Of a DNA stretch of 24,104 nt, positions 1 to 24,104 are shown one piece after another. The notes under the pieces are model-generated. The model did no database searches, was not told the origin of the DNA, and worked only from the letters and a program-made list of their open reading frames with translations. The translations under genes and the position numbers were made by a program. How positions within the stretch are numbered: position 1 is the stretch's first letter; every line of letters begins with the position of its first letter. Origin of the DNA: a virus; the IMG/VR virus record IMGVR_UViG_3300030329_003116, positions 1 to 24,104 of that record; one strand, written 5' to 3'.

Positions 1-291
1 CTCGGAGATAGAGTCCACGCACACCCAAGGGGGCGCACCTTTTGCTTGCAGGTACTCAAGAACTTCCTCAACGTCAGCACGGGTGGAACACTCCGCAATC
101 TGGATCATCTTTTGGATCGAGTCGGGCGCGTCCTTGATTGAAAGCAGTCCAGCCTCGGCGCTGATGATCAGCGTTGGTTCTTCTGCCGTGACGCAGGTGA
201 CGGTCTTGCCGCTCCCTGCTGATCCGTAGATCAACATCTTGACGCCGGTCGCGAGTGCTGACTCGGCCGGGGTTTTAAATTCAATCGCCAT
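1..291 (-). CDS. Phage AAA/RecA-type ATPase, Sak4-like (C-terminus outside window)
   Basis: The first 97 residues of a leftward P-loop ATPase are present; the rest lies beyond the window edge. The N-terminus runs into a Walker A motif GSAGSGKT (residues about 23-30), followed by a predicted strand (TLIISAEAG) and a Walker B-like strand WVCVDSISE at the cut end. This layout is known for phage ATP-binding proteins of the Sak4/RecA-like group, which act in single-strand annealing or recombination beside SSB proteins. A recombination role is inferred from the family. The start is supported by a strong Shine-Dalgarno (AAGGAGAG on the minus strand) five bases upstream of the ATG. Two hairpins with T-runs lie between it and the upstream repressor, so it probably has separate or antiterminated transcription. 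Its full length and any C-terminal domain cannot be judged. Confidence 0.8.
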   Translation of the reverse strand, partial: MAIEFKTPAESALATGVKMLIYGSAGSGKTVTCVTAEEPTLIISAEAGLLSIKDAPDSIQKMIQIAECSTRADVEEVLEYLQAKGAPPWVCVDSISE

Positions 292-321
292 TAAGTCTCT
301 CCTTTTGTGTGTGTGCTTCCG

Positions 322-349
322 AAAAATCTACGCAACGGAAGCGTTGCGT
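322..349 (-). terminator. Hairpin with T-run in leader of the ATPase gene
   Basis: A perfect 8-bp stem (ACGCAACG 330-337 with CGTTGCGT 342-349, four-base loop) is followed on the minus strand by AGA and five T's. It lies just upstream of the ATPase ribosome binding site and directly after a second leftward terminator-like hairpin. It could be a terminator, an attenuator or an antitermination target. Confidence 0.5.
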
Positions 350-361
350 CTGGACACGGGC

Positions 362-394
362 AAAAAAAATCCTTGGGAAGCGGTGCCTCCCAAG
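362..394 (-). terminator. Rho-independent terminator after the repressor gene
   Basis: On the minus strand, a 10-bp stem (372-381 with 385-394, one G-T wobble, 3-base loop) is followed by GA and eight T's (369-362). It sits 27 bases beyond the repressor stop codon and would end the leftward repressor transcript. The plus strand also has a T-run after the stem, so it may work in both directions. Confidence 0.8.
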
Positions 395-420
395 AATTAT
401 TTTTTTGGTTGGTGCTGGGA

Positions 421-1404
421 TCAATCCGTCTTCTTTGGTGTGCGGTCAACATATTTCAGATCGACATTGAATGGACGGATCGCTTTTTTCATCACATTTT
501 CTTGCCGCTCATAAAGCGATGTGTGTCTGCGCGTCAATGTTGGTCCCTCCCACCTCATTGAGAGCGTGACCATGCCGATGTAGTACGCCTGCACGTCGGG
601 CGTGATATGGACATCATCAGGCGATTCGTGGTCAGGACTGACTTGCAGACGATAGTCCCAGTTTGTGTCAAAGTGTCCCCCAATGTCGGCCAAATCGATG
701 CGCGTATTGACCGGAAAGTAATAGCCAATCACGAGGCGAAAATGTGGCTCGTGACTTTTTTGACTCCATGCGGTGTCGCGCACCGCGAAAAGGCAGAGCG
801 TCCCGCGCCACGGATACCATGTGGTCGTGACGCCGAGAAAATCGCCTTTGAAAAAATATGGCTCAAAAGTTCCTTCGAGCAGTTGAATAAAAAACTGCGG
901 AGCACCATCAATCTCTTTGTCAGCATTCAACATATACGGAACAATCGCTCGCGAGTCTTGTTCTTCCGTGAAAGCGGTCAACAATTTGGCGATGTGGGCG
1001 GGGTCGCGTTGAAGTTGGTCAACGATTTCTTCATATTCTATGACCGGCGCGTAGACGATGTTCTGTCGGCGCAGTTGCACATTCCTAACAGCGTCATGTT
1101 CAACTTTGTTTATGCGCGGCTCAAAAGCAATGAGGTTGTCATCGTCCACTGTGGTGGTGTCTTCGGCTTTGGAGACACCGAGGATGTAATCGACAGAGAC
1201 ACTGAGCGCGTTGGCAAGCAGTGGCAATTTTTCGCGAGACACTTTGCCGTCCCGTTTCCACTGTGAGACCGCTCGTTCACCGACATCGCACAGTCGTGCG
1301 AGTGTCCGGTTGTCCATATTTTTTTGTTCCATTGCGTGCTGAATTCGGTCACCGATTTCCAGTCCCCACGAATCATCATCATTTGGTTTTCGCTGTGGCC
1401 CCAT
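421..1404 (-). CDS. CI-type repressor: XRE HTH plus degenerate S24/LexA-like domain
   Basis: This is a 327-aa leftward protein, likely the lysogeny repressor. Residues 15-76 form an XRE-type helix-turn-helix ending in the typical VSVDYILG. Residues about 155-285 fit the S24/LexA fold: LLEGTFEPYFFKGD (175-188) aligns with the usual G-D-S-M-E/P-P...GD box, and YYIGMVTLSMRW matches the final strand. The nucleophilic Ser position is Thr179, no obvious catalytic Lys is present, and no Ala-Gly or Cys-Gly cleavage pair is seen in the linker, so self-cleavage looks unlikely (inference). I chose the ATG at 1404 over the one at 1449 because CAGGAGAG lies just upstream at good spacing. The gene faces the Cro-like gene across a control region and is followed by a terminator at 362-394. 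Confidence 0.82.
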   Translation of the reverse strand: MGPQRKPNDDDSWGLEIGDRIQHAMEQKNMDNRTLARLCDVGERAVSQWKRDGKVSREKLPLLANALSVSVDYILGVSKAEDTTTVDDDNLIAFEPRINKVEHDAVRNVQLRRQNIVYAPVIEYEEIVDQLQRDPAHIAKLLTAFTEEQDSRAIVPYMLNADKEIDGAPQFFIQLLEGTFEPYFFKGDFLGVTTTWYPWRGTLCLFAVRDTAWSQKSHEPHFRLVIGYYFPVNTRIDLADIGGHFDTNWDYRLQVSPDHESPDDVHITPDVQAYYIGMVTLSMRWEGPTLTRRHTSLYERQENVMKKAIRPFNVDLKYVDRTPKKTD

Positions 1405-1554
1405 TTCTCTCTCCTGTTGTTTGTGAAAACTAAAACTCTCGATTCTCACGTTCTATCTCCAAAACTTCTTTGCTGCGGATGCAAACCACTTGCATCGGTT
1501 GCTGCACTTGCTTTACCATCCGTGGACTCGAACTGTACAGAAGAGATACTTCTC
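1405..1554. promoter_or_regulatory. Divergent control region between repressor and Cro-like gene
   Basis: This 150-bp gap separates the two divergent regulators and should hold both early promoters and their operators. An exact 7-bp inverted repeat GATGCAA-accac-TTGCATC lies at 1478-1496. It overlaps a second pair, TTTGC/GCAAA, at about 1468-1484. Another inverted pair, AGAAG/CTTCT (1539-1553), sits just upstream of the Cro-like ATG. A weak rightward promoter could use TTGCAT (1490-1495) and TACCAT (1514-1519, 18-base spacer). I could not place a convincing leftward promoter. Operator assignments are inferred from position and symmetry. Confidence 0.55.
1478..1496. promoter_or_regulatory. Candidate operator, 19-bp inverted repeat
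   Basis: GATGCAA, five central bases and TTGCATC form a perfect dyad in the middle of the repressor/Cro intergenic region. The right arm overlaps the possible -35 of the rightward promoter, as expected for a repressor-blocked promoter. Binding is inferred. Confidence 0.5.
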
Positions 1555-1779
1555 ATGTCAACACCCTATTACCATGTCGAAGAAGCGATACATCGGGCTG
1601 GTGGTGTCAGTGCTACGGCACGCGCCCTCGGAGTCAGCCGCCAAGCGGTTTTCGCCTGGAAAAAGCGGGGAATTCCCGCCACAAGAGTACGTAGTTTGAC
1701 CGAACTGGTGTCTCACCAAGTGACCCCCGAGCAACTTCGACCCGACATTTTCGGCAAACCCGCCAGCCGTGAGGCGTAA
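1555..1779 (+). CDS. YdaS/Cro-like DNA-binding protein
   Basis: A 74-aa protein opens the rightward operon. The core AIHRAGGVSATARALGVSRQ followed by AVFAWKKRGIP is the helix-turn-helix of the YdaS/Cro family, and the VTPEQLRPDIF near the end is a frequent family signature. It probably acts as Cro, repressing the divergent repressor promoter to favour lytic growth. The ATG at 1555 is chosen because the conserved domain starts within ten residues of it. The longer upstream frame reads through the operator region and has no conserved content. The ribosome binding site is weak (AGAGA about 8 bases upstream). A strong terminator follows 31 bases after the stop. Confidence 0.8.
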   Translation: MSTPYYHVEEAIHRAGGVSATARALGVSRQAVFAWKKRGIPATRVRSLTELVSHQVTPEQLRPDIFGKPASREA

Positions 1780-1810
1780 ATCACGGCCATTCTCCTCCTC
1801 CACTATTAAT

Positions 1811-1835
1811 GCCCCCCTAAGGGGGGCTTTTTTTT
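1811..1835 (+). terminator. Strong terminator between Cro-like gene and replication genes
   Basis: A perfect 7-bp GC stem (GCCCCCC 1811-1817 with GGGGGGC 1821-1827, loop TAA) is followed by eight T's. The T-run ends directly at the ATG of the next gene. It resembles lambda tR1 in position and suggests that replication genes are expressed by read-through or antitermination. Confidence 0.9.
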
Positions 1836-2255
1836 ATGCAAGCAAAACTCGAAACACTATTGAATCGCCTCGAGGGAGTCAGGGGCGGCAAGGGCAGATG
1901 GCAGGCGAAGTGTCCCTCACATGAGGACCGGCTGCCGTCGTTATCCATAACAGAAGCCGATGACAAGATCCTGATTCATTGCTTTGCGGGATGCGCACCG
2001 TCCGAGGTGCTCGACGCTGTCGATCTTGAACTCGGCGACTTGTTCGCCGGGTCAGTCAAGAACGGTCATCACCACCAGGTCAACTGGAAGCAGCGAGTAG
2101 ACCGCGCGAAGCCTGCGGTCACGTTGCTGCTGATCTATGCCGGTCAAATAGACCGCAACTGGGACCACCTGGCCGAGGCACTCGACCTCAACGAACGTGA
2201 TCAAACCATCTTCCTGGGCGCGGTACGCGACATCAGGAGATTGCTTGATGGGTAG
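1836..2255 (+). CDS. Primase-type zinc-binding protein
   Basis: This 139-aa protein has a CHC2-like zinc site: CPSHED at residues 26-31 and HCFAGC at about 49-54, giving Cys-x2-His and Cys-x4-Cys ligands. Such modules form the N-terminus of phage and plasmid DNA primases, where they recognise the priming template. No TOPRIM or other polymerase domain follows, so this is either a stand-alone zinc module or a primase accessory. Its last 8 bases overlap the helicase start, implying coupled translation and a primase-helicase pairing. The ATG follows the terminator T-run directly and has no Shine-Dalgarno. The distance from this ATG to the first Cys is normal for the family, which supports the start. 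Confidence 0.75.
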   Translation: MQAKLETLLNRLEGVRGGKGRWQAKCPSHEDRLPSLSITEADDKILIHCFAGCAPSEVLDAVDLELGDLFAGSVKNGHHHQVNWKQRVDRAKPAVTLLLIYAGQIDRNWDHLAEALDLNERDQTIFLGAVRDIRRLLDG

Positions 2256-3477
2256 GCTCGAGCGGCAGGTCAAGGAACTTGACGATTACTTCGCGAGCCT
2301 GGAGCACCCCGAGGAGCACGAAGGATTCACCGCGCCGTTCCGCGTCACGGACTGGGGCATCGAGCGATACCAGGGCAAGGCCAATGATATTCAGTGGCTG
2401 ATAAAGGATGTGATGCCCCAGGGCACTGCGTGCCTGATGGCCTCAATGGGGGGAGTCGGTAAGTCGTACCTGATCCTGGACACCGCAATCGCGATAGCGA
2501 CTGGACCGTCGATGATAGGCAGATATGCCCTGGGCGGCGAAGTCGTAGACAGCGGAGCAGTCGTGGTGGTCTCGGCCGAGGACAGTCACACCGCGATCCA
2601 TCGCCGGATCGATCAGATCCTCTCCGAGAAGGGCAGGGCAGCGATCCAGGACAACTTCTACATGGTGCCGTTACCGGACGCAGGCGGCAGCATCACCTTC
2701 ATCAAGCAGGTCCACGGTGAATACATGATGACCGAGGAATGGTTGTGGTTCTGCCAAGAGGTGAAGCGAATTCCTAATCTCAAATTCATTGCCCTGGACC
2801 CGCTGCAGGTCTTTGTCCAGGCAGACATCACCAGCGACCCCGCAGCAGCCCAGGTCTGGTGGTCTGCGGTGTCTTCTTTATGTGCCGAAACCGGAGCGTG
2901 CGTCATGGCTGCTCACCACATGCGTAAAGGTAATGAGCACATCGAAACCCTGTTCCAGGCCCGAGAGCAGATCCGAGGCACGACCGGCCTGGTCGACGGT
3001 GCGCGCTGGGTCTACGCCCTCTGGATGGCCTCCCAGGAGGAACGCGAGGCCGCTGCTGCCGCCCTCGGCGATGACATGGGGCCAATGTCCATGATCAAGG
3101 GTGGGGTCTGTAAATCCAATGAGTTTGGATCCGACAAGATCACGGTTTATATCAGGGATGAGTCTGGTCTGTTGATCGACCGCAGCGAGGAGGTCAGTAG
3201 TTGCCTCCTGGAGCGTACGGTCCTGGACCCGGACCAGATCCGGGAGATATTCCAGGAGGTCGTTAGACGCTGGGATGCCCAGGATCCATTCAGCGGTCAC
3301 CACGCAGGCCGGGACCGGTATTTGGGTAAATGGATCTCGGAGAACTTCGACATCGAATACAAGGCCGCGAAGCGGTATGTCGAGGAGTGGATTAAGAAGC
3401 GGAACCTGGTGAAGGAACCACATCCGAAGATCCCAAACTCGTCTGGAATTCGCCGCCGAGAGACCCCGGATGTTTAG
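2248..3477 (+). CDS. RepA-like hexameric replicative helicase (AAA_25 type)
   Basis: A 409-aa RecA-fold ATPase. Walker A is ASMGGVGKS (residues 65-73), SAED (109-112) supplies the catalytic Glu region, and the Walker B strand FIALDPLQ has Asp184. AAHHMRKG (221-228) and RGTTGLVDGARWVYAL (243-258) match the conserved blocks of RSF1010 RepA-type helicases. It should unwind DNA at the phage origin. The start at 2248 is preferred because AGGAGA lies 7 bases upstream and the frame overlaps the primase-like gene by 8 bases. The upstream TTG/ATG extension lacks such a site. The C-terminal 100 residues (basic, ending SGIRRRETPDV) may be a winged-helix or partner-binding region. The iteron cluster begins 3 bases after the stop. 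Confidence 0.85.
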   Translation: MGRLERQVKELDDYFASLEHPEEHEGFTAPFRVTDWGIERYQGKANDIQWLIKDVMPQGTACLMASMGGVGKSYLILDTAIAIATGPSMIGRYALGGEVVDSGAVVVVSAEDSHTAIHRRIDQILSEKGRAAIQDNFYMVPLPDAGGSITFIKQVHGEYMMTEEWLWFCQEVKRIPNLKFIALDPLQVFVQADITSDPAAAQVWWSAVSSLCAETGACVMAAHHMRKGNEHIETLFQAREQIRGTTGLVDGARWVYALWMASQEEREAAAAALGDDMGPMSMIKGGVCKSNEFGSDKITVYIRDESGLLIDRSEEVSSCLLERTVLDPDQIREIFQEVVRRWDAQDPFSGHHAGRDRYLGKWISENFDIEYKAAKRYVEEWIKKRNLVKEPHPKIPNSSGIRRRETPDV

Positions 3478-3480
3478 GAG

Positions 3481-3612
3481 TTACTCCAGCCTCTACTCCA
3501 TGTTTACTCCTTTTTACTCCAGCATTGGAGGACACTGGACTGGAGTAACTATTAAACATAGTTACTCCTAGTCCTGGTCCTGTCCTTTAACGATTACTCC
3601 AGCAGTTACTCC
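3481..3612. repeat. Iteron cluster, candidate replication origin
   Basis: Eight copies of the heptamer TTACTCC or a one-base variant lie in 132 bp. Direct copies are at 3481, 3493 (CTACTCC), 3504, 3514, 3562, 3594 and 3606, and one inverted copy is at 3542-3548. Neighbouring copies are spaced 10-12 bp, about one helical turn. The copies at 3514-3522 and 3540-3548 form a perfect 9-bp inverted repeat with a 17-base loop. The stretch has no gene and lies directly after the helicase gene, as expected for an iteron-type origin. An operator or RNA-level role for the downstream gene is the alternative. Confidence 0.7.
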
Positions 3613-3617
3613 TTCAG

Positions 3618-4064
3618 ATGGCGATGGATAAGAGGGCGAAAAATGAACTCGGCAATCGGTACGCATCACTGGAGGTTGTGGCACCAGCAGAGAGTGAAGG
3701 TGCCGGGGCGATGTGGATCTGTCTTTGCGATTGCGGTGAGTTCGTGAAGATGCGCGCAGCATCGCTGCGCCGGGGATACAACAAGGACTGCGGTTGTGGG
3801 ATCTCGGGGTTTAAGAAACTCCAGGATGCTTTGGTGGATATTGGGACACCACCCTGCGAGAAGGGTTGCGTTTACGTTGATAGGTGTGCTGCGGAGGAAA
3901 TGGCGTGCCAGCAGTTCAGATCCTGGTACGAATGGGGAGGAGATATTGATCCAATGCCAGATTTATACAGACCGACCAGGCAATGCTACGAGGCAATCTT
4001 CCGTGACAAACAGCAGAAACAAGGGCGCAAGCGGGGAGCGCGAGGTCGCAAAGATACTCCGTGA
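3618..4064 (+). CDS. Cys-rich zinc-ribbon phage protein
   Basis: A 148-aa protein with two Cys-rich halves. Residues 12-60 (NRYASL...WICLCDCG...CGC) match the zinc-ribbon-like module often attached to HNH or AP2 domains in phage proteins, with Cys35, 37, 39, 58 and 60 as likely ligands. Residues 80-106 (Cys80, 84, 90, 97) form a second pattern seen in small phage proteins of unknown role. The C-terminus (about 131-147) is very basic. DNA binding is a reasonable inference, but no nuclease motif is present. The start could be the ATG at 3618 or at 3624. Neither has a good Shine-Dalgarno, because the iteron cluster runs almost up to the start. The 3' end overlaps the nuclease gene by 62 bases. 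Confidence 0.6.
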   Translation: MAMDKRAKNELGNRYASLEVVAPAESEGAGAMWICLCDCGEFVKMRAASLRRGYNKDCGCGISGFKKLQDALVDIGTPPCEKGCVYVDRCAAEEMACQQFRSWYEWGGDIDPMPDLYRPTRQCYEAIFRDKQQKQGRKRGARGRKDTP

Positions 4065-4410
4065 GGAGATTGGGATTGAGGTCCACCGAAACTGGCAGGC
4101 GCAGGCTGCCGGTGGTGGTGCTGACATCCTGATTCCAGGCTGGGCGATTGAGGTAAAAAGGGCTAAAGTCGCACGAAAGGCCGCCTGGTGGACTCAGACG
4201 GCCGTTCAGGCTGTTAGTAGTGGTAGGCAGCCACTATTGGTCTATCGCCTCGACAGGGGCGAATGGCGCGCTCTGATGAGTATGTGTGCTTTGAGGCCGG
4301 ATTTAGGCTGCCATCATCAAATTGAGATGAACCTGGCGTGCTGGGCTAACTTTTATAGGGTGACTTATGCTGACGCTGGAGTCGTTCAAACTACTGAATC
4401 CGAAGGTTAG
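4003..4410 (+). CDS. PD-(D/E)XK nuclease, Holliday-resolvase-like
   Basis: With a GTG start at 4003, this is a 135-aa small nuclease. The expected order of active-site residues is visible: SGERE (Glu12) in helix 1, GGGADIL (Asp41), then WAIEVKR (Glu50, Lys52), followed by the WWTQTAVQA helix. This fits the archaeal Hjc/phage resolvase-like branch of the PD-(D/E)XK superfamily, which cuts branched or recombining DNA. Its substrate here is unknown. The frame is open back to 3796, but the upstream residues have no conserved character and overlap the zinc-ribbon gene. GAGG about 9 bases before the GTG supports the shorter start. It overlaps the next gene by 44 bases. Confidence 0.7.
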   Translation: MTNSRNKGASGEREVAKILREEIGIEVHRNWQAQAAGGGADILIPGWAIEVKRAKVARKAAWWTQTAVQAVSSGRQPLLVYRLDRGEWRALMSMCALRPDLGCHHQIEMNLACWANFYRVTYADAGVVQTTESEG

Positions 4411-4819
4411 TCGGTTTCAGCGGGGATCCGGCGGCACTCCTGATCTGACGTTCCAGGAGGTCGCAGATGTGCTCGCGCAGATGTCACGACCGGCTGCTGC
4501 CTGGGCCAGGCTTCGCTATGCAGACGAGCGCAAGTGGTCTTGCCAGGTGCTGCGGTTCTTACGTCATCGGCTTGAGCGTGACGGTGAGGACGTTGAGGAA
4601 TGCTACTGGATGAGGATGACCAGATTGACGCTGATTTGTGCCTTGACAGAAACTCCCTTGACAAATCGTCGCAAATCAAAGGTCGCTGGTGTGCGTTGGT
4701 GGACCAAGAACAACGAACGTGATTTACATAAATGCCTATTTTTATTGGATGGTTTGGACTACGAAGTGCGCAGTCATTTGAAGGCGTGGAATGAACAGAG
4801 ATCTGTAGGTCAGTTTTAA
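4367..4819 (+). CDS. Unrecognised 150-aa protein in antiterminator-Q position
   Basis: I do not recognise a family with confidence. The protein is basic and Trp/Arg-rich (for example AAAWARLRYADERKWSCQVL, about residues 44-63), with a late segment KVAGVRWWTKN and helices up to the C-terminus that could bind nucleic acid. It is the last gene before a short leader, a terminator at 4858-4882 and the packaging/structural genes. This matches the place of Q antiterminators in lambda-like phages. A Q-like role is therefore an inference from position, not from a motif. An AGGG about 11 bases upstream serves as a weak ribosome site. The start overlaps the nuclease gene. Confidence 0.55.
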   Translation: MLTLESFKLLNPKVSRFQRGSGGTPDLTFQEVADVLAQMSRPAAAWARLRYADERKWSCQVLRFLRHRLERDGEDVEECYWMRMTRLTLICALTETPLTNRRKSKVAGVRWWTKNNERDLHKCLFLLDGLDYEVRSHLKAWNEQRSVGQF

Positions 4820-4828
4820 GGTGTGTTG

Positions 4829-4840
4829 TAGAATTATGAT
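4829..4840 (+). promoter_or_regulatory. Possible late-promoter -10 region
   Basis: Two overlapping -10-like hexamers, TAGAAT (4829-4834) and TATGAT (4835-4840), each match TATAAT at five of six positions and lie 10-20 bases after the Q-position gene. No convincing -35 box is seen, which can occur at activator-dependent promoters. Assignment rests mainly on the gene order. Confidence 0.3.
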
Positions 4841-4857
4841 CCAACGGAGTGTATGCA

Positions 4858-4882
4858 AGGTCGCCAATCGGCGGCCTTTTTT
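4858..4882 (+). terminator. Leader terminator ahead of late genes (tR'-like)
   Basis: An 8-bp stem (4858-4865 with 4870-4877, one T-G wobble, loop AATC) ends in six T's (4877-4882). It lies between the Q-position gene and the terminase genes and is flanked by near-identical 12-mers (4838-4849 and 4886-4897, 11 of 12 bases equal). Confidence 0.75.
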
Positions 4883-4932
4883 GTTGATCCAACCGAGCGA
4901 AAACTCACACACATTATTGGTCGCAGTCGAGT

Positions 4933-5394
4933 ATGGCAGCAACAAAAAAGATTCAGAAAGATCCACGCTACAACGCAACGCGCGAAGATGGTCAGTCACG
5001 ATTCAAGAAGGGCAATCCTGGCAGACCAAAGGGCAGCAAAAACAAATTGTCATTCCAGGCTGCAGAAAGGATGGAGGATCTTGGCCTCGATCCGCTGATG
5101 GGTTACGTTGAGTTGTTACAGAAGGCGAGAGCAGATGGAAACCTGGCAGTCGAGGAGCGTGCGCTCTCAAGATTGATGCAATTCCGCTGGGCTGGGCTAC
5201 ATCATTCAATGGTCACGAACGTGGACGAGAAGGATCTTGAAGTCAGCGTGACCAAGTTTGAGATGCCAGATTCGATGGGAAAAATGGACGAAGGGAACGA
5301 CCGATCTTCGAGTTCTGAGAGCAGCGAGCCTGGTCTCGGGGTCAACGTCACCAAGTTTGCCCCACAAGATCTGCCCCACAAGAAAAAAGACTGA
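4933..5394 (+). CDS. Small-terminase-like protein (DUF5681-type N-terminus)
   Basis: A 153-aa protein. SRFKKGNPGRPKGSKNK (residues 22-38) is the signature N-terminus of phage proteins encoded next to terminases, several of which are annotated as small subunits. Residues 45-95 are helical (DPLMGYVELLQKARADGNLA and on). The tail is Ser/Glu-rich and probably disordered, with VSVTKFEMP and VNVTKFAPQ echoing each other at about 98-106 and 136-144. As a small terminase it would recognise the packaging site and load the large subunit. It opens the late region just after the leader terminator. The ribosome site is weak. A non-coding, palindrome-rich stretch follows, which suits a packaging-site binder. 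Confidence 0.6.
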   Translation: MAATKKIQKDPRYNATREDGQSRFKKGNPGRPKGSKNKLSFQAAERMEDLGLDPLMGYVELLQKARADGNLAVEERALSRLMQFRWAGLHHSMVTNVDEKDLEVSVTKFEMPDSMGKMDEGNDRSSSSESSEPGLGVNVTKFAPQDLPHKKKD

Positions 5395-5457
5395 GCGAAA
5401 ACAAGCACTTGCGAACGCTGTCACCACCGGGTCAGGGTTGTCGCGACTATTTTCGTA

Positions 5458-5517
5458 GGGCCGGGGGGGGTCTTCGCGCGCCGAAAAACGACCCCCCACC
5501 CCCCGAAACGCTGGCCC
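5458..5517. repeat. Large GC inverted repeat (G8 against C6-A-C6)
   Basis: GGGCC plus eight G's (5458-5470) can pair with two C6 runs (5492-5497, 5499-5504) and GGCCC (5513-5517). An inner TTCG/CGAA pairing lies between them. The G-run is the longest homopolymer noticed in the window. It lies 64 bases after the small-terminase-like gene, and there is no U-run behind it that would make it a simple terminator. Confidence 0.55.
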
Positions 5518-5542
5518 CCATCATATAGTGATAGGAGCGTGT

Positions 5543-5570
5543 GAAAAATTTTTCAGAATCCCCGAGTTTG
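5543..5570 (+). repeat. 28-bp direct repeat, copy 1
   Basis: It starts with an A5/T5 dyad and ends in CCGAGTTTG. It matches copy 2 (5658-5685) at 23 of 28 positions, with a start-to-start distance of 115 bp. The perfect palindrome TTGCGTACGCAA overlaps its 3' end. Confidence 0.6.
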
Positions 5571-5657
5571 CGTACGCAAGAACGGAAACGTATCCGAAAC
5601 CTAACAAAAAAACTTACTCCCCCGAGGAAACCGAATCATCCAGGTACACAACCTACC

Positions 5658-5685
5658 GAAAAAATTTTCGGGATTTCCGAGTTTG
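5658..5685 (+). repeat. 28-bp direct repeat, copy 2
   Basis: It matches 5543-5570 at 23 of 28 positions. The mismatches leave both the A/T dyad (CCGAAAA/TTTTCGG with a 2-base centre, 5656-5671) and the CCGAGTTTG end intact, which suggests a conserved protein-binding unit. It ends 29 bases before the next start codon. Confidence 0.6.
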
Positions 5686-5714
5686 GAAATTTAAATACAA
5701 AGTAGAGGCAAAAA

Positions 5715-6236
5715 ATGGCATTAACTGCGTTGCAGAAAAAGAAACTCCGAGAAAAGATGGTCGCGAAAATTCGTGACAAAGGATTTACGAAGGCGCGCCG
5801 GTCCTATCGAACTGGCAAAAAAATGGGTGAGGTCGGATTCAAGTCTGGCACTGCAGCCAATCTCGACCAACTTCTCGCCGAAGGCAAAATTACCCAGGCT
5901 CAGTACAACCGCAGGTCAGCCGCTCGCAAGTTTGCCAAAAAGCATCACAAGGCGATGCACACTAAAGGGACCGCGAAGAAGGTTTACGCCGCCGCTGCAA
6001 AAGAAGGCAAGCAGCATGAACACAAGGTCCAGAAGACCGGAACGTCCAATTTCAAACTCAGTTCGGACGTAAAGAAAACCGGATTCTCAAACGTCAGCGA
6101 AGTCAACAAATGGCAGCACGCCAAACAGGTGCAACTGAAAAACCTGGTGCGCGCTGGAAAGATGACTAAGTCACGGCATGATGCGCTGCGTGCTGCAGCC
6201 GCAAAACGTGCCAAACACCTGATTTCCAAGATGTAA
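5715..6236 (+). CDS. Highly basic Lys/Ala-rich protein between terminase genes
   Basis: A 173-aa protein with very many Lys, Arg and His residues and few acids, so strongly basic. It contains an internal duplication: residues 50-77 (LDQLLAEGKIT...KFAKKH) and 141-168 (LKNLVRAGKMT...KRAKH) align without gaps, sharing L-x3-G-K-[IM]-T and an Ala/Lys/Arg-rich helix. I do not recognise the family. Binding to DNA, perhaps during packaging or in the capsid, is inferred from charge and from its place between the two terminase genes. AGAGG 7-8 bases upstream of the ATG supports the start. The gene ends 7 bases before the large terminase start. Confidence 0.65.
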   Translation: MALTALQKKKLREKMVAKIRDKGFTKARRSYRTGKKMGEVGFKSGTAANLDQLLAEGKITQAQYNRRSAARKFAKKHHKAMHTKGTAKKVYAAAAKEGKQHEHKVQKTGTSNFKLSSDVKKTGFSNVSEVNKWQHAKQVQLKNLVRAGKMTKSRHDALRAAAAKRAKHLISKM

Positions 6237-6243
6237 CAACGGT

Positions 6244-7530
6244 TTGACGCAACTTCAAATCCCCTACCAATTTACGCCGCGCGAATACCAGATCCCAATC
6301 TTCGCGGCACTCGACAATGACTACCGGCGCGCCTGCCTGGTATGGCATCGGAGAGCGGGAAAGGATTTGACGTTGTGGAACCTGACGATCAAAAAAGCCC
6401 TGGAGCGTAAAGGCACCTACTTCTACTCGCTGCCAACATACAACCAGGCGAAGAAGGTCATCTGGTCCGGCATGAGCAATGAAGGGGTCCGGTTCTTGGA
6501 TCACCTGCCCAAGCAGATCGTGCGTAGCCTAAACAACACTGAGATGCGCGTCACCCTCGGCAACGGCAGCATCATTCAGTTGGTCGGCACCGACAACATC
6601 GACAGCATCGTCGGCACCAACCCTGTCGGGGTCGTGTTCTCAGAATACTCACTGCAGAACCCTAAAGCCTGGGAGCTGATCCGACCGATCCTGGCACTGA
6701 ACGATGGTTGGGCCGTGTTCAACTACACACCGCGTGGCAGAAACCACGGCTGGCGTTTGTTCACGATGGCCGAGAAGAACCCCGACTGGTACGTCCAGAA
6801 ACTCTCGGTCGAGGATACCGGCCTCCTGGACGATGACGCGATCCAGCGTGAGCGCGATGAGGGGATGCCGGAAGAACTCATCCAGAGCGAATATTTCTGC
6901 TCCTGGGACGCGGCACTGCCTGGTGCGTACTACCGCGACCAGATCGACAAGGCGCGTGCCATGAACCGCATTACGGTGGTTCCGCACCGCAGCGGTTTCC
7001 CGGTCTACACCGGCTGGGACATTGGCATCGGCGACAGTACCGCGATCATCTTTGCGCAGATTGTGGACCAGCAGATCCACATCATTGATTACGAACAGCA
7101 CGCAGGTGAAGCGTTGCCGTTCTATGTGAACCTGATCAAGGATAAGGAATACACCTACGGTGAGCACTTCGCGCCTCACGACATTTCGGCGCGTGACTTC
7201 ACCAGCGGCAAGACCCGCATTGAGATGGCGCGCGACTTAGGTCTCTTTTTCACGGTGGTCCGAAAAGCCCCGATTGATGACGGCATCAACTGCGTGCGTG
7301 CCATGTTCAACCGCTTTTTGTTTGACGAGGACCAGTGCGGTCATTTGATCGATTGCCTCGCGGCGTACCGTAAAGATTTTGACGAGAAGAACCAAACCTG
7401 GAAACCCAAACCAGTCCACGACTGGTCATCCCATGCCGCTGATGCGATGCGTACTTTCTGCATGGGCTGGGATGAGATGGGACACATTCAACAACACAGA
7501 CCCACTCGGGTCGTAAGAGCGATAGCGTAG
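6244..7530 (+). CDS. terL: Terminase large subunit
   Basis: A 428-aa DNA-packaging motor. The ATPase half has a degenerate Walker A, HRRAGKD (residues 35-41), and Walker B VGVVFSEY (128-135) with Glu134. The nuclease half has WDIGIGDSTA (Asp259, Asp264), PHD (311-313) and the terminal HDWSSHAADAMR (392-403, Asp393/Asp400), which together give the acidic metal-binding cluster of terminase nucleases. It translocates DNA into the prohead and cuts it at the packaging site. The first start codon in the frame is TTG at 6244; no ATG occurs before residue 77, after the Walker A motif. There is no good Shine-Dalgarno, so translation may be coupled to the basic-protein gene ending 7 bases upstream. Confidence 0.93.
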   Translation: MTQLQIPYQFTPREYQIPIFAALDNDYRRACLVWHRRAGKDLTLWNLTIKKALERKGTYFYSLPTYNQAKKVIWSGMSNEGVRFLDHLPKQIVRSLNNTEMRVTLGNGSIIQLVGTDNIDSIVGTNPVGVVFSEYSLQNPKAWELIRPILALNDGWAVFNYTPRGRNHGWRLFTMAEKNPDWYVQKLSVEDTGLLDDDAIQRERDEGMPEELIQSEYFCSWDAALPGAYYRDQIDKARAMNRITVVPHRSGFPVYTGWDIGIGDSTAIIFAQIVDQQIHIIDYEQHAGEALPFYVNLIKDKEYTYGEHFAPHDISARDFTSGKTRIEMARDLGLFFTVVRKAPIDDGINCVRAMFNRFLFDEDQCGHLIDCLAAYRKDFDEKNQTWKPKPVHDWSSHAADAMRTFCMGWDEMGHIQQHRPTRVVRAIA

Positions 7531-7539
7531 GAAAATATT

Positions 7540-8385
7540 ATGGCAGGTCCAGGCGGTGCAGATGGCGGCAACGATGGCGGCAGTGATGGCCCATGGGAAC
7601 GATGGCAGCAGACATTAGCCAGCAAAGCAAATCTCGCGAGACGAAAACAAGCAGACCCGAGTTATGCGCCGAGAAAACTTTTTGGCGGCCGGAAGAATAT
7701 CAAGATCAATGTCGGGAAAAAAACCAATGTCACGCAGGCTGAATTAGCGCAGTCGCTCTGGAATCAGAAATATCAGCAAAACTTCCTGACCGGTTTTAAT
7801 CCCCGCAAAGCAAGTGCTGCTGGCAAAAAAGTTGTCAGCCAGATCAATGATCTTTCCTCTGGTAAGGGTAAGTACAAAGGCAAGTCTGCTGCGTGGCGGC
7901 GCAATGAAGCGATCCGGGTTTTGACTCAGGCTGGTATCAATAACGCTGCCGGTCGCCTCAATGCAGATTTTGCGGGTGCTGATCGCCCCGCTCCAAGACC
8001 GAGAGGCGGCAGTAAAAAACCCAAAACCAGACAACCCAATACCTCTCCGGTGGGCGGCGGCCCCACTTCAAGTCCGGCAGTGAATACTCAGATTGATGCA
8101 ACCCAGGCAGCCCTTAACGCTGCGATAGCCGCGATCAATGCACAAGCCACCGGCTACAGCACTACGATGCAATCGTTTGCCGATTCTTTCTCAGGCGGCA
8201 CCGAAACCACCGGTCCGGTGTGGCCTGGTGCGCCGACTTGGGTAAAGACCTTTGATGATTACCGGAAGTGGAAACGGATGCAGTCGGCTGAAACTGGTTA
8301 TCTGTCAACAGTCAATACCGGTAGCACCGGACTGTCATCCGATGACTATGACGATAACGTCAGTGTGACCACCTTGACCGGCTAA
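7540..8385 (+). CDS. Low-complexity protein between terminase and portal, function unknown
   Basis: A 281-aa protein of unknown family. The N-terminus is Gly/Asp-rich, residues 26-63 and 85-125 are basic, residues 146-180 are a Pro/Gly/Ser linker, 185-203 is an Ala-rich helix, and the last 50 residues have a WVKTFDDYRKWKRM segment and a Thr/Ser/Asp tail. This patchy make-up suits a flexible virion or assembly protein. AGGA lies 10 bases before the ATG. The stop overlaps the portal start in a TAATG junction, implying translational coupling. Confidence 0.6.
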   Translation: MAGPGGADGGNDGGSDGPWERWQQTLASKANLARRKQADPSYAPRKLFGGRKNIKINVGKKTNVTQAELAQSLWNQKYQQNFLTGFNPRKASAAGKKVVSQINDLSSGKGKYKGKSAAWRRNEAIRVLTQAGINNAAGRLNADFAGADRPAPRPRGGSKKPKTRQPNTSPVGGGPTSSPAVNTQIDATQAALNAAIAAINAQATGYSTTMQSFADSFSGGTETTGPVWPGAPTWVKTFDDYRKWKRMQSAETGYLSTVNTGSTGLSSDDYDDNVSVTTLTG

Positions 8386-10064
8386 TGGCGACTTACGGTA
8401 AAAAGGGTAAGACACCAGACCCGCAGGCGATCATTCGCCGCTGCAAAGAACTCAAGAACAAACGCGAGAACTGGGACAACATTTGGGATGAGGTAGCGCA
8501 CTTTGTGCTGCCTACCAAAGCCGACTTTATCTCGCAGCGTGAGGGCGGCGCGAAACGCGACCAGGAGTTGTATGACTCGACCGCGATTACGTCGAACCAG
8601 ACTCTCGCGTCCGGTCTGCATGGTGCATTAACTGCGCCCAGCGGTCGCTGGTTCCATATCCGCTTTCGCGATGAAGTCCTCAACAATGACGATGCTGCGA
8701 TTGAGTGGCTGGAGGATTCTGTCGACCGCATTTATAAAGCGATTGACGAATCCAACTTCAATTCTGAGGTCAACGAGTTATACCTCGACCTTTGCTGTTT
8801 CGGAACGGCCGCGCTCCTGGTCGAGACTGACAAAGTCGACAACCAGGACAGTCTCAACTTTAGAACGGTGCATCTGTCTGAGATTGCGGTCGCCGAGAAC
8901 GTCGACGGTCATGTCGACACCATCTACCGCTCTTTGAAGTTTTCCGCGCGCCAGGCCAAGCAGTTATTCCCCAATGAGGATCTTGGCGAATCCATAGAGC
9001 GCGCGCTCCAGGACAAACCCGACAAAGAGTTTGAGTTTATCCATGCGGTCTACCCCCGCGAAGGCGTAGAACCGATGGAACTGGCACCTGGCAAAGAGCG
9101 ACCGTGGGCATCGTGCTGGGTGCAGGTCAAAGACAAAAAACTCGTCAGAGAAGACGGCTACTATGAGTGCCCCTGGATGGTGCCGAGGTGGTCGAAACTC
9201 TCGGGCGATGTTTACGGATTCAGCCCCGCAATGATGGCGCGAGCCGATATTCGCACTCTTAATGCAGCAAAACTGTTTGAGTTGCGAGCCTGGGAAAAGA
9301 CCATTGATCCTCCGACTTTGGCATCCTATAACGGCATTATCGGTGACCTGCGATTAGATCCAGGTGGGCTGACCTATGTGCGTGACATCAACGGCATCAA
9401 GCCGATGCAGAACGGCACCCAGTGGCAGGTCAGTCAGATCAAGTCCAGCGAACTGATCGTCAACATCCGGCGAGCATTCTTTAACGATCAACTGCAGTTG
9501 CACGAAGGTCCAAACATGACCGCGACTGAGGTGAGGGCGCGCATGGAACTCATGCAGCAGATCCTGGGTCCGGTCGTGGGTCGCCTGCAAAGCGAGTTCT
9601 TGAACCCGCTCTTACAGCGTGTGTTCATGGTCATGTTCCGTGCTGGTCTCTTTAAAGAACCTCCGCAATCGCTGATGGAAGGCGGCAGCAAGTTGGATGT
9701 CGAGTATGTGTCGCCTCTGGCGCGTGCTCAAAAGATGGAAGAAGTGTTTGCCGTGGAACGCTGGTTCGAGCAGTTGGGTCAGATGGCCCAGGTCGATCCT
9801 ACGGTCCTCGACATTGTCGACTTCTCCAAGATTGGCCGAATGCTCGCAAAACGCCTGGGCGTACCTGGTGAGGTGATGAAGTCGGATGAAGACATGGCAC
9901 GCCTTAACTTTATGCGAGAGCAGCAGGCGGCAGCGGAACAGCAAATGATGGCGCAGCAAACCGCTCTTGAGCAGGCAGGTCAGGCGGCGCAGGTCGCTGG
10001 TGCCATTGATGAGGCTGGTCAGGACAGTGTCGGTGGTGTCATTGCTGGTATGCAGCCGCAATGA
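8385..10064 (+). CDS. Portal (head-to-tail connector) protein, T7 gp8-like
   Basis: A 559-aa protein matching the podovirus head-tail connector family in length and features. It opens with RCKELKNKRENWDNIWDEVA, followed by QRDQELYDST-type segments and SNQTLASGLHGALTAPSGRWF (about 71-91). SFRTVHLSEIAVAENVDGHVD is characteristic of the wing region, and ANVRRAFFNDQLQLHEGPNMTATEVRAR-like residues (about 360-387) form the conserved C-terminal stem. The end is Gln/Ala-rich. Twelve copies should form the ring through which DNA enters and exits. It is coupled by TAATG to the gene before and by ATGA to the small gene after. Confidence 0.9.
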   Translation: MATYGKKGKTPDPQAIIRRCKELKNKRENWDNIWDEVAHFVLPTKADFISQREGGAKRDQELYDSTAITSNQTLASGLHGALTAPSGRWFHIRFRDEVLNNDDAAIEWLEDSVDRIYKAIDESNFNSEVNELYLDLCCFGTAALLVETDKVDNQDSLNFRTVHLSEIAVAENVDGHVDTIYRSLKFSARQAKQLFPNEDLGESIERALQDKPDKEFEFIHAVYPREGVEPMELAPGKERPWASCWVQVKDKKLVREDGYYECPWMVPRWSKLSGDVYGFSPAMMARADIRTLNAAKLFELRAWEKTIDPPTLASYNGIIGDLRLDPGGLTYVRDINGIKPMQNGTQWQVSQIKSSELIVNIRRAFFNDQLQLHEGPNMTATEVRARMELMQQILGPVVGRLQSEFLNPLLQRVFMVMFRAGLFKEPPQSLMEGGSKLDVEYVSPLARAQKMEEVFAVERWFEQLGQMAQVDPTVLDIVDFSKIGRMLAKRLGVPGEVMKSDEDMARLNFMREQQAAAEQQMMAQQTALEQAGQAAQVAGAIDEAGQDSVGGVIAGMQPQ

Positions 10065-10264
10065 TTAGTCAGGAAGAATTTGAAAAAAAATGGCTGAAAC
10101 TCATGGACTCACCTGACGGTGAAGTCGTGATGACGGCCTTATTAGAGATCTACTCTTTGCGTAGATCCTTTACTCCAGGAGACCCTTACCAGACTGCCTT
10201 CAATGAAGGGCAGCGGGATGTGGTCAATTTTTTAATCAATCTGGTCCGTTTAAGGGGTAACTAG
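10061..10264 (+). CDS. Small Bbp19-like phage protein
   Basis: A 67-aa protein. The segment FTPGDPYQTAFNEGQRDVVN followed by FLINLVR is typical of a small family, known from Bordetella phage BPP-1 as Bbp19, that sits between portal and scaffold genes in many podoviruses. Its function is unknown. The ATG overlaps the portal stop (ATGA), so it is probably translated by re-initiation. Confidence 0.7.
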   Translation: MISQEEFEKKWLKLMDSPDGEVVMTALLEIYSLRRSFTPGDPYQTAFNEGQRDVVNFLINLVRLRGN

Positions 10265-10266
10265 AT

Positions 10267-11193
10267 ATGGCTGAAACCGAAACCACTGAATCCATTCTGA
10301 CACAAGAAGCACCACAGGAAGACACTAGCAGCGGCACCTGGCGTGAGTCACTGCCAGAGGATCTCAGAGAAGCGGGATCCTTAAAAGACATTCCAGATAT
10401 TCCGACTCTGGCGAAAGCCTATACCGATGCGCAGTCATATATCGGCCGCAGCATTCGGATTCCAGGCGAAGACGCAGGCGAAGACGCTTGGAGCGATTTT
10501 GCCGAAAAGATTTTTGAGATTGACGGCATCGATTTTGTACCGACCGAGGAGTCATCTGAGGAAGAATGGGGCGAGTTTTACAATCGCCTCGGGCGACCCG
10601 AAGATGCGACCGGCTACAACATTGATCGCGCGGAAGACACGGTCGAGAATCCAGAGGTCGAGGCTGCGATCCTGGAATTGGCTCATTCGCTGGGGCTGAA
10701 CAATACGCAAGCATCCGGCTTGATCAACTGGATGAACCAGGGTTCATTCCAGGCGCAAGAACAGTTTGAAAGTTCCCAGGCTGAATCTCTGTCTTCTCTC
10801 AAAGACGAATGGGGTCAGGCGTTTGACAGCAAACTAAAAGACGCAAAGGCCGCACTCCAGATTTACGGTGACGAGAACCTGGTCAACGAACTGAATGCAA
10901 CTGGTCTTGGCAATAACGTGCAACTCATCAAAGCCTTTGCAGAGATTGGCAAAGGGTTTGCCGAGGATCCGGCGATTGATGCAGGCGGCACAAAATCTAT
11001 GGGCATGACACCGACAGAAGCACTCGCGCAGATCCAGGAGATCCAGGCCAATCCGGCCCATGCCTATAACGATGACAGCAATCCTGGACATCAGGCTGCG
11101 ATTGAAAAAATGCAAAATCTTTATCAGGCAGCGTACGTGTCTGATGAGACTGGAGAACCCGATGCCTTCGAGCGACGGTTCTCCGCTGGGTAG
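10267..11193 (+). CDS. Scaffolding / capsid assembly protein, T7 gp9-like
   Basis: A 308-aa, strongly acidic protein placed between the portal gene and the major capsid gene, the normal place for the scaffold in T7-like genomes. It begins with a Glu/Thr-rich disordered stretch. SWRESLPEDLREAGSLKDI-like residues (about 24-42), AKAYTDAQSYIGRSIRIPGE (49-68) and YNRLGRPEDATGYNID (104-119) are recurrent blocks in podovirus scaffolds. The rest is largely helical. It should direct procapsid assembly and leave before or during packaging. AAGGGG lies upstream of the ATG. A structured leader and a terminator separate it from the capsid gene. Confidence 0.8.
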   Translation: MAETETTESILTQEAPQEDTSSGTWRESLPEDLREAGSLKDIPDIPTLAKAYTDAQSYIGRSIRIPGEDAGEDAWSDFAEKIFEIDGIDFVPTEESSEEEWGEFYNRLGRPEDATGYNIDRAEDTVENPEVEAAILELAHSLGLNNTQASGLINWMNQGSFQAQEQFESSQAESLSSLKDEWGQAFDSKLKDAKAALQIYGDENLVNELNATGLGNNVQLIKAFAEIGKGFAEDPAIDAGGTKSMGMTPTEALAQIQEIQANPAHAYNDDSNPGHQAAIEKMQNLYQAAYVSDETGEPDAFERRFSAG

Positions 11194-11291
11194 CCCTTTT
11201 AGGGTCCAGAACCTTGTGACCAGGTAGGTCACCGCTGACGAGCGTTAAACGTAGAAGGGTCCGAAAGGACAGCCCCTCGAAAAACAAAGGC
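11194..11291 (+). ncRNA. Structured leader RNA before the capsid gene, unknown type
   Basis: Four hairpins follow each other after the scaffold stop: CCCT/AGGG (11194-11204), GTGACC/GGTCAC with a 5-base loop (11216-11232), CGCT/AGCG with loop GACG (11233-11244), and GTCC/GGAC with a GAAA tetraloop (11259-11270). They run straight into a terminator. A cis-acting regulatory or processing element is plausible; no known RNA family fits. Confidence 0.4.
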
Positions 11292-11318
11292 CCGGCGCAA
11301 GCCGGTTTTTTTATTTTT
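11292..11318 (+). terminator. Terminator between scaffold and capsid genes
   Basis: CCGGC (11292-11296) and GCCGG (11301-11305) with a GCAA tetraloop form a 5-bp stem, followed by seven T's, an A and five more T's. It lies 17 bases upstream of the capsid start and may set the scaffold-to-capsid ratio or shield the capsid message. Confidence 0.75.
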
Positions 11319-11334
11319 CGATGAGGTACATCTC

Positions 11335-12449
11335 ATGGCCTATACAGGCAATAAGTGGTATGCACAGCAGTACCAGGATGCCGTTCTGCAGTTGGCACAG
11401 CAGAAGGGATCGAAACTGCGTAACCTGGTCTTCACGAAGACCGCAAACTCCGAGAAGGTCAATTTCGAGCGACTCGGATCAACGGCGGCCGTTTCCAAAA
11501 CGACCCGCTACACGGATACGCCCAACGTGGAGATGACTCACTCAAGGCGTACCGTCACCCTGGCCGACTACCATTGGGCCACTATGCACGACTGGACAGA
11601 CGATGTCCGTATGCTGGTGGATCCCAAAGGTTCGTACACCAAGTCTGGTGCCTGGGCGATGGGGCGTGCAATCGATGATCTCATCATCGCTGCCGCTACT
11701 GGCAACGCTGTCGACGGTGACGGTTCTACTGTGGCACTGCCTGCTGGGCAGAAGATCACGGAGTCTGGAACCGCTGGCATGACTCTGGCAAAAATTCTTG
11801 AGGCCAAACGCATCTTGGATGCGAACGAGGTCGAGAATGAAGACCGTTGTTTCATCATCGGTTCGCGTCAGTTGGAAGACCTCTTGAACGTGACTGAAGT
11901 CAAGAGTGCCGATTACAACTCTGTAAAGGCACTGGTAGAAGGTCAGATTGACTCCTACCTTGGTTTCAAATTCGTTCGTTCAGAGCGTCTGGCAGTTGCG
12001 TCCAGCAAGCGTTCGTGCATTGCGTTCTCGAAACCTGGTCTCGGTCTTGCTATCGGCAAAGACATGATGACCAAGATCGATGAGCGGCCTGACAAGTCTT
12101 ATGGCTGGCAGGTTTACATGGCATTAAATGATTCTAGTGCCCTCCACTAGTAATAGTGGATGCAAAACTCCGTGAATTCAGAGAAACCCCTAACGTAAAG
12201 ACGAGGGCAACTTTGAGCGAAGCCGCGAAAGCGGAACGTGCAACGACTATCCTTTTTAGGAGTAGGGTCAAGCGACCCGAAGCGCGGAGAACCCCACTGG
12301 GGTTATGACATAGTCTGTTCTGCATTGAAAAATGCAGTAGCCGAAAGGCAGGGTGAGATTAGCGATCTCATTTGAACATTAAAGGGGCAATGCAAGCCAC
12401 GCGCATCGAAGATGAGCGTGTCGTCGAAGTGCAGGCTCACGAAGCCTAA
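11335..12449 (+). CDS. Major capsid protein, gene split by a group I intron (join 11335..12124, 12385..12449)
   Basis: Read without splicing, the frame stops at 12150 after eight intron codons (271 aa). Joining 11335-12124 to 12385-12449 restores the frame and gives 284 aa ending in WAMQATRIEDERVVEVQAHE plus Ala. The exon 2 residues look like the usual C-terminal strand of phage capsid proteins (A/G-x-R-x-E-x-x-x-V-V-E-V). The N-terminal part has blocks typical of podovirus coats: TRYTDTPNVEMTHSRRTVTL, then DDLIIAAATGNA, MTLAKILEAKRILDAN, and LGFKFVRSERL. It builds the icosahedral shell. GAGG 8 bases upstream of the ATG is a good ribosome site. The 3' splice could instead use G12387 (exon 2 from 12388), giving 283 aa with Ser in place of Trp-Ala; the frame holds either way. 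Confidence 0.85.
12125..12384 (+). ncRNA. Self-splicing group I intron (IA2-like, ORF-less) in the capsid gene
   Basis: A 260-nt intron with every core helix visible. P1: exon GGCAU (12120-12124) pairs with GUGCC (12137-12141), giving the U-G pair at the 5' splice site. P2: 12143-12149/12154-12160. P3: CUCCGU 12168-12173 with GCGGAG 12284-12289. P4: UCAGAG 12178-12183 with CUUUGA 12211-12216. P5: 12188-12191/12204-12207. P6/P6a: 12217-12241 with a GAAA loop. P7: GACUA 12245-12249 with UAGUC 12311-12315. P7.1: 12250-12261. P7.2: 12265-12278. P8: 12290-12304. P9, P9.1 and P9.2: 12320-12370. The presence of P7.1/P7.2 and the 3' half closely resemble the T4 td-type introns. There is no room for a homing endonuclease. 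The terminal G is most likely 12384. Confidence 0.92.
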
Positions 12450-12469
12450 TCTTCTCTCTCCTGGGGATT

Positions 12470-12495
12470 GGCGGCCCTTCGGGGCCGCCTTTTTC
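12470..12495 (+). terminator. Strong UUCG terminator after the capsid gene
   Basis: A perfect 8-bp stem GGCGGCCC (12470-12477) and GGGCCGCC (12482-12489) with a TTCG tetraloop is followed by six T's. It lies 20 bases after the exon 2 stop codon, which independently supports 12449 as the true end of the capsid gene. Confidence 0.93.
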
Positions 12496-12512
12496 CTTAC
12501 TAATCGAACATC

Positions 12513-13127
12513 ATGGCATTTTCAAAACTTTCAATTATTAACGATGCGCTGACCCTCTTAGGTGCTAACCGCATCACATCATTGACCGATGGCAGCACTG
12601 AATCTGCTGTGATGAACCAGATCTTTGACGGTATCCAGGACGCGGTGATTCGCGCGTACCCCTGGAACTGTCTGACGCAACGTACTCAGTTGGTTGCGTC
12701 GACCTCTACTCCCGCATTCGGATTCGACTATTCGTATCCGCTGCCGACAGATCCCTATTGCGTTCGTGTCCTTGAGATGAACGAAACCACGAACCTAGAT
12801 GTGTGGAAGGTGGAAGGGCGTAATCTGTTGACTGATGCGGGTACTTGCAAGATCCGCTATATCGGTAGACCTGACTCACTCGGTGAGATAGACGGTCTTC
12901 TGGCGCAAGCACTCGCAGCACGCCTTGCAGCAGATGCGGCTTACACCCTGGTTCAGTCGAATGGTGTCGCACAACTGATGTTCCAGTTGTATCAGAGCAA
13001 ACTCGCCGAAGCGCAATCCATCGACCAGATCGAATCGTCGCGTGATCACTTTGTCTCGACCCGCTTTGAAGAAGCGCGTGCAGGCATCGATAGCAACGGC
13101 ATTCGATTCGGTCGGGCCTGGTGGTAA
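12513..13127 (+). CDS. Tail tubular protein A-like (T7 gp11-like adaptor)
   Basis: A 204-aa protein, close to the 196 aa of T7 gp11. The N-terminus (SKLSIINDALTLLGANRITS, then AYPWNCLTQRTQL) matches the family pattern of a short helix, L-G, D-G-S and a P-W-N near residue 50. The C-terminal half is helical (LLAQALAARLAADAAYTLVQ). It should form the ring joining the portal to the tail tube. The ribosome site is weak, and a terminator lies just upstream, so expression depends on read-through or a local promoter that I cannot place. The next gene starts directly after the stop codon. Confidence 0.78.
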   Translation: MAFSKLSIINDALTLLGANRITSLTDGSTESAVMNQIFDGIQDAVIRAYPWNCLTQRTQLVASTSTPAFGFDYSYPLPTDPYCVRVLEMNETTNLDVWKVEGRNLLTDAGTCKIRYIGRPDSLGEIDGLLAQALAARLAADAAYTLVQSNGVAQLMFQLYQSKLAEAQSIDQIESSRDHFVSTRFEEARAGIDSNGIRFGRAWW

Positions 13128-14816
13128 ATGGCGCGCACTCATTCGATACAAACCAACTTTCTGAGCGGTGAGTTATCGCCGCTGCTGCATGGTCGAGTCG
13201 ATACCGAGCGTTATGGTGACGCGGTCGAAACGTGTGAAAACTTCATTATCAAGTTGCATGGTGGAGTCGAGCGCAGAGGCGGCACGCATTATGTTGCCGA
13301 GGTCAAAGACTCAAGTAAAAAGGTTCGGCTGATCCGGTTTGAGTTCAACCGTTCGCAGTCGTATGTCCTGGAATTCGGTGATCAGTACATTCGCTTCTTT
13401 ACGCAGAATGGACAGGTTACCTCAAGCGGGAGCGCGTATGAAATCACCTCGCCGTACACGGAGGCGCAACTCGACGAGATTCAAGTCGCGCAATCGGCCG
13501 ACACCATGTACATCGTTCACCCCGATGTCGCGCCGCGCAAACTGGTCAGAACTTCGAACACAAGTTGGGCGTTAACTGCGCCATCGTTTACGGCACCTAA
13601 GTGGGATGCGACCGACAAGTATCCGCGAGCGGTAGTTTTTCACCAGCAACGTCTTTGGTTTGGTGGCACCAACGCGAAACCGCAGACTATCTTCGGATCC
13701 AAGACTGACGATTTTGAAAATTTCACGGTCGGCACCAATGATGACGATGCCCTGGAATACGCGATTGCGTCTTATAAGGTCAACACGGTCGAATGGATGT
13801 CCTCGACTGAGGTGCTCCTGGTCGGCACCGCTGGCGCGGAGTTTAAGGTCTCAGGGGGTACGGCAGCACTGACCCCCAGCAATGTGCAAGTGACCAGGCA
13901 GACCTCCTACGGTGGTAAGAACGTCCAGCCCCGGCACATTGGTTACCAGACATTGTTTGTGCAGGGCACCGGTACAGCAGTTCGCTCTTATGAGTACAAC
14001 TGGGGCAATGACGTTTACGAATCAGAGGATGTGACGTTTCTCGCCGAGCATATCGGCAGCAAGGTCATCAAGGACATGGCCTACCAGATGGTGCCTGACA
14101 GCATCCTTTGGTGCGTGATGAATGACGGAACGCTGGCCGGTATGACCTACGAGAAAGGCCGCAAGATCGTCGGCTGGCACCGGCATACGACTGACGGCAC
14201 CTTTGAGTCGGTGTGTGCGATCCCGCAGTCCTCGGTCGACCAGGTGTGGGTCGCGGTCAAACGTACTATCAATGGTGCGACCAAACGCTACGTCGAATAC
14301 CTGGACCCTGATCTGCACGTTGACTCTGCTTTAACGTACAGCGGTGGTGCGATCACTGGGATCACTTCCGGCGGCTTATCGCACCTGGAAGGCAAAGAGG
14401 TCAGCATCTTAGGTAATGACGCTGTGGTGCCGAATGACACGGTCTCCAGCGGTAATGTGTCCTTTGGTGGTTTCTCGGTGACGGCTGCCGACATTGGTCT
14501 GCCCTTCACCAGCACGCTGAAAACTTTACCCATTGAAGGTGGCAACCCTGCAGGCACTGCCCAGGGTCGCCGGAAGCGGTGGAACGAAATTTATGTCCGT
14601 TTGCATGACTCCTTCTACCCCAAGATTAACGGCATCCGACCCCCGGTGAGGACACCCTCGACCGGCATGGGCAATGCAGAACCGAAAACAACAGGTGATG
14701 TCCGAATTCAGAATGAAGGTTACGACCTGGAAGGCCAGGTCACGATTACCCAGGATCTGCCTGGCCCGACTCACCTGCTTGCCATCTTCGGCACGCTCTC
14801 GGTACACGGAGGCTAG
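13128..14816 (+). CDS. Tail tube / nozzle protein (T7 gp12-type role)
   Basis: A 562-aa protein beginning with TNFLSGELSPLLHGRVDTER followed by Y, GDAVETCENFIIKLHGGVERRGG and then beta-rich repeats. This start is common to the large tail protein encoded after the tubular A gene in many podoviruses. AVVFHQQRLWFGGTNAKPQT (166-185) and SSTEVLLVGTAGAEFKVSGG (about 225-244) are further conserved-looking blocks, consistent with a beta-propeller. It would form the distal tail tube. It is shorter than T7 gp12 (794 aa) and I saw no clear enzyme motif. The ATG directly follows the preceding stop codon. Confidence 0.72.
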   Translation: MARTHSIQTNFLSGELSPLLHGRVDTERYGDAVETCENFIIKLHGGVERRGGTHYVAEVKDSSKKVRLIRFEFNRSQSYVLEFGDQYIRFFTQNGQVTSSGSAYEITSPYTEAQLDEIQVAQSADTMYIVHPDVAPRKLVRTSNTSWALTAPSFTAPKWDATDKYPRAVVFHQQRLWFGGTNAKPQTIFGSKTDDFENFTVGTNDDDALEYAIASYKVNTVEWMSSTEVLLVGTAGAEFKVSGGTAALTPSNVQVTRQTSYGGKNVQPRHIGYQTLFVQGTGTAVRSYEYNWGNDVYESEDVTFLAEHIGSKVIKDMAYQMVPDSILWCVMNDGTLAGMTYEKGRKIVGWHRHTTDGTFESVCAIPQSSVDQVWVAVKRTINGATKRYVEYLDPDLHVDSALTYSGGAITGITSGGLSHLEGKEVSILGNDAVVPNDTVSSGNVSFGGFSVTAADIGLPFTSTLKTLPIEGGNPAGTAQGRRKRWNEIYVRLHDSFYPKINGIRPPVRTPSTGMGNAEPKTTGDVRIQNEGYDLEGQVTITQDLPGPTHLLAIFGTLSVHGG

Positions 14817-14819
14817 GTA

Positions 14820-15692
14820 ATGTCTGTCGCAACTGCCGCCATGATTGGTCTCCAACTTTTCGGAGCAATCTCAGCAAAAAGCGCAGCCGATGATGCCGCC
14901 GAGCGTGCCATTGAGATCGGCACCGCTAATGCAGCGGATCTGCGTGAAATTTCGGCAAAAAATGCTGATGAGATTCGTCGCATTGCGGGTCTTAACGCTG
15001 GCGCGATTTTGTCGACGGCAAATCTGAATGCCGGTAGCGTTCTTAACATTGCAACGGCGAATTCTCTTGCGCATCTTGATTCGACCATTACGAATCTGGA
15101 CCTGGCAGCAACTGAAAATCTTGAACTGCTGCGAAGGCACGTTCTCCAGGAGCGTGCGCTTGCAGGTTCAATTCGTGCAGCGACCGGTGCCAGCGGTGTC
15201 AGGGTTGGTCAGGGATCCCCCCTAGAGGTTCTGGTTGATGCCGTCGAGCAGGGCTACGGTGAACGTCAGTACATGGCGAACTATGCGCGCAAGCGTCTGA
15301 CGATGATGGGCAAGGAAGGGATTACTCGAGCCAAACTGACCATGCTGGATGCTGAAGAAAGATCCCGCGTGCTTCTGGAGACTGCTGCGCTGCAGGCGCA
15401 CATTACGCGCGAAGAAGCCGAATCGTCAGCCACGATTATGCTGAACGATGCCGAGGCCAACGCAAAGTCAATGGAACGTGGTGGGGCAGCGTATGCCGCG
15501 AGTATGCGTGCCCAGGGCACTGCATCCTTGATCAGCGGTTTGATGGGTGCGACGAATACTTACCTGCAGTATGGGGGTGGAGGATTCTCCTCGGGTCCGA
15601 CTTTATCTCCGAGTGCGACTCATGGGTTTGGGGGTACTGGAATGTCTCTATCCATGCCGTACACCCACGCATCAGGGGTCGGGGTGGGTTAG
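14820..15692 (+). CDS. Internal virion / ejection protein, T7 gp14-like role
   Basis: A 290-aa protein starting with a short hydrophobic segment (MSVATAAMIGLQLFGAISAK), followed by a long Ala/Glu/Asn-rich helical region with repeated LNAG and TAN motifs (residues about 40-85). RAATGASGVRVGQGSPLEVL (114-133) is a recurrent block in podovirus gp14-like proteins. The C-terminus is Gly/Ser-rich. Such proteins leave the virion first and insert in the outer membrane to help form the DNA channel; that role is inferred. It follows the nozzle gene by 3 bases and is directly followed by the next ejection gene. Confidence 0.7.
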   Translation: MSVATAAMIGLQLFGAISAKSAADDAAERAIEIGTANAADLREISAKNADEIRRIAGLNAGAILSTANLNAGSVLNIATANSLAHLDSTITNLDLAATENLELLRRHVLQERALAGSIRAATGASGVRVGQGSPLEVLVDAVEQGYGERQYMANYARKRLTMMGKEGITRAKLTMLDAEERSRVLLETAALQAHITREEAESSATIMLNDAEANAKSMERGGAAYAASMRAQGTASLISGLMGATNTYLQYGGGGFSSGPTLSPSATHGFGGTGMSLSMPYTHASGVGVG

Positions 15693-17597
15693 ATGAAGAT
15701 TCCTAAATTTCAGTACAGCGTCAGCCCATCCATGTCGGGGGCTTATTCGCAGCCGGTAATGCGAGCAGCACCGACGATGCGGAGGGCCGAGGAATATGAC
15801 GAAAGTAAATTTCTGCGGAACCCTCGGGCCGGACAGCGCAATATGCAATTAGAAGTGCAAGCGGTTCTGGACCAGGCGAAGCCGATGACTGCGCTTGTGT
15901 CGGGCGCGCAACAGATCGCGGAGACTTTTGCAAAAGCCGATGCCGAGGAGCAACTGACCACCGCTAATCTTAATTTGCGCACTGAAGTCGAGCAGATGCT
16001 CGCAAACATGAAGGCAATGCCGATTGCGCGAGAGCAATCAGAGATTGATGGGTATACCGGTCAGGTCAATAGCACCTGGCAACCGGTGCATAAGACTTCT
16101 TACAAATCGTTTAATGCGTCCTTGATTCACGCACGCGACAGAATCGCGAAGGGCATGAGTCGAGTATCGCGGGATGCGTTCCTTAAAGGATCGGTCAATT
16201 ACATCGCGCAAGCCCAGGCCGAAGCCGCTTCAGTCAATCGCAAGCAGCACATCAAATATTTACAGGGCCGTGTTTACGATCAATTTGAGGCTGCACAAAC
16301 CGATGGTCAGATTGAGGAGATTAAAAACTCTCCCCATGCGCAACTTGCGTTTGACCCTATGGAATTGTCCAAAATGGCGCAGAAGCGGCATGAAGCCCTG
16401 GCAGTCGATTATTTTGCAACTGAAATCATTAAAGCCGATTCTGAGAATCAGTTAGAAATGGTTAGAGATCGTTTGGAAGGAACTGACGACTCCCAAGTAG
16501 GTGATGACGGTGTCTATATTCAGACACCAGACCAAGTGCGAGCCTATGCTCATCTGGAGCATCTGGACGGTGAAGCCAAGATGGAACTCCTGGGCAAGAT
16601 TGAACAAAGGATGGAGGCGTTTGAAAAAGCAGATGAGGAGAGGCTAGAGAATAACTTTAAAGATTTAGTCGATCAGATTTACGCGAACAACGGTGACCCG
16701 GAATTGTTCAATTCTGAGGTCTACGCGCAAAAGATCGCTGATGATGACATTGCCGAGGATGCCCTCAAAAAATTGGAGGATCATCAGAAGCGTGCGATCA
16801 AAATGAGCGGCACCGTAATCGAATCAGATCCAGAACTCGAAAATAAAATTCTTGGCGATATTTCTAACGACGACTACAGCGTCGAGAATCTGCAGGCAAT
16901 GCCCCTGGAGCAGGGTTTCAAGCAGAGAATGATTGAGGAGCGCAGAAAGTATGACCGCACCAGCATAATCTGGTGGGACAAAAGCAATCCAGACGGTATC
17001 AAGGGTCATCTGGCGAAAGAGATCCTGGAGGATGCCTTCATTCCAAGTCCTCAGTTTCTGGAATTCATGCCAGGCCAGGCGCGTGCAAACATGATGAAGC
17101 GCATGAACGCGGCCATGATTGAACTGATTGAATACGCGGATGAATTGCAGCAATCAGATATTCCAAACAAAGAGGTGCTCGACAAAATCTATGACAGAGC
17201 GAAAGAGTTAGCCGATAAGGAACTTAATCGCACCACCGTTAGCAACAACGTCAAAGGAGTGGGGAATACACACCCGCAGGCGTTTGGTGGCACTGAAGAT
17301 CAATGGGCAGACTTTACAAATTGGCAAGTTGGAAATCTCAAGTTAGGTCCAGATGGCAATAAAAAGCCGACTTATGATTTTGTAGAAAGCATGAAGCCTG
17401 GGCCGCAGCGGGATGCTCTGGCAACCAAGTTTGCCGAGTTTGGCTGGGAGTTTAAGGCTGGCTTTATTGGTGAACGTCAATCACCGGAAGAACTGCAAGA
17501 GGAGATCGAAGCGGCCGGGGGTGCTGATAACTGGATTCTGAAAGAAATGAAAAAAGTGCTGCACGACTACAAAAGTTGGTTGGGGTTAGATGAATGA
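15693..17597 (+). CDS. Internal virion / ejection protein, T7 gp15-like position
   Basis: A 634-aa, almost wholly alpha-helical protein rich in Glu, Lys and Gln with few hydrophobic runs. It lies second in the ejection-protein block, as gp15 does in T7. The N-terminus (about 1-45) is Ser/Arg/Pro-rich; the middle has repeated helical hairpins (for example AVDYFATEIIKADSENQLEM and MELLGKIEQRMEAFEKADEE). I see no enzyme motif. A role in the periplasmic DNA-ejection channel is inferred from position and composition. The start ATG abuts the preceding stop, and the stop overlaps the next gene by 4 bases (ATGA). Confidence 0.62.
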   Translation: MKIPKFQYSVSPSMSGAYSQPVMRAAPTMRRAEEYDESKFLRNPRAGQRNMQLEVQAVLDQAKPMTALVSGAQQIAETFAKADAEEQLTTANLNLRTEVEQMLANMKAMPIAREQSEIDGYTGQVNSTWQPVHKTSYKSFNASLIHARDRIAKGMSRVSRDAFLKGSVNYIAQAQAEAASVNRKQHIKYLQGRVYDQFEAAQTDGQIEEIKNSPHAQLAFDPMELSKMAQKRHEALAVDYFATEIIKADSENQLEMVRDRLEGTDDSQVGDDGVYIQTPDQVRAYAHLEHLDGEAKMELLGKIEQRMEAFEKADEERLENNFKDLVDQIYANNGDPELFNSEVYAQKIADDDIAEDALKKLEDHQKRAIKMSGTVIESDPELENKILGDISNDDYSVENLQAMPLEQGFKQRMIEERRKYDRTSIIWWDKSNPDGIKGHLAKEILEDAFIPSPQFLEFMPGQARANMMKRMNAAMIELIEYADELQQSDIPNKEVLDKIYDRAKELADKELNRTTVSNNVKGVGNTHPQAFGGTEDQWADFTNWQVGNLKLGPDGNKKPTYDFVESMKPGPQRDALATKFAEFGWEFKAGFIGERQSPEELQEEIEAAGGADNWILKEMKKVLHDYKSWLGLDE

Positions 17598-19585
17598 CAG
17601 ATCAAGATCAAAGTCGAATTGATCAATTCACTGCGACCCAGCAGGCAGAAAATCAGTTAATGATCGACTACCTGGATCAGGTAAATAAAGAAGAATTTGA
17701 GATCACTGAACAGGAACTGTTCAACGATCAAGGCTGGATCACCGCGAGTCGGGTACTGCATGAAGCCAACACCGGCAATCAGTTTGATGGCACTGACGAA
17801 GACGCGGCGCGTTACGGACTAGAGGAGATGGGAAAGATCAACTACTCCTGGTTTAACGTGGATATGCCCTGGACCGAGGAAGACTCAAAAGGTCTGGTCG
17901 GTTACATGATGGACATAGAAAACAAGTTCACCGACCGTCAGAAACTTGCGCTGATGCTGCTTTACGATACCTATGAAGCAAAGGATGGTTTTTTCGGTTC
18001 TGGTGCTGGGTGGTGGCGTGCCACAAAAAACATGGCGCAAGACCCTTCAAATTACTTTGGTGTCGGCGCGTTAGCATCATTGGGCCTAAAGTTCTTAGGG
18101 CGTGAAACGGCAAAGAGCGGTTTCAAACTTTTCCTTGAGAACTCTGCAAATTCAATATTGTCTAAGACAGGTATGGGAATTGCGGTTACTGAAGGTGCTG
18201 CATATGGTGCCAGTGATTCCATCATGCGCCAGGAATTTGAAGCCGACCTGCAAGATGAGCATTTTCCGATTTCTGAATATCTGAGTGCGGAAACATTTTT
18301 TGGGGCTGGGGCTGGCGCACTTTTACCGGGAACAATGGTTGGCGCTCCGACCGCAGTCAAAACTGCGATCACAAAATGGAACGATAGAACAGGGCCGCTG
18401 CCTAAAGTACCGGAAGATAGACCGGACCTGGTAATCGTCGAGGAACCCATTAAAGATAAGCGACCACGCACGATGACCGAGACCATCCTGGAGGATGTCG
18501 GTGATGCAACGCTTACTGAAAAGCGGGTGGTCGTTGATGAAGGAAAGGTCGACGTTGATGCCGAAAACTTTAACTTTCCAGAACTTCCCAAGACGATCCC
18601 CGATGACGATCCGCGAGTATCCATAGATACGCAGACAAAGCATAAAAAATCGGTCGGGGAGCAGACAGAGTTTTTCAATCCTACGTTCGGGCACCAGGGT
18701 GTGCCGCAGTACAAAGCGGCACGCAAAAAAATTCACGACCGCATTATTTTTAACACGGTCAACGTCAAGGGTAGTCGGGTTGCCGAGGGTGAAAAACCGA
18801 TTGTCGTGTTTATGGGTGGAGGTGGAGGATCTGGCAAAACTACTGTTCAAAAAGCAGCGATCAAAAGTGGAAGGATGCCAGACCGCAGTTACGTCACTAT
18901 CAATCCAGATGATGTGAAAAAGGGTTTACCCGACTATAAGAAAGTGCGGCGCGCAGGGGATTACAGGGCTGCAGAAATTGTGCATGAAGAATCCAGCGAT
19001 GTTGCAGATATGGCACTAGCCCAAGCAGTCCAGGAGAATAGAAACATCGTGATCGACAAGACGATGGCAAACCCAGGCAAGAATCTCGCTTTAATGGAAC
19101 TGCTAAGACAGAAAGGCTACGAAATTCACTTCTTAGGGGTCACCATTGATCCAGCAACAGCCGCAAACAGAAACCTGGGCCGGTTCTATAACTCCGGTCG
19201 ACTGCCTCACCTGCAGGCAATGGTGCGGTCTCACAAGGCGTTTAATGCAAACGCGATACAGTACCTGGAGGCTGCCGATGTTGGATCACTGATGGACAAC
19301 ACAGGAAACTCAGTCACATTGGTCGCAGAAAAAACACCGGAGGGATCGATCAGCGTATCTGATGCTGATCTCTTAGATATAATCCTTGGTAGAGGTCAAT
19401 TAGATGAAAACTCAAAAACCATCCGACAACTCCGAGAGTCGGGAGTCGACGCCAGTGCCAGCGTTTCCAGAGGAGATCTGGAAAGAAGCCCTGGAGGAAA
19501 CCCGCAGACAGGAGAAGAAGGACAAGGGGCCGCCGGTCCTCTGGCCGATGAACGACTGATTGAACCAGCAGCGGGGGCATTCTGA
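17594..19585 (+). CDS. Ejection-type protein with zeta-toxin-like kinase domain
   Basis: A 663-aa protein of two parts. Residues 1-260 resemble an ejection protein: acidic N-terminus, then glycine-rich hydrophobic stretches (about 154-168 and 233-250) likely to enter membrane. Residues about 370-575 form a zeta-toxin/PezT-type P-loop kinase: Walker A GGGGGSGKT (408-416), INPDDVKKGLPDY (436-448), Glu465 in EIVHEESSD, NIVIDKTMANP (484-494) and a late ANRNLGRF segment. Known zeta toxins phosphorylate UDP-N-acetylglucosamine and block wall synthesis; this substrate is unproven here. No epsilon-type antitoxin gene is next to it. A 60-residue low-complexity C-terminus overlaps a small ORF in another frame. 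The ATG overlaps the gp15-position stop, and TGATG joins it to the next gene. Confidence 0.75.
   Translation: MTDQDQSRIDQFTATQQAENQLMIDYLDQVNKEEFEITEQELFNDQGWITASRVLHEANTGNQFDGTDEDAARYGLEEMGKINYSWFNVDMPWTEEDSKGLVGYMMDIENKFTDRQKLALMLLYDTYEAKDGFFGSGAGWWRATKNMAQDPSNYFGVGALASLGLKFLGRETAKSGFKLFLENSANSILSKTGMGIAVTEGAAYGASDSIMRQEFEADLQDEHFPISEYLSAETFFGAGAGALLPGTMVGAPTAVKTAITKWNDRTGPLPKVPEDRPDLVIVEEPIKDKRPRTMTETILEDVGDATLTEKRVVVDEGKVDVDAENFNFPELPKTIPDDDPRVSIDTQTKHKKSVGEQTEFFNPTFGHQGVPQYKAARKKIHDRIIFNTVNVKGSRVAEGEKPIVVFMGGGGGSGKTTVQKAAIKSGRMPDRSYVTINPDDVKKGLPDYKKVRRAGDYRAAEIVHEESSDVADMALAQAVQENRNIVIDKTMANPGKNLALMELLRQKGYEIHFLGVTIDPATAANRNLGRFYNSGRLPHLQAMVRSHKAFNANAIQYLEAADVGSLMDNTGNSVTLVAEKTPEGSISVSDADLLDIILGRGQLDENSKTIRQLRESGVDASASVSRGDLERSPGGNPQTGEEGQGAAGPLADERLIEPAAGAF
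19404..19559 (+). CDS. Possible small overlapping gene (51 aa)
   Basis: This ORF lies in the +1 frame inside the 3' end of the zeta-kinase gene. Its ATG has GAGG nine bases upstream. The product is charged and compact (PAFPEEIWKEALEETRRQEK, then KDKGPPVLWPMND). Its codons look at least as phage-like as those of the Gly/Ala/Ser-rich frame it overlaps. No family is recognised. It might be a real nested gene, or mark a former frameshift in the larger gene's tail. Confidence 0.4.
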   Translation: MKTQKPSDNSESRESTPVPAFPEEIWKEALEETRRQEKKDKGPPVLWPMND

Positions 19586-22500
19586 TGGCAGTTAAGCCCC
19601 CAACAGAACTGGATCCGCAACTGGAACCAACTCCCACCGAGACCCCGGCACCTGCCGGGGTTTCTGCTTCTGGAGAGGAAGAAATTGAGGAGATCCTGGT
19701 CGCTGGTGTCACGGGCAGAATAGGTGCGCGCGCGGCACGACCGTTTATGACTCTTTTCAATACTGCTGGTGCATCACGCCAAAGGAACCTTCCCGAGAGT
19801 TTAAGAATCGACACCAAGCGTGGCGAAAAAGAATACTTCTCCGAGGATCAGCCTGCAGCCGACAAGATTGAACCTGGCGGCGGTCCTGACAGAGTTAGGG
19901 CTGACAATGAGACTCTGAGAACTCCAGAGGAGATTGAAGACAAGGTCGATGAATTGGATTCTGTCCTGGCAGGCGCGGATTACCAGGACTTTGATCTGAG
20001 CGAATCCTGGCAGATCAATCCAGAGAACTTTACCTCTCCGCAAGATTTTGAAAAAGCGCAGATGGCGATTGCCAAACGCTATCGCATGGACATTGACCGG
20101 CAGCGTCGAGGAATCGTTACTGAAGAAGAAACAATGAAGTTGGCAAGGGCGTTGTCCGATGATCCTAAGTTCGTTGCTGAGTTCATTCAGAACCCTCCAG
20201 GAGGCGCAGCCAACGCAGAGCAGATTCAGGCAGCCAGAATCCTGGTTCTAAAGTCTGCTGAGAATCTAAAGCGATCAGCAGTCAATTACCGGCGCAAAGC
20301 AGTCGGCGACGATGTCCAGGTCTCCGAGTTAGAGTTTTTGCGGAACTGGAATATCCATAAAGAACTCTTGGCAAGGTTCATGGGAGTGCGCGCAGAAGCA
20401 GGTCGCGCGCTGCGCGCAACTTCGGGCCAGAGTATCGGTCCAATTAAGGATCTGCCGCGCGCCAGGGTTGAAGAACTGCTCGCATCCTACGGATCCGGGA
20501 TGGATCCAGGACGCATGGCCGATGCCATTATCGCTAATCCCAATCTGTTATCTCTAAATAAGACTGTCAACGCACAGTCTTCCGGTATCAGCAAGTGGGG
20601 TGCAGCGTTCGCCGAGAACATGGTCGGTTCAATTCTGAGCGGGTTGTCGACGTTTGGTGTGAACCCTATCGGTAACGCTTATATGATGGGTCGCCACATG
20701 GCGAACACCGCGCTGGCTGCGCGCCTCGGGAAGTGGACCTATTCGGGCCAGAGTGAAGTAGAGGTCGGAGAGGCGATGGCATTTTTCTATGGTGCCATGA
20801 GTAACTTCCGCAGAGCATCGCAAGCCTTTACCGTGTCATTGCGCACCGCTGAACCCTATGGAGGATCAGCCAAATTTGAAGGCGCGCGCGATAAAGGATT
20901 GGATGCAAGGGCACTAGGATTTAATCCTAAGTCCATTCACGGTGCTGCTCTAAATGTTTGGGGCTTGTTAGCGCGCGCTCCGATGGAAAGAATCCTCGGG
21001 CCGACCGATGCTCTCTTTAAGGTTCTGAATGAGAGCGGGATGTGGTCTCAGTTGTCGATGCGCCAGGCTATAAAGGAGCAAAGACTTAACGGCTGGACTG
21101 ACGCTGAGACCCAGGTCCGGTTCCGGGAACTCCTGGAAAATCCTGACGATGAAACCCTGGGTCGGATGAAAGACCTCGGAGAGGAAAACACCTTTACCAA
21201 TCCGTTAGGCCCGAGTGGAAAAAAATGGCAGGCAGTGGTGCAAGATCGGGCTATTGGGCGATTGTTGGTGCCGGTTTTTCGTACTCCATTGCAGATCACT
21301 AAAGTCGGTTTCCTGGAGGACACTCCTCTCGGCTTTTTATCGAAAGTTACTCTTAGCAGACTCTATCCGAAACCCGAGCCAGGTAAGTCTGCGCTGACAC
21401 CCAGGCAGATTGAAGATATGCAGATGGCGCAGTCAAAAATGGTGGTAGGCACCATGACCACTGCTGCGCTTGTTAGCCTGGCATTTAATGGTTACCTGAC
21501 TGGATCTGGTCCTCGGGAACCTGGAGCGCGTGAAGCAGTAAAGGGGGTTATCCCGCCAAGATCTTTTCCGGTCGCTTTTGATGACGCAGGTAATCCGACT
21601 GAGTGGAGAACCTTTGATCGTCTGGAACCGTTAAGCCTGCACTTTGGCTTGATCGCGGATTTTGTGGATGCAGTGAAGATCAGTCAGTTTGTCGACCTGG
21701 ATCAATCCCAAGTCGACATGATCTTAAACCTGGGGGCTGCTTTAACGCTTGCCATGTACGAAAACACAATCAACAAAACGTACATGAGGGGTGTAAATGA
21801 GGCTATAGATGCCATCAGCGATCCCGACCGCTATTACGAAAGGTGGGCGGCCACGTTCTTGAACGCGCAAATTCCGTTAGCGGGTGCTCGCCGCGATCTA
21901 CGAAAGATGATGGACCCAGGGCTGCGCGAGGCAGAAGGCATCCTGGAGCGGCTGCAGAACTCTATGCCGTACTTCTCAAAGAACCTTCCACACTTGGTCG
22001 GTCGGCATGGGGAATATATGGACTTTGAGCACTTGCTTAATCTTCCTTTCAAAAAATTTGAGGTTAGTGAGGAACCGATAGACATCGAATATGCGAGGTT
22101 ATTTGAAAACACTCGAATAGCCCCGGTGACGTTTCCCACAGAAAGAATAGGCGGCGTAAAACTCGACGCGGATCTGACGCATGATGTTAAGAAGATTTCT
22201 CGGGATGGTATTCGAGTCCTTTGGTCGGATGACGGTTTCATGGAACCGGTTGATGTATCAACACCGCTCTATGACGAAAACGCACATTGGCGTGATCGCA
22301 TCCAGCCGCAGGCAGGCGATCATTATCTCACGTTCAAGGGTGCCGTCGAAAAGTTTATGCAGTCCGAGGAGTATGACGCTCCTGGAATGACGGACTTTCG
22401 TCGCGTCGAGATGATTCGGAAAATCCAAACCACTTTTGACGAGGCTGCCAGAAAATTCCTAAAAGCCAACAATTCTCGACTTGCTCAAGAAATCATGCTG

Positions 22501-22620
22501 AAGGAGCAGAACTCAATGCGCCGCAAGTTTGGTCGAGAACGTGCTGATCAGGAAATGCGAAATCAAGGCGTTGAACCAATAACACCCAAAAGCGAACAAC
22601 CGTTATTCAATTTTGACTAG
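19585..22620 (+). CDS. Large internal virion / ejection protein, T7 gp16-like position
   Basis: A 1011-aa protein, the largest in the window, placed last in the ejection block and just before the fibre gene, as gp16 is in T7. The N-terminus is Pro/Thr/Glu-rich. Residues about 330-380 (AAFAENMVGSILSGLSTFGV and on) and 619-640 (MVVGTMTTAALVSLAFNGYL) are hydrophobic and probably membrane-active. The stretch NTFTNPLG...AIGRLLVPVFRTPLQITKVG (about 532-575) is a pattern I associate with large phage ejection/polyvalent proteins. No lytic transglycosylase motif is evident at the N-terminus, unlike T7 gp16. It likely spans the inner membrane during DNA entry. It starts in a TGATG overlap with the kinase gene. 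Confidence 0.68.
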   Translation: MAVKPPTELDPQLEPTPTETPAPAGVSASGEEEIEEILVAGVTGRIGARAARPFMTLFNTAGASRQRNLPESLRIDTKRGEKEYFSEDQPAADKIEPGGGPDRVRADNETLRTPEEIEDKVDELDSVLAGADYQDFDLSESWQINPENFTSPQDFEKAQMAIAKRYRMDIDRQRRGIVTEEETMKLARALSDDPKFVAEFIQNPPGGAANAEQIQAARILVLKSAENLKRSAVNYRRKAVGDDVQVSELEFLRNWNIHKELLARFMGVRAEAGRALRATSGQSIGPIKDLPRARVEELLASYGSGMDPGRMADAIIANPNLLSLNKTVNAQSSGISKWGAAFAENMVGSILSGLSTFGVNPIGNAYMMGRHMANTALAARLGKWTYSGQSEVEVGEAMAFFYGAMSNFRRASQAFTVSLRTAEPYGGSAKFEGARDKGLDARALGFNPKSIHGAALNVWGLLARAPMERILGPTDALFKVLNESGMWSQLSMRQAIKEQRLNGWTDAETQVRFRELLENPDDETLGRMKDLGEENTFTNPLGPSGKKWQAVVQDRAIGRLLVPVFRTPLQITKVGFLEDTPLGFLSKVTLSRLYPKPEPGKSALTPRQIEDMQMAQSKMVVGTMTTAALVSLAFNGYLTGSGPREPGAREAVKGVIPPRSFPVAFDDAGNPTEWRTFDRLEPLSLHFGLIADFVDAVKISQFVDLDQSQVDMILNLGAALTLAMYENTINKTYMRGVNEAIDAISDPDRYYERWAATFLNAQIPLAGARRDLRKMMDPGLREAEGILERLQNSMPYFSKNLPHLVGRHGEYMDFEHLLNLPFKKFEVSEEPIDIEYARLFENTRIAPVTFPTERIGGVKLDADLTHDVKKISRDGIRVLWSDDGFMEPVDVSTPLYDENAHWRDRIQPQAGDHYLTFKGAVEKFMQSEEYDAPGMTDFRRVEMIRKIQTTFDEAARKFLKANNSRLAQEIMLKEQNSMRRKFGRERADQEMRNQGVEPITPKSEQPLFNFD

Positions 22621-22628
22621 GCAAAAAC

Positions 22629-24104
22629 ATGACAGTTTCAACCACCACCAGTAAGGTCAGTTACACCGGCAACGGCTCGACCGACACGTTTGCGTATGGT
22701 TTCAAGATCTACGCAGACGGAGACCTCAAGGTCTACGTCGACGGAACGCTCAAGACGCTGACAACGCACTACACCGTTACCAATGCCGGGGTCTCAAGCG
22801 GCGGCAATGTGGTCTTCACGACCGGCAACGTACCAGCGAGCGGGAAGAAAGTTGTTATCGAACGCATCCTGGCGCGTACTCAATCTAACGACTGGAACGA
22901 CTATGACCGCTTCCCGGCCGAGACCCTGGAGGACAGCGTCGACCGACTGACGTTTATCACCCAGGAGGTCGATGAAGCACTCGGCAGATCGGTCAAGTTT
23001 GCCACGACCGTCACCGATGTCGGTACGGTTGAGGTTACCGGGACCGCAGCAGAACGCGCGAATAAGGTCTTCGGGTTCGACAGTGCTGGTGATTTAAGTG
23101 CGACCGTCGAGATCGGTAATTACCAGGGGGATTGGGCGTCCGCTACGAGTTACGTTTCCCGAGACCTAGTCAAAGATACATCGACCAACAACATATTCAT
23201 CTGCACCAGCAGCCACACTTCAAGCGGTGCGCAGCCACTAACGACTAACACGGATTCGGCGAAATGGTCGCTGATTGTGGATGCGGCGAGTGCCGCGACA
23301 TCGGCGACGAATGCGGCGGCGAGCGCAACCGCTGCGGCCTCCAGCGCGACCTCTAGTGCGTCCAGTGCCACTACATCGCAAAACTGGTCGACCAAGACTG
23401 ATGCTGCGGTATCGGGATCCGACTACTCCGCGAAAGAGTACGCGCAGGGCACGCAGGCAAGTACCGGGGGATCGTCTAAGTCCTGGGCGCAAGACGCTGA
23501 CGCAGTCAATGGTGCTGGCGCGAATGATAGGTCAGCGAAACAGTGGGCGCAGGGATCTCTGACTGGTGCGACCCTGGGCGGCAGTGCGAAGGATTGGGCG
23601 CAGACTGCTGAAGACTCCCAGGTCGACGGCAGCGAGTATTCCGCGAAACACTACAGCGCAAAATCCTCGGCTTCAGCGACTGCGGCCGCATCCAGCGCAA
23701 CCTCGGCAGCCACGGCACAGACCGCAGCCGAAGCAGCACAGGCAGCAGCGGAAGCAGCAGCCGACAATTTCGATGACACCTACCTGGGGGCGAAGTCCAG
23801 CGACCCATCAGTCGATAACGATGGCGATGCACTCACGGCAGGCGATATGTATTTCAACACTGCGACAGACCGGATGCGTGTGTATTCGGGAAGTGCCTGG
23901 CAAGACGTTGCCCTCGACAGCGCAACCGTAGTCGCCAAAACCTCCGCAACCGGATCAGGCCAACTTCCGTCCGGCACGACCGCACAACGCGATGGCTCAC
24001 CGTCAGCGGGTTACATCCGCTTCAATTCAACAGACGGATCGTTTGAGGGTTATGACGGATCAGCATGGGGCGCAATCGGTGGGGGTGCATCAGGCGGGAA
24101 CGGT
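22629..24104 (+). CDS. Tail fibre protein with T7 gp17-type N-terminus (3' end outside window)
   Basis: The frame is open from the ATG at 22629 to the window edge (492 residues, no stop). Residues 1-125 match the T7 tail-fibre N-terminal domain: YTGNGSTDTFAYGFKIYADG, VVIERILARTQSNDW and FPAETLEDSVDRLTFITQEV. This part docks the fibre to the tail. Residues 165-200 (GDWASATSYVSRDLVKD... IFICTSSHTSS) resemble the small aromatic carbohydrate-binding motif common in fibres. Residues 218-250 are Ala/Ser/Thr-rich. From 262 to 345 a short repeat with SAK-x-[WY]-A recurs about every 15-20 residues. Two FN-x-x-[TS]...Y-x-G-S-A-W units follow (residues about 415-485). The receptor-binding tip is not in the window. 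The start follows the previous stop by 8 bases. Confidence 0.88.
   Translation, partial: MTVSTTTSKVSYTGNGSTDTFAYGFKIYADGDLKVYVDGTLKTLTTHYTVTNAGVSSGGNVVFTTGNVPASGKKVVIERILARTQSNDWNDYDRFPAETLEDSVDRLTFITQEVDEALGRSVKFATTVTDVGTVEVTGTAAERANKVFGFDSAGDLSATVEIGNYQGDWASATSYVSRDLVKDTSTNNIFICTSSHTSSGAQPLTTNTDSAKWSLIVDAASAATSATNAAASATAAASSATSSASSATTSQNWSTKTDAAVSGSDYSAKEYAQGTQASTGGSSKSWAQDADAVNGAGANDRSAKQWAQGSLTGATLGGSAKDWAQTAEDSQVDGSEYSAKHYSAKSSASATAAASSATSAATAQTAAEAAQAAAEAAADNFDDTYLGAKSSDPSVDNDGDALTAGDMYFNTATDRMRVYSGSAWQDVALDSATVVAKTSATGSGQLPSGTTAQRDGSPSAGYIRFNSTDGSFEGYDGSAWGAIGGGASGGNG

Follow-up and report, generated by a model that had tools for sequence, protein, structure and literature searches.

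A heptamer array and hairpin directly behind a RepA-like helicase gene of a phage: a probable origin read by the helicase itself

Ring helicases of the DnaB/RepA type usually depend on an initiator protein distinct from themselves, and often on a loader as well. In RSF1010, a RepA helicase works with a separate RepC for the iterons and with RepB′, which primes at ssi hairpins (available text of PMC4234260). The helicases of SaPI and SCCmec elements read, through a C-terminal domain, iterons directly downstream of their own gene (available text of PMC7581432). A stem-loop 3′ of the rep gene is needed by pRN1, its letters varying while the fold stays constant; Bordetella phage BIP-1 has a similar stem-loop, and the proteins of the pRN1 type are SF3 helicases (available text of PMC4234260). 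As far as these accounts go, the layout is already known for SF3-type initiators (SaPI Rep, pRN1). In the open-licence literature we found no report of an iteron-plus-hairpin layout for a helicase of the RSF1010-RepA type (SF4). Here we describe a 24 kb virus fragment (the window, which is the whole stretch of 24,104 bases analysed) in which a repeat array adjoins the gene of such a helicase (Table 1).

Repeat array and hairpin behind the helicase gene

A Sak4-like gene and the gene of a CI-like repressor lie on the minus strand of the window. Then come the genes of a Cro/YdaS-type regulator, of a CHC2 protein and of the helicase; the array is followed by a zinc ribbon and a RusA/PDDEXK-like nuclease, and further on there are matches to a terminase, a head-tail adaptor, a capsid, a tail tubular and an internal virion protein, a virion gene set that is consistent with a podovirus. 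The CHC2 zinc finger (Pfam CHC2 4e-4, below the cut-off) stands alone, has no Toprim match and overlaps the helicase start; the helicases of Rhizobium phage RHph_Y3_1 and of L161 carry a fused Toprim-like part. Neither a RepC initiator nor a RepB′ primase was named among the early-region proteins scanned in this fragment. The major capsid ORF (11335-12150) is overlapped at its 3′ end by a group I intron (12090-12337, plus strand; Rfam RF00028, 83.9 bits). Wherever the window matches sequenced phages at the nucleotide level, the match lies within this intron; the matched sequences include coliphage genes with Sak4-like and AAA ATPase annotations, so the intron may move between phages and genes.

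The array begins at position 3481, 4 bases after the helicase stop codon, and holds within 132 bp (3481-3612) seven exact copies of TTACTCC, six on the plus and one on the minus strand, together with one CTACTCC. Both the eight heptamers and their place right after the helicase gene, as claimed in the preliminary description, are hence borne out. A TAACTCC on the minus strand (3477-3483; one mismatch) overlaps the stop codon itself. The search for TTACTCC that had been proposed as a check was run over the window and showed local enrichment, with exact copies outside the array at two positions, 5614 and 10170. The maximum 7-mer density was 7 non-overlapping exact copies of one 7-mer per 132 bp, compared with a best value of 4 copies, reached by 7 of 300 dinucleotide shuffles of the window, and 2-3 copies in the rest. 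When one mismatch was allowed, the whole window gave 50 matches against 44 expected; such copies are thus not enriched window-wide and the TTACTCC signal is purely local. The near helical spacing described earlier holds in the left half (steps of 12, 11 and 10 bases) and at the right end (12), but not in the centre, where the inverted copy gives steps of 28 and 20 followed by one of 32 bases. The repeat unit of 7 bp, at steps of 10-12 bases, differs in length from the iterons of RSF1010/IncQ, which are about 20 bp. GC skew does not indicate the array site; its minimum in the window, at ~1.5-2.5 kb, tracks gene direction.

Table 1 Features of the helicase-array locus (window coordinates).
Feature	Position	Strand	Basis
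Small CHC2 zinc-finger gene, primase-like, possible priming partner	1836..2255	+	phrog_6088 2e-14
RepA-like (AAA_25, RSF1010 RepA-type) helicase gene, candidate initiator	2248..3477	+	Pfam, phmmer
Type-2 C-terminal domain of the helicase, winged-helix-like, proposed reader of the iterons	3181..3474	+	low-confidence models, motif association
Iteron TTACTCC	3481..3487	+	
Iteron CTACTCC, one mismatch	3493..3499	+	
Iteron TTACTCC	3504..3510	+	
Iteron TTACTCC	3514..3520	+	
Bulged hairpin	3537..3574	+	stem 3542-3552/3558-3568, equivalents in relatives
Inverted iteron TTACTCC, hairpin left arm	3542..3548	-	
Iteron TTACTCC, hairpin right arm	3562..3568	+	
Iteron TTACTCC	3594..3600	+	
Iteron TTACTCC	3606..3612	+	
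Zinc-ribbon gene (HNH-endonuclease N-terminus-like), alternative binder, this phage group only	3618..4064	+	phrog_374 5e-13

A hairpin is built on the inverted heptamer pair. An exact 9-bp inverted pair had been reported before; the pair exists, but its exact arms are longer, at 11 bp, and enclose a 5-base loop (TAAAC), and the hairpin had been overlooked as a conserved element. Beyond a one-base bulge at 3569 the stem is extended outwards by 5 pairs (3537-3541/3570-3574). Folded as single-stranded DNA, the 140-base gap had a z of -3.4, and 1 of 200 shuffles folded equally well.

Conserved place and geometry with varying letters

Helicases 72-83% identical to that of the window were present in seven viral contigs. 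Where the sequence behind the helicase gene was available, the array there reads TTACTCC in L008 and L011, CTACTTC in L009 and L010, and TTACCCC in L005 and L006, the array of L005 being the weakest, with no excess in the 7-mer test. A zinc-ribbon search reached L016 and L017, whose helicase type is 42-44% identical and whose GAGACCATGCA array consists of three direct units, an inverted pair (11-bp stem, 5-base loop) and more copies. Searching with the L017-type helicase gave nine loci, and the 3′ DNA of eight was inspected, all eight having the GAGACCATGCA array. Counted from the helicase stop, the units lie at +4, 16, 27 and 37, inverted at 65, and at +85, +117 and 129 in the window; at +8, 20, 32 and 41, inverted at 69, and at +90, +123 and 135 in L008 (TTACTCC); at +13, 24 and 34, inverted at 62, and at +80 and +115 in L009 (CTACTTC); and at -1, 10 and 21, inverted at 71, and at +91 and +127 in L017 (GAGACCATG). 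Hence, the letters vary while place and geometry stay. The exact hairpin core had no match in viral contigs. A looser palindrome pattern gave 98 stretches, and among the loci scanned a TTACTCC array was present only in L008 and in L091, which is the same contig as L011.

The hairpin follows the same rule, an equivalent stem being rebuilt with other letters in the TTACTCC, CTACTTC and TTACCCC relatives. In the GAGACCATG group it comprises 28 pairs with 97.9% of cells paired, three cells breaking the pairing, and 3 pairs are altered on both sides, among few sequences (7 rows, 5 of them distinct). Sliding the stem by 1-3 columns left 34-54% paired and no two-sided changes; the covariation was reached by 5 of 500 alignments in shuffle control (a), again with few sequences. 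In 15 of 29 loci no shuffle among 40 was as good as the best 70-base hairpin after the helicase, and in 6 more a single shuffle was; the hairpin did less well in L166, L172, L180, L042, L043, L031, L179 and L188.

A first scan of genome contigs, made with the close-relative alignment, returned zero relatives. By tblastn, relatives were found in Wolbachia phage WO, Rhizobium phages Y3_1 and Y3_56, plasmids and bacterial genome loci, and a second contig scan with a broader alignment gave 31 loci, of which 30 were used after L189 (31 residues matched) was dropped; L040 (63-residue match) was left out. The array units of these distant relatives (Rhizobium phage, plasmids, bacterial genomes) include CGTTCCCA, TTCCCGG, ATCCCCG, CTTCCGCA and others. 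RHph_Y3_1 has 8 copies of CGTTCCCA in its 3′ gap and a single further copy in the rest of its 40 kb; its GC skew minimum at 6.2 kb, versus the array at 13 kb, is not informative. We set the 7-mer copies in the first 300 bases behind the helicase stop against those in every other 300-base segment of each locus (step 50). The 3′ segment was strictly top in 33 of 44 loci (8/14 and 25/30 in the two sets), which are not independent, L044 and L184 being one element and several rows near-copies. The loci below this mark were L005, L042, L041, L029, L031 and L043 in the 14-locus set and L179, L180, L181, L186 and L188 in the 30-locus set; L042 and L181 do stand out at 8-mers. In L179 and L188 the C-terminus of the helicase looks frameshifted or is missing, and there is no array. 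The Wolbachia phage WO loci L031 and L043 are a real exception, having a type-1 C-terminus (see below) yet no array after the gene, and L029, L041 and L180 likewise have none after the helicase.

Two further elements were seen at some loci. In L030 (5220-5300), L159 and L183 (5185-5255), another repeated motif, similar to TAAGTCATTGAAAA, stands between the iterons and may mark where the DNA opens. Short hairpins of their own, with the general form ACCCYTCT..AGARGGGG, follow the iterons in type-1 loci (L030 at ~5325-5345, L042, L159, L160 and L178) and are reminiscent of single-strand initiation sites.

The helicase and the candidate readers of the array

Rather than the SF3/D5/DUF927 class, the helicase matches Pfam AAA_25 (5e-32) and RSF1010 RepA (1g8y; phmmer 3e-15). 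Based on comparison with relatives, ATG 2248 is favoured as its start over GTG 2197. The 279-aa RSF1010 RepA chain matches only residues 73-314 of the 426-residue reading from GTG 2197, and the ~110 residues past residue 314 that RepA leaves unmatched form an extra C-terminal domain. Mean pLDDT was low, 61 for the model of the full helicase and 60 for that of the C-terminal domain. The first structural match of the full model was RSF1010 RepA, and both low-confidence models end in the order helix-helix-helix-strand-strand, which is that of a winged helix. The C-terminal model gave weak matches only (IHF, Z 5.5; winged-helix domains of AhrC/ArgR, Z 4.5-5.1), and the libraries of solved structures held no clear match to the domain. 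These predictions suggest that the domain is likely a winged helix. Beyond the GLLxD motif, the helicases carry one of two types of C-terminal domain: type 1, of about 107 residues, with the pattern KTG...KWLDVP, and type 2, with the pattern PFS...RYLG...W, which is present in the window, the L017 group and L181-L183. No relation between the two types was detectable (hhalign probability 2%).

The preliminary description had offered either the helicase C-terminus or the zinc-ribbon protein as the binder of the iterons. We compared the ORFs within 3.5 kb of the helicase stop across 41 loci, a comparison that short, fast-changing proteins could escape. The helicase was the sole family in all 41 neighbourhoods; families in 38 and 33 loci were minus-strand ORFs over the helicase gene, the next family reached 18/41, and the zinc ribbon was present in 7/41. 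There is no zinc-ribbon gene after the array of RHph_Y3_1. These counts and this absence make the helicase C-terminus the better candidate. As a general binder the zinc ribbon was rejected on the same grounds, and it may yet have such a role within this phage group. In L017, of the GAGACCATG phages, two tandem zinc-ribbon genes follow the array (4613-5002 and 4893-5381), and in the window group there is one.

The unit letters were then set against the helicase types. Type-1 C-termini occur mostly with TTCCC-like units, and also with GTTTCCA (L178) and ATCCCCG (L184), and type-2 C-termini with TTACTCC, CTACTTC, GAGACCATG, CTTCCGCA and TCTCCGC. For 24 loci under 90% ATPase identity, with L031, L043, L179 and L188 excluded beforehand, motif similarity correlated with C-terminal identity given ATPase identity (partial r 0.45; 1/2000 and 0/2000 permutations). 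The reverse relation, with ATPase identity given C-terminal identity, was -0.19, and decoy regions at +300, +600 and -700 gave partial r values of 0.07, 0.03 and 0.00. Within type 1 alone the relation was not significant (0.11, 497/2000), and in the ATPase tree all type-2 helicases lie on one side of one branch (99/96). Hence, the link between motif and C-terminus represents one evolutionary contrast, which is supportive, not decisive.

It seems rather improbable that the array is an origin at which another protein, be it the zinc ribbon, the Cro/YdaS-type regulator or the CHC2 protein, binds the iterons and hands the DNA to the helicase. RSF1010 splits the roles likewise, its RepC serving RepA (available text of PMC4234260), the phage has an HTH regulator as well as a zinc-ribbon gene directly after the array, and the TTACTCC and GAGACCATG groups both retain the zinc ribbon. 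However, none of these families goes with the array across the wider set: apart from the minus-strand shadow ORFs, no non-helicase family exceeds 18 of the 41 neighbourhoods in the comparison above, which small, rapidly evolving proteins may have escaped. The regulator genes lack a TTACTCC cluster.

A role as RNA is very unlikely. In this case the hairpin and repeats would be a 3′ UTR or intergenic element that controls the stability, translation or antitermination of the early-operon mRNA. The stretch would be transcribed if the early genes form one operon, the 140-base gap folds well as RNA (z -3.5, with none of 200 shuffles equally good), and the stem covariation suits RNA as well as DNA. 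However, the array has no Rfam family and no terminator-like or promoter-like site, and an RNA hairpin leaves unexplained the six extra copies of the arm heptamer outside the hairpin, which change together with the arms in each lineage, as well as the helical-like steps and the mixed-orientation arrays in type-1 loci. Hardly credible is another kind of DNA site, for packaging (pac/cos), partition or recombination: such sites can be repeat arrays with inverted repeats, but this array adjoins the helicase and not the terminase, its place is kept amid the other gene sets of RHph_Y3_1, plasmid pSU2 and integrated elements (with an integrase or methylase near the array in the few flanks annotated), and the scan of the early proteins yielded no named partition gene.

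Proposed mechanism and comparison with known systems

An iteron-type origin, as originally suggested for this array, is the best-supported reading because of the local enrichment, the position conserved over deep divergence, the letters that change together within each array, and the precedents of SaPI, SCCmec Cch2 and pRN1. Taking the mechanism as a whole, we consider it probable that the array serves as an origin to which the helicase binds with its own C-terminal domain. Encoded immediately upstream, the helicase would bind the heptamers through this winged-helix-like domain, and its subunits would align on the four left and two right iterons that flank the central inverted pair. At this pair the duplex would open or be extruded as a hairpin, helicase rings would form on the strands thus exposed, and synthesis on the opened strand would be started by the small CHC2 zinc-finger protein, by the host DnaG primase or by both. 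That the site acts as an origin, that the C-terminal domain binds it, that the helicase loads itself and how primers are made are the steps that we infer; the array, the hairpin, their conserved place and geometry, the paired stem changes and the extra C-terminal domain are read directly from the sequence.

It is about an even call whether RepA-type (SF4) helicases, as a widespread class in phages, plasmids and integrated elements of proteobacteria, act as their own initiators, each with a C-terminal reader of one of the two types and a 3′ iteron-plus-hairpin origin. If true, such self-initiating RecA-fold (SF4) helicases would represent a case of convergence with the SF3 initiator helicases and would require neither a separate initiator nor a loader. 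If the helicase and its 3′ array start replication alone, the module would represent a new way of loading SF4 rings and a simple minimal replicon, and origins of uncultivated phages could be looked for directly behind the helicase gene. Because the letters vary freely within a fixed layout, switches of specificity can be put to the test.

The array lies 3′ of the helicase gene, as do the origins of SaPI, pRN1 and P4. In SaPI Rep and SCCmec Cch2 the iterons are likewise directly downstream of the helicase gene, and reading by the C-terminal domain is what we propose here; unlike those proteins, which carry DUF927 or Primase_Cterm/D5, the present helicase matches RSF1010 RepA and AAA_25 (available text of PMC7581432). 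Also unlike the SaPI and SCCmec origins, as far as they are described there, the inverted iteron pair here forms a conserved hairpin. With pRN1 and Bordetella BIP-1/BPP-1 the locus shares a stem-loop just 3′ of the replication gene, whose letters vary while the fold stays. Those systems differ in having an AEP primase with an SF3 helicase and a stem-loop of about 100 nt without iterons, and their protein has a C-terminal winged helix, which here is only predicted, at low pLDDT (available text of PMC4234260). In phage P4 alpha, a helicase and a winged-helix domain for binding the repeats of the origin sit in a single protein, as proposed here, but P4 alpha also contains a Toprim primase (same source, as available). 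The oriV of RSF1010 (IncQ) has a homologous RepA helicase and both iterons and hairpins (ssiA/ssiB), whereas a separate RepC reads its iterons and a separate RepB′ primes (PMC4234260, available text). The module resembles an RSF1010 RepA that carries a reader domain of its own, in the arrangement seen in SaPI.

Follow-up and report, generated by a model that had tools for sequence, protein, structure and literature searches.

A group I intron of type IA, 260 nt long, splits the major capsid gene on a DNA fragment of 24,104 nucleotides from an uncultured bacterial virus (IMG/VR record IMGVR_UViG_3300030329_003116), the whole of which was analysed and is referred to here as the window. We consider it highly probable, with a likelihood of roughly nine in ten, that this element is a T-even/Twort-like intron that removes itself from the capsid mRNA and persists as a nearly neutral, mobile passenger. 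Under this reading, two GTP-initiated transesterifications would excise the intron from the late capsid mRNA and join U12124 to G12385, so that a full-length capsid protein of 284 residues could be made. A stop codon (12148-12150) would release ribosomes ahead of the catalytic core, a pattern shared with other phage introns. The intron was presumably acquired by horizontal transfer and is tolerated since it excises itself, its arrival owing either to reverse splicing into a plentiful late mRNA or to past homing with an endonuclease acting in trans.

Identity and boundaries of the intron

The original prediction, made by inspection of the DNA, had placed a compact group I intron at 12125-12384 (+) and called for an Rfam scan. 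A cmscan of the whole window returned RF00028 (Intron_gpI) as its sole match, at 12090-12337 (+), with 83.9 bits and an E-value of 2.6e-20 over the complete model (1-253); the curated cut-off is 50 bits. The exact ends are set by the joined reading frame and the intronless relatives. At the 5' splice site, U12124, the last base of exon 1, forms the anticipated U.G pair with G12137. At the 3' end, the omega-G is G12384, the final intron base, which alone among five ends tried preserves the frame and every residue of the relatives. The four others (12385, 12386, 12387 and 12374) were rejected, as they lose the frame, run into an early stop or miss the W/F residue of the relatives. The predicted ligated junction consists of ...GGCAU followed directly by GGGCAAUG...

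Two extra hairpins, P7.1 (12251-12260) and P7.2 (12265-12278), lie between the 5' strand of P7 and the 3' strand of P3 and assign the intron to subgroup IA, with the IA2-like layout that had been proposed; the finer IA1/IA2 label is provisional. The interval 12125-12384 holds no homing-endonuclease-type ORF, again as foreseen. The ORF list includes no forward ORF of 60 aa inside it, the only ORF there being antisense and 63 aa long, and the intron thus does not have the homing endonuclease of its own by which a mobile intron would be recognized.

Secondary structure and covariation

All of the helices from P1 to P9.2, claimed earlier to be pairable, were located on the + strand. P1 (12120-12141) pairs the exon sequence GGCAU (12120-12124) with the internal guide GUGCC (12137-12141), and P2 (12144-12159) pairs 12144-12149 with 12154-12159; both are drawn from the sequence and from the MFE fold. 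P3 (12168-12289, formed by 12168-12174 and 12283-12289) encloses P4 (12178-12183 with 12211-12216), P5 (12188-12191 with 12204-12207), P6 (12217-12218 with 12238-12239), P6a (12223-12226 with 12231-12234), P7.1 (12251-12252 with 12259-12260) and P7.2 (12265-12269 with 12274-12278). Pair counts over 41 cores define all of these, and P7.2 shows covariation in all its pairs. P8 (12290-12304) comprises six pairs, every one of them changed on both sides. P9 (12320-12326 with 12331-12337), P9.1 (12340-12342 with 12347-12349) and P9.2 (12354-12359 with 12365-12370) are taken from the MFE fold. The guanosine-binding helix P7 (12245-12315) is a pseudoknot, beyond what the folding program can draw, between GACUAU (12245-12250) and AUAGUC (12310-12315); it is 100% paired in the 41 cores, with a compensatory change in one pair.

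Folding of 12119-12390 without constraints gave an MFE of -96.2 kcal/mol (z -5.6), a value as low as which was reached by 0 of 200 shuffles, and the resulting structure draws P1, P2, P3, P4, P5, P6, P6a, P7.2, P8, P9, P9.1 and P9.2. Covariation was assessed on the 41 cores, a dereplicated set of related sequences aligned by MAFFT from sequence only. Of all cells, 96.2% are paired; both partners have changed in 25 of the 42 pairs, and covariation scores 0.509, compared with 0.150 for shuffled and 0.036-0.105 for slid controls.

The split capsid gene and its product

Exon 1 (11335-12124, +) codes for residues 1-263 plus the initial base of codon 264, and matches both PF19821 (Phage_capsid_2, E 8e-73) and phrog_3437 (major head protein, E 2e-74). 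Exon 2 (12385-12449, +) supplies the remainder of codon 264 through residue 284 and the stop. Joining the two, as join(11335..12124, 12385..12449), extends PF19821 coverage from 3-274 to 3-292 of 293 positions and lifts the 245.6-bit score to 259.5 bits. The claim that the joined exons restore a capsid C-terminus is thereby borne out: the 284-aa product ends in VVEVQAHEA, as do the closest capsid relatives, L001 and L002, whose C-terminus is identical throughout the part encoded by exon 2. Also correctly predicted was a strong terminator 20 bases past the capsid stop, which ends at 12449; the stem of this intrinsic terminator (12470-12489, +; 8 G-C pairs and then a T-run) begins at 12470.

If the intron were not removed, reading from the capsid start would meet an in-frame TAG at 12148-12150, within P2 and upstream of the core, and would yield a 271-residue product. 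In an AlphaFold model of the intronless L001 capsid (pLDDT 81), which is HK97-like and has 9eg4 (LME-1 phage capsid) as its nearest structure, splice residue 264 falls within the strand 258-271. Since exon 2 encodes the rest of that strand and the entire last strand (277-283), the unspliced product would lose both, and on this model the truncated protein should not fold properly. These results bear on the idea that the intron is dead and that the virus either uses or suffers from the truncated capsid, for which the open frame ending at 12150 could be cited. With one beta-strand cut and the last one removed, with the core helices and invariant positions of the intron all intact, and with exon 2 still encoding precisely the residues found in the relatives, we regard this as highly improbable.

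The capsid gene belongs to a head module of podovirus-like type, which comprises terminase, portal (PF12236), scaffold-like, capsid, tail tubular and internal virion proteins. An HTH (Cro/CI-like) gene resembling a repressor (421-1449, -) points to a temperate podovirus-like phage, and MAGs of Alphaproteobacteria contain capsid relatives at 41-49%. Elsewhere in the window, a large protein encoded between the internal virion protein genes (17594-19585) contains, over residues 396-554, a zeta-toxin-like/P-loop kinase domain (PF06414, E 5e-33) and has a weak match to a minor head protein profile. A putative PDDEXK-type phage endonuclease (3796-4410; PF24608, E 7e-13) is overlapped by a cysteine-rich 148-aa ORF (3618-4064) with no Pfam match.

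The empty site in relatives

L001 and L002, at 90% amino-acid identity, are intronless and have the same terminator as the window; exon 2 differs from L001 by two synonymous changes and nothing else. None of the 73 fetched relatives that span the site carries an insertion at residue 264, and cultured phages with a PF19821-type capsid had the gene matched in one piece among the matches listed. A second contig with the intron at this site was not found with two sub-lineage patterns, which returned only L207 (described below), and no match was obtained in plasmids.

The window is a 24-kb fragment, and the intron at the residue 264 site rests on one assembly, which raises the question of whether another phage's intron was joined to the capsid gene by misassembly. 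Its occurrence at this site in one contig only is what such an error would produce. Against this, the two flanks line up without gap or shift against the uninterrupted site of the relatives, the ends conform fully to what is expected of a group I intron, and the guide GUGCC suits the exon GGCAU while differing from the guide of the sister intron. An artefact of this kind we consider the least credible of the explanations weighed here.

The original prediction went on to propose that the intron could act as a timing or stress sensor. Such a retained regulatory switch would time the capsid, or tie it to the GTP level or to active translation, through the rate of splicing. Group I introns do require guanosine, translation-dependent splicing of the T4 nrdB intron has been discussed (PMC11878797), and the unspliced reading ends just inside the intron. 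The distribution does not favour such a role, as relatives 90% identical work without the intron, the site is empty in all 73, and introns at other capsid sites belong to other lineages. Nor is there an added RNA domain: a permissive scan of 11200-12520 with all 4227 Rfam families returned no family other than RF00028 at E<1, and a riboswitch or sensor family in this interval was rejected. The intron therefore shows neither the sensor domain nor the lineage-wide conservation that would identify a ligand-gated or regulated intron, and we judge the switch to be very unlikely. Absence from all 73 relatives, together with the lack of a sensor domain or endonuclease, points instead to an acquired and probably near-neutral mobile element.

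A sister intron in an unrelated capsid gene

Scanning for the P3-P4 sequence of the window intron recovered L207 (IMGVR_UViG_3300009481_002012), a contig of 4.9 kb. Its SU10-type capsid gene (350-2400) contains four ORF-less introns, matched by RF00028 at 483-704, 849-1062, 1177-1407 and 1835-2045 (the four scores being 88.2, 71.9, 70.7 and 60.5 bits), and its joined exons give a full-length PF17236 match (positions 2-292 of 292, E 2.6e-80). Intron 2 of this gene is the sister of the window intron (support 100/95), with 84% identity over the full intron. Both are ORF-less and located in major capsid genes, but the capsid family (PF19821 in the window, PF17236, SU10_MCP, in L207) and the insertion site differ. 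The exon flanks are unrelated, the 5' exons having only GC(A/G)U in common, and the guides (GUGCC in the window, GCGCC in L207) differ by one compensating base.

Reverse splicing into a plentiful mRNA is a route of entry that would suit the unrelated flanks of these sister introns, although a review notes that this route is without direct evidence so far (PMC3984707). The main competing account of entry is collaborative homing, that is, movement at the DNA level by an endonuclease encoded elsewhere. Free-standing endonucleases that mobilise ORF-less introns are known in phages (PMC3984707), and as the window is incomplete, the gene for such an enzyme could lie outside it. No homing endonuclease family was detected among the window proteins scanned, a set that left some small ORFs aside, and no donor of the intron was found. 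Five differences fall in the last 26 bases upstream of the insertion site, and co-conversion as a mark of recent homing was considered and rejected, given that an equal density is seen in 257 of the gene's 830 25-base windows; there is thus no co-conversion excess beside the insertion. Furthermore, ordinary homing does not explain a sister intron at a non-homologous site with unrelated flanks. Collaborative homing seems to us a possible but rather unlikely route.

Recurrence of introns in capsid genes

Within PF19821 capsid genes, introns were found at four sites, namely that at residue 264 and three others, which are occupied in other capsid lineages. The latter are near residue 60 (L153, L159 and L148), after residue 197 (L049, L050, L053 and L023; ORF-less, ~245 nt, 93.5 bits) and near residue 277 (L091, 96.4 bits). 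A shortened residue-197-site intron occurs in the PF19821 capsid gene of L015 (3240-3420, on a contig shared with L160; 44.6 bits). It is without the 3' half of the core (the 3' strands of P7 and P3, and P8), and represents either a dead capsid-gene intron or an assembly error.

A core-motif scan of virus contigs yielded at least 122 introns of the window intron's clade, with host genes identified by family scans of the exons and, for several, extended to a whole sequence cluster from the representative that had been scanned. Major head protein genes host 44 of the 122 introns listed (36%) and belong to seven PHROG families. Among the matches listed, 16 are in phrog_1328 (SU10_MCP), 11 in phrog_267, 8 in phrog_3437, 4 in phrog_371, 2 each in phrog_1357 and phrog_9953, and 1 in phrog_1005; other hosts are RNA polymerase (12), ribonucleotide reductase (~10), terminase (~10), scaffold (4) and tape measure (4). 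By distinct core sequence, 29 of the 96 listed are in capsid genes. Short viral contigs tend to be retained when they bear hallmark genes, which over-represents such genes and inflates the capsid share: among the matches listed, it is 37 of 74 on contigs under 20 kb versus 7 of 48 on those of at least 20 kb. For this reason the 36% figure is not taken at face value, and we do not claim that a third of all such introns reside in capsid genes. What is robust is that capsid genes rank among the commonest hosts of the clade. Judging from the exon assignments, at least seven protein families have had their major capsid genes entered by introns of this clade.

The window intron's clade is not alone in this trend. 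Capsid is also among the commonest hosts of another clade of group I introns from viral contigs, defined by the pattern AAGGTTCARAGACTA (L210-L329): capsid genes supply ~13 of its 102 upstream exons, a sum taken across PHROG tallies that overlap, compared with 12 of 102 for photosystem II D1. Supported sister groups spanning unrelated genes involve introns in L105, L192, L132, L147, L157, L082 and L185. Sister introns occupy a phrog_1357 capsid and an SU10 capsid (99/95), phrog_9953 and phrog_267 capsids (96/83), and a PF19821 capsid and a gene tentatively assigned as an SU10 adaptor (98/82). These groups suggest repeated jumps of introns between virion genes.

The survey matters more than the single intron, as it repeatedly finds compact introns in genes for the major capsid protein, spread over at least seven families and several positions per gene. 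This recurrence weakens a 'metabolic on-switch' as a general explanation of phage introns, and the sister introns in unrelated capsid genes offer concrete pairs with which to test ectopic movement of ORF-less group I introns. A broader speculation, which we consider doubtful, is that ORF-less group IA introns pass as RNA from one phage to another, unrelated one by reverse splicing into whichever late transcript is most abundant, with capsid genes of unrelated families serving as the chief stepping stones. If true, it would explain how sister introns of PF19821 and SU10 capsid genes come to share only GC(A/G)U at non-homologous sites, and would account for the four PF19821 sites and the capsid gene with four introns.

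Comparison with known phage introns

The placement in a capsid gene had been called unusual, a description that does not stand, for capsid is the most frequent assigned host among the introns listed and there are precedents. In the Lactococcus phage Tuc2009, the major head protein gene mp4 carries an annotated group I intron, like the capsid gene of the window. The mp4 intron has a 26-nt identical stretch in common with the window intron; it differs in carrying an HNH endonuclease, and the capsid protein and host are other than the window's. In the mycobacteriophage LittleE (Cluster J), removal of an intron from the major capsid gene has been proven by RT-PCR and protein sequencing (PMC3706429). 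LittleE is likewise a tailed phage but unrelated to the window's, and its intron is 819 bp long, contains a reversed endonuclease gene and is classed as 'most likely group I' (PMC3706429). Group I introns of capsid genes are therefore already known, and the window intron is another case. In the literature searched, from which subscription papers and bioRxiv preprints were mostly absent, no systematic report of their recurrence in capsid genes was found.

The 3' half of the intron had been likened to the td-type introns of T4. The kinship with T-even introns holds, with the better match being to T4 nrdB (74% identity over 12235-12379, E 7e-14) and a weaker one (72%, E 2e-8) to a td intron from a T4-like phage. 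The P7.1/P7.2 layout of the window intron is likewise typical of td-type introns. Unlike the window intron, those of T4 nrdB and td interrupt genes of nucleotide metabolism and carry endonuclease ORFs or their remnants.

The introns of Bastillevirinae are, like the window intron, phage group I introns of IA type, and some of their genes hold two or three (PMC11878797). They differ in residing in nucleotide- and DNA-metabolism and terminase genes and in averaging 802 bases (PMC11878797). The same 2025 study asks why genes of nucleotide and DNA metabolism alone are colonised (PMC11878797), and given that question, the recurrence of these introns in capsid genes may surprise specialists.

What the first reader, a model, noticed from the sequence alone, without database searches (positions are those of the whole stretch)
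17594..19585. Zeta-toxin-like kinase fused to an apparent virion ejection protein
A Walker A, Asp/Glu catalytic segments and the DKT region of the zeta/PezT family sit in the C-terminal half of a protein encoded inside the internal-virion block, where T7 has only gp14-gp15-gp16. If packaged, the kinase would enter the host with or before the genome and could act on UDP-sugar pools, rival phages or host defence. No adjacent antitoxin gene is visible.
Basis: partly seen in the sequence, partly recalled or inferred. Interest (0 to 1): 0.85.

Follow-up and report, generated by a model that had tools for sequence, protein, structure and literature searches.

The report
Phage ejection protein carrying kinase cargo
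A short-tailed phage encodes one of the proteins it probably shoots into the host at entry as a fusion with a zeta-type kinase, and related phages carry quite different enzymes (or none) at the same spot, which suggests that the DNA-injection machinery doubles as an interchangeable effector-delivery device.

Summary
ORF 17594-19585 (663 aa) carries a zeta-type P-loop kinase (PF06414, E 4.8e-33; AF2 pLDDT 87) between gp15-like and gp16-like genes. Its N-terminal module is homologous to the N-terminus of phage LUZ100's gp16-type "internal virion protein D"; the next ORF is homologous to that protein's C-terminal half. So this is a split gp16 with a kinase appended to its N-terminal part.

The wider picture is more interesting than the single fusion. 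In relatives this slot holds no cargo (256-291 aa), zeta, zeta+ADP-ribosyltransferase (ART), ART alone, or unidentified domains. In four near-identical phages the flanks are 88-93% identical in DNA, while the cargo cassette is not alignable. Layout shows no immunity gene.

Catalytic residues are all conserved, but residues that bind UDP-GlcNAc in zeta are not. The closest solved fold is the NAD 3'-kinase AvrRxo1 (Z 20.2), ahead of zeta (18.9). The UDP-sugar reading is therefore unproven; NAD or another nucleotide is at least as likely.

Virion delivery is inferred, not shown. Zeta fused to MuF and the "polyvalent protein" idea are published; I found no report of a T7-type ejection-protein vehicle with exchangeable cargo. 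Verdict: real, new variant of a known kind.

The parts
17594..19585 (+). split-gp16 N-terminal protein with kinase cargo (663 aa)
17594..18373 (+). N-terminal ejection module (residues 1-260), homologous to the N-terminus of LUZ100 gp47 and of uncut gp16 in L038-L049
   Evidence: BLASTP 5e-20, 34% over 175 aa; HMM hits
18293..18370 (+). Gly/Ala-rich weakly hydrophobic segment (residues 234-259), also present just before the cargo in relatives; possible membrane-inserting element
   Evidence: hydropathy scan; function inferred
18374..18670 (+). linker (residues 261-359) with the NFNFPEL motif that recurs before zeta in other ejection-block proteins
18671..19408 (+). zeta-fold kinase domain (residues 360-605)
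   Evidence: AF2 pLDDT 86.7, pTM 0.83; PF06414; VIA Z 17.7-20.2 to PezT, zeta, AvrRxo1
18815..18841 (+). Walker A GGGGGSGKT, K415
18902..18913 (+). NPDD motif; D439 = catalytic Asp (zeta D67, PezT D66)
18983..18997 (+). HEESS motif (residues 464-468), shared with AvrRxo1 and not with zeta/PezT
   Evidence: alignments
19055..19063 (+). D488-K489-T490 (zeta E116/T118 positions)
19181..19201 (+). R530 and R536 (zeta R158/R171 positions)
19409..19582 (+). C-terminal tail (residues 606-663); in L002-L006 a further ART-like domain follows here
19585..22620 (+). gp16 C-terminal half (1011 aa), start overlapping the stop of the cargo protein by 1 nt
   Evidence: phrog_6651 2.9e-25; LUZ100 gp47 C-terminus
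15693..17597 (+). gp15-like ejection protein (634 aa), by position and size
14820..15692 (+). gp14-like internal virion protein (290 aa)
   Evidence: phrog_418 4.1e-7
13128..14816 (+). tail tubular protein B (gp12-like)
   Evidence: phrog_376 9.6e-189

Best explanation
The gene is the N-terminal half of a split gp16-type ejection protein to whose C-terminus an active zeta-fold kinase has been attached as cargo. It is made late, packaged in the internal core with the gp14-like, gp15-like and gp16C-like proteins, and ejected at the start of infection. The N-terminal module, ending in a hydrophobic Gly/Ala-rich segment, engages the ejection channel and inner membrane, and the kinase ends up in the host cytoplasm, where ATP and its acceptor are. 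There it phosphorylates a small nucleotide-type metabolite (NAD-like adenine nucleotide or a UDP-sugar) before phage genes are expressed, to blunt a host response or brake growth or wall synthesis. The slot is a general cargo site: relatives carry other enzymes there. Shown: gene anatomy, homology, fold, catalytic residues, cassette exchange. Inferred: packaging, ejection, topology, substrate, benefit.
For: Kinase: PF06414 4.8e-33; model pLDDT 87; zeta/PezT/AvrRxo1 as the top folds, Z 17.7-20.2 against 13.7 for the next family; catalytic residues 15/15 conserved. Vehicle: N-module matches the LUZ100 gp16-type protein N-terminus and the next ORF its C-terminal half; uncut versions in L038-L048, split version without cargo in L008 and L080. 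Cargo logic: C-terminal cassettes differ between phages with near-identical flanks; zeta+ART in L002; ART-type cargo in L067 and weaker in L057/L060/L064/L071; zeta in the equivalent slot of L014, L113-L116, L118, L122, L123. Zeta core is better conserved (69%) than N-module (43%) or gp15 (38%) between window and L002. The same zeta type is often fused to other virion proteins: MuF 8, portal 6, prohead protease 3 of 43. T7 gp16 is ejected, with a cytoplasmic part after its first membrane region (PMC8954989).
Against: No proteomic or biochemical data; no cultured phage with this fusion was found. The N-module model is weak (pLDDT 62), so the membrane topology is guesswork. In T7 gp16 must partly unfold to pass the portal channel, so a kinase domain must refold after passage. 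Late expression of an active toxic kinase without immunity could harm the producing cell.
Confidence: 0.66

Rival explanations
1. Same delivery, but the kinase is a classical zeta enzyme: it phosphorylates UDP-GlcNAc, blocks MurA and weakens the wall during entry, as Iyer et al. 2017 proposed for MuF-zeta fusions.
For: Pfam zeta match; fold Z 18.9 to zeta; catalytic Asp and P-loop conserved; proposal in PMC5512222.
Against: UDP-GlcNAc contacts E100, R120, T128 are not conserved in 15 phage relatives; fold and the NPD/HEESS motifs are closer to AvrRxo1, which does not act on UDP-GlcNAc to a significant extent (PMC5087710).
Confidence: 0.25
2. The kinase is an AvrRxo1-like NAD 3'-kinase that removes or disguises NAD early in infection, for example against NAD-based defences.
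For: Highest structural score is to AvrRxo1 (Z 20.2, 239 aa, 3.2 A); profile match covers its whole kinase domain (positions 7-233 of 239); shared NPD..K and HESS motifs; a relative adds an ART-like, NAD-using domain.
Against: Zeta is only 1.3 Z lower; no NAD-binding residues were tested; identity is 18-20%.
Confidence: 0.3
3. The protein acts in the producing cell late in infection, for example weakening the wall before lysis or excluding other phages, and is not an injected effector.
For: Late operon position; no antitoxin; zeta toxins can lyse growing cells (PMC5923241).
Against: Attachment to a gp16 N-module with translational overlap to gp16C makes little sense for a free late enzyme; the same slot carries ART-type cargo in relatives.
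Confidence: 0.15
4. The P-loop domain is a structural or energy-coupling part of the ejection machine and has no effector role.
For: It sits in an ejection protein and binds ATP by prediction.
Against: Relatives lack it altogether (L008, L080) or carry unrelated domains in its place, so it is dispensable for ejection; all phosphotransfer residues are kept.
Confidence: 0.06

Closest known systems
Phage polyvalent proteins (Iyer et al. 2017, PMC5512222)
   Same: virion-linked multidomain proteins with effector domains incl. ART, GNAT, ParB and a zeta-toxin-like kinase; LPD38, a phage-type polyvalent domain, matches the gp16-like gp40 of pelagiphage HTVC204P
   Different: that paper ties zeta to MuF and conjugative elements; the words gp16 and ejection do not occur in it; here the vehicle is a split T7-type gp16
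MuF polymorphic toxins of temperate phages (PMC5576092)
   Same: conserved virion N-terminus and variable C-terminal toxin-like domain
   Different: no MuF domain; no cargo-linked small immunity ORF (89% of MuF toxin genes have a small ORF downstream); podovirus ejection block
T7 gp16 / LUZ100 gp47 internal virion protein D
   Same: N-module and C-terminal half homologous to LUZ100 gp47; same place in the operon
   Different: split into two genes; kinase appended at the split; no transglycosylase found
AvrRxo1, injected NAD 3'-kinase of Xanthomonas
   Same: closest solved fold (Z 20.2), NPD..K and HESS motifs, kinase of an injected effector
   Different: 18-20% identity; delivered by type III secretion, with a chaperone-antitoxin partner; activity of the phage domain untested
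Zeta / PezT toxins
   Same: fold, P-loop, catalytic Asp, Thr and two Arg
   Different: UDP-GlcNAc contacts not conserved, no antitoxin gene, fused to a virion protein
T4 Alt
   Same: enzyme packaged and injected with the genome (PMC5512222)
   Different: different enzyme (ART), head protein not part of an ejection channel

Membership tests
Zeta/PezT toxins (epsilon-zeta toxin-antitoxin) | zeta-fold P-loop kinase above Pfam cut-off | tested here: met
   114.7 bits vs 22.3; Foldseek 1e-9 and Z 17.7-18.9
Zeta/PezT toxins (epsilon-zeta toxin-antitoxin) | catalytic K46, D67, T118, R158, R171 equivalents | tested here: met
   K415, D439, T490, R530, R536 invariant in 15 rows
Zeta/PezT toxins (epsilon-zeta toxin-antitoxin) | UDP-GlcNAc contacts E100, R120, T128 | tested here: not met
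   profile alignment puts non-equivalent residues there; mapping is by sequence only
Zeta/PezT toxins (epsilon-zeta toxin-antitoxin) | cognate antitoxin gene adjacent | tested here: not met
   both neighbours are overlapping virion genes; family search for epsilon uninformative
Zeta/PezT toxins (epsilon-zeta toxin-antitoxin) | UDP-GlcNAc kinase activity | not testable with these tools
   needs enzyme assay
AvrRxo1-type NAD kinases | kinase-domain fold and motifs | tested here: met
   Z 20.2 over 239 aa; NPD and HESS motifs in alignment
AvrRxo1-type NAD kinases | NAD 3'-phosphorylation | not testable with these tools
   needs enzyme assay
T7-type gp16 ejection proteins | sequence homology to an annotated internal virion protein D | tested here: met
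   LUZ100 gp47: N-module 5e-20, downstream ORF 4e-6; phrog_6651
T7-type gp16 ejection proteins | gene order gp11-gp12-gp14-gp15-gp16 before the tail fibre | tested here: met
T7-type gp16 ejection proteins | present in virion and ejected into host | not testable with these tools
   needs proteomics or cryo-EM
Polyvalent proteins | virion-linked protein with effector domains | tested here: met
   kinase in ejection gene; ART-PolyVal in the L002 relative, E 5.4e-6 but under cut-off
Polyvalent proteins | LPD or other signature polyvalent domains in the window protein | tested here: inconclusive
   none at E 0.01
MuF polymorphic toxins | MuF domain | tested here: not met
   no MuF match in the window protein
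MuF polymorphic toxins | exchangeable C-terminal domain on conserved N-terminus | tested here: met
   in relatives of the slot gene
MuF polymorphic toxins | immunity ORF directly downstream | tested here: not met
   next virion gene within 10 bp in 19 of 24 loci

The most novel reading that the evidence does not exclude
T7-type ejectosomes of a whole lineage of podoviruses are programmable effector injectors: a fixed gp16 N-module carries exchangeable, immunity-free C-terminal enzymes into the host cytoplasm, and the zeta-fold cargo is a virion-delivered NAD 3'-kinase acting before any phage gene is expressed.
Probability: 0.22. Interest if true: 0.88.

Novelty: new variant of a known kind. 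Interest (0 to 1): 0.72.

Why it matters
If right, the best-understood DNA-injection machine (gp14-gp15-gp16) is also an effector-delivery system with swappable payloads, comparable to MuF toxins or secretion effectors but acting at the first moment of infection. It offers a place to mine for anti-defence enzymes, and it makes a long-suspected idea testable: near-identical phages differing only in cargo (L066/L067/L068/L072) are a natural cassette-swap series, and cultured pelagiphage HTVC028P has the same split layout.

Tried and rejected
Assembly chimera: rejected, same fusion in five other contigs. Fusion by chance reading-through: rejected, conserved at about 50% identity with a better-conserved kinase core. 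N-module against solved structures: nothing significant. N-module type 1 against type 2, and gp16C against the downstream protein of L113/L116/L118/L122/L123, by hhalign: no match, so those are positional equivalents only. Host or prophage in genome contigs: two scans found nothing; the scans depend on short patterns, so absence is not shown. Three wide alignments were too diverse for pattern scans. Epsilon antitoxin search: silent controls. Pfam on HTVC028P gp34: nothing.
Full report
Observation. ORF 17594-19585 codes for 663 aa. Residues 396-554 match Zeta_toxin PF06414 at E 4.8e-33. The ORF lies in an operon of tail tubular A and B, gp14-like, gp15-like, this gene and gp16-like; in relatives a tail fibre gene follows.

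What the vehicle is. Residues 42-216 match the N-terminal part (59-212) of Pseudomonas phage LUZ100 gp47, annotated as internal virion protein D similar to T7 gp16 (34%, E 5e-20). The next ORF (19585-22620) matches the C-terminal half of the same LUZ100 protein (22%, 4e-6), the PHROG internal virion family 6651 (2.9e-25) and internal virion proteins of pelagiphages, roseophages and cyanophages. The two window genes are thus a split gp16. A profile scan found LUZ100-like phages with uncut gp16 of about 1200-1280 aa and no kinase (L038-L045, L047, L048; L046 and L049 are cut by contig ends), and phages with the split but no cargo: L008 (291 aa + 979 aa) and L080 (256 + 950 aa). Five contigs (L002-L006) carry the window's architecture plus a further ART-like C-terminal domain (PF18760, 5.4e-6, under its cut-off).

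The slot is polymorphic. A scan with the gp16 C-terminal half gave 41 loci. Between the gp15-like and gp16C-like genes lies a gene with a conserved N-module of one of two types and a variable C-terminus. Cargo matches: zeta (window, L014), ART-PolyVal above cut-off in L067 (2.2e-7) and below it in L060, L064, L071 and L057, GNAT-like in L065 (0.0014, under cut-off), others unidentified. L066, L067, L068 and L072 are the clearest case: gp15 92-96%, N-module 92-96% and gp16C 96-98% identical in protein, DNA 88-90% identical up to slot position 683-772 and 91-93% identical again from the last 14-20 nt of the slot gene onward, with no alignable DNA between. Only L067 and L068 cargos show distant kinship (24%, 2.5e-6). 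In 19 of 24 loci the next gene starts within 10 bp of, or overlaps, the slot's stop codon. In L055, L056 and L057 a small ORF follows, but it is alike in the three whatever the cargo. So there is no cargo-specific immunity gene, unlike MuF toxins, 89% of which have a small ORF downstream (PMC5576092).

Zeta recurs there. A zeta scan found at least 280 viral contigs (best 80 kept). In L113-L116, L118, L122 and L123 the zeta protein (739-1133 aa) follows gp12, a 140-173 aa protein and a ~700 aa protein and precedes an ~810-827 aa protein and a fibre-like gene; that downstream protein is not detectably homologous to gp16C. Of 43 non-redundant zeta ORFs, 8 also match MuF, 6 portal families, 3 a prohead protease, 2 ddrB-ParB, 1 NUDIX, 1 ART. 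On a tree of 72 zeta domains all 8 ejection-block rows fall in one 22-row group (100/99) together with large ORFs, many of 1290 to over 4800 aa; the rows of the other 50-row group are all from outside T7-like ejection blocks as far as detected. The fold is thus a repeated companion of virion proteins, as noted for MuF by Iyer et al. (PMC5512222).

The kinase. AF2 on 15 phage sequences gave pLDDT 86.7, pTM 0.83. Foldseek's first 12 hits are PezT, AvrRxo1 and zeta at about 1e-9, the next at 2e-5. VIA-align: AvrRxo1 Z 20.2 (239 aa, 3.2 A), zeta 18.9 (219 aa, 3.1 A), PezT 17.7, then polynucleotide kinase 13.7. Zeta K46, D67, E116, T118, R158 and R171 map to K415, D439, D488, T490, R530 and R536, invariant in all 15 rows. 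D67/D66 is the catalytic base in zeta/PezT (PMC3062530), and D193 is its equivalent in AvrRxo1 (PMC5491322). E100, R120 and T128, which contact UDP-GlcNAc in zeta, are not conserved. AvrRxo1 likewise keeps the ATP-binding but not the UDP-GlcNAc-binding residues, and phosphorylates NAD (PMC5087710). The phage domain and AvrRxo1 share an NPD..K and a HESS motif that zeta and PezT lack. I conclude: phosphotransferase very likely; UDP-GlcNAc as acceptor not supported; NAD or another adenine nucleotide plausible, not shown.

Mechanism. In T7, gp14-gp15-gp16 leave the virion first; gp16 residues 1-228 stay in the periplasmic tunnel, 243-410 form a membrane region and 411-1118 a cytoplasmic hub (PMC8954989). 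In the window the kinase follows a Gly/Ala-rich hydrophobic segment (residues 234-259) that is also present at the end of the N-module in L002, L008 and L067. By analogy the cargo would lie on the cytoplasmic side, where ATP and nucleotides are. This is inference: the N-module model is weak (pLDDT 62), and no virion data exist.

Novelty. Within the held library no paper has both 'zeta toxin' and 'internal virion protein', searches for ejection-protein effectors gave none, and no phage record in the INPHARED collection carries this fusion. Fusions of zeta and ART to MuF, portal and other head proteins, and their injection, are published predictions (PMC5512222, PMC9503650). So the kind is known; the T7-type ejection vehicle with clean cassette exchange is, as far as I could search, new.

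Limits. The window is a 24-kb uncultured fragment; genes were called by ORF; several cargo assignments are below curated cut-offs; the host is unknown. TerL and gp12 are nearest to aquatic podoviruses (42-47%).

Noticed in passing
window 12090-12337 +: Rfam group I intron (RF00028, 83.9 bits) near the 3' end of the major capsid gene (ORF 11335-12150). The downstream exon encodes ...VVEVQAHEA as in the intron-less capsid gene of relative L003; none found in L003, L014, L113, L116.
   Followed up: partly
L066, L067, L068, L072: Natural cassette-swap series: almost identical phages with four different C-terminal cargos in the slot gene; DNA identity resumes about 16 nt before the stop codon.
   Followed up: yes
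L091:5944-8808 - (HTVC028P gp34): Cultured pelagiphage with a 954-aa unannotated gene in the same slot between gp15-like and gp16-like genes; no Pfam match, a region resembles polyvalent-protein sequence by eye. A possible experimental model.
   Followed up: partly
L063:4316-7591 +: 1091-aa slot protein with type-1 N-module and a C-terminal HExxH-like segment (by eye), no Pfam match: possible metallopeptidase/polyvalent cargo.
   Followed up: no
L117, L119, L121, L124-L130, L155: Very large ORFs (about 1290 to over 4800 aa) with an internal ejection-type zeta domain, in L126 together with ddrB-ParB; phage type and context not examined.
   Followed up: no
window 421-1449 -: Divergent C1-like repressor gene (HTH_3 1.5e-5) next to a primase/helicase-like early region: suggests a temperate podovirus; no integrase was identified in the fragment.
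   Followed up: no
L140 and L156: Tandem zeta domains in one protein or adjacent ORFs (e.g. L156 residues 633-866 and 894-1124).
   Followed up: no
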